A model generated the notes under the pieces. It was not told the origin of the DNA. It searched no databases and saw only the letters and a list, made by a program, of their open reading frames with translations. This document shows, piece by piece, positions 1 through 64,000 of a DNA stretch of 64,000 nt. The translations under genes were made by a program, and so were the position numbers. The stretch's first letter is position 1. Each line of letters opens with the position of its first letter. The DNA is taken from the NCBI GenBank assembly GCA_030704425.1, contig JAPDHM010000001.1, positions 558,001 through 622,000 of the forward strand, in the 5' to 3' direction. Source of the DNA: Rhodobacteraceae bacterium IMCC1909. GTDB lineage: Bacteria > Pseudomonadota > Alphaproteobacteria > Rhodobacterales > Rhodobacteraceae.

Positions 1-1
1 T

Positions 2-2020
2 GCGGAATTGGCGGGGCTGAAAAGCAATTTCACTATTCTGGACAGCGACGATCAGTTGCGTTTGATGAAGCAATTGATTGCAGCCGCACAGATTGACGAC
101 AAACGTTGGCCTGCACGGCAATTGGCGAGCATAATTGACGGCTGGAAAAACCGCGCTTGGACGCCAGGGCAAGTTCCAGCCTCCGAGGCCGGCGCTTATG
201 ACCACAAGGGCGTCGAGCTCTACGGGCAATATCAAAGGCGGCTGCGCGATTTAAATGCCGCAGATTTTGGCGACTTGCTGTTGCATGTGGTGACAATTTT
301 TCAAGAAAACAGCGAAATATTGGCCCAGTATCAGAGGTTTTTTCGCTATATTTTGGTGGACGAATACCAAGACACCAATGTGGCGCAATATTTGTGGCTC
401 AGGCTTTTAGCGCAGGCGCATCAAAATATTTGCTGCGTCGGCGATGACGATCAGTCTATTTACGGCTGGCGCGGCGCGGAAGTCGGGAATATTTTGCGAT
501 TTGAGACAGATTTTCCCGGAGCGCATGTGGTGCGTTTGGAGCAGAACTACCGCTCCACTCCGCATATTCTTGCCGCCGCCAGCGCGGTGATTGATGGCAA
601 TAAAGGCCGCTTGGGCAAGACGCTTTGGACTGAAAAGGAAGAGGGTGAAAAGCTGCGTCTCATTGGGCATTGGGATGGCGAGGAAGAGGCACGCTGGATC
701 GGCGAGGAGATTGAAGCGGCGCAGCGCGGCACGCGCGGGCAAGCGCCCTGTGATCTCGATAATATGGCGATTTTGGTGCGCGCCTCTCATCAAATGCGCG
801 CCTTCGAGGACCGATTTCTGACCATTGGTCTGCTCTATCGCGTCATTGGCGGGCCTAGGTTTTATGAGCGGATGGAAATTCGAGATGCCATGGCTTATTT
901 TCGTCTGGCGGTCAGCACCGATGACGACTTGGCCTTTGAGCGTGTTGTCAATACGCCCAAGCGCGGGCTAGGGGACAAAGCGCAGCAGAAAATTCAAACT
1001 GCCGCGCGCAGCAACGGCGTGTCTTTGGTGGAGGGTGCGCGCATTTTGCTGGCGGCGAAAGATTTGGGCGGCAAGGGTGCCGTGGAATTGGCGCGTCTGA
1101 TCGATGGCATTGACCGCTGGCACGCGCAGATCCGCCAGCAGGCCGACACCCATGTAGAGTTGGCGGAAATAATCCTCGATGAAAGTGGCTACACCACCCA
1201 TTGGCAAAATGACAAAACGCCAGAGGCGCCTGGACGCTTGGAAAATCTCAAAGAGCTGGTGAAGGCCCTGGAAGGGTTTGAAAACCTGCAAGGGTTTTTG
1301 GAGCATGTCAGTTTGATTATGGACAATGAACAGCAATCGGATGGGGCGAAGGTCTCGATCATGACGCTGCATGCGGCCAAGGGCCTCGAATTCCCGATGG
1401 TGTTTTTGCCGGGTTGGGAGGATGGTCTCTTTCCCTCGCAGCGCTCGATGGACGAAAGCGGTCTCAAAGGTTTGGAGGAAGAGAGGCGCTTGGCCTATGT
1501 GGGCATCACCCGCGCAGAAGAAATTTGCACGATTTCTTTTGCGGCAAATCGCCGGGTCTATGGGCAATGGCAATCGGCCTTGCCAAGCCGGTTCATCGAT
1601 GAGCTGCCGAGCGCGCATGTGGATGTGCTTACCCCGCCTGGGCTCTATGGTGGCAGCTTTGGAGCCGCCGGCATGGCGGCCAGCGCCAACCCTGCGGTGC
1701 AGGAGGCGGCGGGCAGCGGGATATTTGAAAGGGCCAGCAAAGCGGATGTGTACAATTCTCCCGGCTGGCGGCGCTTGCAAGAGCGCAGCAGTCAACGCGG
1801 AATGCGCCAACCGGCACAAGCCAGCCATATGACCATCAATATGACAGCAGTTTCGGCCTTTTGTGTGGGCGATCGCGTGTTTCACCAAAAATTTGGCTAT
1901 GGCGAAGTGTTGACCATTGAGGGCGATAAGCTGGACATTGAATTTGACAAGGCGGGCTCAAAGAAGGTTGTGGCACAATATATCCAAAGTGCCGATACGG
2001 TTAACGACGCGCCTTTTTAG
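2..2020 (+). CDS. uvrD: ATP-dependent DNA helicase UvrD/PcrA (5' truncated by window)
   Basis: Superfamily 1A 3'-5' helicase of nucleotide excision and mismatch repair. The reading frame is open to the left edge, so the N-terminus with the Walker A motif is missing; about 672 residues are visible. Motif II (VDEYQDTN) lies near visible residue 120, motif III (GDDDQSIYGWRGA) near 145-157 and QNYRST near 180. The C-terminal helicase motifs TLHAAKGLEF and EERRLAYVGITRA follow, and the tail ends in the small UvrD/PcrA C-terminal domain (FGYGEV...DIEFD). A hairpin downstream may end the transcript. The family is certain; uvrD rather than pcrA naming is conventional for Gram-negatives. Confidence 0.95.
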   Translation, partial: AELAGLKSNFTILDSDDQLRLMKQLIAAAQIDDKRWPARQLASIIDGWKNRAWTPGQVPASEAGAYDHKGVELYGQYQRRLRDLNAADFGDLLLHVVTIFQENSEILAQYQRFFRYILVDEYQDTNVAQYLWLRLLAQAHQNICCVGDDDQSIYGWRGAEVGNILRFETDFPGAHVVRLEQNYRSTPHILAAASAVIDGNKGRLGKTLWTEKEEGEKLRLIGHWDGEEEARWIGEEIEAAQRGTRGQAPCDLDNMAILVRASHQMRAFEDRFLTIGLLYRVIGGPRFYERMEIRDAMAYFRLAVSTDDDLAFERVVNTPKRGLGDKAQQKIQTAARSNGVSLVEGARILLAAKDLGGKGAVELARLIDGIDRWHAQIRQQADTHVELAEIILDESGYTTHWQNDKTPEAPGRLENLKELVKALEGFENLQGFLEHVSLIMDNEQQSDGAKVSIMTLHAAKGLEFPMVFLPGWEDGLFPSQRSMDESGLKGLEEERRLAYVGITRAEEICTISFAANRRVYGQWQSALPSRFIDELPSAHVDVLTPPGLYGGSFGAAGMAASANPAVQEAAGSGIFERASKADVYNSPGWRRLQERSSQRGMRQPAQASHMTINMTAVSAFCVGDRVFHQKFGYGEVLTIEGDKLDIEFDKAGSKKVVAQYIQSADTVNDAPF

Positions 2021-2046
2021 GACTTTGAGTGATGGATTTTTCTTGA

Positions 2047-2068
2047 GTGGCGCGCTCGGATGCGCCAC
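2047..2068 (+). terminator. Hairpin after uvrD, possible terminator
   Basis: Arms GTGGCGC and GCGCCAC form a perfect 7-bp stem around an 8-nt loop, 27 nt after the uvrD stop. No T run follows on the plus strand (it continues AAAATCTG), so this is a weak candidate for intrinsic termination. Confidence 0.35.
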
Positions 2069-2104
2069 AAAATCTGCATATTCATATCATGAAGGCGCGC
2101 GGAA

Positions 2105-3397
2105 ATGATTCAAAATGAAGAGCCTGTAATTGCCAACTCCCTCTGGTCGGCCACTGCCAATCCTTCTGCGCCCTGTCCAGAGCTGCAGGCCGATGTCTCG
2201 GCGGACGTGGCGATTGTGGGGGCAGGGTTTACGGGCCTCTCGGCGGCGTTGCACCTGGCACAAATGGGCCGGTCTGTTGCGGTTTTGGAGGCGCAAACGC
2301 CGGGATGGGGCGCGTCAGGGCGCAACGGTGGGCAGGTCAATCCAGGATTAATCGAGGCGCCAAATGACGCCATAGCGCGCTTTGGACCCGAGATGGGCCA
2401 GCGGATGATCTGGCTTTCTGGTCAGGCCGGGCAGCTGGTGTTTGATTTGATTGCCGCGCATCACATTCAATGCGATGCGCGCCCAGTTGGTTGGCTGCGC
2501 GCGGCTCATAATTCTACGGGTATGCAGTCCTTGGTGCACAAAGCGGAACAATGGACCCAGCATGGGGTAGATCTCAAGCTATTGTCGCGCGCAGATGTGG
2601 TGCAGGCCATCGGCACAAATGCCTATATCGGCGGGTTGATCGATCCTCGCGGCGGCAATTTGCATCCTCTCAACTACGCTTTGGGCCTATGTGATGCGGC
2701 GCGCGCGGCGGGCGTGCGGATCTATGGGCAGTCTAAGGTTGAAAAATTGGAGCGCTGCGGCCCCGAGCATCTGCTGGTCACCAAACGGGGGCAGCTGCGC
2801 GCCGGTCGGGTGCTGTTGTGTACCAACGGCTATAGCGGTCCTTTGCATAGGGGGCTGCAACGGTCCGTAGTGCCGATCCGCTCTGTGCAAGTGGCGACAG
2901 AGCCGCTATCAGACGAATTGCGCAGCCATATTTTGCCGGGGCTTCATGCTCCCTCTGACACCCGCCGGCTGCTCTCCTACTTTCGGATGGATGCGGCGGG
3001 GCGTTTTGTTATGGGCGCGCGGGGTGGCTATTCAGTTCAGGCCACGCGGGCCCGTCTCGCCCAAGCCCGCGACTGGTCCATCAAGCTCTTTCCCCAATTG
3101 GCGCAGGTGCGTTGGGAGTTTGAGTGGGGTGGTTACATCGCCGCCACTGCCGATCACTATCCGCATTTACATGATTTCGGAAATGGCATGGCGGCTGGGC
3201 TTGGCTATAACGGGCGCGGGGTAGCGATGGCCACTGCTATGGGAAAGGTTTTGGCGGACTGGGCCTTGGGCACGCCTCATGCGGATCTGGATTTTCCGGT
3301 GACCCCTCTGCGAAAAATTCCATTTCACCCGTTCTATCCCTTGGGAGTCGAGGCGAGGGTCACCTATTACAAGCTTTTGGACAGGTTAGGGCTTTAG
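2105..3397 (+). CDS. FAD-dependent oxidoreductase (DAO family, PuuB/OrdL-like)
   Basis: A 430-residue protein of the glycine/D-amino-acid oxidase family. The dinucleotide-binding motif VAIVGAGFTGLSAAL sits at about residues 34-48, followed by LEAQTPGWGASGRNGGQVNPG, which is typical of gamma-glutamylputrescine oxidase-like members. The C-terminal part carries WGGYIAATADHYPHL and a Gly-rich stretch (GLGYNGRGVAMA) that closes the FAD site. It probably oxidises a secondary amine or gamma-glutamyl-polyamine using FAD and O2; the substrate cannot be read from sequence. The ATG at 2105 has GAAGG about 9 nt upstream. It is convergent with lysE, with only a 19-nt gap. Confidence 0.85.
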   Translation: MIQNEEPVIANSLWSATANPSAPCPELQADVSADVAIVGAGFTGLSAALHLAQMGRSVAVLEAQTPGWGASGRNGGQVNPGLIEAPNDAIARFGPEMGQRMIWLSGQAGQLVFDLIAAHHIQCDARPVGWLRAAHNSTGMQSLVHKAEQWTQHGVDLKLLSRADVVQAIGTNAYIGGLIDPRGGNLHPLNYALGLCDAARAAGVRIYGQSKVEKLERCGPEHLLVTKRGQLRAGRVLLCTNGYSGPLHRGLQRSVVPIRSVQVATEPLSDELRSHILPGLHAPSDTRRLLSYFRMDAAGRFVMGARGGYSVQATRARLAQARDWSIKLFPQLAQVRWEFEWGGYIAATADHYPHLHDFGNGMAAGLGYNGRGVAMATAMGKVLADWALGTPHADLDFPVTPLRKIPFHPFYPLGVEARVTYYKLLDRLGL

Positions 3398-3416
3398 CGG
3401 GTTTATTGTGAATATC

Positions 3417-4019
3417 TCAGTTGAAAGCTGCAATCGGCGCCAGGGACAAAATCAAAAGCCCTGCCATGGTCCAATTAAAGCCGCGCAGCCGGGCGGGTGT
3501 TGTCAAAAATCGCCGCATTTTCACACCAAGCATCAACCAGACGCTGATACAAGGTAGATTAATCGCGCCAAAAATCGTGGCAACGACGATCACCTCTTTA
3601 TAGGTCACCGGCTGGGGCGCATAAACCGTCACCGCGGCCAAGGCCATGGTCCAAGCCTTGGGATTTACCCATTGAAACGCAGCGGCTTGCCAGAAGGTAA
3701 TAGGCTTGCCCGTGGGTTCAGGGCTGTCCAGGTTTGTGCGGGCAGTTGCTGTTTTATAGGCCAAATAAATTAAATAGATAACTGACACAACGCCGAGCAG
3801 TTGATGGGCCAAAGGGTAGATTTGAAAGAGCTGCGCCACACCCAATCCGATGGCGACAATCATAAAGGTAAATCCCAAAACAATCCCGGAGGCATGGGGC
3901 GCTGCACGCCGCGCGCCAAAATTGGCTCCAGTGGCCATAAGCATCAAATTGTTGGGCCCGGGCGTGATCGAGGAAACAAAACAAAAGAGCACGAGACCGG
4001 TCAGCAGCGAATATGTCAT
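3417..4019 (-). CDS. LysE/RhtB family amino-acid exporter
   Basis: A 200-residue inner-membrane protein with about six hydrophobic segments and the N-terminal LysE signature TPGPNNLMLMATGANFGARRA at about residues 19-39. Members export basic amino acids, homoserine, threonine or related metabolites by proton antiport. The length is normal for the family. The substrate is unknown; the adjacent amine oxidase gives only weak context. Transcription runs away from the DUF1127/sRNA unit, whose terminator lies just upstream. Confidence 0.9.
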   Translation of the reverse strand: MTYSLLTGLVLFCFVSSITPGPNNLMLMATGANFGARRAAPHASGIVLGFTFMIVAIGLGVAQLFQIYPLAHQLLGVVSVIYLIYLAYKTATARTNLDSPEPTGKPITFWQAAAFQWVNPKAWTMALAAVTVYAPQPVTYKEVIVVATIFGAINLPCISVWLMLGVKMRRFLTTPARLRGFNWTMAGLLILSLAPIAAFN

Positions 4020-4078
4020 GGCTCACAGATGTCACCGCTGCCCGCAAAGTTCAATGACCCTTCCAGCCGAATCTTGCC

Positions 4079-4148
4079 AAAAAAAAACGGCGACATCCGG
4101 GAGGAGGATACCGCCGATTTTTACAGGCTTCAGGGAGGAGAAAGCCTA
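4079..4148 (-). ncRNA. Cuckoo/CcsR-like small RNA with two anti-SD loops and terminator
   Basis: Read on the minus strand this is two consecutive hairpins and a U run. Hairpin one has arms AGGCTT/AAGCCT (4142-4147 and 4125-4130) with CTCCTCCC in its loop (4133-4140). Hairpin two has arms CGGCG/CGCCG plus an inner ATCC/GGAT helix (4088-4116) and exposes an exact CCTCCTCCC (4099-4107), followed by nine T. Known: in Rhodobacter sphaeroides the CcsR RNAs have this two-hairpin, CUCCUCCC-loop design and lie downstream of a DUF1127 gene (CcaF1). Here the RNA is likewise directly downstream of a DUF1127 gene. Inferred: it is processed from the DUF1127 mRNA 3' region, and hairpin two is also the terminator. 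Confidence 0.82.
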
Positions 4149-4153
4149 TGGTT

Positions 4154-4182
4154 CAGATCCAAGGCCGTGGGCGGTGGATCTG
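4154..4182 (-). other. Stem-loop between DUF1127 stop and the sRNA
   Basis: Perfect 8-bp inverted repeat CAGATCCA/TGGATCTG around a 13-nt loop, with no T run on the minus strand. It may be a processing signal or an additional stem-loop of the DUF1127-sRNA transcript rather than a terminator. Confidence 0.5.
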
Positions 4183-4199
4183 TAAAACTTAATTCTGGT

Positions 4200-4415
4200 T
4201 TATTTGCCGAATGCGGCCTCGTGAGCGATGCCCTTGATCGCGGACCGATGAATGCCAAGATCGGCCAGCTCGCGGCCTGTTAAGGATTGCAATTCGGTGA
4301 TTGTTTTGCGGTACAGGGCGCGTTTGGCCATTTGCTCACGCAAAGCGGTCCAGCGCGCTGTGAGTGCAGCACCGAATGAAGGGGCGGTTACATTGAAATC
4401 TGTTACTGTTGTCAT
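4200..4415 (-). CDS. DUF1127 domain small protein (CcaF1-like)
   Basis: A 71-residue protein. The C-terminal half (RALYRKTITELQSLTGRELA then DLGIHRSAIKGIAHEAAFGK) is the DUF1127 motif, an Arg-rich helix-turn-helix-like segment. In R. sphaeroides a protein of this class (CcaF1) is reported to bind RNA and act in sRNA maturation and RNA turnover; its gene precedes the CcsR RNAs, exactly as here. The ATG at 4415 is preferred over the longer open frame because AGAGGAT lies just upstream and the family starts here. A heat-shock-sigma-like promoter lies about 40 nt further upstream. Confidence 0.88.
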   Translation of the reverse strand: MTTVTDFNVTAPSFGAALTARWTALREQMAKRALYRKTITELQSLTGRELADLGIHRSAIKGIAHEAAFGK

Positions 4416-4455
4416 CGTTCTATCCTCTGTATCAACCGGACTGTTGTTACGCTCT

Positions 4456-4483
4456 ATGTGGAGCGCGGGGTGATATTTCGCAA
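4456..4483 (-). promoter_or_regulatory. RpoH-type promoter candidate for DUF1127-sRNA unit
   Basis: On the minus strand TTGCGA (4478-4483) is separated by 16 nt from CCACAT (4456-4461), resembling the TTG-N-CCAT layout of alphaproteobacterial heat-shock sigma promoters. A start near 4450 would give a leader of about 35 nt. Known: the R. sphaeroides CcaF1/CcsR operon is driven by RpoHI/RpoHII. Assignment is by eye only. Confidence 0.4.
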
Positions 4484-4602
4484 CGCATGTTTGGGAATTG
4501 CCGCTATGCAGCATTTGCATGGCTCCGTCCGCGCACCGGCCCTGGGCTTGCATCAAGCGAGTTGCGGGGGCATAGCTGCGCAGAGATTTGAGGAGAGCTT
4601 GC

Positions 4603-5667
4603 ATGCCAATCGACCGTTCTGATATTTTGGCCGCTTTGGCCCGTCTGCAATTGCCGGATGGGGGAGACCTGGTGAGCCGTGACTTCATTCGCGCCGTTGT
4701 GGTGGAGGGTGAGGCGGTGCGCTTCGTTATTGAAGCGCCAACGCCCGAGATTGCCCATAAGCTGGCCGACATTCGCGCCGCAGCAGAGCAAATTGTGATG
4801 CAACTTGACGGTGTGTCCAGCGTGACCGCAGTGGTGACCGCGCATGAGCAAAAAGCTGTGCCGCCGAACTTGAAAGTGGGTGGTCATCCCAAACCGCAAG
4901 ATGGGCCGCTCAAAGTGCCGGGTGTGAACCGAGTTGTCGCGATTGCCTCGGGCAAGGGCGGGGTTGGCAAATCGACGGTGTCTTCCAATTTGGCAGTGGC
5001 CCTGGCCAAGCAAGGCCGACGGGTCGGGTTGCTTGATGCGGATATATATGGTCCGAGCCAGCCGCGTATGATGGGCGTGAGCAAGCGCCCAGCCAGTCCC
5101 GATGGGAAGGTGATCATTCCGCTACAGGCCCATGGCGTTACGATGATGTCTATTGGTCTGATGGTTGATCCGAACAAGGCCGTGGTCTGGCGCGGCCCGA
5201 TGTTGATGGGCGCATTGCAGCAGATGCTCAATCAGGTGCAATGGGGGGAGTTGGATGTCTTGATCATCGATTTGCCGCCCGGCACCGGTGATGTTCAGCT
5301 GACACTTTGCCAGAAAACGGAATTGACCGGCGCAATCGTGGTCTCGACCCCGCAGGATGTAGCGCTTTTGGATGCGCGCAAGGCTTTGGATATGTTTGCC
5401 ATGCTGCACACGCCCATTTTGGGCATGATTGAGAATATGAGCCAATATATTTGCCCAAATTGCGGCCATGAAGCCCATATATTCGGGCATGGGGGCGTGG
5501 AGCTGGAGGCGCAGAAGTTGGGTCTGCCGTTCTTGGGCTCTTTGCCTTTGGATTTGGGCGTGCGCCTGGCCGGCGACAGCGGCACCCCAGCTGCGGCGGG
5601 CGATGGGCCGATGGCACAGGCATATGCGGAGCTGGCGCGCGGGTTGATTGCTTCGGACATCGCCTAA
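4603..5667 (+). CDS. mrp: Mrp/NBP35-family iron-sulfur cluster carrier ATPase
   Basis: A 354-residue cytoplasmic P-loop ATPase that carries and delivers Fe-S clusters. It has an N-terminal MIP18/DUF59 domain (about residues 1-85), then a deviant Walker A ASGKGGVGKST near 115-125, DADIYGPSQPRM, and the cluster-ligating CPNCG near 284-288. The ATG at 4603 is chosen because AGGAG sits at 4591-4595 with 7-nt spacing; the upstream in-frame TTG would overlap this site. It is divergent from the DUF1127 gene and followed by the gene-poor dcw leader. Confidence 0.95.
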   Translation: MPIDRSDILAALARLQLPDGGDLVSRDFIRAVVVEGEAVRFVIEAPTPEIAHKLADIRAAAEQIVMQLDGVSSVTAVVTAHEQKAVPPNLKVGGHPKPQDGPLKVPGVNRVVAIASGKGGVGKSTVSSNLAVALAKQGRRVGLLDADIYGPSQPRMMGVSKRPASPDGKVIIPLQAHGVTMMSIGLMVDPNKAVVWRGPMLMGALQQMLNQVQWGELDVLIIDLPPGTGDVQLTLCQKTELTGAIVVSTPQDVALLDARKALDMFAMLHTPILGMIENMSQYICPNCGHEAHIFGHGGVELEAQKLGLPFLGSLPLDLGVRLAGDSGTPAAAGDGPMAQAYAELARGLIASDIA

Positions 5668-6010
5668 CGCGCTGGCAGGGCAGTCTGTGTACAATGGTTT
5701 TGGGATATATCGGCCTATCGCTCCATTTTGGGAAAACATGGGACGCATTTAATATCGTCATAGTTCGGAGATAGCTGCTTGGTGATTCAGTGATTAAATA
5801 CTAGAGATTTACGCATTTTGGATTGCAAAATGACGTGATTTCCCAAAATATTCTTAAAAAAACAAAAAAATTAGGAAATTATGGCCCGTTGGAAGTTTCA
5901 CTACATTTTGTGTTCTACTGAAAGGAGCTACGCTTTATGTGGTGTAGTTTTGCTCGAATCATAGAGGTTTCCCTTGGAATTAAAGCGAATTTTTGGGCAG
6001 CTGCAAAAAT
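5668..6010 (+). other. Gene-poor AT-rich stretch upstream of the dcw leader
   Basis: No convincing gene. The stretch is AT-rich (runs of A at 5855-5875) and holds two overlapping mini-ORFs (starts at 5881 and 5937). It also has a 26-nt patch at 5881-5906 matching the N-terminal coding region of the broken GT25 gene near 17532-17571. The dcw promoter probably lies in its last 60 nt, but no clear -35/-10 pair can be named. Confidence 0.5.
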
Positions 6011-6020
6011 TTCCTATTGA
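5937..6020 (+). CDS. Candidate 27-codon small ORF before the mraZ leader
   Basis: ATG at 5937 with AAAGGAG at 5921-5927 (9-nt spacing) opens a 27-residue frame, MWCSFARIIEVS... to TGA at 6018. The ribosome-binding site is better than that of many real genes here, but the peptide is too short to judge, resembles nothing I recognise, and ends inside the MraZ-box repeats. Confidence 0.2.
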   Translation: MWCSFARIIEVSLGIKANFWAAAKISY

Positions 6021-6040
6021 TTACCATGAATTCCCATGTA
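6011..6040 (-). promoter_or_regulatory. MraZ-box-like 10-bp direct repeats
   Basis: Three direct repeats with an exact 10-bp period: TTCCTAT (6011), TTACCAT (6021), TTCCCAT (6031). On the complementary strand they read TGGGA, TGGTA, TAGGA, each separated by 5 nt. MraZ of E. coli binds TGGGN repeats spaced this way upstream of mraZ. Sites one and two of the plus-strand order deviate by one base. Inferred role: autoregulation of the dcw operon by MraZ, at or near the transcription start. Confidence 0.55.
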
Positions 6041-6250
6041 AGTAATTGTTTACGGAAGCGGTCAAAGATCAAAGCCCCAACTCAAGAAGGGCAAAGGCGA
6101 GCGCAGGTTGCATACAGGCACCCATTTCCAAACGAAGAGATCCGGCGCGTTAGCGAGCAGACATCCCCCCAGGTGGCACGCGCAGCTGGACACCCCGTAA
6201 GGGAAACGTCGGCGGATTGAACAACAGCAGCAGTTCAATCCGCCGTTTTT
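6026..6250 (+). ncRNA. UpsM-like 5' leader RNA of the dcw cluster
   Basis: About 225 nt of non-coding sequence ends in a strong intrinsic terminator 43 nt before the mraZ start. Known: in R. sphaeroides and other Rhodobacteraceae the dcw operon has an unusually long 5' UTR (268 nt in R. sphaeroides) with an internal rho-independent terminator, giving the abundant sRNA UpsM. Counting 268 nt back from the mraZ GTG gives a start near 6026, just inside the MraZ-like boxes. The 5' end is therefore an estimate. A function in trans, or as an attenuator, is not visible from sequence. Confidence 0.65.
6210..6250 (+). terminator. Strong intrinsic terminator in the mraZ leader
   Basis: A 13-bp perfect stem, CGGCGGATTGAAC (6210-6222) pairing with GTTCAATCCGCCG (6233-6245), has a 10-nt loop and TTTTT directly after. 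It lies upstream of mraZ and far from the mrp stop, so it must attenuate the dcw transcript or end a leader RNA. A second small hairpin GGGGC-AGC-GCCCC (6257-6269) follows before the mraZ ribosome-binding site. Confidence 0.9.
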
Positions 6251-6293
6251 AGTTTCGGGGCAGCGCCCCATTTAATGAGTGAGGCAGGCCCAA

Positions 6294-6797
6294 GTGGCAC
6301 GCAGATTTAGAGGCGAAAGCCACCATAAGGTGGACAGTAAGGGCCGGGTGTCTATCCCAGCTCTTTTTCGCCGCGTGCTGGAGCAGGGTGATCCCAATTT
6401 TACCGAAGGGCTGAACCCTGAGTTGGTGATTGTCTATGGCGATCATCGCCGCAATTACCTTGAATGTTATACGATTTCAGCAATCGAAGAGGTGGATGCC
6501 AAGATCGACGCCTTGCCGCGTGGATCTATGGAACGTCGGATGTTGCAAAGGCTGTTTCATGGGCAATCTTTCCCAACGATCGTCGATGATACGGGGCGGC
6601 TGGTGCTTCCGGCGAAGCTGCGTCGGAAGATTGATCTGGATGCTGAGGCGTTTTTTATCGGCGCCGGTGACACGTTCCAGATCTGGAAGCCTGAAACCTA
6701 CGAATCAGAAGAATTGGCCAAAACTGAGGCTTGGCTGGATGATTTACCTGAGGATTTTGATCCGATGGCCTATTTGGACCAAGCGGGGCAGGATTAG
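6294..6797 (+). CDS. mraZ: Transcriptional regulator / division protein MraZ
   Basis: A 167-residue protein with two SpoVT/AbrB-like MraZ repeats ([17 protein letters not shown] near residue 10 and [18 protein letters not shown] near 100). MraZ forms ring-shaped oligomers on the nucleoid and represses the dcw operon through TGGGN repeats; such repeats occur in the leader. GTG at 6294 (start of ARRFRGES) is chosen because GAGG at 6281-6284 gives 9-nt spacing and orthologues start here; an in-frame GTG at 6279 would add five residues. It is the first gene of the dcw cluster, 2 nt before rsmH. Confidence 0.95.
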
Positions 6798-6799
6798 AT

Positions 6800-7789
6800 A
6801 TGCGGCCCGACTCCTCCCAATCTGCGCCGCATATCCCTGTTCTAATTTTACCATTGATTGATGCGGCTGCACCCATTGCGGGCACTTGGATTGATGGCAC
6901 GTTTGGGGCCGGGGGCTACAGTAAATATTTGCTCGACGCCGGTGCCGATCAGGTGATTGGCATTGACCGCGATCCCAGTGTTTTTGCGATGGCTGCCGAT
7001 TGGGCGCCGCAATTTGGGGATCGTTTGCAGCTTGTGCAAGACACGTTTTCCAATTTGGATCAAACCGCCGATGCGGTGGACGGCGTGGTGCTCGATATCG
7101 GTGTGTCCTCAATGCAGATCGATCAAGCAGAGCGGGGGTTTTCGTTTCAAAAAGATGGGCCGCTTGACATGCGCATGGGAGATACGGGCCCGACGGCAGC
7201 AGATCTTGTCAATAGCGCCAGTGCTGAGCAGATTGCCGATATTTTGTATAATTATGGCGAAGAGCGGGCCAGCCGCCGCATCGCCAAGATGATCGTTGCA
7301 CGCCGCGATGAGGCACCTTTTGAACGGACATTAGAATTGGCCGGTGTTGTTGGGCGGTGTTTGCCCCCGGCGAAGCCTGGCCAATCCCACCCCGCGACCC
7401 GCAGTTTTCAAGCTCTGCGTATCGCGGTAAATGGAGAATATGATCAATTAGTCCAAGGGCTTGCCGCCGCCGAACGGGTCTTGCGCCCTGGCGGTGTTTT
7501 GGCTGTGGTGACCTTTCATTCGGTTGAAGATCGCATCGTAAAACGGTTTTTCCAAGCCCGCGCAGGCACGCAGGCCGGAAGCCGATATGCGCCATTGGTC
7601 GAGGAGGTTCCGGCGCAATTTACCACGCAAAGCCGCAAGGCAATCAAAGCTTCAGAAGAGGAACTCGACGCCAATCCCCGCGCACGATCGGCCAAATTGC
7701 GCATTGGGTGGCGGACCGAGGCCCCGGCGCTGCCTGTTGATCCACGCAGCCTTGGCGTGCCGCAACTTCCACAGCGGAGGGCCTCATGA
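6800..7789 (+). CDS. rsmH: 16S rRNA (cytosine(1402)-N(4))-methyltransferase RsmH
   Basis: A 329-residue SAM-dependent enzyme that N4-methylates C1402 in the ribosomal P site. The sequence shows HIPVLI near residue 10, the SAM-binding [14 protein letters not shown] near 33-46, [25 protein letters not shown] and [14 protein letters not shown], all hallmark MraW/RsmH motifs. It begins 3 nt after the mraZ stop and ends overlapping ftsL by 4 nt (ATGA). Confidence 0.97.
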
Positions 7790-8130
7790 AAAATCTGTTT
7801 TTGAGCTGTTTGGTTATTGGCGTCATGGGGCTCGCCTTTTGGGCCTATACTGAAAACTATGAAACCAAGGGCAAATTGGATGAAATTGCCCAGTTGAACC
7901 GCGATATTTCTGAGGCCCATTCGAGGCTGCGGGCGCTGAAAGCGGAATGGGCCTATCTCAATCGCCCGGAGCGGCTACTGCAGCTGGTGAATACCAATTT
8001 TGACGAGTTGAAATTGTTGCAACTGACGGCGGATCATTTTGCCCGTTTGGAGCAGATTCCATATCCTGGACCAGATTTGGGCCCAATCACTGAGCCGATT
8101 GAGGTGATGAACCGCGAGGCCTCTCCATGA
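7786..8130 (+). CDS. ftsL: Cell division protein FtsL
   Basis: A 114-residue bitopic membrane protein: one N-terminal transmembrane helix ([18 protein letters not shown], about residues 3-20) followed by a periplasmic coiled-coil-like helix ([20 protein letters not shown]). It is part of the FtsQLB complex that activates septal peptidoglycan synthesis. FtsL is poorly conserved, so identity rests on size, topology and position between rsmH and ftsI, with ATGA overlaps on both sides. Confidence 0.88.
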
Positions 8131-9908
8131 TTCGCAAACCCCTTCGGCCTTTGGCGCGCATATTTTCGGCCAGAACCGCCGGCGAAAATCCTGATTTGAT
8201 TGAACATGCCAATCGGCGCGAGCGCATCGAGATGCAGCATGAGCGAATTTTGCGCAAAACTCAGCGGCGTTTGTTTATGATGGGCGGAATATTCGTCATC
8301 AGTTTTGGCGTCATTGGCATGCGGATGACGGCTTTGGCGGTGTCCGAGCCGATTGAGCCCAAGGCCCGCGCCACAGCGGCACAGATTTTGGCCAGTCGAG
8401 CGGATATCCTTGACCGTAACGGCCGGGTTTTGGCCACGAATATCGACACCCATTCGCTCTATGCGCACCCGCGTCAACTCATTGATCCAGAGGGCACCGC
8501 CCGGCAATTGGTGGAGATATTTCCCGATATCAATGTCGAAAAAATGGCAGCGCGCTTGGCCGGACCGCAAGAGTTTTTGTGGCTCAAACCCGCCATTAGT
8601 CCAGAAGAAAAACAGGCCGTTCATGACATCGGCGAGCCGGGTTTGTTGTTCGGCCCGCGCGAAATGCGCCTCTATCCCAACGGTCAACTGGCCGGTCATA
8701 TTTTGGGAGGTACGACCTTTGGCGCCCAGGGTGTGCATTCTGCCGAAGTCATCGGAATGGCTGGCGTAGAAAAAGCCTTTGACACGTTCCTGCGCGATCC
8801 ACGATTTGACGGCCAACCTCTGCAGTTATCGATTGATCTGACGGTGCAATCGGCGCTGGAGGAGGCACTTTACGGCGGCATGCGCTTGATGAATGCCAAG
8901 GGCGCGTCAGCGGTGTTGATGGATGCCTATAGCGGTGAGGTCGTGTCGCTCGCCAGCCTGCCAGATTTTGATCCCAACAACCGCCCACGGCCTTTGACGC
9001 AGGGCGACGCAAGCGACAGCGCGCTGTTCAACCGTGCGGTCCAAGGGGTCTATGAGCTGGGTTCGGCGTTCAAGGCTTTTACGGTGGCCCAAGCGATGGA
9101 TCTGGGTCTGGTGGAGCCTGGCAGCATGGTCGATACCAAAGGCCCATTGCGGTGGGGCAAACATAAGATCAACGACTATCGTGATTATGGCGCGCAGATG
9201 TCTGTTGAAAAGGTATTGATCAAATCCTCAAATATCGGCACGGCCCGCCTGTCTTTAATGATCGGGGCTGAGTTGCAAAAAGACTTTTTGGATCGCCTCG
9301 GCCTGCTGCAAACTACACCGATTGAAGTGATCGAGGGCCCAACCGGGCGGCCGCAATACCCAAGAAAATGGTCTGATATCTCAACAATGACGATCTCCTA
9401 TGGGCATGGCATTTCGACCTCGCCGGTGCATCTGGCCGCGGGATATGCGGCCATTGTCAATGGTGGGACGTTGGTCAAACCGACGCTGTTAAAACAACCG
9501 GCCGCACCGCGTGGCGCGCGCATTATCTCTGAAAAAACGTCCCGGGATTTGCGCAGTATGATGCGGCGTGTGGTGACGGAAGGGACCGCTAAGATGGGCG
9601 ATGTTCCAGGGTATTCTGTGGCTGGGAAAACGGGAACTGCGGATAAGCCTAGTCCGCAGGGTGGCTATTACAAAGATAAAGTTCTGGCGACTTTCGCCAG
9701 TTTCTTTCCAAGCACCGATCCGCGTTATGTCTTGATCGTGACGCTTGATGAGCCCGAAGATCGCACCGGCCCGGAGCCACGCCGAACGGCGGGCGCCACC
9801 GCCGTGCCTGTTGCGGCAGAAATTATCCGGCGTGTTGCGCCTTTGCTGGGCATCGCTCCAGAGATTGAACCCACGCTAAAAAATGGTTTAACATTGGCCA
9901 ACAATTGA
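8127..9908 (+). CDS. ftsI: Septal peptidoglycan transpeptidase FtsI (PBP3)
   Basis: A 593-residue class B penicillin-binding protein that crosslinks septal peptidoglycan in the divisome. The cytoplasmic tail and single transmembrane segment (about residues 50-72) precede the dimerisation domain (ASRADILDRNGRVLA). The transpeptidase motifs are complete: catalytic Ser313 in GSAFK, SSN at 367-369, and KTG at 501-503. Its start overlaps ftsL by 4 nt; murE follows after 22 nt. Confidence 0.97.
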   Translation: MIRKPLRPLARIFSARTAGENPDLIEHANRRERIEMQHERILRKTQRRLFMMGGIFVISFGVIGMRMTALAVSEPIEPKARATAAQILASRADILDRNGRVLATNIDTHSLYAHPRQLIDPEGTARQLVEIFPDINVEKMAARLAGPQEFLWLKPAISPEEKQAVHDIGEPGLLFGPREMRLYPNGQLAGHILGGTTFGAQGVHSAEVIGMAGVEKAFDTFLRDPRFDGQPLQLSIDLTVQSALEEALYGGMRLMNAKGASAVLMDAYSGEVVSLASLPDFDPNNRPRPLTQGDASDSALFNRAVQGVYELGSAFKAFTVAQAMDLGLVEPGSMVDTKGPLRWGKHKINDYRDYGAQMSVEKVLIKSSNIGTARLSLMIGAELQKDFLDRLGLLQTTPIEVIEGPTGRPQYPRKWSDISTMTISYGHGISTSPVHLAAGYAAIVNGGTLVKPTLLKQPAAPRGARIISEKTSRDLRSMMRRVVTEGTAKMGDVPGYSVAGKTGTADKPSPQGGYYKDKVLATFASFFPSTDPRYVLIVTLDEPEDRTGPEPRRTAGATAVPVAAEIIRRVAPLLGIAPEIEPTLKNGLTLANN

Positions 9909-9930
9909 TTTTTAGAAAGCGAGCCGGTGG

Positions 9931-11409
9931 ATGGCGACCAAGAGCAAAACCCTTGCAAATTTAGGTCTGACCACGGCGCGGGCGTCTCAGCTGGAAATTC
10001 AAGGCCTCGCGATTGACAGCCGGGACGTGCGGCAAGGGTTCCTTTTTGCAGCTCTGCTGGGGAGCCGTAGCCATGGGGCTGAATTTGCCCCATATGCCCT
10101 GCGCCAAGGGGCCAGTGCTATTTTAACCGATACGGACGGGGCGGCATGGATCTCCAAAACCTGTCCAAACCACGCAGCGGAGATCTGCGTTGTCGATGAT
10201 CCGCGCCAGGCGCTTGCGGCGGCTTCAGCTTTGTTCTTTGGCGCGCAGCCGGAGGTGATGGTGGCGGTGACGGGCACCAATGGCAAAACCTCTGTGGCCA
10301 GTTTTTGCCGGCAAATTTGGAGTGAATTGGGGCTGTCGGCGATCAACTTGGGCACAACTGGGGTGCAGGGGGCGTGGAGCGCGCCCTTGAGCCATACCAC
10401 ACCGGAGCCCATCACCCTGCACCGGCTCTTAGCTCACGCCGCCGCCGCTGGCGTCACCCATGGCGCGATGGAGGCCTCCAGTCATGGATTGGAGCAAAAG
10501 CGCTTGGATGGGGTGGTTTTGGCAGTGGCCGGCTTCACCAATTTCACGCAAGATCATCTCGATTATCACGGCACATTTGAGGCCTATTTTGCCGCAAAGT
10601 CAGGTCTGTTTGACCGCGTGTTGGGGCCGCAAGGATGGGCTGTCATCAATATTGATGATGCCAATGGAATGGTGCTTTATGACGCGTGCCGCAAGCGCGG
10701 ACAAAGCTGTCTGACCGTTGGCCGCAGCATCGCTGATTTGCAGATTTTAGGGCAAACATTTGACGCCAGTGGTCAAGAGATTCTATGCGCCTGGCAGGGC
10801 ACACGTTATCAGGTCAAAGTGCCTTTGGTGGGCGGATTCCAAGGGGAAAACTTGCTGTTGGCTGCGGGCATGGTTCTGGCTACGGGCGCGGAGGCGGAAG
10901 CGGTCTTTTCTGTGTTGAAATCCGTGAGACCAGTGCGCGGGCGCATGGAATTGGCTGCCACGCGCGCCAATGGAGCCTCCGTTTATGTGGATTATGCCCA
11001 TACGCCCGATGCTGTCTCAACGGCGCTGCAAGCCTTGCGGCCGCATGTCAGGGGGCGGCTTGTTGTGGTTCTTGGCGCAGGCGGAGACCGCGACCCGGGC
11101 AAGCGGGTGTTGATGGGGCAAGCGGCGGCGGCGCATGCGGACAGGGTGATCGTCACGGATGACAATCCACGCAGTGAAGATCCCGCCGCCATTCGCGCTA
11201 TGGTGTTGGCTGGCGCAGGCGAGGCTGAAGAGGTCGGCGATCGGGCGGAAGCGATTTTATATGGGGTCGATGGGTTGCAACCCGGGGATTGTTTGCTGAT
11301 TGCCGGTAAGGGACATGAAACAGGTCAAATTATTGGAGAAGATATTTTACCTTTTGATGACGTAGAACAGGCGAGCATCTCTGTAGCTGCTTTGGAGGAT
11401 TTTGCGTAA
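9931..11409 (+). CDS. murE: UDP-MurNAc-tripeptide ligase MurE
   Basis: A 492-residue ATP-dependent ligase that adds the third stem-peptide residue to UDP-MurNAc-L-Ala-D-Glu; meso-diaminopimelate is expected in a Gram-negative. The P-loop VTGTNGKTSVASF is near residue 112-124, followed by the central-domain motif TTPEP. The C-terminal DDNPRSEDP (about 410) carries the DNPR motif that selects meso-DAP in characterised MurE. The final A of its stop is the first A of the murF ATG. Confidence 0.97.
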   Translation: MATKSKTLANLGLTTARASQLEIQGLAIDSRDVRQGFLFAALLGSRSHGAEFAPYALRQGASAILTDTDGAAWISKTCPNHAAEICVVDDPRQALAAASALFFGAQPEVMVAVTGTNGKTSVASFCRQIWSELGLSAINLGTTGVQGAWSAPLSHTTPEPITLHRLLAHAAAAGVTHGAMEASSHGLEQKRLDGVVLAVAGFTNFTQDHLDYHGTFEAYFAAKSGLFDRVLGPQGWAVINIDDANGMVLYDACRKRGQSCLTVGRSIADLQILGQTFDASGQEILCAWQGTRYQVKVPLVGGFQGENLLLAAGMVLATGAEAEAVFSVLKSVRPVRGRMELAATRANGASVYVDYAHTPDAVSTALQALRPHVRGRLVVVLGAGGDRDPGKRVLMGQAAAAHADRVIVTDDNPRSEDPAAIRAMVLAGAGEAEEVGDRAEAILYGVDGLQPGDCLLIAGKGHETGQIIGEDILPFDDVEQASISVAALEDFA

Positions 11410-12827
11410 TGGCCCTATGGACGGCTTTCGAGGCTCAAGCTGCGACAGGCGGCTATTGTGCGGCGCCCTGGGAGGCTCATGGCGTGTCGATTGACACACG
11501 CACATTGCAGCCGGGGGATCTTTTTGTTGCTTTGAAAGCGGCCCGTGATGGTCATGATTTTGTGGCGCAGGCCCTCAAGAAAGGAGCGGCTGCCGCTTTG
11601 GTGGAGCGGCGCCCAGATGGGGTGCCTGAGACTGCACCGCTGCTGATTGTGCCGGATGTCCTGCAGGCGCTGATTGACTTGGGCCGGGCGGCACGGGCAC
11701 GTTGCGCGGCGAAAGTTTTGGCAGTGACCGGATCGGTGGGCAAGACCTCGACCAAGGAGATGCTGCGCACGGTGCTTGAGTTTCAGGGGCGGACACATGC
11801 CTCGGTGGCCAGTTACAACAACCATTGGGGGGTGCCGCTGACGCTGGCGCGCATGCCGGCGGAAACCCAATTTGCCATTTTCGAAATTGGCATGAATCAT
11901 CCTGGAGAAATTGCGCCTTTGAGCGAGATGGTGCAGCCGCATGTGGCAATGATCACAACCGTGGCCCTGGCGCATATGGAAGCCTTTGAAAGCCTGGAGG
12001 GTATTGCCCGCGAGAAGGCGGATATCGTGGCTGGGTTGATGCCCGGAGGCGCGGCTATTTTGCCGGCTGATGTGCCGACAATTGACATCCTTGTACAAGC
12101 CGCCTTGGCCAAAGGGGCGACGATTGTGGGATTTGGCGAGACGGCCGATGCCTTTCGCCTGACGGCTCTGGAGATGCACCACGATGTCACGGTGATCCAG
12201 GCCCGTCTGCGTAGCGCGCCCGCAGTGCTGCGTTTGAACACATTGGGGCGGCATTTTGCCGTGAACGCCATGGGTGTTTTGGCGGCGGTTGAGGCTCTGT
12301 CTGGAGATCCGACGCGGGCCGCGGTTGATCTGTTCCGCTGGCACCCTCCGGCGGGGCGTGGGCGGCGAGAGACCGTCAGCCTAGATCCGGCAGATACCAA
12401 CGCCTATTTCGAGCTGATTGATGACGCCTATAATGCCAACCCTGCCTCTATGGCGGCGGCCTTGGAAGTTTTGGCGGCCTCTGATCCGCAAGAGCAGACA
12501 AGGCAGGGGTCGCGGCGCATTGCGATTTTGGGTGATATGCTGGAACTGGGGCAGGAAGAGGCGCAAATTCACGCGCAGCTGGCCGACAATAACCACCTGT
12601 TAACCTTGGATGTGGTGCATTGTGTTGGACCACGCATGCGTGCCTGTTATGACGCTTTGCCAGCCGCAATCCGCGGTCGCTGGGTGCAAGAGGCGCAAGA
12701 GCTGGCCTCGGGCTTGGGAGAGTTGATCGCAACGGGAGACCGGGTTTTGGTCAAAGGCTCTTTGGGAAGCAAAGTTTCACTGATTGTTGACCTAATCCGC
12801 AATTTAGGGCATCGCTCACAACCGTAG
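11409..12827 (+). CDS. murF: UDP-MurNAc-tripeptide--D-alanyl-D-alanine ligase MurF
   Basis: A 472-residue ligase that joins D-Ala-D-Ala (made by the Ddl encoded at 25 kb) to the UDP-MurNAc-tripeptide, completing the cytoplasmic pentapeptide precursor. Visible signatures are the N-terminal DTRTLQPGDLFVAL, P-loop VTGSVGKTSTKEML near residue 105-118, SYNNHWGVPLTL, and DDAYNANPASM near 340. It overlaps murE by one nucleotide; mraY begins 17 nt after its stop. Confidence 0.97.
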   Translation: MALWTAFEAQAATGGYCAAPWEAHGVSIDTRTLQPGDLFVALKAARDGHDFVAQALKKGAAAALVERRPDGVPETAPLLIVPDVLQALIDLGRAARARCAAKVLAVTGSVGKTSTKEMLRTVLEFQGRTHASVASYNNHWGVPLTLARMPAETQFAIFEIGMNHPGEIAPLSEMVQPHVAMITTVALAHMEAFESLEGIAREKADIVAGLMPGGAAILPADVPTIDILVQAALAKGATIVGFGETADAFRLTALEMHHDVTVIQARLRSAPAVLRLNTLGRHFAVNAMGVLAAVEALSGDPTRAAVDLFRWHPPAGRGRRETVSLDPADTNAYFELIDDAYNANPASMAAALEVLAASDPQEQTRQGSRRIAILGDMLELGQEEAQIHAQLADNNHLLTLDVVHCVGPRMRACYDALPAAIRGRWVQEAQELASGLGELIATGDRVLVKGSLGSKVSLIVDLIRNLGHRSQP

Positions 12828-12844
12828 GTGTAAGGGGAATTTAA

Positions 12845-13927
12845 ATGGTTTATTGGCTGACATTACTGTCGGATGGCGGCGATTTCTTTAATCTCTTTCG
12901 CTATATCACCGTCCGGGCCGGCGGGGCATTTTTGACATCGCTGCTTTTTGGATTTGTGTTTGGCAAGCCTTTGATAAACCTCTTGCGCCGCCGCCAGGGG
13001 CGTGGGCAACCGATCCGATCAGACGGGCCTGAGGGGCATCAATCCAAAGCGGGCACGCCGACTATGGGCGGCGCGCTTATTTTGGGGGCCTTGGTTGTCT
13101 CAACTCTGCTGTGGGCGCGGCTTGATAATATGCATATTTGGGTGGTGCTTTTTGTCACCATCGGCTTTGGCGCGATTGGCTTTGCCGATGACTATGCCAA
13201 AGTCTCCAAACAGACCTCTGCCGGGGTCTCGGGACGGGTCCGTCTCGGATTGGGGTTTGTGATTGCTCTGATCGCCGCGCTGGTGGCCGCGCAGCTGCAT
13301 CCCGAAGGCCTACGCTTGCAGGTGGCTGTGCCGGTCCTGAAAGACACATTGATGCCGTTTGGCATATTGTTTTTTCCCTTTGCTATGATCGTGATTGTCG
13401 GAACGGCCAATGCGGTCAACCTTACGGATGGTTTGGATGGTTTGGCCGTCATGCCCGTGATGATTGCCGCGGCGGCGCTTGGCGTTTTGGCCTATGCGGT
13501 GGGCCGGGTTGATTTCACCCAATATCTTGACGTGCATTATGTGCCCGGAACGGGGGAGTTATTGATTTTCTGCATGGCGTTGATTGGCGGAGGCTTGGGC
13601 TTTCTATGGTATAATGCGCCACCTGCCGCCATATTCATGGGGGATACGGGCAGCCTCTCGCTGGGCGGGGCGCTGGGTGCTATTGCCATTTTGACCAAAC
13701 ATGAGATTGTTTGGGCGATCATTGGCGGGGTGTTTGTGGCGGAGGCCTTGAGTGTGATCATCCAGGTGTTTTGGTTTAAACGCACAGGACGGCGGGTGTT
13801 TCTCATGGCGCCGATCCATCATCATTTTGAGAAAAAAGGCTATGCGGAAAGCCAGATCGTGATCCGGTTCTGGATCATTGCCATTGTCTTGGCGATGATA
13901 GGCCTGGCGACATTGAAAGTCCGGTAA
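12845..13927 (+). CDS. mraY: Phospho-MurNAc-pentapeptide transferase MraY
   Basis: A 360-residue polytopic inner-membrane enzyme (about ten hydrophobic segments) that transfers phospho-MurNAc-pentapeptide to undecaprenyl phosphate, giving lipid I. Diagnostic residues are present: KAGTPTMGG near residue 70, GFADDYAK with the Asp pair near 118, [13 protein letters not shown] near 190, [12 protein letters not shown] near 265 and the HHHFE histidine motif near 325. AAGGGG lies about 9 nt upstream of the ATG. Confidence 0.98.
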
Positions 13928-13965
13928 ATTTACATCAGGGCCGCGCGGCCATTGGAGAGCACAGG

Positions 13966-15363
13966 ATGATAGCAGTTCAAGGAATGCATGGGCGCCGGGT
14001 CTTTGTGCTTGGGATGGGCCGCTCTGGCCTGGTTGCCGCGCAGGCTTTGGTGGCTGGCGGCGCAGATGTATTGTGCTGGGATGACGGCGAGACGGGGCGG
14101 CAGCGGGCTGAGGAGGCTGGCCTCAGCTGCCGCGATCCGCTGCGTGGCGCTCTTGAGGGTGTGGATATGCTCATCACCTCACCGGGGATTGCGCACCTCT
14201 ATCCCAAACCGCATCCAGCGATTGCCTTGGCAATGCAGCTCGGCATTCCTCTCGACAATGATATCGGCTTGTTCTTTCGCTCCTTTGCGACGCAATCGTG
14301 GACGGGCTTTGATATGGCGCCCAAGGTGATTGCTGTGACGGGATCCAATGGCAAATCCACGACCAGCGCTTTAATCCATCATTTGCTAGAGGTGGCCGGG
14401 CGACGCAGCCAGTTGGCTGGAAATATCGGCCGCGGGGTGCTGGATCTGCAACCGGCGGAGGATGGCGATGTGATCGTGTTGGAATTATCCTCCTATCAGC
14501 TGGAACTGGCCCGTAGTCTGACGCCCGATATCGCAGTGTTTACAAACCTCTCCCCAGATCATTTGGATCGCCACGCGGGATACGGCGGGTATTTCGCCGC
14601 CAAACGCCGTCTGTTTGCAGAAGGCTGCCCAGATGTCGCGGTGATTGGCGTTGACGAGCCAGAGGGGCAGTATTTGGCCACGCAATTTTCCGATCACACC
14701 CATGATGATCGGGTGATCCGTGTCGTCTCGGGACAAAAACCAAAAGGCAACAACTGGCAGGTAACGGCGCGCAAAGGGTTTTTGGCAGAAAGCCGGAAGG
14801 GCCGGCAAATCGCCTCAATTGATCTGCGCGATATCCCGGGACTGCCAGGGGCGCACAATCATCAAAATGCCTCTGCCGCCTATTCGGTGCTGCGCGCTTT
14901 GAATGTGGCGCCGCGGGTGATTGAAGAGGGGCTTCGCAGTTTCGCAGGCCTGCCACATCGTAGCCAGATGATTGGTGAGATATCCGGGGTGCGCTTTGTT
15001 AATGACAGTAAGGCCACGAATATCGGCGCTGCACTCAAAGCGCTGAGCGCATTTGACAATATCCGCTGGATCTGTGGCGGATTGCAGAAGGAGGGGGGGC
15101 TCTCTGCGCTGCAACCGGCCTTTGGGCGTGTGCAAAAGGCCTATGTTATTGGCCGTGAGGCCGAGGCTTTTGCTATGCAGCTTGATGTGGACTGCGAAGT
15201 TTGCACCACGATGCAAGCGGCAGTCCGAGCCGCCTGTGCACAAAGCCTGCCTGGCGACGTGGTCCTGCTCGCCCCGGCTGCGGCGAGTTTTGACCAATAC
15301 GACAGTTTCGAAACCCGCGGCGAAGATTTCATCGCACAGGTCGCGGCGATTAAAGCGACGTGA
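13966..15363 (+). CDS. murD: UDP-MurNAc-L-alanine--D-glutamate ligase MurD
   Basis: A 465-residue ligase that adds D-Glu to UDP-MurNAc-L-Ala. The N-terminal Rossmann-like motif [15 protein letters not shown] is near residue 13, the P-loop [14 protein letters not shown] near 123, and the central domain contains [11 protein letters not shown]. The C-terminal domain has NDSKATN near 345. It is the last gene of the first dcw block; the expected next gene, ftsW, is displaced about 4.1 kb downstream by the glycosyltransferase and flavoprotein genes. Confidence 0.97.
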
Positions 15364-15542
15364 CCCGCGCCACCGGCCTTTTGATGACGGCTGGCGGGAT
15401 GGCAACATTGCGTGTAAGTACCTAGTGTAATTTGTGATTTTAACCCTGATATCTGTGACATTAAGGATGTAAAATTGGGGGCGAAACTATTTATCGAGTG
15501 CGGAGAGTCTCAAGATATCATCTTGAAAATCAGGAAGGCAAA

Positions 15543-16268
15543 GTGCAGGTACCACAAATTTTTGTATTAACCCTTGAGGGGACCGAGCACCGACGTAGGA
15601 CGCTCGTGAAACGACTAGGCGATCAGGGCCTTTCTTATGAATTATTTTTTGGAATTGATGGCCGTAATGTATCTGAGGAATATGAAAGATTAATTGATCG
15701 TCTATCGGCTCAAGAAAACCTTGGCCGCCCTATGGTTGATGCTGAGTTGGCCTGCGCGCTTTCGCACAATAGAATTTATCAAAAGATTGTAGAGAGAGGA
15801 ATGGGCTGCGCGATTATCTTAGAGGATGACATCACGCTCAGTGACCAGTTGGTCCCCTTTTTTGACGGCATATCCGAGGTTCTCTGTGACATGCTCTTAT
15901 TGGGATATAGCAAGGGTCGCTTCTCACGTCGAAATGTAGTTCATTTTGGCAACAAACTGCGTGCGCATAAGGTGCTTTTGGCACCCTACGGAACAACAGG
16001 ATATATGGTCACAAATTTTGCAGCAAGCTGGTTCATAAAGTATTCACACAAGATTGCATATGTCGCTGATTGGCCTTTTGATATCACTGCAATAGATCGT
16101 CGCGCTGTTGTACCCAGGTTGGTTCATCATTCTCAAACCGCTGAAAATTTGTCGACCGTGCAGAAGTCTTGTTCTCATGTACGGGTTAAAGGCTCGAGTA
16201 AACGATTTCTTAAACTAAGCTATTGGAAGCGGTGGTGGATAAAACGCTTTGGCTTGAAGTTGGTATAG
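15543..16268 (+). CDS. Glycosyltransferase family 25 (LPS biosynthesis type)
   Basis: A 241-residue GT25 protein. It has the N-terminal FVLTLEGTEHRRRTL motif, an ELACALSHNRIYQ segment near residue 80 and the metal-binding acidic motif IILEDDITLS near 100. A GTTGYMVTN segment near 155 is typical of the family, which adds galactose or glucose to LPS/LOS cores. GTG at 15543 is preferred because AGGAAGG lies at 15532-15538 and the motif then starts at residue 5; an in-frame GTG at 15498 would add 15 residues. Base composition is clearly more AT-rich than the flanking mur genes, suggesting acquisition. The sugar and acceptor are unknown. Confidence 0.85.
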   Translation: MQVPQIFVLTLEGTEHRRRTLVKRLGDQGLSYELFFGIDGRNVSEEYERLIDRLSAQENLGRPMVDAELACALSHNRIYQKIVERGMGCAIILEDDITLSDQLVPFFDGISEVLCDMLLLGYSKGRFSRRNVVHFGNKLRAHKVLLAPYGTTGYMVTNFAASWFIKYSHKIAYVADWPFDITAIDRRAVVPRLVHHSQTAENLSTVQKSCSHVRVKGSSKRFLKLSYWKRWWIKRFGLKLV

Positions 16269-16355
16269 GCGATTTCACCAGTTTACAAAAATCAAGTTGT
16301 GTTGTGTTTTCGTCATAGTTAGCCTGCGGTACCAAATATGGAAGCGGAGTGTCCA

Positions 16356-17322
16356 ATGTCCAAACGCGTTGCATTCTTAGGCCGTGATACGGAAAGTTTT
16401 TTTGAACAGTTGTTTGTGGATGATGGGCGAGGGCAAATTATTCCTGTGCCTGTTGAGCAGGCAGATTATGTATTTTATTCAAATTTTATCACCGATCATC
16501 ACGCTTGGTCCCGATGTGATTAGGATTATGATTACGGACGAAAATATATGTCCAGACTTTAATGCCTGTGATTATGCAATTTCTAGTTAACACCTCGATT
16601 ATAGTGACCGGCATTTTAGAGCTCCAGTTTATTGCCTTTATGGCAAAACGATAGGATTAGGACACCGTTCAGAATTCACGGAAAAAGATTTGTTGCAGAA
16701 AAACGAATTTTGCAATTTCATCCATTCCAACAGTAATTTAGCGAAACCAATTCGCAAGGATTTTTTTCGAGCGCTTGATTCTAGAATTCCGGTGATATCT
16801 GCTGGGCGTTTTTTGCAAAATGATAGGTCTTTGTCTAACCAAGCAAATGATTTGGACTGGCATAGTAGCAAGTTGAAATTTCAACACAGATTCTGGTTCA
16901 CAATTGCGATTGAAAATTCTGAGAGTCCCGGGTATTTTACCGAAAGATTAACGGATGCGTTTTTGGAGGGGACTATTCCAATCTACTGGGGCGACCTCCG
17001 TGTGGCTGAGGAATTCAATCCCCAAGCATTTATTGACCTTAGGTCGTACGAAAATTTTTCGGTGGATATTGATGATATTATTTATCAAGATCAACACCTT
17101 GAGTGTATCCTCGAAATTTTAAACGCGCCCGTTTTTAACGATGGAGTAAACAAAATTAATGAATTTAAAGCTGGAGCACAGGCGTTCCTGCAGGCGATAT
17201 TTGATCAACCGTTATATGAAGCGCGCCGATGTCCACGGCATGGAAATTCACATTGGCTGGAACAAAGACGTCGAAAAGACCAAACTGGTTTCAAAAAGCT
17301 CTTGAAGCGAAATCGCCAATAG
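16356..17322 (+). pseudogene. Broken glycosyltransferase family 10 (fucosyltransferase-like) gene
   Basis: The pieces assemble into a GT10 alpha-1,3-fucosyltransferase-like protein. An N-terminal piece (SKRVAFLGRDTESF...FYSNF) in one frame ends at a TAG at 16521-16523. The next piece (IMITDENICPDFNACDYAIS) continues in a second frame, so there is a frameshift near 16505-16525. That frame meets TAA at 16588 inside a conserved region, and homology continues right after it (HLDYSDRHFRAPVYCLYG). The C-terminal part includes the donor-binding motif ENSESPGYFTERLTDAFLEG near 16912-16971 and IPIYWGD. One frameshift plus one nonsense codon make it non-functional unless the assembly is wrong. AT-rich; GGAG lies 7 nt before the ATG at 16356. 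Confidence 0.8.
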
Positions 17323-17329
17323 CTCGTGT

Positions 17330-18139
17330 GTGTCTGCCGGGATAGGTGGGTATGAAGATTATTTACGACCCACGACTGTGCGCACTGCAAAAAGGATATT
17401 TTATGAATTTCTCATTCTTTGGACAAAAAACTACAGAAGGCTGCGTGATCAATATCGTCGCAGGGCACAGAATAAAACTCTTGAACAGCGTTGGGCGCGC
17501 AAATCTGATAGGCCCCCCGTGGCGCAGGCCAATGGCCCGTTGGGGCTTGATCTCTGTGAGTTTCACTACATAAACTTGAAACATCGTAAGGACCGGCGGG
17601 CGGAAATCCAATCTGAATTTAAGGCACTCGGCGTAACGCGCTTTGCGCGCTTTGAGGCGATTGCAGATGCTAATGGTGCGCTGGGCTGCGCCAAATCTCA
17701 TGAAACCATTCTTTCGTCGGCGTCAATCTCTGAAGATCAGCCGCTCATGATTTGCGAGGATGATTGCCAATCTATTGCAGATCGCGCGGCAATAGATGCA
17801 GTGATTGAGGAGTTTTTCTATAACACGCATTTGGATGTGCTGTGTCTCGCTTATAATGCGAAAAACGGGTTTGCGATTTCGCAAAACCTGATGATTACCT
17901 CTGATACGCAGATGATGAGTTGTTTATTTTAAAGGCCGCGGCAAGTGCAGAGGTGTTGGGATGCGCGCGCTTCAGCGTGGAGAACCTCTCGCGCGGGGGC
18001 GGGGTTTGACTATGCGATTGACCAGGTTTGGAAGCGGGCGCAGCGGCAGATGTTTTTTGCCCGCACGAAAGATCATTTCGCCGGGCAGCGGCCGTCTTTT
18101 TCAGACATCGAAAAAAGTCATCAAGATTATGGGGTATAA
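17330..18139 (+). pseudogene. Broken second glycosyltransferase family 25 gene
   Basis: A GT25 N-terminal motif (FHYINLKHRKDRRAEI), a CAKSHETIL segment and an acidic motif (MICEDDCQS) lie in one frame that stops at 17930. A conserved stretch (ILKAAASAEVLGCARFSVEN then LSRGGG) continues in another frame from about 17925 to 18003. The final stretch (DYAIDQVWKRAQRQMFFART then KDHFAGQRPSFSDI) returns to the first frame and ends at 18139. Two compensating indels near 17925 and 18003 (the latter at GGGGGCGGGG) are therefore required. The first 60-70 residues before FHYIN are not recognisably GT25, so the original start is uncertain. Confidence 0.75.
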
Positions 18140-18166
18140 TCCGGCGTCATAAGTGCTGGGGTCGCA

Positions 18167-19357
18167 TCATAAACCCGCTTTAATCGCCTGCCCAGCCACC
18201 CAGCCAGAGGACCAGGCCCATTGGAAATTATACCCGCCGAGCCAGCCGGTGACATCCACACATTCGCCTATGAAATAGAGACCGGTTTGGGTTTTTGCCA
18301 TCATGGTTTTGGACGAGAGCGCAGCCGTATCCACCCCGCCGACCATCACCTCGGCGGTGCGATAGCCTTCGGTGCCGGCTGGGGTAAGCTGCCATTGGGT
18401 TAGGCGCGCGGTCAGATCGTCCAATTGCACGGCTGTGAGATCGGCGATGCGCTCGGGCAGGACGAGATCATTCAGCACCACGGGCACCAGCCGGGCTGGC
18501 AGAAGGCGGGTGAAGATGGTTAGTGGTGATTTGCGTCCTTCGGTTTCCTTTGCCTCTCTGACCGTGCGGAGCAGCTCCTCTTCTGGCAAAAGACCCAGAG
18601 TGAGTACGTCGCCGGGCGACCAATAGCTAGACACTTGCAAAGCCGCCGGCCCGGACAGGCCGCGGTGGGTGAAAAGCACAGCTTCGTCAAAGGCGGTGCC
18701 ATTGGTTTGTAATCGCGCGGGGGCCGCGACGCCGCTTATAGCCTTAAAAGCTTCATGCTGCGCGCCGGAAAAGGTGAAGGGCACCAATCCTGCATAGGTT
18801 TCGGTCACAGGAAGGCCGAATTTCTGGGCGAGGCGGAGGGCAAAGTCAGTGGCCCCCATCTTTGGGATGGGCTTGCCACCGCAGGCCACCACAAGATTAC
18901 GCGCTGTGACTGCGCGCGGCCCATGCGGGTTGCTGAGCTGGATCCAGTAACCACCTTCAATCTTTGTGACGGATTGCACGGAGGTGTTGACCTGGACCTG
19001 CCCGCCGGCCTCGGCCACGCCTTTGAGAAGCATGGCGACAATCTCCTTAGCGGAGGTGTCACAAAACAATTGCCCCAGTGTTTTCTCGTGATAGGCAATA
19101 CCGCTGCGTGCCACCCAATCGATGAAATCCCATTGCGTGTAGCGGGCCAATGCGGATTTGGCGAAATGTGGATTGCGGCTGATATAATTCTCCGCCGAGG
19201 CATATAGATTGGTGAAGTTACACCGTCCGCCGCCGCTGATGCGAATTTTCCCGCCTGCGGCCTTGGCATGATCGATCACCAAGCATTTGCCCGGCGCTTG
19301 CGCGGCGCAGATCAACCCAGCGGCTCCTGCGCCGATAATGAGTGTGTCAAAGTCCAT
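18167..19357 (-). CDS. HI0933/BaiN-like NAD(P)/FAD-dependent oxidoreductase
   Basis: A 396-residue flavoprotein of the HI0933 (YhiN/BaiN) family. The N-terminal FAD motif DTLIIGAGAAGLICAAQAPG lies near residues 4-23, followed by KIRISGGGRCNFTN, the family's most diagnostic motif, near 36-50. The C-terminus has GGVDTAALSSKTM and GLYFIGECVDVTGWLGGYNF, which closes the FAD site. Physiological substrates of this family are poorly known. It runs opposite to the surrounding dcw genes, so together with the glycosyltransferases it splits murD from ftsW. Confidence 0.9.
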   Translation of the reverse strand: MDFDTLIIGAGAAGLICAAQAPGKCLVIDHAKAAGGKIRISGGGRCNFTNLYASAENYISRNPHFAKSALARYTQWDFIDWVARSGIAYHEKTLGQLFCDTSAKEIVAMLLKGVAEAGGQVQVNTSVQSVTKIEGGYWIQLSNPHGPRAVTARNLVVACGGKPIPKMGATDFALRLAQKFGLPVTETYAGLVPFTFSGAQHEAFKAISGVAAPARLQTNGTAFDEAVLFTHRGLSGPAALQVSSYWSPGDVLTLGLLPEEELLRTVREAKETEGRKSPLTIFTRLLPARLVPVVLNDLVLPERIADLTAVQLDDLTARLTQWQLTPAGTEGYRTAEVMVGGVDTAALSSKTMMAKTQTGLYFIGECVDVTGWLGGYNFQWAWSSGWVAGQAIKAGL

Positions 19358-19477
19358 AGGCGATGACTTGCCTGTTGTGGCGCAAATGGCAAGGCAATTG
19401 GCACTGGAAAAATGCGCAGAGTCCGGCTAACATTGGTTCAGACCTCAAAAATGGGGCGCAGTACAGGCGGTTTTAAG

Positions 19478-20638
19478 ATGACAGAGATGGTACATGGGCC
19501 TTTGCCCGTTGAAGTGCGCGATCCAATTTTACCCCGGTGGTGGCGAACCGTGGATCGGTGGACGATGGCCAGTGTTTTGTTTTTGTTTATCTTTGGTTTG
19601 ATCCTAGCCCTTGCAGCCTCTCCCCCTTTGGCAGAGCGCAACAATCTTGATGCGTTTCATTATGTGCACCGACAAGCGGTCTTTGGGGGTTTGGCCCTCC
19701 TTGCCATGACCATCACATCAATGATGTCTCCCGATACGGTGCGGCGCTGGGCCACGGTGGGGTTTGGCTGTGCGCTCCTGGCGTTGATCTTGCTGCCGAT
19801 CTTCGGAACAGATTTCGGCAAGGGCGCGACACGCTGGTATTCGTTTGGCTTTGCCTCTGTGCAGCCCTCTGAATTTATCAAACCGGTCTTTGTTGTGTTT
19901 TCAGCTTGGTTGATCTCTGCCTCCTTTGAGCCAGGCGGACCTCCGGGCCGGATGATGTCTTTTGCCTTGGCAGTGGTGATCACCGGGTTTTTGGCGCTCC
20001 AACCGGATTTTGGTCAGGCCAGTTTGATCCTCTTTTCTTGGGGCGTTATGTATTTTTGCGCCGGAGCGCCGCTTTTGTTCATTCTATCCATGGCCGCAGC
20101 AACGGTTTTGGCCGGCTTTTTTGCCTATAATTACAGCGAGCATTTCGCGAGGCGTATTGACGGCTATATGGCGGCAGACGTGGATCCCAATACCCAGCTT
20201 GGATATGCGGCCAATGCCATTCAGGAGGGCGGCTTGTTTGGTGTGGGCACCGGTGAAGGCTCCGTGAAATGGTCCTTGCCTGATGCTCATACGGATTTCA
20301 TCATTGCTGTGGCCGCTGAGGAATATGGCGTTTTGATGGTTCTCGTCATTCTGGGGCTCTTTGCTGTGATCGTTTTGCGAACGCTGGCCCGTTTGGTGCA
20401 AGAGCGGAACCTTTTTGTGCGTCTGGCCGGGACGGGTTTGGTGTCCATGTTTGGGGTGCAAGCCATGATCAACATGGGTGTTGCGGTGCGTTTGCTGCCG
20501 GCTAAGGGCATGACCTTGCCCTTCGTCAGCTATGGCGGTTCATCTTTGATTGCTGGCGGCATTGCTCTGGGCATGATCCTGGCCTTGACGCGCAGCCGCC
20601 CCCAAGGGGCTTTGAGTGCTGTGATGCGTGGATATTGA
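19478..20638 (+). CDS. ftsW: Septal peptidoglycan polymerase FtsW (SEDS family)
   Basis: A 386-residue SEDS glycosyltransferase that polymerises lipid II at the septum with FtsI. It has about ten transmembrane helices. Family motifs include [10 protein letters not shown] near residue 118, [24 protein letters not shown] near 175, an [11 protein letters not shown] segment near 330 and the C-terminal [16 protein letters not shown] near 340-355. ATG at 19478 (start of MTEMVHG) is chosen because the upstream in-frame extension is not membrane-protein-like and has no ribosome site. The murG ATG follows after one base. Confidence 0.96.
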
Positions 20639-20639
20639 T

Positions 20640-21734
20640 ATGACACAACCTCCTCTTTTGGTTCTCGCAGCCGGTGGGACCGGCGGCCATATGTTCCCGG
20701 CGCAGGCCGTGGCTGAGGTCATGTTGGCGCGTGGCTGGCGGGTGGTTTTGTCCACCGATGCCCGCGGCGCGCGCTACACGGGCGGGTTTCCATCTGATGT
20801 TGTGATTGAGCAAGTCTCCAGCGCCACTTTTGCCAAGGGCGGGCTGATGAGCAAAATCTTGGTTCCAATCCGTATTGCATTGGGCATCACCACCGCACGG
20901 CGCAAAATGCGCCGGGATCGGCCAAATGTTGTGGTGGGCTTTGGCGGTTATCCGGCGATACCGGCGATGGGGGCTGCGACCTCGCTTGGTGTGCCTTGTA
21001 TGTTGCATGAGCAAAACGGGGTCCTGGGTCGCGTCAATCAATTGTTTGCGCCGCGGGTCAATCAAATCGCCTGCGGCACATGGCCGACTGCATTGCCGCA
21101 CGGGCTCACGGGGCACCATGTGGGCAATCCGGTGCGGGCGGAGATTTTGGCGCGCCATGCTGCGGGCTATATCGAGCCTGGCGATCATCCCATGAGCCTT
21201 TTGGTTATCGGGGGGTCGCAGGGGGCGCGGATCTTATCAGATGTGGTGCCTGCGGCGATTGCGTTATTGCCAAAGAGCTTGCTCCACAACCTGCGGATTG
21301 CCCAACAGGCCCGCGAAGAGGATCGCGCGCGGGTGCAGGCTGCCTATGACGATATGGGGCTACGCGCCGATGTCCGGTCGTTTTTCGACGACATTCCCGA
21401 GCGCATGAGTGAGGCGCAGCTGGTGATTAGCCGCTCTGGTGCCTCTTCTGTGGCCGATATTTCTGTTATTGGCCGCCCATCGATTTTTGTCCCGCTGGCG
21501 GCAGCCATTCGTGATGAGCAAACCGCCAATGCTCGCGAATTGGTCGCTGCGGGGGGGGCGCGGCTTCTGACCGAAGACGCCTTTATGCCCGAGGCTTTGG
21601 CCGCTGAAATTCAAGATATATTAACCAATGGCCCTCAAGCCCAATCCATGGCCGAGGTGGCGTTGCGCTGCGCCAAACCTGAAGCGGCAAACACCCTTGC
21701 GGATATGATCGAGGCCTTGGCCGGGGAGACGTGA
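20640..21734 (+). CDS. murG: Lipid II synthase MurG (GlcNAc transferase)
   Basis: A 364-residue GT28 enzyme that transfers GlcNAc from UDP-GlcNAc to lipid I at the inner face of the membrane. The N-terminal glycine-rich loop [17 protein letters not shown] is near residues 9-25, a second G-loop [15 protein letters not shown] near 95, GGSQGAR near 190, and the nucleotide-binding [11 protein letters not shown] near 265. ATG at 20640 lies 1 nt after the ftsW stop; an in-frame GTG at 20628 overlaps ftsW. Confidence 0.97.
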
Positions 21735-23125
21735 TGAATAAAGTAACCAAACTGCCTGGCGACATTGGCGCGATTCATTTTGTGGGGATCGGCGGCATTG
21801 GCATGTCCGGCATTGCCGAAGTTCTTTTGGATCAGGGATATCGGGTGCAGGGATCTGACTTGAAATCCTCAAAGATCACCCGGCGGCTTGAGCGTTTGGG
21901 CGCCACCGTGTTTTTGGGGCAGAGGGCTGAGAACTTGGCCGGTGCTGAGGTGATTGTTGTCTCCACAGCCATCAAGCCGGGAAACCCTGAATTGGATGAG
22001 GCGCGCAAGGCCGGCTTGCCGGTGGTGCGGCGTGCAGAAATGCTGGCGGAATTGATGCGGCTCAAGTCGAATGTGGCCGTGGCCGGCACCCATGGTAAGA
22101 CAACCACAACGACGATGGTCTCAACCTTGCTGCATGCGGGTGGGTTTGATCCGACGGTGGTGAATGGCGGCGTCATTCATGCGTTTGAATCCAACGCCCG
22201 CACGGGCCAGGGAGAATGGATGGTCGTTGAGGCGGATGAAAGTGACGGCACATTCAATCGCCTGCCTGCGACCATTGCCGTGGTCACCAATATTGATCCT
22301 GAGCATATGGAGCATTGGGGCAGTTTCGACAAACTGCGCCAGGGCTTCTTCGAATTTGTGCATAATATCCCATTTTATGGTTTGGCTGTCTGCAACACTG
22401 ATCACGCCGAAGTGCAGGCTTTGGTCGGTCGCATTACCGATCGCCGGGTCATGACCTATGGGTTCAACGCCCAAGCGGATGTGCGGGCTGTCAATCTCGC
22501 CTATGAAAAGGGTGCGGCGTTTTTTGATATGGCGCTGCGCGATGGCCGGGTGATTGCCGGTTGCACCCTGCCAATGCCGGGTGATCATAATGTCTCGAAT
22601 GCTCTGGCGGCGGTGGCCGTGGCGCTGCATTTGGGTATGAGCGCGGAGACGATCTGCGATAGCTTGAAGAGTTTTAAGGGCGTTAATCGCCGCTTCACGC
22701 GGGTGGCAGAAATTGACGGGGTTACAGTGATCGATGACTATGCTCATCATCCTGTGGAAATTGCCGCCGCTCTCAAAGCGGCACGCCAATCACATGCGGG
22801 CCGGATCATGGCCGTGCATCAACCGCATCGCTACTCGCGTCTCAGTGACCTGTTCGAAGAATTTTGCACCTGTTTTAATGATGCAGATGTGGTTGGGATC
22901 ACGGATATTTTCGCCGCAGGCGAGGCGCCCATTGAGGGGGCGGACCGTGACAGCCTTGTCGCTGGATTGACCAATCACGGGCATCGCAATGCGGTTGCGG
23001 TTGCCGATGAAGCAACGCTCGGCGCTTTTCTTGCCGAGCAATGCAGACCCGGTGATATGTTAATCTGCCTTGGGGCGGGCTCGATCTCTGCTTGGGCGCA
23101 TGGGCTGGCAGGAAAGGTTGAATAA
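21734..23125 (+). CDS. murC: UDP-MurNAc--L-alanine ligase MurC
   Basis: A 463-residue ligase that adds L-Ala to UDP-MurNAc, the first stem-peptide step. The N-terminal [17 protein letters not shown] lies near residue 14-30, the P-loop [14 protein letters not shown] near 115-128, EADESDGTF near 170 and [10 protein letters not shown] near 335. The murG stop (TGA) and the murC ATG share one A; GGGGAG sits 5 nt upstream. It ends the second dcw block, 3 nt from the convergent EamA gene. Confidence 0.97.
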
Positions 23126-23128
23126 GCG

Positions 23129-24007
23129 CTAGGCGGAGCCCTTGCTGGGGCGGGTTGCAAGATAGACCCCGCCACCTGATACGAGAAGACCAACCCAAGC
23201 CAAAAGAGGCATTGGCTCGTCCAGGGTGAGCCAAGCGATCAAAGCGGCCAGCGGCGGGACCAGGAACAGCAGGGTCGAAACCCGAGAGACTTGCCCGGCG
23301 CGGATCATAGCCAGCAAAAGACCAACCGCCACCACAGAATTTCCAATGACCAAATAGGCCAGTGCCCAATAGAATGATGGCGTCCAATTTACCGCGGCAA
23401 TTTTGGCCCAGTTCAGAAAGGGCAAAAGCCCCAGGAGCCCGGCGCTATAGCCAATCAAATTGGCGCTCACCGGGTGATGCGACAAGCCAAAGCGTTTTTC
23501 CCAAAGGGTCGCGAGGGTTATCCCGGCTAAGGCCAATGCGGCAAAACCAAAGCCTGCCAGTGGCGGCGGCCCAATCTCCAGACGCGCGACGATGACCGTG
23601 AGGGTGCCGACCAGGGCAATAGCAAGGCCAAGCCATTGCAGCCAGCTGACCGCTTCGCCTGTCCAGCGTGGCGCCAAAAGGGCGACCAAAATGGGCTGCA
23701 AGGCGAAGATGAGCGCCGCGGTGCCAGCGGCCACGCCATTGACAAAGGAAAAATACGCCATGCCGAAATAGACGGTTTGCATCAAGAACCCCACAAACCC
23801 AAGATGAAGGTAACCGCTGAGGGTTTTGGGTAGCGGTGGGCGCAAGACCGCAAATAAGGCCGCCATTATGGCAATAACGGCCGCAAACCGCAAAGCCAGC
23901 AAAGCCATGGGGGCGGCATCGACAAGGGCCACTTTGGCCACCACATAACCTGCCGACCAAAGCAGCAGGAACAAAAGAGGTGTGATGGCCAGCCAAAGAC
24001 GTTGCAT
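23129..24007 (-). CDS. EamA/DMT-family membrane transporter
   Basis: A 292-residue protein with ten predicted hydrophobic helices arranged as two EamA repeats (first half about residues 10-135, second about 150-285). It is typical of drug/metabolite transporters such as RhtA/YdcZ-type exporters. The substrate is unknown. It lies on the minus strand between murC and murB, breaking the normally continuous dcw order. The first repeat contains GYVVAKVALVDAAPMALLAL and the second GNSVVAVGLLLAMI. Confidence 0.88.
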   Translation of the reverse strand: MQRLWLAITPLLFLLLWSAGYVVAKVALVDAAPMALLALRFAAVIAIMAALFAVLRPPLPKTLSGYLHLGFVGFLMQTVYFGMAYFSFVNGVAAGTAALIFALQPILVALLAPRWTGEAVSWLQWLGLAIALVGTLTVIVARLEIGPPPLAGFGFAALALAGITLATLWEKRFGLSHHPVSANLIGYSAGLLGLLPFLNWAKIAAVNWTPSFYWALAYLVIGNSVVAVGLLLAMIRAGQVSRVSTLLFLVPPLAALIAWLTLDEPMPLLAWVGLLVSGGGVYLATRPSKGSA

Positions 24008-24137
24008 GGGGTCTCCTCAGATCGATGGGCTTAGGATGGATCATTTTGGGGGACAGATGTACAGTGTGATTTGACCTAACGGCTTTGACTTGGCGGCCAT
24101 GATCCGGTCTAAGCAAAGAGACTTAACTAAGGCGTAG

Positions 24138-25067
24138 ATGATGAATCTTCCAACTCCCCGAGGGCGCTTGACGCTGAACCGCTCTTTGGCGGATCTCACA
24201 TGGCTGCGTGTGGGGGGGCGCGCGGATGCGGTGTTCCAACCGGCTGATCGGCAGGATTTGGCCGAATTTTTAGTGCAACTGCCACAAGAAAATGCGATTT
24301 TTCCAATGGGCGTCGGGTCGAACCTGATCGTACGGGATGGCGGGTTGCGGGCGGTGGTGATCCGTCTGGGGCGCGGTTTCAACGCGATTGAAATGGACGG
24401 TGATATGATCCATTGCGGTGCGGCGGCCTTGGACAGCCATGTTGCGCGCAAAGCGGCGGAGGCCGGTCTTGATCTGACGTTTCTGCGCACGATCCCTGGC
24501 ACTTTGGGCGGCGCGCTCAAGATGAACGCCGGCTGTTATGGGGCATATATCGCTGATGCTTTTGTCGGCGCAAGTGGCTATGATCGAGCCGGCCGCGCGG
24601 TATCCTATGACGCGAAAACCCTTGGTTTTTCTTACCGCAGCAGCGATTTGCCGCAAGATGTGGTCATCACCGATATCACATTGCGGGCTTTGGGCCGGGA
24701 CGAGCCGGAGCGGCTGCATCAAAATATGGCGGCGCAACTGGCCAAGCGTGATGAGACACAGCCCACAAAGGACCGTACCGCGGGCAGCACCTTTCGCAAT
24801 CCGGCCGGATTCAGTTCGACAGGTCAGGCCGATGATGTCCACGACCTCAAGGCTTGGAGCTTGATTGACGCGGCCGGATGCCGAGGGCTTGAGCTGGGCG
24901 GGGCGCAAATGTCACCTAAACATCCCAACTTCTTAATTAACACGGGCACGGCCACGGCAAAAGATCTTGAAGCATTGGGGGAATTGGTGCGAAAAAAGGT
25001 TTACGATAAGAGTGGTTTGACGTTAGAGTGGGAAGTAATGAGGGTCGGAGACCCCATGGACGATTAA
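24138..25067 (+). CDS. murB: UDP-N-acetylenolpyruvoylglucosamine reductase MurB
   Basis: A 309-residue FAD enzyme that reduces UDP-GlcNAc-enolpyruvate to UDP-MurNAc with NADPH. Motifs include [15 protein letters not shown] near residue 23, the FAD-binding [15 protein letters not shown] near 55, [17 protein letters not shown] near 120, and [10 protein letters not shown] near 215 with the catalytic Ser of a type I/II MurB. The second codon is also ATG; either could serve. A perfect 16-bp palindrome follows the stop. Confidence 0.96.
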
Positions 25068-25068
25068 A

Positions 25069-25084
25069 CGCGATTTAAATCGCG
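25069..25084. promoter_or_regulatory. Perfect 16-bp palindrome between murB and ddl
   Basis: CGCGATTTAAATCGCG begins 2 nt after the murB stop and is a perfect palindrome. As DNA it could be a dimeric regulator site; as RNA a 6-bp stem with a TTAA loop. No T run follows, so it is not a classical terminator. A weaker GCCCC/GGGC hairpin follows at about 25095-25108. Confidence 0.35.
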
Positions 25085-25132
25085 GCAACAAAAGCCCCAA
25101 AGAGGGCGAAATATTGAGCGAGAACAGTGGGT

Positions 25133-26047
25133 ATGTCGAGCAGGACTCCCAAGACTGTGGCCGTTTTGATGGGTGGGCTAGGCGCAGAGCGCGCGGTTTC
25201 CCTGTCGACAGGTCAAGAATGCGCCACTGCGTTACGGCAGGTGGGCTATCGGGTTGTTGAGATTGATGCGGGCGCCGATCTCGTTGCCGATTTGCAGCGG
25301 GTGCAGCCCGATGTGGTCTTCAACGCGCTGCATGGTCGATGGGGCGAGGATGGCTGTGTGCAGGGTGTGCTGGAATGGATGCAAATTCCATACACGCATT
25401 CAGGTGTGCTCAGCTCAGCGCTGGCAATGGATAAAGAAAAAACCAAAGAGGTCTTCCGCGCCGAAGGCCTGCCGGTTGTCGAGAGCTTGTTGATTGCACG
25501 CGCAGATCAGGGCGAGACGCATCCGATGGCACTGCCTTATGTGATTAAACCTAACAATGAAGGATCCTCTGTTGGGGTCTATTTGGTCGAAGAGGGCGCG
25601 CTTTCCCCGCCGCCCATGTCGGATGATATGCCCGATGTGGTCATGGTGGAAGCCTTCGCGCCGGGCCGTGAGCTGACCACAACCGTATTGGGTGAGCGGG
25701 CTCTGACGGTCACGGATATTTTGACCGATCGCTGGTATGACTATGATGCGAAATATGTCGAAGGCGGGTCTCAGCACATCGTGCCGGCCAATTTACCTCA
25801 GGATATTTTCTTGGCATGTTTGGACTATGCTCTGAAAGCGCATGAGGTTTTGGGTTGCCGCGGAATCTCCCGCACAGATTTTCGTTGGGACGAGGGCCGC
25901 GGGTTGGATGGTTTGGTCCTCCTGGAAACCAACACCCAGCCCGGTATGACACCAACGTCGCTCTCGCCAGAACAGGCTGAAGCGGTGGGTATTTTTTTTC
26001 CCGATTTGTGCAAATTTTTGGTGGAGGATGCCTCATGCAACCGTTAA
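25133..26047 (+). CDS. ddl: D-alanine--D-alanine ligase
   Basis: A 304-residue ATP-grasp enzyme that makes D-Ala-D-Ala for MurF. The N-terminal VLMGGLGAERAVSLSTG is near residues 11-27, NALHGRWGEDGCVQG near 66, YVIKPNNEGSSVGV near 142, and the C-terminal metal/ATP site VLLETNTQPGMTPTSL near 262-277. ATG at 25133 is preferred over GTG at 25127. The gene ends inside the first codons of ftsQ (13-nt overlap). Confidence 0.95.
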   Translation: MSSRTPKTVAVLMGGLGAERAVSLSTGQECATALRQVGYRVVEIDAGADLVADLQRVQPDVVFNALHGRWGEDGCVQGVLEWMQIPYTHSGVLSSALAMDKEKTKEVFRAEGLPVVESLLIARADQGETHPMALPYVIKPNNEGSSVGVYLVEEGALSPPPMSDDMPDVVMVEAFAPGRELTTTVLGERALTVTDILTDRWYDYDAKYVEGGSQHIVPANLPQDIFLACLDYALKAHEVLGCRGISRTDFRWDEGRGLDGLVLLETNTQPGMTPTSLSPEQAEAVGIFFPDLCKFLVEDASCNR

Positions 26048-26955
26048 GTGCACCCCCTAGACTGATTGCGCCAAAACGTAGCGTGGAAACCTATGTCGCG
26101 GTGGATCCGGCACCGTCGGTTCTGAGCTATCGGATGCAGCGCCTGTGGCTCACACCGATTTTTCGCGCCTTTGTGCGGGTGGGGCTGCCAGCCGTTTCAA
26201 TTGTGGGTTTGGTTTGGATGTTTTTGTCCCATGATGAAAATCGGGCCTATCTGCGCGGTTTGGTACAAGAGGCACAGGTCAGCGTGCAAAATCAACCGGT
26301 GCACCAATTGCAAACCTTGACCATTGAGGGCGCATCGCCGCTCTTGGCGCAGGAAATTCGGACAGAATTTGGTGATCTCTTTCCCATCAGTGCTTTTGAA
26401 TTGGATCTTGAGGCCGTGCGCCGCTGGATCATGGATATTGCTTCGGTGGAGCATGCAGCGGTGATTGCATCCCCCGGCGGTTTGCTTTCGGTGCAGGTCA
26501 GCGAAATTGCGCCAGAGTTCATTTGGCGCACAGTCGAGGGCCTGCAACTGGTCTCGTCGCAGGGCGAGGTGTTGCGCCGGGTTGAGCGGCGCGCTGATTT
26601 TGCGCATCTGCCTTTGATTGCCGGAGAGGGGGCTTTGGAGGCCCTCCCGGAGGCACGGGCTTTGCTGCAGACCGCCGCGCCGGTCGTCGATAGATTGCGC
26701 GGTTTGGTGCGCATTGGTGAGCGGCGTTGGGATGTGGTGCTGCTTGATGGGCAAACGATTGCCCTGCCAGAAGCCAATCCTGATCCTGTTTTGGCGCAAG
26801 TTCTCGTGCTGAGCGCGGCGCAGGATCTGTTTGAGCGTGATATCTTGATGATGGATTTTCGCAATCCACGCCGTCCTACTTTGCGTCTACGTCCGCAAGC
26901 TCTGGCGGGGTTGAAGCAGGTTAAGGGCGTGACATTTTCGGAGTTTGCCAAATGA
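26035..26955 (+). CDS. ftsQ: Cell division protein FtsQ
   Basis: A 306-residue bitopic divisome protein: cytoplasmic tail of about 50 residues, one transmembrane helix (VGLPAVSIVGLVWMFL, about 52-67), then a periplasmic POTRA domain (LQTLTIEGASPLLAQEI near 95) and the FtsQ beta domain. It scaffolds FtsL/FtsB and activates septal synthesis. ATG at 26035 has a perfect GGAGG at 26023-26027 inside the end of ddl, so the two are translationally coupled. Its stop overlaps ftsA (ATGA). Confidence 0.95.
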   Translation: MQPLSAPPRLIAPKRSVETYVAVDPAPSVLSYRMQRLWLTPIFRAFVRVGLPAVSIVGLVWMFLSHDENRAYLRGLVQEAQVSVQNQPVHQLQTLTIEGASPLLAQEIRTEFGDLFPISAFELDLEAVRRWIMDIASVEHAAVIASPGGLLSVQVSEIAPEFIWRTVEGLQLVSSQGEVLRRVERRADFAHLPLIAGEGALEALPEARALLQTAAPVVDRLRGLVRIGERRWDVVLLDGQTIALPEANPDPVLAQVLVLSAAQDLFERDILMMDFRNPRRPTLRLRPQALAGLKQVKGVTFSEFAK

Positions 26956-28286
26956 ATGATCTTTACCAAGCCCAACGGGCCATGCGTGCTTTGCGCACCA
27001 CCGCTATTCAACGCGGGGTGATCGCGGTGATGGATGTCGGCAGCTCAAAAGTGGTCTGTTTGATTTTACGGTTTGATGGGCCGAGTGAAATTTCATCAGG
27101 TGAGGTCATTGGCTCCATGGCCGGGCAATCGAGCTTTCGGGTGATTGGTGCGGCCACCACCAAATCGCGGGGCATGCGCTTTGGTGAAATTGAGTCGATG
27201 GCAGAGACCGAACGGGCGATCCGCACCGCGCTGCAAGCCGCTCAGAAAATGGCCCTGGTGCGGGTGGATCACGTGATTGGCTGTTTTTCCGGTGGGGCAC
27301 CGCGCAGCTATGGGGTGTTTGGCGAGGTTTCGATCGAGGATGATGCGGTGCATTCGCAGGATATTGGTCGGGTGTTGGCCGCCTGCGATCTGCCTGATTT
27401 TGGCGAAAGCCGTGCCGTGATGCATGCGCAGCCGATTAATTTCACTCTGGATGACCGCGCTTGGATGGCCGATCCACGTGGCCATGTTGGGCAAAATCTG
27501 TCCGCTGATTTGCACATTTTGACCGTGGAGGAACGTGCCATACAAAACCTCAACCACTGCGTGAAACGCTGTGATGTTGAGTTGGCCGGCGTGGCCTCTT
27601 CGGCCTATGTCTCGGCACATGCGGCTTTGGTTGAAGATGAGCAAGAGCTGGGTGCGGCCTGCATTGATATGGGTGGCGGAGCGACGGGTGTCTCTGTTTT
27701 CTTCAAAAAACACCTGATTTATGCCGACAGCGTGCGTATGGGCGGCGATCATGTGACGAGCGATATCTCCATGGGTCTGCAAATTCCAACCGCTTCGGCA
27801 GAGCGGCTCAAAACCCTGCACGGGGGCGCGATGGCCATGGAGGTGGATGATCGTGAGATGATTGAAACGGGCGGCAACAGCGGCGATTGGGAACATGATC
27901 GCCGTCAAGTTAGCCGGTCAGAACTGATCGGAATCATTCGCCCAAGGATTGAGGAAATTCTTGAAGATGTCCGTGACCGGCTTGATGCGGCTGGCTTTGA
28001 TAACTTGCCAGGAAAACAAATTGTTTTGACCGGTGGGGCCAGTCAGATCCCTGGGCTTGATGGTTTGGCGGCGCGTATATTGGGCCAACATGTGCGCCTT
28101 GGGCGCCCTATTCGGGTTCAGGGCCTGCCGCAAGCGGCCACTGGACCGGCTTTTTCTGGTGTAGTGGGCTTGGCGCTCAATGCAGCACATCCGCAAGATG
28201 AATGGTGGGATTTCGAGGTGCCACAGCCACAAATGGTGGGACGCCCTCTGCGTCGCGCGCTGCGCTGGTTTCGGAATAATTGGTAA
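26952..28286 (+). CDS. ftsA: Cell division protein FtsA
   Basis: A 444-residue actin-fold protein that anchors FtsZ to the membrane and signals to the divisome. Visible are the phosphate-1 region GVIAVMDVGSSKVVCLI near residue 22-38, the phosphate-2 region AACIDMGGGATGVSVFF near 235, and the adenosine motif QIVLTGGASQIPGLDGL near 357. The C-terminal amphipathic membrane-targeting helix is GRPLRRALRWFRNNW. The start overlaps ftsQ by 4 nt. The 165-nt gap to ftsZ probably holds an additional promoter. Confidence 0.97.
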   Translation: MNDLYQAQRAMRALRTTAIQRGVIAVMDVGSSKVVCLILRFDGPSEISSGEVIGSMAGQSSFRVIGAATTKSRGMRFGEIESMAETERAIRTALQAAQKMALVRVDHVIGCFSGGAPRSYGVFGEVSIEDDAVHSQDIGRVLAACDLPDFGESRAVMHAQPINFTLDDRAWMADPRGHVGQNLSADLHILTVEERAIQNLNHCVKRCDVELAGVASSAYVSAHAALVEDEQELGAACIDMGGGATGVSVFFKKHLIYADSVRMGGDHVTSDISMGLQIPTASAERLKTLHGGAMAMEVDDREMIETGGNSGDWEHDRRQVSRSELIGIIRPRIEEILEDVRDRLDAAGFDNLPGKQIVLTGGASQIPGLDGLAARILGQHVRLGRPIRVQGLPQAATGPAFSGVVGLALNAAHPQDEWWDFEVPQPQMVGRPLRRALRWFRNNW

Positions 28287-28451
28287 AAGTCCCTATGGCG
28301 TGTAGCAAAATTTAGCGTATTGCGGAGTTTTTAATGCTATATTTTGTAAAAATAAAGACTTTTTTCGTGACGCGAGTCAAAACTGGCGTTACACTCGTTA
28401 GAAATAGGTGTGTGCCGCAGAGCAGTGCGGACAAAGCAGGTGGATAAAATT

Positions 28452-29984
28452 ATGGCTCTAAACTTAACCATGCCCGAGCAAGATGACTTAAAACCCCGGA
28501 TCACGGTCTTCGGTGTTGGCGGTGCAGGCGGTAATGCTGTCGACAATATGATTGAAAAAGAGCTTGAGGGCGTTGAATTTGTGGTTGCAAATACCGACGC
28601 GCAAGCTTTACAGCAATCGAAAGCGCCGGTGAAAATCCAAATGGGCCTGAAAGTCACCGAAGGTCTTGGTGCTGGGGCCAAAGCCACCATTGGGGCTGCG
28701 GCGGCTGAAGAAAGCATCGAACAAATCGTAGACCAACTTGCCGGTGCGCATATGTGCTTTATCACTGCGGGCATGGGCGGCGGGACAGGCACCGGGGCGG
28801 CCCCCATTATTGCGCAAGCGGCGCGTGAGCTTGGCGTTTTGACCGTGGGTGTCGTAACCAAACCCTTCCAGTTTGAGGGCAGCAAACGCATGCGTCAGGC
28901 AGAAGAGGGTGTTGAAGCGCTGCAAAAAGTTGTCGATACGCTGATTATTATTCCAAATCAAAACCTATTCCGCCTGGCCAACGAAAGCACCACCTTTACG
29001 GATGCGTTCAGCATGGCAGATGATGTTCTTTATCAGGGTGTTAAAGGTGTAACAGATCTGATGGTGCGTCCAGGCCTCATCAACCTTGATTTTGCCGATG
29101 TGCGCGCCGTTATGGACGAAATGGGCAAGGCGATGATGGGAACAGGCGAGGCCAGCGGCGAAAACCGCGCGGTTGAAGCTGCTGATAAAGCGGTCTCTAA
29201 TCCTTTGTTGGATGAAATTAGCCTGCGTGGCGCCAAGGGCGTCTTGATCAACATCACTGGCGGCGCTGATTTGACCCTGTTTGAGCTGGACGAAGCGGCC
29301 AATCGGATTCGCGAAGAGGTTGATCCAGACGCGAATATTATTGTCGGCTCCACTTTGGATACGACTTTGGAAGGGGTGATGCGGGTTTCTGTGGTCGCCA
29401 CGGGCATTGATGCCGATCAATCCAATCATGCCTCTGCACTGCCATCGCGTCGCGCAGCAGCACCGATGGGAGATGCGGCACCAGAAGCGGATCACACAGC
29501 AGAGCAGCCTGTTGCCCTGGAGTTCCCAGTTGACACTGAGATCGAAGCGCCCAGCGTTGCTGCGACTGAGGGTGCCCAGGATGAAATTCCCGCGCCAGCC
29601 TATCAGCCGCAATTGGCAGAACCTGAGCAAATTGTTGTGCCGGAACCTGAGGCTCCGGCAGCGTTTGCTCCGGCGGCCCCCGGAACGCCAACGCCTGAAG
29701 CCATGGCTCGCTTGCGCGCAGCTGTAGAGCGCGTGCCAGAGACGGTGGAGCCGCGCATGTCCGCAGAGCAACGTGGCGTCGGGGAGCCAGCGGCACCGGC
29801 CAAGGGTAAATTTGGGATAAATTCTTTGATCAACCGCATGACAGGGCATGGCGACTCACCGGCTTCGGAGGCGCGTTCGTCTACACCTTCCCTGGGTCAG
29901 CAGAGCTATGAAGGTGATGAGACCGGCAACGAAGCGGATGAGAGAATTGAGATACCGGCGTTTTTACGCCGACAGGCCAATTGA
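28452..29984 (+). CDS. ftsZ: Cell division protein FtsZ
   Basis: A 510-residue tubulin-like GTPase that forms the Z ring. It has [16 protein letters not shown] near residue 20, the GTP-binding signature [17 protein letters not shown] near 108, and the T7-loop region [16 protein letters not shown] near 263. After the conserved core (about 1-325) comes a long acidic, Ala/Pro-rich linker of about 160 residues, as in alphaproteobacteria. The C-terminal conserved peptide is [17 protein letters not shown] at 28452 has AGGTGG at 9-nt spacing; upstream in-frame codons lack a ribosome site. A strong terminator follows. Confidence 0.97.
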
Positions 29985-30006
29985 TCCAAAAATCACAGTG
30001 AATTGC

Positions 30007-30032
30007 AAAAAGGCGCCAAAAGGCGCCTTTTT
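30007..30032 (+). terminator. Intrinsic terminator after ftsZ
   Basis: AAAAAGGCGCC (30007-30017), AAAA loop, GGCGCCTTTTT (30022-30032): an 11-bp perfect stem with a U tail, 23 nt after the ftsZ stop. It ends the dcw transcript; lpxC therefore needs its own promoter in the roughly 160 nt that follow, where I see no clear box. Confidence 0.9.
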
Positions 30033-30195
30033 CATGCGTAAAATTAATAAGTTATTTGTTTTTAGGCTACACAAGGCGTTTGGTTGCTGATGGCTCTTTG
30101 GGGATGTTTCAAAAGGTTGCAAACTGTGAGTTGCCTAAAACGGGCACACAAACTAGCGATGCGGCAGCTGTTTTCGTTCAAACCCTGAGGTCCTT

Positions 30196-31116
30196 TTGCA
30201 AAAAACACTGAAATCAGAAGTGGTTTTCACGGGCGTTGGCCTACATTGCGGGCGTGACGTGACGCTGCGCGTGCGGCCTGCGGCGGCGCAGACGGGTATT
30301 TGGTTTCAGCGCACAGATGTCTCCGATGCAGATCCCTTTATTTCCGCCAACTGGCAATGTGCGGTCCACACCGCGCTGTGCACGCGCTTGGTCAATGCCG
30401 ATGGTCTGGGCGTGTCAACTGTGGAGCATGTCATGGCCGCGATTGCCGGTTGTGGGATAAACAATGCTGTTGTTGAACTGGATGGCCCAGAGGTGCCCAT
30501 TATGGACGGCTCCGCATTGGAGTTTGTTCGGGGCTTCTTGAAGGCTGGGCTGATTGAGCAAGCGGCACCTGTTCAGGTGTTGGAAATTCTGCAAACGGTC
30601 GAAGTGCAAGAGGATGGCGCCTATGCGGCTTTGATGCCCTTCGGTGGAATTGAGATGGATTTCTCAATCGATTTTCCAGATGCGGCGATTGGGCAGCAAT
30701 CGAAAACGCTCAATCTTGCCAATGGTAGTTTTGTGCATGAGCTCTGCGATAGCCGGACGTTTTGCCGAAATTCTGATGTGCAAGTGATGCGCTCCAACGG
30801 TTTGGCTCTTGGTGGAACATTGATGAATGCGGTTGTGATTGAGGGCGCCGATGTTTTAAGCCCTGGCGGCATGCGTCATCCTGATGAACCGGTGCGCCAT
30901 AAAATGTTGGATGCTATGGGTGATCTTGCGCTTGCGGGCGGCCCGATTATTGGCCGCTATGTCGGGCGGCGTGCCGGTCACACGCTGACCAACAAGCTGC
31001 TGCGTAAGCTTTTTACCCAACCCGGTGCGTTCCGCAGGGTGGACTGTGATGCGCAAATGTCCGAGCGCCTGCCCGGAGCGGGATTGGCTCAAGAAGATGT
31101 GCGTATTTACGCATAG
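30196..31116 (+). CDS. lpxC: UDP-3-O-acyl-N-acetylglucosamine deacetylase LpxC
   Basis: A 306-residue zinc deacetylase that catalyses the committed step of lipid A synthesis. Zinc ligands are visible: His78 in TVEHVMAAI, His235 and Asp239 in HKMLDAMGD. The N-terminal GVGLHCGRDVTL and the EVPIMDGSALEF motif are canonical. The start is TTG at 30196 with GAGG at 30187-30190. The usual position directly behind ftsZ is kept, though a terminator separates them. Confidence 0.97.
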   Translation: MQKTLKSEVVFTGVGLHCGRDVTLRVRPAAAQTGIWFQRTDVSDADPFISANWQCAVHTALCTRLVNADGLGVSTVEHVMAAIAGCGINNAVVELDGPEVPIMDGSALEFVRGFLKAGLIEQAAPVQVLEILQTVEVQEDGAYAALMPFGGIEMDFSIDFPDAAIGQQSKTLNLANGSFVHELCDSRTFCRNSDVQVMRSNGLALGGTLMNAVVIEGADVLSPGGMRHPDEPVRHKMLDAMGDLALAGGPIIGRYVGRRAGHTLTNKLLRKLFTQPGAFRRVDCDAQMSERLPGAGLAQEDVRIYA

Positions 31117-31208
31117 CTGCACGCTTGTGGGTAAAAAATTAAACTCTTTCATTTTGCCACACATATTTCTGTGCTAGCTCTGTCTGTGAATTAAGGATGA
31201 GGGTAACC

Positions 31209-32039
31209 ATGCGGTCTCACTATGTGATTCTTCTTTGTTTTTTGATAGTTGCGATTTCAGGATGCAGCGTGCTGAAAAGTAAACCGAAAATCGATATTGA
31301 TACCTATTCGGCTAAAGAGATTTACGATTTTGCTGAGGATAGGCTCGCGAAGAAGCGTCCACAGGATGCCGCGAAGTATTTTAGCGAGATTGAACGGCTC
31401 TACCCCTATTCAGAATGGGCCAAGCGTGGTCTCATAATGCAGGCCTATAGTTACCACAAAGATCAAGACTATCAAAACAGTCGCAGCGCGGCGCAACGCT
31501 ACATTGATTTCTTCCCTGCTGCTGAAGACGCGGCCTATGCGCAGTATATTTTGGCGTTGAGCTATTATGATCAAATCTCGGAAGTTGGCCGAGACCAGGA
31601 CGTGACCGTCAAGGCCTTACAAGAATTGCGCCTGCTGATTGAGCGTTACCCTGACAGTAAATATGCAAAAGATTCGGCAGAAAAATTTGACATGGCCTTC
31701 AGATTCTTGGCGGCCAAAGAGATGGAAGTTGGTCGATATTATTTACAGCGCGGATATTACACCTCCGCCGTCAATCGGTTTCGCAAAGTGGTGCAAGAGT
31801 TTCGCATGACCGAACAAACTCCAGAAGCTTTATATCGTTTGATCGAATGCTACCTGTCTTTGGGTCTGAGGGGTGAGGCGCAATCGGCGGCCGCGATTTT
31901 GCAGGAAAGCTATAGCAGCACGCAATGGCATAAGGACAGTTTAATTTTGCTGAGTGGCGAGGGTCTGCTTCCGGATGCGGGCGGGCAAAACTGGCTGTCG
32001 ACCATCTACCGGCAGACGATTAAGGGCCAATGGTTATAA
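31209..32039 (+). CDS. bamD: Outer membrane assembly lipoprotein BamD
   Basis: A 276-residue lipoprotein of the BAM complex that inserts beta-barrel proteins. The N-terminus is a lipoprotein signal (MRSHYVILLCFLIVAISGC) with lipobox ISGC, Cys19 being the acylation site. Five TPR-like helical hairpins follow, including ERLYPYSEWAKRGLIMQAYS and the family motif YPDSKYAKDS near 145. ATG at 31209 is chosen over 31197 because GAGGG (31199-31203) fits only the former. recN starts 17 nt downstream. Confidence 0.94.
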   Translation: MRSHYVILLCFLIVAISGCSVLKSKPKIDIDTYSAKEIYDFAEDRLAKKRPQDAAKYFSEIERLYPYSEWAKRGLIMQAYSYHKDQDYQNSRSAAQRYIDFFPAAEDAAYAQYILALSYYDQISEVGRDQDVTVKALQELRLLIERYPDSKYAKDSAEKFDMAFRFLAAKEMEVGRYYLQRGYYTSAVNRFRKVVQEFRMTEQTPEALYRLIECYLSLGLRGEAQSAAAILQESYSSTQWHKDSLILLSGEGLLPDAGGQNWLSTIYRQTIKGQWL

Positions 32040-32055
32040 CCAAAGCGAGGCGGCG

Positions 32056-33708
32056 ATGCTGCGTGGGTTAAGCGTTCGTGACATATTGATCATTGACCAT
32101 TTGGAGCTGGAATTACAGCCGGGGCTCAATGTATTGACCGGGGAAACTGGAGCGGGCAAATCCATTTTGCTCGATTGTCTCGGCTTCGTTTTGGGCTGGC
32201 GCGGTCGGGCGGAGCTCGTGCGTGAGGGCGCTGAGCAGGGCGAGGTGGTTGCCTGGTTTGACTTGCCTGCCGAACATCCCGTGAATGAAATTCTCAAAGA
32301 CAGCGGGATCGAACCGGAAGACGAGTTGATCCTGCGCAGGATAAACAACCGCGATGGGCGCAAGACCGCTTTTGTCAATGACCGTAGGTGCTCGGGCCAA
32401 GTTCTTCGCCAAATCAGCGAGACATTACTAGAGCTCCATGGGCAACACGATGATCGCGGCCTGTTAAATGTTAAAGGCCATATGGCATTGCTTGATGATT
32501 TCGCCCAAGCCGCTCTGCTGCGTGAGGAGACACGCCAGGCCTGGCGTGCGCTTAGCCTGGCCAAGGTGGAACGCACGGCATTGGCTGCGAAGATCGAGGC
32601 GCTTGCGGCAGAGGAAGAATATCTGCGCCATACTGTCGACGAGCTGGAGGCTTTGGATGTGCAGCCTGGCGATGAAAGTCAGTTGGATTCCAAACGTCGT
32701 TTGATGCAGGCGGCTGTCAAAATCCGCACAGATGTAACAAAGGCCCATCAAGCGCTGTCACCCCAGAGCGCAGAGGGGCAGATCAGCGATGCCAGCCGTT
32801 GGCTAGTGGAAGCGGCGGAGCATCTTGACGGTCAATTGGATGCGGCGATAGAGGCTCTTGATGGGGCTTTGAATATGCTTGGGCAGAGCCAGCAAGAAAT
32901 TGAGAGTGTGCTGCAGGGATTGAGTTTTAATGCCTCCGAGCTGGAACAGACTGAGGAAAGATTGTTCGCTATTCGTGCTGCGGCCCGCAAACACGCGGTA
33001 TTGCCCGACGAGCTGCCGGCTGTTGCTATGGAATTGAGCGCGAAGCTGCAGACTTTGACCAGTGGCACAGCCGGATTGGATGCTTTGCAACGCGAGGTGG
33101 AGGCAGCTGAAGCGGCTTATATGCACGCGGCAGAGAGACTGCATGGCGCACGCCTATCTGCAGCCGACGCGCTCGATCGGGCCATGGCCGCAGAACTGGC
33201 GCCGCTCAAGATGGAACGTGCGGTGTTCAAAACAGAAATTTCTCCAAGCGATGCGGGGCCAAATGGCACTGATACGGTGGCCTTTACCGTGGCCACCAAT
33301 CCCGGCGCACCCACGGGTGCGTTGGAAAAAATCGCTTCTGGCGGTGAATTGAGTCGCTTTCTCTTGGCCCTCAAAGTCTGTTTGTCGGAGCGTGCTTTGC
33401 AGCGCACCATGATTTTTGATGAAATAGACAGAGGTGTCGGGGGCGCCACCGCCGATGCGGTTGGCCGGCGTTTGGCACAATTGGGGGCAGATGGGCAGGT
33501 CTTAGTTGTTACCCATTCCCCGCAGGTCGCGGCGCTTGGTTCGGCCCATTGGCGCGTTGAGAAACGGGTGGAACAGGACAAAACACTCTCAACCGTCGTG
33601 CCTCTCACGCCACAAGAGCGGGTGGATGAGATCGCCCGCATGTTGGCGGGGGATGTGGTCACTGATGAGGCTCGCGGGGCGGCGCGCTCCTTGCTGGGTG
33701 CGGTTTAG
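32056..33708 (+). CDS. recN: DNA repair protein RecN
   Basis: A 550-residue SMC-like ATPase for double-strand-break repair. The N-terminal MLRGLSVRDILIIDHLELEL leads to Walker A GETGAGKS at about residues 30-37. A central coiled coil (about 150-360) is followed by the ABC signature SGGELSRFLLALK near 430 and Walker B IFDEIDRGVGG near 453. It lies 17 nt behind bamD, probably cotranscribed. Its stop shares 4 nt with the convergent DUF427 gene. Confidence 0.96.
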   Translation: MLRGLSVRDILIIDHLELELQPGLNVLTGETGAGKSILLDCLGFVLGWRGRAELVREGAEQGEVVAWFDLPAEHPVNEILKDSGIEPEDELILRRINNRDGRKTAFVNDRRCSGQVLRQISETLLELHGQHDDRGLLNVKGHMALLDDFAQAALLREETRQAWRALSLAKVERTALAAKIEALAAEEEYLRHTVDELEALDVQPGDESQLDSKRRLMQAAVKIRTDVTKAHQALSPQSAEGQISDASRWLVEAAEHLDGQLDAAIEALDGALNMLGQSQQEIESVLQGLSFNASELEQTEERLFAIRAAARKHAVLPDELPAVAMELSAKLQTLTSGTAGLDALQREVEAAEAAYMHAAERLHGARLSAADALDRAMAAELAPLKMERAVFKTEISPSDAGPNGTDTVAFTVATNPGAPTGALEKIASGGELSRFLLALKVCLSERALQRTMIFDEIDRGVGGATADAVGRRLAQLGADGQVLVVTHSPQVAALGSAHWRVEKRVEQDKTLSTVVPLTPQERVDEIARMLAGDVVTDEARGAARSLLGAV

Positions 33709-34049
33709 ACCTGTTCTATGGTGATCTTATCATTGAGGTAAAACGCTAAATGGTGCTTGATTTTGGCCACTGCTTCTTTTGGCGTCTCATAGCTCCAAGC
33801 AACGTTTTCAATCGGTCCATTTTTGGTGATGATCGAGAAATAACTGGCATCGCCTTTATGCGGACAATGGGAGGTTTTGTCTGTTTGATCCAGAAATGCC
33901 ATGGCGATGTCATCGCGGGGAAAGTAGATCACCGGATCATAGCCCCGCTCTGTGAGCTCTAAGGCTCCGCGGGTTTCTGCGATAATCGCGCCTGCGGCAC
34001 GAATGGACCATTTGCCGGACAAGGCTCTAATTTTTATATGTTCTGTCAT
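33705..34049 (-). CDS. DUF427 family protein
   Basis: A 114-residue single-domain protein of the DUF427 family. Family features are ETRGALELTERGYDPVIYFP, SHCPHKGDASYFSI and WSYETPKEAVAKIKHHLAFY. These small beta-rich proteins are widespread in proteobacteria and actinobacteria and have no established reaction. ATG at 34049 (MTEHIK) is preferred; an upstream in-frame ATG would add six residues. It converges on recN with overlapping stops. Confidence 0.88.
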   Translation of the reverse strand: MTEHIKIRALSGKWSIRAAGAIIAETRGALELTERGYDPVIYFPRDDIAMAFLDQTDKTSHCPHKGDASYFSIITKNGPIENVAWSYETPKEAVAKIKHHLAFYLNDKITIEQV

Positions 34050-34082
34050 GATGGGCTCTTGTCCCATTCTCTGCGGCCTGTG

Positions 34083-35873
34083 TCAAATGCTACGGGTGGC
34101 CTCTGCCAACCATTGAGTTGTTTCGGGCGCGAGCAGAGGCGCAAGTTTCACATAGACCTCTTGATGGTAAGCGTTCAGCCATTTTTTCTCATGATCTGTC
34201 AGTTCGGATGTTTCAACCAAGCGCAGGTCAATCGGTGCGTAGGTGAGTGTTTCAAAGGCCAGCATGGCACGATCATCGCCGCCCGGCACAGGCTCTGCGT
34301 CGATAACCGTGATGAGGTTTTCGATGCGAATGCCAAAGGCGCCGGGGCGATAATATCCCGGTTCATTCGAGAGGATCATGCCCCGTTGCAGCGGGACATT
34401 GCCGGCGCGTGACAGCCGTTGCGGCCCTTCGTGCACTGACAGAAAACTGCCAACCCCATGTCCGGTGCCGTGGTCATAATCCTGCCCTGCGGCCCAGAGG
34501 GGCGCGCGGGCAATGGCATCGATATCGCGGCCCGCCAATCCTTTGGGAAAACGCAGCTGTGATATGGCAATCATGCCCTTCAGAACACGGGTGAAGGACT
34601 GCCGCATCTCAAGGCTGGGGCTGCCAATTGGCAGGGTGCGGGTGATATCGGTGGTGCCATCTTGATATTGCGCGCCGCTGTCGACCAATAGAAGACTGTC
34701 AGCGTCCAAGGGTCGGTTGCTTTTCTCGGTGACCCGATAATGCACCACGGCACCATGTGGGCCAGATCCGCTGATGGTGTCAAAGCTGATGTCATGCAAC
34801 AGATTGGTGGCGGCGCGGCAGTTCTCAAGCTGGGTTACAATGTCAATTTCAGTGAGATGGGAGGTGTCGGCCCCGTCAAACCAGGCAAGGAACCGCACCA
34901 CGGCCGCGCCATCGCGTAGATGCGCCGCCCGGCAGCCGTCCAGTTCGGTGCGTGTCTTGCAGGCTTTCGGCAGGCTACAGGGATCAAGACCGCGCAAAAT
35001 CTTTGCGGGGCGCGCTGTTAGCGCATCGAATGCAGCTTGGGGTAGGGAGGCCGGTTCAATCAAAACAGTGCCCGTGAGATCTTTAAGATGTCTGGAAAAG
35101 GCGTCCCAAGGGGCAAGTGTTACAGTGTCCGGCAGCGTCAAATCTGAAAATTTTACGTCATCTCCGAAAAGTGTCAGCGCACCATTGTCGGACAGGAGCC
35201 CGAAACAATGGACAATCGGCGTGCGCGGCACATCACTGCCACGCAGATTGAGCAACCAACACAGGCTATCTGGCAGGGTGATGACAGCTGTTTGCGCAGA
35301 TTGCGCGGCAATGGCAGCGCCCAAGCGGCGGGTTTTTTCTTCAGCGGAGTCGCCGCAAAGATGCGGCGGATGCGCCCAGGCCGGGGCGTTTGGCGGAGCT
35401 GGGCGATCTGTCCAAATGGCGTCAATCCCATTGGAACTGGCCACCAGTGAAATACCAGAACCTTCCAATCCCGTGCGCAGAGTGTCGATCTGCTCCACCG
35501 TATGAAGCCAAGGGTCAAAGCCAATCACCGCGCCGGGCACGGCATTTTCTGCAAGCCATTCATGTAACAATGTTTCGGGCCAATGCACCGGCGTGAAATC
35601 CTCCGCCACTTGATCGCATACCTGTAGCCGATAGCGGCCATCAATAAAGATGCCAGCTGTGGCCTCCAAAATACAGGCAAATCCAGCGGATCCTGTAAAG
35701 CCGGTGAGCCAAGACAGGCGCTCATCGCAGGAGGCTACATATTCGCCTTGGTGGCGATCGGCCCGCGGGACGATAAAGCCGTTCAATTCCTGCTGTGCCA
35801 TCCAGCCACGCAAGTTGGCCAAGCGCGGCGGGCCTTGTTCAGGAGTGGTGGGAGAGTCGAAGGTTTGAAACAT
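34083..35873 (-). CDS. pepP: M24B family Xaa-Pro aminopeptidase
   Basis: A 596-residue cytoplasmic metallopeptidase that removes an N-terminal residue preceding proline. It has two creatinase-like N-terminal domains (about 15-310) and a C-terminal pita-bread domain. Metal ligands lie in LLVDSGAQYQDGTTDITRT, GTGHGVGSFLSVHEGPQ, ILSNEPGYY and GIRIENL. The length matches the long eukaryotic-type APP subfamily rather than E. coli PepP, so the symbol is loose. ATG at 35873 has AAGGAA about 8 nt upstream. Confidence 0.9.
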   Translation of the reverse strand: MFQTFDSPTTPEQGPPRLANLRGWMAQQELNGFIVPRADRHQGEYVASCDERLSWLTGFTGSAGFACILEATAGIFIDGRYRLQVCDQVAEDFTPVHWPETLLHEWLAENAVPGAVIGFDPWLHTVEQIDTLRTGLEGSGISLVASSNGIDAIWTDRPAPPNAPAWAHPPHLCGDSAEEKTRRLGAAIAAQSAQTAVITLPDSLCWLLNLRGSDVPRTPIVHCFGLLSDNGALTLFGDDVKFSDLTLPDTVTLAPWDAFSRHLKDLTGTVLIEPASLPQAAFDALTARPAKILRGLDPCSLPKACKTRTELDGCRAAHLRDGAAVVRFLAWFDGADTSHLTEIDIVTQLENCRAATNLLHDISFDTISGSGPHGAVVHYRVTEKSNRPLDADSLLLVDSGAQYQDGTTDITRTLPIGSPSLEMRQSFTRVLKGMIAISQLRFPKGLAGRDIDAIARAPLWAAGQDYDHGTGHGVGSFLSVHEGPQRLSRAGNVPLQRGMILSNEPGYYRPGAFGIRIENLITVIDAEPVPGGDDRAMLAFETLTYAPIDLRLVETSELTDHEKKWLNAYHQEVYVKLAPLLAPETTQWLAEATRSI

Positions 35874-35959
35874 GGAAGGGTTCCTTGCTCGGCAGCAGAT
35901 GATGCGTGCAGATTGAGCCAAGGCCGGCTTTGCGGCAATGGGCAATTTGCGGTTTGGGT

Positions 35960-37834
35960 CTATCCGGTCCGTTTGAGGCCCATAACGCGGGCCCGGGCGC
36001 GCGCGTCGCTCTCGAACAGGGCGGCGAGCTGTTCGGTCATGGCGCCGGCCAATTGTTCCACATCGGTGATGGTGACCGCGCGGTCATAATAGCGTGTCAC
36101 GTCATGACCAATACCAATAGCCAAGAGCTCAACCTGCTTGCGCTTTTCGACCATGGCAATCACGTCGCGCAGGTGTTTTTCCAGATAATTGGCAGGATTG
36201 ACTGAAAGCGTGCTGTCATCGACCGGCGCACCATCGGAAATCACCATCAAAATTTTTCGTGATTCCTGGCGGACGGCCATGCGGCGATGCGCCCATTCGA
36301 GGGCTTCGCCGTCGATATTTTCTTTGAGCAGCCCTTCTTTCATCATCAACCCAAGATTGGGTCGGGCGCGGCGCCAAGGGGCATCGGCGCTTTTGTAGAT
36401 TATGTGGCGCAGATCATTAAGGCGACCTGGACCCTGTGGGCGGCCTTCTGCGAGCCATTCTTCACGGCTTTGCCCGCCTTTCCACGCACGGGTGGTAAAG
36501 CCCAAAATCTCTACCTTCACGCTGCAACGCTCCAAGGTGCGGGCCAGCACATCGGCGCAGATGGCTGCGATGGAGATGGGACGACCGCGCATAGAGCCGG
36601 AATTGTCGAGCAAGAGCGTCACGCAAGTGTCGCGGAATTCCGTGTCTTTTTCGACCTTAAAGGACAGGGGCGTTGTGGGATTGGCAATCACCCGAGCCAG
36701 ACGACCCGCGTCCAAGGTGCCCTCTTCAAGATCGAACTCCCAACTGCGGTTTTGTTGTGCCTGCAGGCGGCGCTGCAGCTTGTTGGCCAGACGGCTGACG
36801 GCCCCTTTCAGAGGTTCCAGCTGTTGGTCGAGATAGGCGCGCAGACGTTCCAGCTCTTGCGGTTCCGCCAAATCCTCTGCCCGAATTTCTTCATCAAATT
36901 CTGTGCGATAGACCATATATTGCGGATCTGCATCCGAAACGGGTTGCGGTGCTGGTGGCTCTAGAGGGGCTTCGCCCTCGGGAAGCTCCATTTCTTCACC
37001 CATGTCACTATCGGCCATGTCATCCATAGAGACTTGCGCCGTTGAGGCATCTTGCTGTTTGTCTTGGCTTTGTTCTGGATTGGCGTCATCCTGCTCTTCA
37101 GCATCATCGTCTTCGCCGGTGCTGTCCGGTTGATCGTCTTGATCTTCATCTGCTTCGGCCTGATCCTCGGCGTCCTCATCTTCGAAATCGGGATCGTCGC
37201 CGAGTTGGTCACCATAGCCCAAATCTTGGATGATCTTACGGGTAACTTTTGCAAATTCTGCTTGATCGGCCAAAATTTCTTCGATTGAGCCGAGACTGCC
37301 GCCGGTTTGCCCTTCAATGAAATCGCGCCACAGGTTCATCACATTGGCAGCACCGGGGGGCAGGTCGCGCCCGGTGGCGATGTAGCGCACCAGATAGCCG
37401 GCGGCCTTGGCCAGTGGGGCTTGGCTTGCTTCGCGAATATCGCCAAAGCCCTGACGCAAAGCTTCATTCTCAATCTTTGCATCAATATTGGTATGGGTGC
37501 CGGGCATGGCGCGGGCACCAACCGCTTCGCAGCGCGCCGTTTCCATCGCATCATAGATGTCGCGGGCCATTTGCCCCTGCGGGACATAGCGGTCGAATGT
37601 GCTTGCGTCGTGGAATTTATGGCGCAGGGCCAGAGCGTCAGCGGTGCCGCGGGCCAAACGCACCTCTTGCGCACTCAGCCGCCGGCTGACTTGTGGCAGG
37701 CGGATGGAGTCTCTGGTAGAGCCCGGAGGATCCACCGAATAGGTCACCGACAGCTCGGCATCATCGGCCATAACCTTGGTGGCTTCGGCCAGTGCCTTTT
37801 TGAACGGATCGGCAGGATTGTCGTTATTTTGCAT
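35960..37834 (-). CDS. cobT: Aerobic cobaltochelatase subunit CobT
   Basis: A 624-residue CobT protein, which with CobS forms the AAA+ chaperone module that drives cobalt insertion into hydrogenobyrinate a,c-diamide by CobN. An N-terminal domain (about 1-210) leads to an extremely acidic low-complexity linker (about 215-320, D/E/Q rich). A C-terminal von Willebrand A domain follows, with MIDAS motif [11 protein letters not shown] near 405. ATG at 37834 ([11 protein letters not shown]) is chosen over longer frames. The cobS stop lies 37 nt upstream, implying an operon. No cobN is in the window. Confidence 0.95.
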
Positions 37835-37871
37835 CAATGTGATCCACTTGGGGCCCGCTGCATTAGGGTGC

Positions 37872-38858
37872 TTAAGCCATGCTCGTCGATACGGCCGATT
37901 CTGGCAATTCTTCGTCAAAGCAGCGCTGGTAGAATTCGGCGACTGTTTGGCGCTCCAGCTCGTCGCATTTGTTCAGGAAGCTTAAACGGAAGGCATAGCC
38001 AATATTGCGGAAAATCTCAGCATTTTGTGCCCAGGCGATGACCGTACGCGGTGACATCACCGTAGAGAGATCACCGTTTTTGAAGGCGGTACGTGAGAGA
38101 TCGGCGACGGTAACCATCTGCTTGATGGTGCGCCGGCCGCTTTCTGTATTGTAATGCGGGTTTTTGGCAAGAACGATGGCGGATTCTGCCTCAATGGAGA
38201 GATAATTTAAGGTAGACACCAGGCTCCACCGATCCATTTGCCCTTGGTTGATTTGCTGCGTGCCGTGATAAAGCCCCGTGGTATCGCCAAGACCCACGGT
38301 ATTGGCTGTGGCAAAAATACGGAAATAGGGGTGTGGGTTGATCACTTGGTTTTGATCGAGCAGGGTCAACTTTCCGTCCACTTCCAAAACCCGTTGGATC
38401 ACGAACATCACATCCGCGCGACCGGCGTCATATTCATCAAACACAATCGCAGTGGGATTGCGCAGCGCCCAGGGCAAAATACCTTCTTGGAAATCGGTGA
38501 CTTGCTTGCCGTCTTTAAGCTTGATGGCGTCTTTCCCGATGAGGTCGATACGGCTGATATGGCTGTCGAGGTTGACCCGTACCGCGGGCCAGTTCAACCG
38601 GCTGGCGACCTGTTCAATATGGGTCGATTTCCCTGTGCCGTGATAGCCTTGGATCATGACGCGGCGGTTGTAGGCAAAGCCTGCGAGGATGGCCAAGGTG
38701 GTATCTGGGTCAAATTTATAGGTGCTGTCGATATCTGGTACGCGTGAGGTGCGTTCGGCAAAGCCTTTCACGACCATGTCTGTGTCAATTCCAAATAACT
38801 CGCGGACCGAAATATCTTGAGTTGGATGTGTGTCGATATCTAAACTTGTGTCAGCCAT
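37872..38858 (-). CDS. cobS: Aerobic cobaltochelatase subunit CobS
   Basis: A 328-residue AAA+ ATPase, partner of CobT. An N-terminal segment containing [20 protein letters not shown] precedes Walker [16 protein letters not shown] near residue 70. Walker B is [16 protein letters not shown] near 135, followed by an arginine-finger region and [19 protein letters not shown] at the C-terminus. ATG at 38858 has AGGAATGAG upstream. It is the first gene of the cobS-cobT pair. Confidence 0.95.
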
Positions 38859-39036
38859 AGTCTCATTCCTTTGTACCCCGGCAGTGCGCCGCGCTGTTCG
38901 TGCAACATAATGCGGCAAAGGGCAAGGGAAAGACAAAATCCGAATTGCGCTGCGCCATGGGCCCACTGGCCCTATATTTTTGTTAAATTGGGTTCCTTGA
39001 TGCGGTTTGCTGTCCGCGATGGCGGCGCAATTTGGT

Positions 39037-39666
39037 TTATTTAAAGCTGCGGCTTTCTTTGATCTGATCCCAGGCCCAGACCACTTCGCTCAATTGCTCT
39101 TCCTGGCTGCGGTCGCCGCCATTCATATCGGGGTGCAGCACCTTGATCAGGGATTTGTAGGCCTTGCGAATTTCGGCCTTGGTCCAGTGATCTTTGGCTT
39201 CCAAAATATCCAGCGCCCGACGTTCAGACGACGGCAATTTACGGGTTGCCCCGGTGATAGATTTGCCAGGATTTTGTGTGGCATTGGCGCCCAAAACCTG
39301 ATGCGGGTCATCCACGCCTAGGCGGGCCCAAGCCCGTTGTTCTTCGCTTGAACGCAATGGTTTGGTTTCGCGTTCCCACACGCGGTCACTGTCCATTTGT
39401 CTTTGCAGCTCCTCTTCGGAGTTTCCGTCAAAGAAGTTCCATTTCAGATTATATTCACGCACATGTTCTTTACAGAACCAAAAATAATCATCCAAAATAT
39501 CCGGCGACTTTGGTGCGCGGTACTTTCCAGATTCCACACAGCCGGCATGTTCGCATTTGCGCGTTGAGGTCTCGAAAGCGCCTGACATGCCCCTGCGACC
39601 GCGTGGGTTATTCTTTTTGGCCGTGGATACGGACATATCAAAACCGAAGGGATCATCCTTCTTCAT
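39037..39666 (-). CDS. J-domain (DnaJ-like) protein with Cys/His cluster
   Basis: A 209-residue protein. The C-terminal J domain (about 140-205) includes the HPD tripeptide in [15 protein letters not shown], needed to stimulate Hsp70 ATPase. The N-terminal half has CEHAGC...FWFCKEHV, a C-x4-C/C-x2-H arrangement that could bind zinc. It is not a classical DnaJ: no G/F region or CXXCXGXG repeats. This roseobacter-type J protein sits just upstream of cobS on the same strand, suggesting a chaperone role, but a link to the chelatase is speculative. AAAGGTGA lies upstream of the ATG. Confidence 0.88.
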
Positions 39667-39732
39667 CGCATTCACCTTTCCGACTCGGAGATCAGAGCTT
39701 AGACCTGAATGAGAAAGATGAAAGGGGTGGAG

Positions 39733-40005
39733 ATGATAAAACTCGAAAGAACGGCAGATCATATCGAAAAAACTTTGCGGGAGGCGTTTAATCCGCAGGA
39801 GTTAGAGGTTTCTGACGTGTCAGAAGCCCATCGCGGGCACTCGGGGTTTCAAGAGGGCGGGGAAAGTCACTTTGAAGTGCGCATTACTGCAACTCATTTC
39901 TCAGGTATGAGTCGCATTGCCCAGCACCGGGCCATTCATGCTGCGCTGGGACGGGACTGTATAGAGCGGATCCACGCATTGGCCTTAACCGTTCGCGGCG
40001 TCTAG
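39733..40005 (+). CDS. bolA: BolA family protein
   Basis: A 90-residue BolA/IbaG-like protein. The fold is marked by LREAFNPQELEVSDVSEAH, the conserved GGESHFEVRITATHFSGMSR and AQHRAIHAAL. BolA proteins pair with monothiol glutaredoxins in iron trafficking and influence morphology. ATG at 39733 has AAGGGG 5 nt upstream; alternative ATGs lie at 39709 and 39718. It is divergent from the J-domain gene with a 66-nt shared promoter region. Confidence 0.92.
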   Translation: MIKLERTADHIEKTLREAFNPQELEVSDVSEAHRGHSGFQEGGESHFEVRITATHFSGMSRIAQHRAIHAALGRDCIERIHALALTVRGV

Positions 40006-40028
40006 GCAGCCGTGGGGAGACTTCGCAA

Positions 40029-41540
40029 TTACAGCGCCAGTTTGGCCGCCACAATCTGATTGACCACCTGCGGATTGGCTTTGCCGCCCGTGGCTTTTAT
40101 CACTTGCCCGACAAACCAGCCCGCCAATTTTGGATTTTGCTTGGCTTTTTCCACTTGGGCGGGATTGTCGGCAATGATTTGATCTACCGCAGCTTCAATC
40201 GCGCCGGTGTCTGTGACCTGTTTCATGCCGCGGCTTTCGACGATTTCCGCCGGATTGCCGCCTTCCGTATAGACGATTTCAAACAAGTCCTTGGCTATTT
40301 TGCCAGAAATCTCACCGCTTGCTATCAAGTCAATAACGCCGCCGAGCTGATCGGGAGTGACCGGGCAATTGGCGATGGTGACATCATCTTTCTTCATCCG
40401 GCCGAACAATTCATTGATGACCCAATTGGCTGCAACTTTTCCATCACGGCCTTGCGCCACTTTTTCAAAATAACTGGCGTTCTGTGTTTCAGCCGTCAAT
40501 ACATTGGCGTCATAATTTGACAGGCCAAACTCATTGATAAAACGATACTTTTTAGCATCTGGCAGCTCTGGAAGCTGTGCTGCCAGATCATTGATCCACT
40601 CTTGCTCAATCTCCAAAGGCAGAAGGTCAGGGCAGGGGAAATAGCGATAATCATGCGCTTCTTCTTTCGAACGCATGGAGCGGGTTTCGTTTTTATCCGC
40701 ATCATAAAGCCGGGTTTCTTGCGTTACCTCACCGCCGTCTTCCAATATGGCAATTTGCCGGTGGGCCTCAAAGTCAATCGCCGCCTGCATGAAGCGCATA
40801 GAGTTCATGTTCTTAATCTCGCAGCGTGTGCCAAGGTGGGAGAAATCTTGCGTCGCTTGGTATTTTTCATAATCCCCAGGCCGGCAGACCGAGACATTGA
40901 CATCGGCCCGCAGACTGCCGTTTTGCATATTGCCATCGCAGGTGCCGAGATATTGCATGATTTGGCGCAGCTTGGTGACATAGGCCGCCGCCTCTTCGGG
41001 GCCACGAATGTCGGGGCGGCTGACGATTTCCATCAGCGCAACGCCGGTGCGGTTGAGATCCACAAAGGAGTTGTTGGGATCCATATCATGCACCGATTTG
41101 CCGGCATCTTGCTCCAGGTGAATGCGTTCAATGCGTACCAAACGCGCTGTTCCATCGCCCAATTCGACGAAGACTTCGCCCTCGCCGACAATTGGGTGAT
41201 ACAGCTGGCTGATTTGATAGCCCTGTGGCAAGTCGGGGTAGAAGTAGTTTTTCCGATCAAAGGCTGAGAATGTGTTGATCTGTGCTTTGAGCCCAAGCCC
41301 GGTGCGCACCGCTTGGGCCACACATTCCTCATTAATAACGGGCAACATGCCGGGCATTCCGGCGTCCACAAAGGCGACATTAGAGTTTGGTTCGGCGCCA
41401 AATTGGGTGGAGGCCCCGGAAAAGAGCTTGGCTTTAGAGGTCACCTGCGCATGTACCTCAAGGCCGATCACCAGTTCCCAATCATGTTTTGCCCCGGCAA
41501 TCACCTTGGGTTTGGGTGTCTCGAAAGTTTTGTCCAGCAT
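40029..41540 (-). CDS. gatB: Asp-tRNA(Asn)/Glu-tRNA(Gln) amidotransferase subunit B
   Basis: A 503-residue subunit of GatCAB, which converts misacylated Glu-tRNA(Gln) or Asp-tRNA(Asn). The N-terminal catalytic signature [20 protein letters not shown] is near residues 22-41, [14 protein letters not shown] near 103, [17 protein letters not shown] near 165 and [20 protein letters not shown] near 265-284. The C-terminal YqeY-like tRNA-binding domain (about 350-503) contains [18 protein letters not shown]. gatA and gatC are not adjacent. Confidence 0.97.
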
Positions 41541-41628
41541 AGCAGCGCCCCGATAAATCTAAGTGTTTGCCCGTGTTCTATGGCGAACTGCCCGGCTCGA
41601 CAAGATGCGCCTGGCCTATCGTGGTGAT

Positions 41629-44181
41629 TTAGGCGTCCAAAAGCCGGGTGACCATCTCCTTTGTGTCCCGCGACAGATTGGGCTTGGCGGCAAGACGGCT
41701 GAGTGCGGCGCGCATGAGAGCTTGACGCGCGCCATCATAGCGTCGCCATGTTTCGAAGACGGTGGTCATGCGTGCGCAGAGTTGCGGATTGATATCATCA
41801 AGTGCAATCAGCTGATCGGCCACCAGCTTATAGGCAGATCCATCCGCTTGGTGAAAAGCTGCAGGCGTCATGGCCAAGGCCCCAATCAGCGCGCGGAATC
41901 GGTTTGGATTTTTTAAATTGAAATCGGGGTGTTTGAGCAAATCGCCCGCAACAGCCACGGCTTTGTTTGCGAGGCAAGTGGTGACTTGCAAGCTGAACCA
42001 TTTGTCGATCACCAAACGTTCATGGCGCCATTGCTGGTAAAACTGCGCCACCGCCTCTGCGCCTTGGCCATGGCGGTTCAGATTGCCAAGCGCTGGAAGT
42101 TGCAAGGTCATCGTGTCGGCCCGGGCAAATTGCTTTGCAGCCAATGCGCCGCCATCGACATGGCTGATGAGGCGCAAGGCCAGAGCGCTCAGCGCGCGCG
42201 CGCCACAGCTGGCCGCATCTGGCGAAAAGGGCCCAGTGAGCTGGTTGGCGTGATAAAGCGCTTGAAGCGCCTCAAGGCCTTGACGCGCCAAATGCTCAGA
42301 CAGCTGATGCACGGCTGCATCAATAGCAACAGGATCAGGGGTCTGGCCTTGCTCTGCGAAGGCTCTGGCGATTTCATCTTGACCGGGCAGGGCGCAGCAC
42401 ATGGCGCGGAAGGCCGGATCTAGATCTTCATTAACCATCACCTGCAACAGGGCGCTGCAATAGGCATCATCGGGCGCCGCTTCTGTCTGAAGCATGGCCA
42501 AAAGCGCTGATTTGCCGAGCTCGCGGCTGGCCTCAAAGCGGTTGAACAGATCTGGATCATGGGTCAGCTGCACCAAATGTTCGGCTTGGCGGGTCTCGCG
42601 CTGTAAGATCACAGGGGCGGACAATCCGCGAAATAGGGATGGGATCGGCGCGGCGTGCAGGCCTGAGAATCTGAAGCTCTGCTCGGCTTCGGTGAGCACC
42701 AGCAGCTGCGTGTCCAGCGCTTCCGTCCCGTCAGGATACAAAAGCCCCATGGCAACGGGGATCACCAGCGGTTGTTTGTTTGGCTGGCCGGGCGTGGGCG
42801 GCGTGACTTGGGTCAGTGTCAACTCATAGGTGCCATCGGCGAAATGGTCGCGCACGGTCACGATTGGCGTGCCGGCCTGGCTGTACCAAAGTTTGAATTG
42901 GCTGAGATCCTTCCCCGTGACATCGGTGAACACAGCCAACCAATCTTCAATCGTGCAGGCCTGCCCATCATGGCGGGTGAAATAGAGGTCCAATGCCTTT
43001 TTATAGGCCGCATCGCCCACCAGTAGCTTGAGCATACGGATCAATTCTGCACCTTTTTCATAGACGGTGGCTGTATAAAAATTATTGATTTCCACAAAGC
43101 TCTCAGGCCGGACGGGATGGGCCAGGGGGCCGCTGTCCTCACGAAATTGTCGTCCACGCAGGTCGGCGACATCTTCGATGCGTCGCACCTCTGCACCCCG
43201 CATATCGGCGCTGAATTGTTGGTCACGAAACACAGTCAGGCCTTCTTTGAGACACAATTGGAACCAATCACGGCAGGTGATACGGTTGCCGGTCCAATTG
43301 TGGAAATATTCATGGGCGATGATGGCTTCGATCCGTTCGAAATTGCCGTCCACTGTGGTTTCAGGACTGGCCAGAACGGTGGAGGAATTAAATATATTCA
43401 AACCTTTGTTTTCCATCGCGCCCATGTTGAAATCATCTACGGCGACGATATTGAAAACAGAAAGGTCATATTCGCGGCCATAAACACGTTCGTCCCAGGC
43501 CATACTGGCCTTGAGCGCCTCGAGGGCGAAGGCGCATTTGTCCTGATCGCCATCGCGCACATAGATATTCAGATCCACAGGCTTGCCTGACGCGGTGGTG
43601 AAATGATCGGATACAACTTGGAATTTACCTGCGACCAAAGCGAAGAGATAGGCCGGTTTCGGCCAGGGATCTTGCCAGCGGCGGGTTTGGCCCTCATCGC
43701 GCATAGGCTCACCATTGGACAGGGCATAGGGCAGGTTGCTATGGATCGTCACATCGAAGGGCGCCATGACATCGGGGCGATCGGGGTAGTAGGTGATGCG
43801 GCGAAAACCCTCGGCCTCGCATTGGGTGCAAAACATGCCGTTGGACATATAAAGGCCCGACAATTCAGTATTGGCGCTGGGGTTTATCTCCACTTCGCTT
43901 TGCCAGATGAAAGGCCCACCCGGCACAGTGCAGCTCAACCCCGCCTCAGTGATCACCGGGGTGACGGCAGCGCCGTTGATATAGGCCGACAGGAAGGTCA
44001 AATTTTCCCCATGCAGAAAGAATTCGGAGCTGCTGCTGTCCGGGTTTGGCCGGAATTTCACCGTGGAGCGCACCCGCGTGGCGGTGGGGTGCAGGTCAAA
44101 TTCAAGCGCGAGGTGGTCCACCAAATAGGCGGGCGCTTGGTAATCTTTAAGGTAGATCGTTTGCGAGTTTTCGGCAATCAT
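41629..44181 (-). CDS. pepN: Aminopeptidase N (M1 family)
   Basis: An 850-residue zinc aminopeptidase. The exopeptidase motif GAMENKGLNIFN lies near residue 255 and the zinc site HEYFHNWTGNRITCRDWFQL with the distal glutamate in LKEGLTVFRDQ near 290-320. The E. coli PepN-type C-terminal helical domain follows (about 530-850). The role is peptide turnover in the cytoplasm. ATG at 44181 has AGGAG about 10 nt upstream. Confidence 0.96.
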   Translation of the reverse strand: MIAENSQTIYLKDYQAPAYLVDHLALEFDLHPTATRVRSTVKFRPNPDSSSSEFFLHGENLTFLSAYINGAAVTPVITEAGLSCTVPGGPFIWQSEVEINPSANTELSGLYMSNGMFCTQCEAEGFRRITYYPDRPDVMAPFDVTIHSNLPYALSNGEPMRDEGQTRRWQDPWPKPAYLFALVAGKFQVVSDHFTTASGKPVDLNIYVRDGDQDKCAFALEALKASMAWDERVYGREYDLSVFNIVAVDDFNMGAMENKGLNIFNSSTVLASPETTVDGNFERIEAIIAHEYFHNWTGNRITCRDWFQLCLKEGLTVFRDQQFSADMRGAEVRRIEDVADLRGRQFREDSGPLAHPVRPESFVEINNFYTATVYEKGAELIRMLKLLVGDAAYKKALDLYFTRHDGQACTIEDWLAVFTDVTGKDLSQFKLWYSQAGTPIVTVRDHFADGTYELTLTQVTPPTPGQPNKQPLVIPVAMGLLYPDGTEALDTQLLVLTEAEQSFRFSGLHAAPIPSLFRGLSAPVILQRETRQAEHLVQLTHDPDLFNRFEASRELGKSALLAMLQTEAAPDDAYCSALLQVMVNEDLDPAFRAMCCALPGQDEIARAFAEQGQTPDPVAIDAAVHQLSEHLARQGLEALQALYHANQLTGPFSPDAASCGARALSALALRLISHVDGGALAAKQFARADTMTLQLPALGNLNRHGQGAEAVAQFYQQWRHERLVIDKWFSLQVTTCLANKAVAVAGDLLKHPDFNLKNPNRFRALIGALAMTPAAFHQADGSAYKLVADQLIALDDINPQLCARMTTVFETWRRYDGARQALMRAALSRLAAKPNLSRDTKEMVTRLLDA

Positions 44182-44289
44182 AGCGCGGCTCCTAATATCG
44201 TTGTGTGACACCTAGCGACCTTCGGGGTCAGTTGGAATAAGCGCGGCAAGAAAACTTCACGCAGGGAGTGGAATTTGTCCCCGAAAGGA

Positions 44290-44316
44290 AAATTGGTACA
44301 AAATAGTAACCAATTT
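44290..44316. promoter_or_regulatory. Inverted repeat upstream of malate synthase, operator candidate
   Basis: AAATTGGT (44290-44297) and ACCAATTT (44309-44316) form a perfect 8-bp inverted repeat with an 11-nt AT-rich spacer, about 84 nt before the glcB ATG in the divergent pepN/glcB spacer (218 nt). Spacing near two helical turns suits a dimeric regulator. Confidence 0.4.
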
Positions 44317-44399
44317 GCCTTGAAATTCACAGGTGAGCTGGGTAACCAGACCCAAAGTGATCCGCAGTTTAGGTTCACACAATTCTGGAGATTGCGACT

Positions 44400-46538
44400 A
44401 TGCCCAAATATATCCAAGTTTCAGGCCTCTCGGTGGCCGAAGAGTTACATAAGTTCATCGAGTCTGAAGCTTTGGACGGTTTGCCGATTAGCGCCGCTCA
44501 GTTTTGGGATGGCCTGTCAGAATTGGCGCATGAGTTGGGTCCAAAAAACCGGGCCCTTCTAGTGCAACGTTCAGATATGCAGGGAAAAATTGACGCCTGG
44601 CACATCGCGCGGCGCGGTCAGGCGCATGACGCTGCCGCCTATCAAGACTTTTTGAAAGAAATTGGCTATTTGGTGCCGGAACCGGCGGATTTTTCGGTGA
44701 CGACTCAAAATGTAGACCCCGAAATTGCGTCAACGCCCGGCCCGCAACTTGTGGTCCCGATCATGAATGCGCGCTATGCGTTGAACGCAGCCAATGCCCG
44801 CTGGGGCAGCCTCTATGATGCGCTTTACGGCACGGATGCTATGGGTGACTTGCCAAGCGGTGGTGGCTATGATGCGGCGCGCGGTGCGCGCGTGATCGAC
44901 TGGGCCAAAGCCTATTTGGATCAAGTCGCGCCCTTGGCCTCTGGTTCGCATGTGGATGTGGCAGCCTATGAGGTTGTGGGGGATGTTCTGGTTCCCGCTC
45001 TTGCGGATCCATCGCAATATATTGGGATGAACCGGGATGATAGCGGTGCGTTGGTGGAAGTGGTTTTGCAGAAAAACGGTCTGCATATTGCCATTCAAAT
45101 TGACCCAAAGGGCAATATAGGCAGCGGGGATAAAGCGCATGTGGACGATATCCTGCTGGAAAGCGCGATTTCGGCCATTATGGATTGTGAAGATTCCGTG
45201 GCCGCGGTCGATGGGGCGGATAAGGTTGTGGCCTATCGCAACTGGCTTGGATTGATGCGCGGTGATCTGCGTGAGACGGTGAGTAAGGGCGGCAAATCCT
45301 TTGACCGGGTCTTGAACGCAGATCGCAGCTATCTAAATGCGGGTGAGACTCATACACTCAAAGGCCGCGCGCTCATGTTGGTGCGCAATGTTGGGCATTT
45401 GATGACCAACCCGGCGGTCATTGATCGTGATGGGCTGGAAATTGGCGAAGGCCTGTTGGACGCTCTGTGCACGACGCTGATCGCGATGCATGATTTACAG
45501 CGCTCAGGTGGCAACTCGCTGCATGGCTCGGTTTATGTGGTCAAACCCAAGATGCATGGCCCCGATGAGGTGGCATTTGCAGATGAAATCTTCACCAGGG
45601 TTGAGCGCATTTTGGGCTTGCCGCAAAATACCGTAAAGCTTGGCATCATGGATGAGGAACGCCGCACAAGCGCCAACCTCAAAGCCTGCATCAAAGCGGC
45701 CGAGGCGCGGGTGGCCTTTATCAACACTGGCTTCCTGGATCGCACGGGCGATGAAATTCACACCTCTATGGAAGCGGGGCCCATGATTCCAAAAGGGCAG
45801 ATGAAAGTCACCCCTTGGATCAATGCCTATGAAGACCGAAATGTTGATATCGGTTTGGCTTGCGGTTTGCAGGGCAAGGCGCAGATTGGCAAAGGCATGT
45901 GGGCCATGCCGGATTTGATGGGTGATATGCTGGCGCAAAAAATGGGTCATCTAAAAGCGGGTGCGACCTGTGCTTGGGTTCCAAGCCCAACGGCCGCGAC
46001 CCTGCATGCCACCCATTATCATCAGGTTGATGTGATGGCGGTGCAAGCAGAGCTGAAAGCCAAAGACCCGCGCCGCGGTCTTGATGACCTGTTAACCATT
46101 CCTGTGGCCGCCGGCAGCAATTGGTCGCCCGATGAGCTGACGCAAGAGATTGAAAACAACGCGCAAGGCATCTTAGGCTACGTTGTGCGCTGGGTGGAAA
46201 GTGGCGTTGGCTGTTCGAAAGTGCCAGACATCCACAATGTGGGGCTGATGGAAGACCGTGCGACGTGCCGCATTTCTTCGCAGGCCTTGGCAAATTGGTT
46301 GCACCATGATGTTATTGACCGTGATATGGTGATGGCCGCCATGAAAAAAATGGCCGCTGTGGTCGATGGGCAAAATGCGGGTGACGCCAGCTATACGCCC
46401 ATGGCCCCGGGTTTTGACGGGATCGCTTTTAAAGCGGCCTGTGATCTCGTGTTTGAAGGTCGGGTGCAGCCTTCCGGTTATACGGAACCAGTCTTGCATC
46501 GCCGGAGATTAGAATTGAAAGCCGCGCAGGCCCAGTAA
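44400..46538 (+). CDS. glcB: Malate synthase G
   Basis: A 712-residue enzyme that condenses glyoxylate and acetyl-CoA to malate. The length and single-chain architecture fit the G isoform. Visible are [18 protein letters not shown] near 320, [20 protein letters not shown] near 378, [20 protein letters not shown] near 415, and the family motif [21 protein letters not shown] near 485. It ends with the Cys-containing [20 protein letters not shown] and [18 protein letters not shown]. It allows growth on glycolate, allantoin products or C2 compounds. glcG follows. Confidence 0.97.
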
Positions 46539-46599
46539 CCACTGTGCTTCACTTTTACTTAAATCCGTGATTTCGCGGGGTTCACTCGAAAGAAAACTG

Positions 46600-47028
46600 A
46601 TGCCTGATATTAACCTTAGAAAAGCAAAATCTATCATCCGCGGGACGTTAAGCAAGGGCAAAGAGCTTGAGCTTAAACCGCTCTCAGTGGTGGTGCTGGA
46701 TGCCGGTGGGCATGTGATTGCCTTTGAGCGCGAAGATGGGGCGGCGCCGGGCCGGTTTGCCATTGCACAAGCCAAGGCCTTTGGCTCAATCATGCTCGGC
46801 ATGGGCGGCACGGCTCAAATGGCGCGTGCGGAACAGCAGGCCTATTTTATGACCGCGGTGAACGGCCTTTATGGTGGCAAAGTGATCCCAGTTCCTGGGG
46901 GCGTTTTGCTGCGTGACAAAAAAGGCGGCGTGGTCGGCGCTGTTGGTGTGACGGGTGACACCTCTGACAATGACCTGATTGCCGCCATGGCCGGTATTGA
47001 GGGTTCGGGCTTGGTTGGCGAGGGTTAA
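46600..47028 (+). CDS. glcG: GlcG/HbpS family protein (DUF336)
   Basis: A 142-residue single-domain protein with the DUF336 features LSVVVLDAGGHVIAFEREDGA near residue 30-50, an RFAIAQAKAFGSI segment and PVPGGVLLRDKKGGVVGAVGVTGDTSDND. Homologues are the glycolate-utilisation protein GlcG and haem-binding HbpS; a catalytic role is not established. Its position directly behind malate synthase G matches the E. coli glc operon neighbourhood and supports the glcG label. ATG at 46600 is used; GTG at 46567 is possible. Confidence 0.85.
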   Translation: MPDINLRKAKSIIRGTLSKGKELELKPLSVVVLDAGGHVIAFEREDGAAPGRFAIAQAKAFGSIMLGMGGTAQMARAEQQAYFMTAVNGLYGGKVIPVPGGVLLRDKKGGVVGAVGVTGDTSDNDLIAAMAGIEGSGLVGEG

Positions 47029-47084
47029 TCTTGTCTTGGGCCATATGTGGCCTTTAGGGACCCGATGCAGTGACACTGGCTCAT

Positions 47085-47112
47085 AAAGGAGCGCATAGGC
47101 GCTCCTTTATTG
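47085..47112 (+). terminator. Terminator-like hairpin after glcG
   Basis: AAAGGAGCGC (47085-47094), ATAG loop, GCGCTCCTTT (47099-47108), then ATTG. The 10-bp stem is perfect but the U tail is short. It plausibly ends the glcB-glcG transcript. The following 200 nt up to the next gene show no other feature I can support. Confidence 0.7.
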
Positions 47113-47322
47113 TGCGGATGCGGTTATTTTTCAGGCTGCACGCCTTCTCAGACTAGAGCGATTTGGCGCAAGACACAGCGTGCGGCCTCAGCATTGGTTG
47201 GCATTTGCGGTCCCTTGCGGCCGCATGTGCCCCGGTGCTTTTCTTACATAGGTTTTTATTTGAGGGCTGGCCTGCTGGTCATGGACATCCTATATCTGGG
47301 CAAACTCGCATAAGGTGTGACT

Positions 47323-48087
47323 ATGGTGCGTCCCGTTATCGGCATTATTGGAAATCCCCATCTGATCAATTCAGAGTATTTGGTGCATGGGGCGGGTGAG
47401 ATGAATTCTCGGGCGGTGCGCGAGATTTGCAACGCTTTGCCCATTATCGTCCCACCTGATGCGCTGCTTGCCCCGATTGAGGAGCTCATGGAGGCTTGCG
47501 ACGGCTTTGTTTTCACTGGTGGGCGCCCCAATGTGCATCCGAAAGAATATGGCGAAGATCTGACGGAAGATCACGGGGATATGGATGAGAAACGCGATGG
47601 TCTGGCCTTGCCGTTGATCCGCGCCCTGGTGACGCGCGGTCAGCCCTATTTGGCGATTTGTCGTGGGTTTCAGGAAATGAACGTCGCGATGGGCGGCAGT
47701 CTTCATCCTGAGATCCGTGACTTGCCAGGGCGCGACAATCATCGCATGCCGCCTGATGGCACTTTGGAAGAGAAGTTTGCGCTGCGTCATGATGTACGCT
47801 TCACTCCAGGCGGGGTCTTCGCGCGGATGCTTGGGGCGGAGGTCGTGCGCACCAATACGTTGCATGGCCAAGGGATCAAAGAGCCGGGCCCGCGTGTGGT
47901 GATTGATGGCCATGCCCCGGACGGCACCCCGGAGGCGATTTATATAAAAGACGCCAAAGGCTTCGGTGTGGGCGTGCAGTGGCATCCAGAATATAGCGCC
48001 GCGCAAGATCCGGTGTCCCGGCCACTGTTTTCGGCCTTTGGTGCGGCGGTCTATGACTGGCGTGCCGCGCGCAGCCGGTCAGCCTAG
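47323..48087 (+). CDS. Gamma-glutamyl-gamma-aminobutyrate hydrolase family (class I GATase-like, peptidase C26)
   Basis: A 254-residue C26 hydrolase related to PuuD. Nucleophile Cys lies in LAICRGFQEMNVAMGGSLH near residue 112; catalytic His and Glu lie in GVGVQWHPEYSA near 226. GGRPNVHPKEYG near 65 forms the oxyanion-loop region. PuuD cleaves gamma-glutamyl-GABA in putrescine catabolism; the FAD oxidase at 2.1 kb is PuuB-like but 44 kb away. ATG at 47323 has AAGG 7 nt upstream. It overlaps the convergent SDR by 4 nt. Confidence 0.88.
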   Translation: MVRPVIGIIGNPHLINSEYLVHGAGEMNSRAVREICNALPIIVPPDALLAPIEELMEACDGFVFTGGRPNVHPKEYGEDLTEDHGDMDEKRDGLALPLIRALVTRGQPYLAICRGFQEMNVAMGGSLHPEIRDLPGRDNHRMPPDGTLEEKFALRHDVRFTPGGVFARMLGAEVVRTNTLHGQGIKEPGPRVVIDGHAPDGTPEAIYIKDAKGFGVGVQWHPEYSAAQDPVSRPLFSAFGAAVYDWRAARSRSA

Positions 48088-48839
48088 GGTTGCCCGCCCG
48101 AGATTTCCATGGCTTGCCCGTCAAAACTGTCTGAGCCGGGGCTACACAGCCAAAGAGCGGCGGAGGCGACCTCCTCTGCTGTAATCAGCCGCCCATGCGG
48201 GTTCAGATCGACCATCAAGGCGCGAGCCTCGTCATGGCTAATATGCGCGCGCTCAGAGATACTTTGTGTATTGCGTTCAATGATGTCAGTGTCGACATAG
48301 CCGGGACATATCGCATTAAATGTGATGGGCAATTTCGCGTGATCGGCGGAGAGCGCGCGGATCATCCCGATCACGCCATGTTTGGAGGCGCTATAGGCAT
48401 GTGCCCCTTTCAATCCGCGCACCCCGGCGATGGATGAAACGGCCAAGACTCGGCCCCAGTCTTTCACCGGCATATGCCGCAGAGATTCGCGGATGGTCAG
48501 ATAGGCCCCATCCAGATTGATTGCCATGATTTTACGCCAGAAGTCGAAGCTGGAATTGCGGATATTTTGCCCCTCTGCAATACCGGCATTTGCGATACAA
48601 ATATCAATGCTTCCAAAGTGATCTGCAATGGATTGCATGCCCGTAACCACCGAGGATTCATGGGCAACATCCATCTTAACCGATAGGCCTCTAAAAGACT
48701 CCGCGGCCCCTTGCAGCACATCCAATCGCCGCCCGGTGATGGCCACATTGCAACCTTCCGCAGCCAATTTGCGCGCGATGGCCAGACCGATCCCTGTGCC
48801 GCCGCCCGTGATGACGGCATTTTTTCCTGTGAGTAGCAA
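48084..48839 (-). CDS. Short-chain dehydrogenase/reductase (SDR)
   Basis: A 251-residue classical SDR. The cofactor motif TGGGTGIGLAIA is near residues 12-23, NAG near 88, catalytic Ser near 138 in LAVSSIAGV, Tyr/Lys in YSASKHG near 154-158. PGYVDTDIIERN and the C-terminal FDGQAMEISGGQP resemble 3-hydroxybutyrate dehydrogenases and 3-oxoacyl-ACP reductases. The substrate is undetermined. A TTG at 48839 with AGGGGA 6 nt upstream is the best start; the longer frame begins at another TTG (48854) that overlaps this site. Confidence 0.85.
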   Translation of the reverse strand: MLLTGKNAVITGGGTGIGLAIARKLAAEGCNVAITGRRLDVLQGAAESFRGLSVKMDVAHESSVVTGMQSIADHFGSIDICIANAGIAEGQNIRNSSFDFWRKIMAINLDGAYLTIRESLRHMPVKDWGRVLAVSSIAGVRGLKGAHAYSASKHGVIGMIRALSADHAKLPITFNAICPGYVDTDIIERNTQSISERAHISHDEARALMVDLNPHGRLITAEEVASAALWLCSPGSDSFDGQAMEISGGQP

Positions 48840-48911
48840 AATTATTCCCCTCAATCTTTGTATGCAGAAATATACTCACATTTTGCGGCGAAAAGCCACG
48901 CTAGATCAGTT

Positions 48912-48928
48912 GCGCAATATTATTGCGC
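48912..48928. promoter_or_regulatory. Palindrome upstream of pntA
   Basis: GCGCAAT-ATT-ATTGCGC is a perfect 7-bp inverted repeat with a 3-nt centre, about 70 nt before the pntA ATG and in the spacer divergent to the SDR gene. It resembles a dimeric regulator site; the regulator is unknown. Confidence 0.4.
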
Positions 48929-48997
48929 GCGTTACCCATTCGGCATTCGAAAGTTTTCGAGGACGGTGAAAGACCGCGTCATGAAAGGACGAAAATT

Positions 48998-50569
48998 ATG
49001 AAAATTGGAGCTCTCAAAGAGATTTCTACCGGCGAACAGCGCGTCGCCTTAACACCAGAAAGCGCAATTCAGTTACAGAAACTTGGTCATGAGTGTGTGG
49101 TCCAAAAAGGTGCTGGCAGTGCCGCGGGTTTTAGTGATGCGCAGTATAAGGCCACCGGCGTGGAAGTTGCCGCCACCGCGGCCGCTTTGACCAAAGCCTG
49201 CGATGTCATCGTTAAGGTTCGCCCGCCAACTGAGGCGGAAATCAAACGACTTTCCCCTGAGAAAACATTGGTTTCATTTTTCTATCCTGGGGCTAATGAG
49301 GATCTCATGGAGCTGGCCAAATCCAAAGGTGCCAGCGTCATTGCCATGGATATGGTGCCGCGGATCAGCCGCGCCCAGAAAATGGACGCGCTGTCTTCGA
49401 TGGCCAATATTGCTGGGTACCGAGCGGTGATTGAGGCTGGAAATAATTTCGGTCGGTTCTTCACAGGCCAGGTTACCGCCGCCGGCAAAGTGCCTCCTGC
49501 GAAAGTTTTGGTGGTTGGCGCGGGTGTGGCTGGACTTGCGGCGATTGGGACGTCGACCTCTCTTGGGGCGATAACCTACGCATTTGACGTGCGTCCAGAG
49601 GTGGCTGAGCAGGTCGAATCAATGGGTGCAGAGTTTGTCTTCTTGGATTTCTCAGAGGAGCAGGCCGATGGGGCCGCGACAGGCGGCTATGCTGCCGTCT
49701 CCTCACCAGAATTTGCGGCCGCGCAATTGGGCAAATTTCGCGAGATCGCACCTGATATGGACATTGTGATCACCACAGCTTTGATTCCCAATCGCGAAGC
49801 GCCTGAGCTTTGGACCGCTGACATGGTGGCGAGCATGAAGCCTGGCTCTGTGATTATTGATTTGGCCGCAGAGAAAGGCGGAAATTGCAAATTGACGGTC
49901 ATGGACGAGCGGATCGTGACCGATAATGGCGTGATCATCATCGGCTACACGGATTTCCCAAGCCGGATGGCGGCGCAGGCCAGCACGCTCTATGCCAATA
50001 ATATCCGCCACATGGTCTCAGACCTTACCCCGGAAAAAGATGGGGTTATTATGCATGATATGGAAGACGACGTCATCCGCGGGGCGACCATCGCCCATGC
50101 CGGAGAGATCACCTTCCCGCCGCCGTTACCCAAGATTCAGGCCATTGCGGCCAAACCAAAAGAAAAACTGCCCGAGAAAACCGCTGAGGAAAAGCGCGCC
50201 GAAGAGGTGCAGGCTTTCAAAAAGCAAACCCAAAACCAAGTCGCTCTATTGGCCATTGGTGGGGCGCTGCTGTTTTTGGTCGGCAGCTACGCTCCGGCAA
50301 GCTTTATGCAGCATTTTATCGTGTTTGTTCTGTCGGTGTTTGTCGGCTTTCAAGTTATTTGGAATGTCAGCCATTCGTTGCATACGCCGTTAATGGCGGT
50401 GACCAATGCGATTTCCTCGATCATCATCTTGGGCGCGGTGCTGCAAGTTGGATCGACCAGCTTCCTTGTGACCGTACTCGCGGCGATCGCGGTGTTCTTT
50501 GCGGGCATCAACATTTTTGGTGGCTTTCTCGTGACCCGGCGCATGCTTGCCATGTTCCAGAAATCTTAA
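48998..50569 (+). CDS. pntA: NAD(P) transhydrogenase subunit alpha PntA
   Basis: A 523-residue subunit of the proton-translocating transhydrogenase (NADH + NADP+ to NAD+ + NADPH). The N-terminal alanine-dehydrogenase-like NAD(H) domain has [20 protein letters not shown] at 2-21 and [20 protein letters not shown] near 170. After a charged linker (about 385-415) come about four hydrophobic helices (420-520). It is therefore the full-length alpha form, not the split PntAA/PntAB of many alphaproteobacteria. ATG at 48998 has AAAGGA upstream. pntB follows 13 nt later. Confidence 0.96.
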
Positions 50570-50582
50570 GGAGGTCGATACT

Positions 50583-52016
50583 ATGGAAATGGGCTTTACC
50601 ACTGCCGTCTATGTCGTTGCGGCTATTCTTTTCATTTTGTCCCTCGGCGGTTTGTCGGGCCAAGAAAGTGCCAAACGGGCCGTTTGGTATGGCATTGTCG
50701 GCATGGCGCTGGCGGTGACAGCCACATTGTTTGGACCCGGTTTTGGTCTCTGGGGTCTGTCTTTGGTTCTGATCGCGGCCGGTGGGTTGATCGGCTATCA
50801 ACTGGCATCAAGAGTTGAAATGACCCAAATGCCAGAGCTGGTGGCCGGCATGCATGCCCTTGTCGGGCTTGCAGCGGTTTTTGTTGGGTTCAATACGCAT
50901 TTTGAGCTGGTCAATGTTGCGGCCATGGATGAGAGCGCGCGTAAATCTTTAGAAGGTTTTGCGGCCCTTTTGGCGAAAAAGACCGCAGTCGAGATCAATA
51001 TCTTGCGGGTTGAGACATCGCTCGGGATTTGGATTGGGGCTGTCACCTTCACAGGCTCTGTGATCGCTTATGGAAAATTGGCGGGCAAAGTGAATTCTGC
51101 CGCCACAAAACTGCCGGGCGGGCATGTGCTCAATGCCACGGCGGCTTTGGTCTCATTGGCCTCGCTGATCTGGTATTTGAATTCTGGCGCCTTGCTGCCG
51201 ATGATGATTTTGACCCTTATGGCTTTGTTCATTGGCTATCATTTGATCATGGGCATCGGCGGCGCGGATATGCCGGTTGTGGTCTCCATGCTCAACTCCT
51301 ACTCGGGTTGGGCGGCTGCAGCGATTGGCTTCAGCCTTGGCAATGATTTGTTGATTGTCGTGGGCGCTTTGGTCGGATCGTCAGGTGCGATTTTGTCCTA
51401 CATCATGTGCAAAGCGATGAACCGCTCTTTTGTCAGCGTGATCCTTGGCGGCTTTGGCGGAACAGCAGGTCCGCAAATGGCTGTGGAAGGTGAGCAAGTT
51501 GCGATTGAGGCAGATGGGGTTGCGACCGCTTTGAATGAAGCTGACAGCGTTATCATCATTCCGGGCTATGGGATGGCCGTGGCTCAGGCGCAGCAATCGG
51601 TTTCGGAATTGGTGCGCAAACTGCGCGCTAAGGGCAAGAATGTGCGCTTCGCCATTCACCCCGTTGCGGGCCGTTTGCCCGGTCACATGAATGTGCTCTT
51701 GGCCGAAGCGAAAGTGCCCTATGACATCGTAATGGAGATGGATGAAATCAACGATGATTTCCCAGACACAGATGTGGCCATTGTCATCGGATCAAATGAC
51801 ATCGTGAATCCGGCAGCCCAAGATGATCCCAACAGCCCCATTGCCGGGATGCCGGTTTTGGAATGCTGGAAGGCGAAACAGGTGTTTGTGTCCAAACGTG
51901 GGCAGGGCACCGGCTATTCGGGCATCGAAAACCCGCTATTCTTCAAGGAAAATACGCGGATGTTCTATGGGGATGCAAAAGCCTCATTGGACAAGCTGCT
52001 TCCAATGATAGAGTAA
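50583..52016 (+). CDS. pntB: NAD(P) transhydrogenase subunit beta PntB
   Basis: A 477-residue membrane subunit: about nine hydrophobic helices in the first 270 residues, then the NADP(H)-binding domain III containing [20 protein letters not shown] near 320, [12 protein letters not shown]-like [20 protein letters not shown] near 360 and [20 protein letters not shown] near 400. ATG at 50583 has an ideal AAGGAGG at 8-nt spacing. Cotranscribed with pntA; a strong terminator follows. Confidence 0.97.
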
Positions 52017-52025
52017 TAAAACATG

Positions 52026-52061
52026 GCGTCGCCAGATTGCACCCTGGCGACGCTGCTTTTT
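52026..52061 (+). terminator. Intrinsic terminator after pntB
   Basis: GCGTCGCCAG (52026-52035), 8-nt loop, CTGGCGACGC (52044-52053), then TGCTTTTT. A 10-bp perfect stem 10 nt after the pntB stop. Confidence 0.9.
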
Positions 52062-52083
52062 GAGTTCAAGGTAAGGCTGTTTT

Positions 52084-53367
52084 ATGGCACAGTTGATCGA
52101 TCATCCCTTGCGCCACGCCACCGCGTCTGAGCTACATGCGCGGCCATTTCCTCATATTTCCGCCCCTGCGCGCGCGGCGTTTTTTGCCTATACCTCAGCG
52201 CAGAATGATTCTGGCCGCGATGAGGCGGCGGATCGGGCGCATTTCTTGCGTCTGCTCGATAATTACAACGTGGCCCATCCCGCCGAAACGGAGTCGCATT
52301 TCTTTGGTCAGTTGGGGGAGGTTTGGGTCAAATGGGAATGTCATACCGAATTTGTAACCTATACGGCTTTTGTCGATGATCTTGGCGATGCAGCCTTTGA
52401 TGGCAGTGAATTTGCAATCTTTCCCGCCGCATGGCAGGCCGCTATGCCCGGAACAACGCTCAGCTCGACTTCGATAAGGGTCGAGGAAGATCAGGACACG
52501 CAAAGCATTAAGGACAAGCTGGACGGTTGGTTTGTATCGGAAAGCTTGGCGGCCAGCCGGGTCTTAGACCGTGCGGCGGTCATAGCCGGGGATTACCGCA
52601 TGGATGGCAATGGGAATATGCGCTTTGCGGTCTTTGTGCCGGCCTCGACGGGCCGGCGTCGTGTGGGGCGGATTGTTCAGCGTCTCAATGAGATTGAGGT
52701 CTACAAAACCATGTCGATGCTGGGCCTTATGCGCGCTCGCAGCTTGTCGGTAGAATTAAATGCCGTTGACACGAATCTGTCGGCTTTGGTGGCCGATTTG
52801 GCCGATGATCAGGTCTCGGCGGAAGATAATCTCAACGGATTGCTGAAACTCTCAGCAGATCTTGAGGGGCATTCGGCCGCGGTAGCCTATCGATTTTCCG
52901 CCAGCAAAGCCTATGCGGCAATTGTGGCGCAACGCATTGAAGTTTTGCGAGAATCCCAATTTGAAGGGCGTCAGAGCTTTCGCGAATTTATGATGCGCCG
53001 GTTTGATCCCGCCATGCGCACGGTCCAAGCGCTAGATAACCGACTCCAAGATCTCATTTCTCGGGCCATTCGCACCGGTGATTTGCTGCGGACGCGGGTG
53101 GATGTGGAGCGGCAAACACAAAACCAGGAGCTTTTGAGCAGTATGAATCGCCGCGCAGATGTGCAGTTGCAGCTGCAACGAACCGTTGAGGGGCTGTCAG
53201 TCGTCGCTATAAGCTATTACGCCACGGGCCTGTCGCTTTATGTTCTGACGCCTTTGTCCGGTGTGATGGGCATGTCAAACAGTGTTCTGACCGCCGCAGT
53301 GGTGCCTTTGGTCGTGGGATCGGTCTATCTTGCCCTGCGCCGAATTCGCAAGCATATCCCGCATTGA
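52084..53367 (+). CDS. DUF3422 family membrane protein
   Basis: A 427-residue protein of the DUF3422 family. The N-terminus HPLRHATASELHARPFPHIS is the family signature. The middle is soluble and helical, with coiled-coil potential around 220-360. Two hydrophobic helices near the C-terminus (about 368-392 and 400-420; ISYYATGLSLYVLTPL, VVPLVVGSVYLAL) give a CorA-like layout, though no GMN motif is present. Function is unknown. It lies just behind the pntB terminator. Confidence 0.88.
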   Translation: MAQLIDHPLRHATASELHARPFPHISAPARAAFFAYTSAQNDSGRDEAADRAHFLRLLDNYNVAHPAETESHFFGQLGEVWVKWECHTEFVTYTAFVDDLGDAAFDGSEFAIFPAAWQAAMPGTTLSSTSIRVEEDQDTQSIKDKLDGWFVSESLAASRVLDRAAVIAGDYRMDGNGNMRFAVFVPASTGRRRVGRIVQRLNEIEVYKTMSMLGLMRARSLSVELNAVDTNLSALVADLADDQVSAEDNLNGLLKLSADLEGHSAAVAYRFSASKAYAAIVAQRIEVLRESQFEGRQSFREFMMRRFDPAMRTVQALDNRLQDLISRAIRTGDLLRTRVDVERQTQNQELLSSMNRRADVQLQLQRTVEGLSVVAISYYATGLSLYVLTPLSGVMGMSNSVLTAAVVPLVVGSVYLALRRIRKHIPH

Positions 53368-53414
53368 TTTAAAAGCCTCTTGACCTGTGCAAAAATGCAG
53401 GTCCAATTGCAGCC

Positions 53415-54578
53415 ATGACAGATATATTGAGCGCCCGCCAATTGTTGGACCATTTGGTCTCTTTACCAACGGTCAGTTCAGACACGAACTTGCCTCTCAT
53501 TCACTTTGTGCGTGATTATTTCGCGCAGCATGGAATTGACAGCGTGGTCTTTCCCAGTAAGGACGGCAATAAAGCCGGACTGGTGGCGCAGGTTGGGCCG
53601 AATGTGGCGGGCGGTGTGGCGCTTTCGGGTCATTCGGATGTTGTGCCGGTGGAAGGGCAGGACTGGAGTACAGATCCTTGGCAGGTGGTTGAAAAAGATG
53701 GCCGCCTCTATGGTCGCGGCACCTGCGATATGAAGGGGTTTGTGGCTTTGGCGATGGAAGCCATGGTGAAGGCCAACTCTCTCGACCTCAAACGCCCGCT
53801 GCAATTTGTCCTCTCGCGCGATGAGGAGGTCGGGCTGCTTGGTGCGCCGGATGTGGCGCGGGGCTTGCTGGAAAATTACGCGAAGGCTGACGCTGTGATT
53901 GTGGGCGAACCGACTGAAATGCAGGTGGTGACCGGCCATAAGAGCTGCGATGATTTGCAATTTCATGTGCGTGGCAAAGAGGTGCATTCCTCACGCCTGC
54001 ATGAAGGGGTGTCGGCCGTGATGTGCGCGGCGCGTTTTGTCGACTGGGTTCGGCAGCAAAATATTGAGAGCCAAGCCAAAACCCCGACGGCCACGGCGGC
54101 GCTTTATGATCCACCATTCACGACCTTACATGTGGGCGTTATCAATGGCGGCACGGCGCATAATATTACAGCAAAAGATTGTTATTTCTCAATCGATTTG
54201 CGCTGTGTGGGCGATGATCGTACGGAAGACTGGTTGGAAAAAATTCAAACGCAAATTGATGTCATAGAAACGGAGATGAAGGCTATAGATCCGAATAGCT
54301 TTTTCGATATGCATGTGATGCGCGGGCCCGCCGTTGTGCCCGAGGTGGAGGGCAAAGCCGAGGCCCTGGCGCGGCGCTTAACCGGTGACAATGGAACCCA
54401 TACGGTGGCCTATGGCACCGATGGCGGGCATTTTCAGGCCAAAGGCTTTTCTGTCGTGGTCTGCGGTCCAGGCTCCATCGAACAGGCCCATCAACCCGAC
54501 GAATTTATCGAATTGACTGAACTTCAAGCGGGCGAGGCGATGCTGACGCGCTTATTGGACAGTTTGCAGACCGCTTAA
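53415..54578 (+). CDS. argE: Acetylornithine deacetylase (M20 family)
   Basis: A 387-residue metallohydrolase that releases ornithine from N-acetylornithine in arginine synthesis. Metal ligands appear in [12 protein letters not shown] near residue 75, [18 protein letters not shown] near 105 and [11 protein letters not shown] near 137. The catalytic/dimerisation region has [13 protein letters not shown] near 190, and the C-terminus has the GTDGGHF and [12 protein letters not shown] motifs. ArgE versus a related M20 deacylase cannot be settled by eye. It overlaps moaA by 4 nt at the stops. Confidence 0.9.
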
Positions 54579-55579
54579 CCGCCGGTGTGGCTCATATGGC
54601 GGGACATCTTGCCGCCCTCATCGCCGCGGGAATAATCGAAATCATGGCCCTTAGGTTTTGAGCCAATGGCCGCTCTAATGGCCTGTTCCAAAACAAGATT
54701 GCCTTCAGAGGCGCGCAGTGGCCCTCTCAGATCGGCGCTGCCTTCTTGGCCAAGGCAGGTGTAAATCTCACCGGTGCAAGTGACGCGCACACGATTGCAG
54801 CTTTCACAGAAATTATGAGTCAAAGGGGTGATCAGCCCGATGCGCTGCCCGGTCTCTTCAAGGCGAATATAACGCGCCGGGCCGCCAGTGCGGTCGGGCA
54901 GCTCCGTCAGGGTAAAGCGCCGGGCCAATTGATTTTGCAAGTCACTCAAGGCCCAATATTGCCCCACACGGTCTTCTTCACCCAGATCGCCCATAGGCAT
55001 CACTTCAATGAATGTGAGATCCATGCGGCGTGCTGCGCAGAAGGCCGTGAGATCAAACAGCTCGTCTTCGTTGAACGCGCGCAGAGCCACCGTATTAAGT
55101 TTAACCTTTAAGCCGGCTGCAAGCGCGGCATCAATGCCGCGCAGCACATTTTGCAATTTGCCCCAGCGGGTAATTTTTGCAAATTTATCGGCATCAAGCG
55201 TATCGAGCGAGATATTGATCCGCCGCACACCCACCGCATAAAGTTCGGCCGCGAAGCGGTGCAACTGGCTGCCATTGGTGGTTAAGGTCAGCTCATCCAA
55301 AGCGCCGTTTTGCAGATGGCGTGACATGGATTGGAAAAAGGACATGATATCGCGCCGCACCAAAGGCTCGCCGCCTGTGATCCGCAATTTGCGCACGCCT
55401 AGTCCAATGAAAGTGCTGCAAAGGCGGTCAAGCTCTTCCAGTGTCAAAAGATCTTTTTTAGGCAAAAAGGTCATGTTTTCCGACATGCAATAGACGCAGC
55501 GAAAATCGCAGCGATCCGTGACGGACAGGCGCAAATAGCTGATGGCGCGGGCAAAGGGATCAATCAAAGGGGCTGTCAT
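54575..55579 (-). CDS. moaA: GTP 3',8-cyclase MoaA
   Basis: A 334-residue radical SAM enzyme starting molybdenum-cofactor synthesis. The first 4Fe-4S cluster motif is Cys24-x3-Cys28-x2-Cys31 in RCDFRCVYC; the second is [18 protein letters not shown] near 260. GGEPLVRRD near 70 is the SAM-binding region, and the chain ends in the functionally important Gly-Gly (SHTGG). Other moa genes are absent from the window. Confidence 0.97.
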
Positions 55580-55720
55580 GGGCGAACGGTATCCTTGAGC
55601 TGCTTCGATAACAAGTGTGATTTTGGTTGAAGCAAAGCAAGCTCAGACCTAAGCTTACGAAATACAGCAGGGCGTGGCGCAAGTGGGCTTGGGAGTGCTG
55701 CGGTGTTTGGAGGCACAGCT

Positions 55721-55783
55721 ATGTTTTATTCGCCCAGCCGGTCATTTTGGCTCTCTGTCAGCGCTGGCGGTGGCCTGCGATGA
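55721..55783 (+). CDS. Candidate 20-residue leader ORF coupled to acyl-CoA ligase
   Basis: ATG at 55721 is preceded by GGAGG at about 55709-55713 (7-nt spacing). It encodes MFYSPSRSFWLSVSAGGGLR and stops with TGA at 55781-55783, overlapping the ligase ATG as ATGA. The ligase itself lacks a good ribosome site, so the mini-ORF may serve for coupled translation. It is too short for homology judgement. Confidence 0.4.
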   Translation: MFYSPSRSFWLSVSAGGGLR

Positions 55784-57426
55784 GTGCCCGTGATCGGCGC
55801 CACGACTACCGGATCAAAGATGGTCTTTTCCCACGCGATAGACCTGTGCGCGTGCCTGAGTTTTTCAATATTGCTGAGGCCTGCTTAATGAGCCATGCGC
55901 GCGCGTTTCCTGAGGCCGTGGCTTTGATGGATTTGAGCCGCGACGCGCGGATGTGGACCTATGCGGAGATGGCGCAGGCGGCGGAGCGATTGGCGGCGGT
56001 TTGGCAAGGCGAAGGGGTGCGGCCAGGCGATCGGGTGGCGATTTTATTGCCGCAATGTGCCGAGGCTTTGATTGCGCATTTTGCAGCGCATTTGATCGGC
56101 GCGGTGTCCTTGCCGCTTTTTGTTCTGTTTGGCTCGGAGGCTTTGCGCTTTCGTCTGAAGGACAGCGGTGCAAAAATCCTCGTCAGTGATCACGCGCAAT
56201 ACCCAAAAATTTGCGAAATTACGCCTGATCTTCCTGATTTGGATCAGGTTTACCTGCGTGAGGGGGCCAGCGGGCAGGCAGATGGGCTTTGGAGTGCCAT
56301 TGAGGTGCAGGATGCCGCTTACCGGCCGATACAGACCTTGGCGGAGGACCCGGCCATGATGATCTATACCTCTGGTACGACCGGAAATCCAAAAGGTGTT
56401 TTGCATGCACATCGGTTTCTTTTGGGCCACTTGCCCTGTTTGGAGCTGTCATTTGCGGATTTTCCCAATGGAGCAGATGTGGGTTGGACCCCGGCGGATT
56501 GGGCTTGGATTGGGGGCTTGATGGATATGGCGATCCCATGTTTTTATTTCCGCGTGCCGCTCGTGGCCAAACGCTTCGAGCGCTTCACCGCCGATGCGGC
56601 CTTTGATCTGATCCGTGATGCTCAGATCACCCGGGCGTTTCTTCCGCCCACGGCTTTGAAAATGATGCGCCAAGCCGAAGTGCCCGCCAGCGCGCGGTTA
56701 CGATCCATTTCATCGGGGGGCGAGCCGCTCTCTGCCGATCTTATAGAATGGGCGAAGGCGGCATTGGGCGCAGAGGTAAACGAGCTTTATGGTCAAACGG
56801 AGTGCAACCTCAGCGCCGGATCGGCCCGCAGCTGGGATGTTGCGCAGGAGGGATGGATTGGCCAGGCCTTCCCGGGGTTCGACATGCGCATTTTAGATGA
56901 GCGGGGCCGGGCAGTCGAAGTGGGGCAGATTGGGCAAATCTGCGTGCATCGTGACACGCCGAGCATGTTTTTGCGCTATTGGAACCAACCGGAAAAAACC
57001 GCTGAGAGGTTTTTGGGCGCCTATCTGGTGACGGGTGATCTGGGGCGTATGGATGCGCAGGGCTATGTGCAATTCATGGCCCGTGATGATGATGTCATCA
57101 CTTCAAGCGGGTATCGGATTGGCCCCACAGAGATTGAGGCTGTATTGGCCCGTGCGCCGCAAGTGGTCATGGCCGCTGTTGTGGCTGCGCCCGACGCGAC
57201 ACGCGGCCATGTGATTGGCGCCTATGTCACAGTCAATGGGCTGCTGGAACCGGGCTTCGAAGCGGGTTTGATTGCGCAAGTGGCGGCGCAATTGTCGCCG
57301 CATATGGCGCCGAAATGGGTGCGGGTCTTGGAGGCGATGCCCATGACCGCCACCGGCAAAATTCGCCGCCTTGATCTTAGGGAAATGGCCGCCCAAGCGC
57401 TTGAGACAGCACAAACAGGCGGATAG
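55780..57426 (+). CDS. AMP-dependent acyl-CoA synthetase
   Basis: A 548-residue ANL-superfamily adenylate-forming enzyme. The AMP/P-loop motif MIYTSGTTGNPKGVLHAHR is near residue 198-216, NELYGQTECNLSAGSA near 338, the hinge GYVQFMARDDDVITSSGYRIGP near 430-451, and the C-terminal catalytic lysine in MTATGKIRRLDLRE near 528. The sequence resembles acetyl/propionyl- or medium-chain acyl-CoA synthetases; the acid is unknown. ATG at 55780 is the start of homology; a longer open frame to 55627 encodes an atypical Trp/Arg-rich extension. The 3' end overlaps the convergent RHH gene by 50 nt. Confidence 0.88.
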   Translation: MSARDRRHDYRIKDGLFPRDRPVRVPEFFNIAEACLMSHARAFPEAVALMDLSRDARMWTYAEMAQAAERLAAVWQGEGVRPGDRVAILLPQCAEALIAHFAAHLIGAVSLPLFVLFGSEALRFRLKDSGAKILVSDHAQYPKICEITPDLPDLDQVYLREGASGQADGLWSAIEVQDAAYRPIQTLAEDPAMMIYTSGTTGNPKGVLHAHRFLLGHLPCLELSFADFPNGADVGWTPADWAWIGGLMDMAIPCFYFRVPLVAKRFERFTADAAFDLIRDAQITRAFLPPTALKMMRQAEVPASARLRSISSGGEPLSADLIEWAKAALGAEVNELYGQTECNLSAGSARSWDVAQEGWIGQAFPGFDMRILDERGRAVEVGQIGQICVHRDTPSMFLRYWNQPEKTAERFLGAYLVTGDLGRMDAQGYVQFMARDDDVITSSGYRIGPTEIEAVLARAPQVVMAAVVAAPDATRGHVIGAYVTVNGLLEPGFEAGLIAQVAAQLSPHMAPKWVRVLEAMPMTATGKIRRLDLREMAAQALETAQTGG

Positions 57427-57604
57427 CGGAGGCAAGGCCGATTTCAAGCCCGCGCGCATGGTCAATTTCAACGGCCAAAGCGTTGATCGCCTTGCCCTGC
57501 TCTTGGGCAATTCGCAGAAACTCCAACCAAAATTCATCTTCCAGCGAGACGCTGGTGCGGTGACCGTTGAGGGTGAGGGAGCGTTTCTTGGGCCTTTGCA
57601 TCAT
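57377..57604 (-). CDS. Ribbon-helix-helix domain protein
   Basis: A 75-residue protein with a ribbon-helix-helix pattern: basic N-terminus KKRSLTLNGHRTSVSLEDEF (beta strand and helix 1) and ALAVEIDHARGLEIGLASAI plus RLFVLSQAL (helix 2 and tail). This RHH_4-type protein is common in alphaproteobacteria and may bind DNA. Its ATG overlaps the DUF4169 stop, making the last gene of a fumC-DUF4169-RHH operon. The 3' end runs 50 nt into the ligase gene on the other strand. A second ATG follows immediately. Confidence 0.88.
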   Translation of the reverse strand: MMQRPKKRSLTLNGHRTSVSLEDEFWLEFLRIAQEQGKAINALAVEIDHARGLEIGLASAIRLFVLSQALGRPFP

Positions 57605-57777
57605 GGATCACGCTTGTGTTGATCTAAATGTTGCACCTGTGCTGCGTTTTTAGTTTCTTGCAGGCGTTTTTGGCCTTTGCTGCGGCCAAACTTCACAGAG
57701 TTTTCCGCCGCGCGGGTCGATTTTTCGGCCCGCGCTTTGGCTTTTCGAAACCTGTTGAGATTGACCGGCGCGCTCAT
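57601..57777 (-). CDS. DUF4169 family small basic protein
   Basis: A 58-residue, strongly basic protein: [20 protein letters not shown] at the N-terminus, then [18 protein letters not shown] and a tail ending LDQHKRDP. This is the DUF4169 pattern, known from alphaproteobacteria without assigned function. Its ATG (57777-57775) overlaps the fumC TGA, and its TGA overlaps the first ATG of the RHH gene. Both junctions therefore suggest translational coupling. Confidence 0.88.
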
Positions 57778-59165
57778 TTAGGTCCGATCATCAACTCAGG
57801 GCGCACGACCTTGTCAAAAGTGGCTTCATCTACAAAGCCAAGCGCGATGGCCTCTTGCTTCAACGTGGTGCCGTTTTTATGGGCTGTTTTGGCCACGGTG
57901 GTGGCATTGTCATAGCCAATTTCAGGGGCCAAAGCGGTGACAAGCATCAGGCTTTCGCGCATCAACTTGTCAATTTGATCGCGGTTCGCTGTGATGCCAT
58001 TGACGCAATTGTCGGTAAAGGCTTGTGCAGCATCGCCGAGCAATTGCATGGATTGCAAGACGTTATAGGCCATCATCGGCTTGTAGACGTTCAGCTCGAA
58101 GTGACCTTGAGTACCGGCAAAACCCACCGCCGCATCATTGCCCAGCACATGGGCGCAGACCTGTGTGAGCGCTTCGCATTGGGTGGGGTTAACCTTGCCA
58201 GGCATGATGGAGCTGCCGGGCTCATTCTCTGGCAACATCAATTCACCCAATCCACAGCGCGGGCCGGAGCCGAGCAACCGGATGTCATTGGCGATCTTAA
58301 ATAGGCTGACCGCCGCTGTTTTTAGAGCGCCAGACATCTCGACCATCGCATCATGCGCGGCGAGGGCTTCGAATTTATTCGGCGCGGTGACAAAGGGCAA
58401 ACCGGTGATTTGCGCCATGTTTTGCGCCACCATTTCGCCCCAACCCACGGGGGTGTTGAGCCCTGTACCCACGGCCGTGCCGCCCTGCGCCAGCTCATAA
58501 ATGCGCGGCAGGGCGCCCTCGACGCGGGCGATGGCCATGGCCACTTGATGGGTGTAGCCAGAAAATTCTTGTGCCAGTGTGAGCGGGGTGGCATCCATCG
58601 TGTGGGTGCGGCCAATCTTGATGATCCCGTCAAACTCTTCGGTTTTTGCCTGCAAAGCTGCGTGCAAGGCGCGCAGACCGGGCAGGGTTACATCTCTTGC
58701 GGTCATGGCTGTGGCAATATGCATGGCTGTTGGGAAGGTATCATTTGAGGACTGGCCCATGTTGCAATGATCATTGGGATGCACCGGATCTTTCGAGCCA
58801 ATTACCCCGCCCATCATTTCAATCGCCCGGTTGGCAATCACCTCATTGGCGTTCATGTTGGACTGCGTGCCAGAGCCCGTTTGCCACACCACCAGCGGAA
58901 AGTGATCATCAAGCAGGCCCTTCGCGACTTCGCTTGCCGCCTCTTGAATGGCTTTGCCCTTGTCTTCAGGCAGTTTACCAAGCGCCGTATTGGCCATGGC
59001 ACAGCCCTGTTTAATGACCCCAAGCGCGCGGACGATTGCGATGGGTTGCTTTTCCCAACCGATCGGAAAGTTGATCAGCGATCTTTGGGTTTGTGCACCC
59101 CAATATTTGTCAGAAGGAACGTCTAATGGACCGAAGCTGTCGGTCTCTACGCGTGTTGTGGTCAT
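57774..59165 (-). CDS. fumC: Class II fumarate hydratase
   Basis: A 463-residue oxygen-stable fumarase of the TCA cycle. The N-terminal [20 protein letters not shown] is near residue 6, [18 protein letters not shown] near 97, [20 protein letters not shown] near 128, and the superfamily signature [13 protein letters not shown] near 317. The C-terminal [12 protein letters not shown]-like [18 protein letters not shown] is also present. First gene of the coupled fumC-DUF4169-RHH operon. Confidence 0.97.
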
Positions 59166-59239
59166 GGGATGCCCTTTCGTTATCTGCTCAAAGGTTTACC
59201 CATGCAGCGCTCTAGGCGCAATGCGCTCTGTCGCGCGCG

Positions 59240-59698
59240 CTATTGTTTTCGAAAGCTGTCTAGGCTGACAACCTGCGCTTCTTCTCTAATCTCGTCATCA
59301 GCCTCGGCATTTTCATGCATCGGCGCCTCTGCGGTTTCAGGCGCATCCTCTTCGATCTGCTCAAAGCGCAGGCCGAATTCAACGGAAGGGTCCACAAAGG
59401 TGCGCAGCGCCAAAAACGGAATGTAGAGCGGCTCGGGCGAATCGCCGAAATTCAGGGTGATGGAGAACCCTTCATCGGTGACATTGAGATTCTCAAACCA
59501 ATGTTGCACCACGATTGTCATTTCGTCGGGGTAGCGATCGAGCAGCCAATCAGGGATCAGCACGCCCGGATACATCGTGTTGAAGGTGATGAAAAAATGA
59601 TGATCTCCGGGCAATTCGCCCGCGTCAGCAATATCTTGCAACAAGCGCTTAATTAAACCGCGCATTGCATCATGCATCATGCTGCCATAGTCGATCAT
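59240..59698 (-). CDS. SspB-family ClpXP adaptor
   Basis: A 152-residue protein of the alphaproteobacterial SspB group. The N-terminal YGSMMHDAMRGLIKRLLQDI helix and the beta-domain FFITFNTMYPGVLIPDWLLD and LNFGDSPEPLYIPFLALRTF correspond to the SspB substrate-binding fold. An acidic linker ends in a short basic/hydrophobic tail VVSLDSFRKQ that would dock ClpX. It delivers ssrA-tagged or specific substrates to ClpXP. ATG at 59698 is chosen; the longer frame lacks homology. Confidence 0.9.
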   Translation of the reverse strand: MIDYGSMMHDAMRGLIKRLLQDIADAGELPGDHHFFITFNTMYPGVLIPDWLLDRYPDEMTIVVQHWFENLNVTDEGFSITLNFGDSPEPLYIPFLALRTFVDPSVEFGLRFEQIEEDAPETAEAPMHENAEADDEIREEAQVVSLDSFRKQ

Positions 59699-59775
59699 TT
59701 TTATGTCCAATCTTCCAAATCTGATTGCGCTGCACTCTAGGGTATTTTGCCAGAAACGAAAGGGCTGTAGGCTGC

Positions 59776-61044
59776 CTAAAAGGTGGAAACTCCGACGGAT
59801 AAAAGCGCCATAAGGGGCAAAGTCCACAGAATATCCCACTTCCGCCACAGCAAAAGCAGGGCTGTGAGGGTGGAAAAGCTGAGGGACAGCGGGTCAAACG
59901 AGCCCGGATCAGGCAGGGACAGATCTAGCGGGCCAAGGGTCCAACCACTATGGCTGGCAAACCAGATTTGCCCGGCAAACCATATGGAAAGACTGGCAAT
60001 CACCCCGACCACCGCAGCCGTGATCCCAGCGAGGGCACGCGCCAACCAAGCGATGGACATCAGCCGTTCCAGATGGGGGGCAAAGAGGAAAATCCATAAA
60101 AAGCACGGAAGGAAAGTCACCCAAAGCGTCAGCAGGCCGGCAATGAACGCGAGCGCGAGCCCTCCAGCTTGAAACCCAGCCAGAAAGCCCACGAATTGGG
60201 TGACTAGGATGAGTGGACCGGGCGTGGTTTCTGCCAGCCCCAAGGCGTCGATCATTTGCGGCGCTGTCAGCCAGTTCAAATCGGTCACGGCGGTTTGCCC
60301 AAGATATCCCAAAACCGCATAGGCTCCGCCAAAGGTGACCACCGCCAAGGTCGAAAAAAGCAGGGCGATTTTGGTCAAAAACACGTCTTTCATGCCCCAA
60401 AGAATTGCAATCGGCAGCGCCCAGAGAGCGGCAATGAGGCTGGAAGCGGCCAGAGTGCTTTGCTGGAGTGGCGGGGTATGGCTTTTCGGCTGTGCGGATA
60501 CGGGCAGGGCTGCCACGCCCCAAAGCGCCGCCCCCAAAACCACCCAAGGATAGGGCAGACTGAACAGTGCAATGGCGCAAAAGCTGCTGGCGGCAATCGC
60601 CCAGGCCATGGGCTCGATCAAAGCACGGGTACAAATTTTGAGCAAGGCTTGTAGCACGATGACGATGACGCAGGCTTTTATGCCGGTGAATGCGGCCTGG
60701 CTCCAGCCCGTATGTCCAAAGTTGACGTAAACCCAAGCCAAAGCAAAAATCACACAGGCGCCGGGAAGGATGAACAAGGTTCCGCCGATAAATCCGCCCC
60801 GCAGCCCATGCAGCCGCCAGCCAAGGTAGGCGGCCAATTGCATCGCCTCCGGGCCGGGCAGCAACATGCAAAATGACAGCGCTCTGAGGAAATCTTGCTG
60901 TGACACCCACCCGCGTTTGTCGACCAGCTCATCTTGCATCAAGGCGATTTGCGCCGCAGGGCCCCCAAAAGAGAGCAGCCCAATTTTTCCCGCAACGGCA
61001 GTGAATTGCGTCAAAGAGATCTGGGATGTGGCCTGATTTTGCAC
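59776..61044 (-). CDS. chrA: ChrA-family chromate/anion transporter
   Basis: A 422-residue long-chain CHR transporter with two homologous halves of about six helices each. Half one begins FTAVAGKIGLLSFGGPAAQI near residue 14 and contains LLPGPEAMQLAAYLGWRLHG; half two contains TFGGAYAVLGYL near 240 and LAETTPGPLILVTQFVGFLA. Family members efflux chromate or are sulfate-related; no chrB regulator is adjacent, so the true substrate is unproven. The start is GTG at 61044 with AGGAG about 9 nt upstream. Confidence 0.92.
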   Translation of the reverse strand: MQNQATSQISLTQFTAVAGKIGLLSFGGPAAQIALMQDELVDKRGWVSQQDFLRALSFCMLLPGPEAMQLAAYLGWRLHGLRGGFIGGTLFILPGACVIFALAWVYVNFGHTGWSQAAFTGIKACVIVIVLQALLKICTRALIEPMAWAIAASSFCAIALFSLPYPWVVLGAALWGVAALPVSAQPKSHTPPLQQSTLAASSLIAALWALPIAILWGMKDVFLTKIALLFSTLAVVTFGGAYAVLGYLGQTAVTDLNWLTAPQMIDALGLAETTPGPLILVTQFVGFLAGFQAGGLALAFIAGLLTLWVTFLPCFLWIFLFAPHLERLMSIAWLARALAGITAAVVGVIASLSIWFAGQIWFASHSGWTLGPLDLSLPDPGSFDPLSLSFSTLTALLLLWRKWDILWTLPLMALLSVGVSTF

Positions 61045-61149
61045 GGATGAATGCTCCTGTTCGGCTTAGGTGAAAATGCCGCAAGAGCGGGTGCGGTACA
61101 AGGTGTAAAAGACCTCTGCATACCCCAGCCGCCAAGCCAAAACACTTTG

Positions 61150-61167
61150 CCCGGTGGCAACACCGGG
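61150..61167. other. GNRA-capped hairpin
   Basis: CCCGGTG-GCAA-CACCGGG: perfect 7-bp stem with a GCAA tetraloop on the plus strand. On the minus strand (chrA direction) the loop reads TTGC, so the structure would be more stable in plus-strand RNA. Confidence 0.5.
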
Positions 61168-61169
61168 CT

Positions 61170-61204
61170 GCGCCTGCCTGCCCCCCCCCCCCCCCCGCAG
61201 GCGC
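61170..61204. repeat. C16 homopolymer flanked by inverted repeat
   Basis: Sixteen consecutive C (61181-61196) lie in the loop of an inverted repeat GCGCCTGC (61170-61177) / GCAGGCGC (61197-61204). It is the longest homopolymer seen in the window and would be prone to slippage. Confidence 0.8.
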
Positions 61205-61217
61205 ATTCACCATCTCA

Positions 61218-61231
61218 ATATACTGGTATAT
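61218..61231. promoter_or_regulatory. TATAC/GTATA palindrome, operator candidate
   Basis: ATATAC-TG-GTATAT is a perfect 14-bp palindrome. GntR-family (FadR/VanR type) operators often have GTATAC-like centres. It lies about 210 nt upstream of the hydantoinase-family start. Confidence 0.3.
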
Positions 61232-61439
61232 ATGGTTATTGCTCAAATCTTGCAGTGATTTCACCACCGCTCACAGGCGCCCGCCCAGGCCGGCGCTGCT
61301 CTCATTTCGTGCTGAACTGGCGTCATGCAGAGGTCTTTTTTATTGCACCTTTGGTTTTCGGCCGCTCATGTGTCGCAAAATGGCGTGACCTGGCGCGAAA
61401 ATGGGTTACACCGAGCCGGAGCCTGCGGGAGATGAGCTG

Positions 61440-63443
61440 ATGACAATATTATTGGGCGTTGATACGGGCGGCACCTATACAGATGCGGTGCTGATCCGCG
61501 ACGACACCGATGTGATTGCCAGTGCAAAGTCTCTGACCACGCGCGCCGATTTGGCGCTGGGCATTGGCTCTGTGGTGCGGGCCGTATTGGCAGAGGCCGA
61601 TGTTGCGCCTCGTGAGATTGCCTTGGCCTCTTTGTCGACAACTCTGGCCACCAATGCTCTGGTTGAGGGGCAAGGGGGGCGTGTGGGGTTGGTCTATATC
61701 GGATTTGATGCGCGGGATTTGGACAGCCATGGGCTGAAAGAGGCGCTGAAGGGTGATCCGGTGATCACGCTGAGTGGCGGACATGATCATGCGGGCGGGC
61801 AGGCCGCTCCGCTGGATGAAGTTGCGCTGCGCGCGTGGTTGGAAGAAGATCAAGGCGTATCGGCCTATGCGGTGGCTGCGCAATTTGCCACACGCAATGC
61901 CGCCCATGAGCTGCGGGCCGCTGAGGTCATTAGGCAGCTTACAGGCCGCCCTGTCAGCGCGTCGCATCACCTATCCTCAAAGCTCAACGGACCCAAACGG
62001 GCGTTGACGGCTGTGTTGAATGCCCGATTGATCGGGATGACCCATAAGCTCATTGGTCGGGCGGAGGACATTTTGCGCGAGATTGGCCTCTCCGCGCCCC
62101 TGATGGTCGTGCGCGGCGACGGAGCTTTGATCTCTTCGCAAAAGGCCAAGGAGCGGCCTATTGAAACCATTCTGAGCGGTCCCGCCGCTTCCATTGTAGG
62201 GGCCCGCTGGATGACGGGACGGGATCATGCTTTGGTGTCTGATATTGGCGGGACCACGACGGATATCGCCCTGTTGCGTGATGGACAGCCGCAGATTGAC
62301 CCGGCTGGGGCGCAGGTTGGCCCCTATCGCACGATGGTCGAGGCGGTGGCCATGCGCACAACTGGTTTGGGTGGAGACAGTGAGGTGCATTTTCGCTCTG
62401 AGGGTCTTGCGGGGGGGGTCACCTTGGGCCCGCGCCGGGTCTTGCCAATGTCTTTGATCGCCCGAGAGGCGCCAGAGGTGGTATTGCCCGCCCTTGATCG
62501 GCAGCTGCGCGCGGTCATGCCCGGCGACTATGATGGGCAATTTGTGCGCGCGGTGCCAGGCGGCGACACCGCCGGTCTCAGCGCCCGTGATCAGGCCGTA
62601 TTTGACCGCATAGGCACGCAGACCCATCCTCTGGACCGGCTTTTGTCCACGCGGGTCGATTACCTGTCTATTCAACGCCTGGTGGCGCGTGGCTTGGTTC
62701 AACTCTCCGGTGTCACCCCCTCCGATGCCAGCCATGTCTTGGGGCTATTAAACGCTTGGGACCGTGAGGTGGCTGCGATTGGTCTGGCTTTGATGGGGCG
62801 CAGGCGCACGGGAGCCGGCGAGCCTTTGGCGCGGGCCCCCGAGGATATGGCGAAAATCATCATTGATCAACTCACCGCTCAAACCTCTAAAGCCCTGCTC
62901 ACGGCGGCCTTTGCGGAGGAGATCGACCCCTATAGCGGCGCGCCGGCGGAATTGGCTGGCCATGAGCTGCTGCGGCGCGGATTGCGGCGCGCGGCGGGAT
63001 TGGTGAAGATCGAAGCCTGTCTGGATGTGGCTGTGATCGGGCTTGGGGCTTCGGCGGCCACCTATTACCCATCAGTGGGCGAGGCGCTGAAGTGCGATGT
63101 TATTTTGCCCGAGCATGCCGCTGTGGCCAATGCCATTGGCGCCGTCGTTGGACGCATCACGATGCGCCGTTCCGGCACGATGACGGCTCCGTCCGAAGGG
63201 GTCTTTCGGGTGCATTTTACCGAGGGACCGCAGGATTTTCACAACGAGGATGACGCCTTGCTGGCGCTGGAGACTTGGCTATGTGACAGCGCCCGCGCGG
63301 AGGTGGAGGAGAGCGGCAGCGACACTGTACAGGTCTCAAGCCATCGTGATATTAAACGTGCGCGTAGCGAGGCGCGTGAGATATTTATTGAGGCCGTGAT
63401 TTCAGTCGAAGCAACCGGTCGGCCCCGCGTTGCGCGGGAGTAG
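61440..63443 (+). CDS. Hydantoinase/oxoprolinase family protein (HyuA-like)
   Basis: A 667-residue protein of the ATP-dependent hydantoinase/5-oxoprolinase A family. N-terminal ILLGVDTGGTYTDAVL (about 3-18) and LSTTLATNALVEGQGG near 62 form the hydantoinase N domain; SDIGGTTTDIALL near 270 is the actin-like phosphate motif of the main domain. No HyuB partner follows in the window, so it may work alone or with a distant partner; the substrate (hydantoin, oxoproline, acetone-type) is unknown. ATG at 61440 has GGGAG at 8-nt spacing. Confidence 0.88.
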   Translation: MTILLGVDTGGTYTDAVLIRDDTDVIASAKSLTTRADLALGIGSVVRAVLAEADVAPREIALASLSTTLATNALVEGQGGRVGLVYIGFDARDLDSHGLKEALKGDPVITLSGGHDHAGGQAAPLDEVALRAWLEEDQGVSAYAVAAQFATRNAAHELRAAEVIRQLTGRPVSASHHLSSKLNGPKRALTAVLNARLIGMTHKLIGRAEDILREIGLSAPLMVVRGDGALISSQKAKERPIETILSGPAASIVGARWMTGRDHALVSDIGGTTTDIALLRDGQPQIDPAGAQVGPYRTMVEAVAMRTTGLGGDSEVHFRSEGLAGGVTLGPRRVLPMSLIAREAPEVVLPALDRQLRAVMPGDYDGQFVRAVPGGDTAGLSARDQAVFDRIGTQTHPLDRLLSTRVDYLSIQRLVARGLVQLSGVTPSDASHVLGLLNAWDREVAAIGLALMGRRRTGAGEPLARAPEDMAKIIIDQLTAQTSKALLTAAFAEEIDPYSGAPAELAGHELLRRGLRRAAGLVKIEACLDVAVIGLGASAATYYPSVGEALKCDVILPEHAAVANAIGAVVGRITMRRSGTMTAPSEGVFRVHFTEGPQDFHNEDDALLALETWLCDSARAEVEESGSDTVQVSSHRDIKRARSEAREIFIEAVISVEATGRPRVARE

Positions 63444-63596
63444 GGACGCTGAAGGCAGAGGGGTCCTTGATTTTTTGCGGATAGTTTTGTGAGTATGTAT
63501 TTTATTAATCGATTTTGAAGAAAGTAATTGAAGGAAATAGCATTGAAACCGCGCACTGTTTCGAGGCTCGCTTTGGCGCTTGGCCTGTAGTGTTGT

Positions 63597-63941
63597 ATGC
63601 CCATAGCTGGATTGGCCCATGAGGGCGTCAAGTGTTCCCAACGCAATCTGGATCAAGCCATTCGGGCTTTGGGATCCCGTAAGACCGCTGAAACCTATTT
63701 CACCCATTATGTCACCCTCACGAAAAAGGATGTCTATTGGGCGCGCAGTGAATATCGCATTATGGGATTGACTGACGATCAGAGCCGATCTGAGGTTCAT
63801 GGCACAACCCAATGGAACGGGGTTGAGATGACATTGATGTATCATGAGGCGGCACAGGCGCTTTGGGTGACAATGCAGCCGCGGCGCAAGGGCCAGGTGA
63901 TTCCGACGGTAGTCTATACCAAATGCGCAACGCTTGATTGA
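63597..63941 (+). CDS. Hypothetical protein; likely secreted, with signal peptide broken by TAG
   Basis: Visible frame of 114 residues from ATG (MPIAGLAHEGVKC...), function unrecognised, beta-rich with no motif I know. This ATG has no ribosome site. In frame upstream, TTG at 63543 follows AAGGA at 63531-63535 and would encode MKPRTVSRLALALGL, then TAG (63588), then CCMPIAGLA-HEG. That is a complete signal peptide with basic n-region, hydrophobic core and cleavage site, interrupted by one amber codon. It may be a recent pseudogene of a secreted protein. Confidence 0.55.
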   Translation: MPIAGLAHEGVKCSQRNLDQAIRALGSRKTAETYFTHYVTLTKKDVYWARSEYRIMGLTDDQSRSEVHGTTQWNGVEMTLMYHEAAQALWVTMQPRRKGQVIPTVVYTKCATLD

Positions 63942-64000
63942 TGTGAAGTCCAGGTATGTGAGGGGGAAGGTGCAGGTTTCTGTTGCCAGGTACCTGCGGA

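Follow-up and report, generated by a model that had tools for sequence, protein, structure and literature searches.

In Rhodobacter (Cereibacter) sphaeroides, the DUF1127 protein CcaF1 (RSP_6037) is encoded with the RNAs CcsR1-4 (RF02791), built of hairpins with CUCCUCCC loops. Passages of PMC10253847 give CcaF1 a length of 71 residues, the same as that of the protein studied here, and state that short DUF1127 proteins and CcsR-like small RNAs (sRNAs), named cuckoo RNAs or CIN1, often occur together in alphaproteobacteria. According to the parts of PMC10253847 and PMC8307010 drawn upon, the CcsR RNAs of R. sphaeroides affect C1 metabolism and pyruvate dehydrogenase. The ar14/NfeR1/SmelA075 group (RF02344) has similar anti-Shine-Dalgarno (aSD) loops, CCUCCUCCC, but differs in possessing three aSD hairpins and an RpoD promoter of its own, and the consulted portions of the papers on it (PMC10746234, PMC3927594) mention no DUF1127 link. 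A third RNA, MmgR of Sinorhizobium meliloti (RF00519), is repressed by PhaR/AniA according to an excerpt of PMC12542648 and offers a precedent for PhaR acting over an sRNA. The same excerpt gives the R. sphaeroides PhaR site as CTGCNNNGCAG and describes S. meliloti phasin promoters with two site copies flanking the −35 element.

Here, we analysed a stretch of 64,000 nucleotides (the window) from Rhodobacteraceae bacterium IMCC1909, whose closest named relatives, among the best 80 of 279 loci, belong to the marine Rhodobacteraceae genus Planktomarina. One of its loci is very probably the Planktomarina counterpart of ccaF1-CcsR (CIN1, 'cuckoo RNA'), cut to one two-hairpin unit. The module is already known, and the window holds a reduced variant of it.

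Results

A DUF1127 gene followed by three hairpins

The locus and its surroundings comprise the following features:

4603..5667, plus strand: divergent neighbour and locus marker, an mrp/NUBPL-type P-loop NTPase gene (PF10609, 1.1e-98)
4497..4513, minus strand: box 1, TGCTGCATAGCGGCAAT, with 7 of 8 fixed positions of the PhaR site
4465..4483, minus strand: eroded box 2, here TTGCGAAATATCACCC, family form TTGTGCANNNGCAGCA (score −12.5)
4455..4483, minus strand: putative promoter TTGCGA-N17-CACATA (−35 at 4478-4483, −10 at 4455-4460), assigned by position
4423-4428, minus strand: Shine-Dalgarno-like AGAGGA 5' of the DUF1127 gene
4200..4415, minus strand: DUF1127 gene of 71 codons, the probable ccaF1 counterpart (open reading frame; Pfam PF06568, E 1.1e-9)
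4154..4182, minus strand: SL0, an additional stem-loop that lacks an aSD motif, 17 nt past the stop codon (folding)
4123..4149, minus strand: SL1, a hairpin with CUCCUCCC in its loop at 4133-4140 (folding; covariation helices 1 and 2)
4079..4116, minus strand: SL2, a hairpin with CCUCCUCCC at 4099-4107 and an intrinsic terminator (folding; terminator scan; covariation helix 3)
3417..4019, minus strand: LysE-type exporter gene, downstream and past the terminator; 26 of the 80 named loci (best 80 of 279) have it

The initial annotation had described a 71-codon minus-strand DUF1127 gene followed by two hairpins with CUCCUCCC and CCUCCUCCC loops and a closing run of nine T, all of which was borne out. 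On the minus strand, the octamer CTCCTCCC lies at 4133-4140 and 4099-4106 and CCTCCTCCC at 4099-4107; the stem of SL2 runs from 4116 to 4088 and is followed by T9 at 4079-4087, where a terminator scan picks it up. The 129-nt 3' region folds to −46.5 kcal/mol (z −5.4), a stability equalled in 0 of 200 shuffles. Folded singly, SL0 (z −5.25) and SL2 (z −3.8) were equalled in 0 of 200 shuffles each and SL1 (z −3.3) in 2 of 200. A single CTCCTCCC is unremarkable: the window has 3 versus 1.5 expected, and 18 of 100 shuffles have three or more. Two copies 8-60 nt apart on the same strand, however, did not occur in any of 200 windows generated by a first-order Markov model.

The DUF1127 protein of the window has matches in 15 of 20 genus genomes, its own included, and a DUF1127 profile (A1) has matches in 242 of 246 family genomes when paralogues are counted in. 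The host genome (3.27 Mb) contains four DUF1127 matches in total. Two DUF1127 genes of another genome, G141, were set aside as loci other than the ccaF1-CcsR counterpart.

As a separate observation, UAUCCUC of SL2 (4104-4110) is a 7-nt complement of GAGGAUA (4421-4427) at the gene's own ribosome-binding site, a pairing through which self-regulation is possible. The complementarity is not kept in loci L008 and L010, because the motif is changed there.

Covariation of the two stems

Absence of covariation in the two stems had been set beforehand as counting against the annotation; covariation was found in both. In an alignment of 13 genus sequences (12 distinct; L017 and L018 left out), 11 of 19 pairs had changed on both sides with pairing kept, and 92.4% of the cells in the SL1/SL2 alignment were paired. 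Compensatory cells numbered 24 as opposed to a shuffle mean of 7.9, and the observed covariation was reached by 0 of 500 shuffles on four of five measures and by 9 of 500 on the fifth. The signal was lost when the pairing partner was slid, a comparison in which the true register has an advantage, the structure having been taken from the same alignment. The SL1 and SL2 stems are real.

These stems could, of course, do no more than terminate the DUF1127 mRNA and stabilise its 3' end, with inherited loop motifs that are relics without trans action. SL2 is a good intrinsic terminator, and several Planktomarina genomes keep the terminator stem under eroded loops. SL1, however, is dispensable for termination and yet its stem covaries; the window, L006, L007, L009, L011 and L016 retain both octamers unchanged; and at least one motif, and up to 17, is present in 72 of 80 named relatives (best 80 of 279). 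We therefore regard this explanation as unlikely.

Shared genomic position and comparison with known RNA families

A divergent mrp gene lies upstream in 71 of the 80 named loci (best 80 of 279), Cereibacter among them; eight have neither mrp nor LysE. In Cereibacter johrii and azotoformans, which served as positive control with an Rfam CcsR1 score of 106.2 bits, the array consists of eight CTCCTCCC, that is, four two-hairpin units. Since the window locus has the divergent mrp place in common with these eight-motif loci, and since its hairpins covary, we identify it as the ccaF1-CcsR counterpart. It combines a small DUF1127 gene immediately 5' of the hairpins and on their strand, a CUCCUCCC-loop unit and the Cereibacter position, and, as had been proposed, there is one unit rather than the four of R. 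sphaeroides. Compared with CcaF1-CcsR1-4, it shares the 71-residue protein, the same-strand two-hairpin RNA with terminator and the mrp-side position of the Cereibacter loci, and it differs in the single unit, the extra SL0, an eroded box 2 and an Rfam score under the gathering cut-off.

CcsR1 and ar14 were the two best Rfam matches, at the right place and on the right strand, and the best matches of the whole genome to both models fall here (in one scan that scored 150 of 875 candidates). The CcsR1 score of 30.3 bits, however, is below the gathering value of 65.3, and strict RF02791 membership was not reached. With E values of up to 1 admitted, 8 of 14 control genomes also gave CcsR1 matches, none above the cut-off. 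The gathering value was passed by two of seven relatives tried; Planktotalea, Wenxinia, Tabrizicola, Citreimonas and one Planktomarina relative were below it. Having missed five of seven relatives, the model is narrow. Another CcsR1 candidate in the genome (C2:821705, E 0.14) was dropped as it contains no CTCCTCC. The match to MmgR, a different RNA, was 16.7 bits with a gathering value of 41.

The bit score for ar14 (35.3) is slightly above that for CcsR1 and three hairpins are present, which would fit an ar14/NfeR1-type sRNA with three aSD hairpins and its own promoter, adjoining a DUF1127 gene by chance. Yet SL0 carries no aSD motif, the score stays under the ar14 gathering value of 58.8 so that membership was not reached, the mrp position of gene plus hairpins is conserved, and the conserved promoter boxes precede the gene and not the hairpins. 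Such a chance arrangement is highly improbable.

The reading of the locus as a minimal version of a stress RNA module is thus supported by its mrp position, by covariation and by CcsR1 and ar14 as best Rfam matches; gene, hairpins, covariation, shared position and short array are evident from the DNA itself. Counting against an sRNA module, DUF1127 proteins elsewhere work via protein contacts, as passages of PMC12501420 describe.

Array length and loss of motifs

Motifs were counted from the stop codon onward in the best 80 of 279 loci, some of whose contigs end early; L059 and L062 come from the same strain and were both counted, here as well as in the figures on gene neighbours, spacer hairpins, promoter boxes and box scores. 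There were no motifs in 8 loci (one of them, L057, truncated by a contig end), 1-2 in 13, 3-7 in 17, 8-12 in 37 and 13-17 in 5. Planktomarina loci mostly contain one unit. L008, L010 and L012 lack the octamer in one of their loops, and L013, L014 and L015 lack it in both. Variants occur in L017-L019, TTCCTCCC for example; SL2 of L018 and L019 still has the octamer. Loss of loop octamers in several loci suggests that the sRNA may be losing its function in Planktomarina.

Three further loci (L056, L071 and L077) have DUF1127 genes with both promoter boxes, no CTCCTCCC downstream and no mrp gene beside them; they are possibly a protein-only version of the module.

The extra stem-loop SL0

The extra stem-loop near the stop codon, also part of the initial annotation, proved to be real and specific to a lineage: six of the 15 genus loci have it, with proteins 89-100% identical to that of the window, and the other nine do not. 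A mobile repeat was rejected, as the host genome holds just the one copy with up to 3 mismatches allowed. Among relatives, short hairpins without aSD motif occur between the units of the arrays. They are present in 101 of 118 long intervals versus 10 of 317 short intervals across the 54 loci used, the other 26 having been dropped for holding less than four motifs. The 110 linkers between units had a mean folding z of −2.3, and 68% of them ranked at or below 5% of shuffles. SL0 could be what remains of such a spacer hairpin. It is equally compatible with an insertion next to or into SL1, because the window's lineage is the sole one to place SL0 between stop codon and SL1, and the flanks of SL0, judged by eye, look like the SL1 5' arm of relatives that lack SL0. 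SL0 could mark a processing site or modify the presentation of SL1.

A basal helix UUUURC/GYAAAA around SL0 and SL1 was also considered. It shows one compensatory A-U to G-C change between the window and L006 on one side and L007-L010 on the other; folding lent it no support (pair probabilities below 0.07 in the three sequences examined) and it was rejected.

A putative promoter and two upstream boxes

The putative promoter of the window sits where the family pattern TTGTGC-N17-CATNTT does. It is weak by either consensus, and a sigma-70 scan found nothing. Compared with an RpoHI/RpoHII promoter, it has the TTG of the −35 and a weak −10 (CACATA). For comparison, an excerpt of PMC10673084 quotes a motif with TTG and TAT for the RpoH-controlled DUF1127 gene rsp_0557.

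In relatives, box 1 (TGCTGCATRGCAGCATT) is followed by box 2 (TTGTGCANNNGCAGCA) 27-28 nt further on, measured by pattern start; the TTG of box 2 is the −35, and a CATNTT-like −10 follows 17 nt on. Among the 72 aSD-bearing loci of the best 80 of 279, the strict patterns matched each box in 56 and the two together in 41, while they occurred in 0.06% and 0% of single-base shuffles. In the window, box 1 reads CTGCATAGCGG, with one mismatch and a score of 28.9, and box 2 scores −12.5 versus a median of 26.9 in the 72 loci. Box 2 is also missing in the five SL0-bearing relatives. An mrp-linked locus without aSD motifs (L075) has no boxes.

Searched across the family, the strict box pair was found at 132 sites in 128 of 246 genomes, and its reversed pattern at none. 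At least 79 of the 132 sites lie just upstream of DUF1127 matches (148 among the matches listed). Each of the 30 sites fetched is followed by a DUF1127 gene, an aSD array or both: 27 have a DUF1127-like gene (recognised by a motif expression, not by Pfam) and at least one octamer, and the others include L184, a DUF1127-like gene with two motifs, and L179 with two DUF1127-like genes.

Some arrangements depart from the usual order. In L161 (G103:C27:212596), the box pair is followed by an aSD hairpin array with 10 CTCCTCC within about 700 nt, and no DUF1127-like open reading frame was seen in the interval; the module may exist here as sRNA alone. In L179 (G190:C10:63932), the pair is followed by two DUF1127-like genes in a row and then by a CTTCCTCCC element. 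The host genome carries three similar units (L152 at C2 ~37.4 kb, L153 at C2 ~159.8 kb and L154 at C1 ~27.6 kb), in which the RNA, a UUUCCUCCCGAAA hairpin plus GGCGGUGUC/GGCACCGCC terminator, comes ahead of the gene. L153 and L154 lie upstream of a DUF1127 gene and L152 upstream of a DUF1127-like frame recognised by eye and not among the Pfam matches; each is preceded by TTGTTGCAYYGCAGCATTT, which resembles box 2. None of the three had an Rfam match at gathering, mmgR in L153 scoring 18.5 bits, below that value.

Candidate PhaR operators

Box 1 fits the published R. sphaeroides PhaR site. Box 2 is the weaker case: it overlaps the −35 and spacer, and fits (7/8 fixed positions) only with 4 nt between the CTGC and GCAG halves. 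PhaC and PhaR are present in the host genome, and CTGCAGTGCAG and CCGCAACGCAG precede a gene between phaC and phaR that is a phasin by position but had no Pfam hit. These two sites are 26 nt apart from centre to centre as opposed to 30.5 or 31.5 nt in ccaF1 promoters (45 loci), so that the spacings are not the same. A looser box-1 pattern had 15 matches in the host genome versus 0 for the reversed control, and eight loci plus two sites before phaR were inspected. The sites include one before a thiolase gene and one before a zinc-type dehydrogenase gene, which we take to encode crotonyl-CoA reductase. Two box hits, L133 and L134, fell within coding sequence and were discarded.

PhaR was detected in 241 of 246 family genomes and in 13 of 20 genus genomes, and pair scores were obtained with a matrix trained on strict-pattern sites. 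Two PhaR-less genomes that are 100% complete, G022 and G152 (1 and 3 contigs), scored −3.8 and −7.4, and the PhaR-less Planktomarina drafts G012, G015 and G005 scored −2.6, 2.8 and 9.5. G124 (92% complete, 590 contigs; no PhaR detected) scored 60.7, which speaks against PhaR control; in these four drafts (78-92% complete), absence of PhaR may reflect assembly loss. The 37 PhaR-positive loci kept scored 10 to 64 (median 56.5), and five of six loci from PhaR-lacking genomes fell under all of them (one-sided p 0.002, ignoring relatedness). Three of 28 scored PhaR-positive family loci had been dropped, L104 and L128 for being short and thus given a wrong upstream offset and L120 for having no aSD motif; with them p was 0.008. 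Taken alone, box 1, which is intact in G005 and G124, gave p 0.013 and box 2 gave p 0.001. Across 20 genus genomes, incomplete drafts included, 12 have both PhaR and the gene, 1 PhaR only, 3 the gene only and 4 neither (joint absence, Fisher p 0.03). Two further counts speak against PhaR control. The strict pair is absent from 118 of 246 family genomes, a count that leaves looser pairs outside, and PhaR from just 5. Scores below 30 were obtained for seven of the 12 PhaR-positive Planktomarina, indicating that box pairs erode there with PhaR still present.

It is quite possible, if short of probable, that the boxes are parts of an RpoH-type promoter or sites of another regulator rather than PhaR operators. 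The overlap of box 2 with the −35 and its 4-nt gap, a box spacing unlike that at the phasin-like gene, the strong pair of G124 and the low-scoring PhaR-positive Planktomarina all point that way; the match of box 1 to the published site and the low scores of five of the six PhaR-lacking loci point to PhaR. Judged from these patterns, PhaR may act at the promoter of relatives; any such action in the window's lineage would be partial at most. If it acts in the window, it would do so via one site, since box 1 is kept and box 2 is gone. A joint mention of PhaR with CcaF1 was not found in the literature searched, a set outside which the key CcsR, CcaF1 and cuckoo papers lie and may mention the link; PMC9230146, in the parts consulted, names PhaR and DUF1127 in unrelated places.

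Discussion

Stress transcription, processing and target pairing are inferred here from R. sphaeroides. By this analogy, a single transcript from near 4448 would encode the 71-residue DUF1127 protein and end at SL2. Cleavage near 4150, in R. sphaeroides the work of RNase E helped by CcaF1, would free the 3' end as an sRNA of ~70 nt. Its exposed CUCCUCCC loops would then act as anti-Shine-Dalgarno sequences on GGAG-type ribosome-binding sites of target mRNAs, and the pairing would lower translation or stability of those mRNAs.

For the family as a whole, we tentatively suggest a double input, a proposal that we hold loosely: 1) an RpoH-type stress promoter would stand under a PhaR-type operator pair around the −35, with 30.5-31.5 nt from centre to centre, and the carbon-storage state would thereby gate the dose of hairpins binding ribosome sites; 2) array length (0-17 motifs) would set that dose; and 3) loss of PhaR would be followed by loss of the operators. 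Planktomarina would stand between, having a single unit, a single operator and a new stem-loop next to SL1 or inside it.

If PhaR does hold the promoter, a single circuit would link the stress sRNA with acetyl-CoA supply and PHB storage. The family offers a natural series, from 17 motifs down to none, in which the effect of hairpin dose is open to study, and in Planktomarina the module may be seen decaying.
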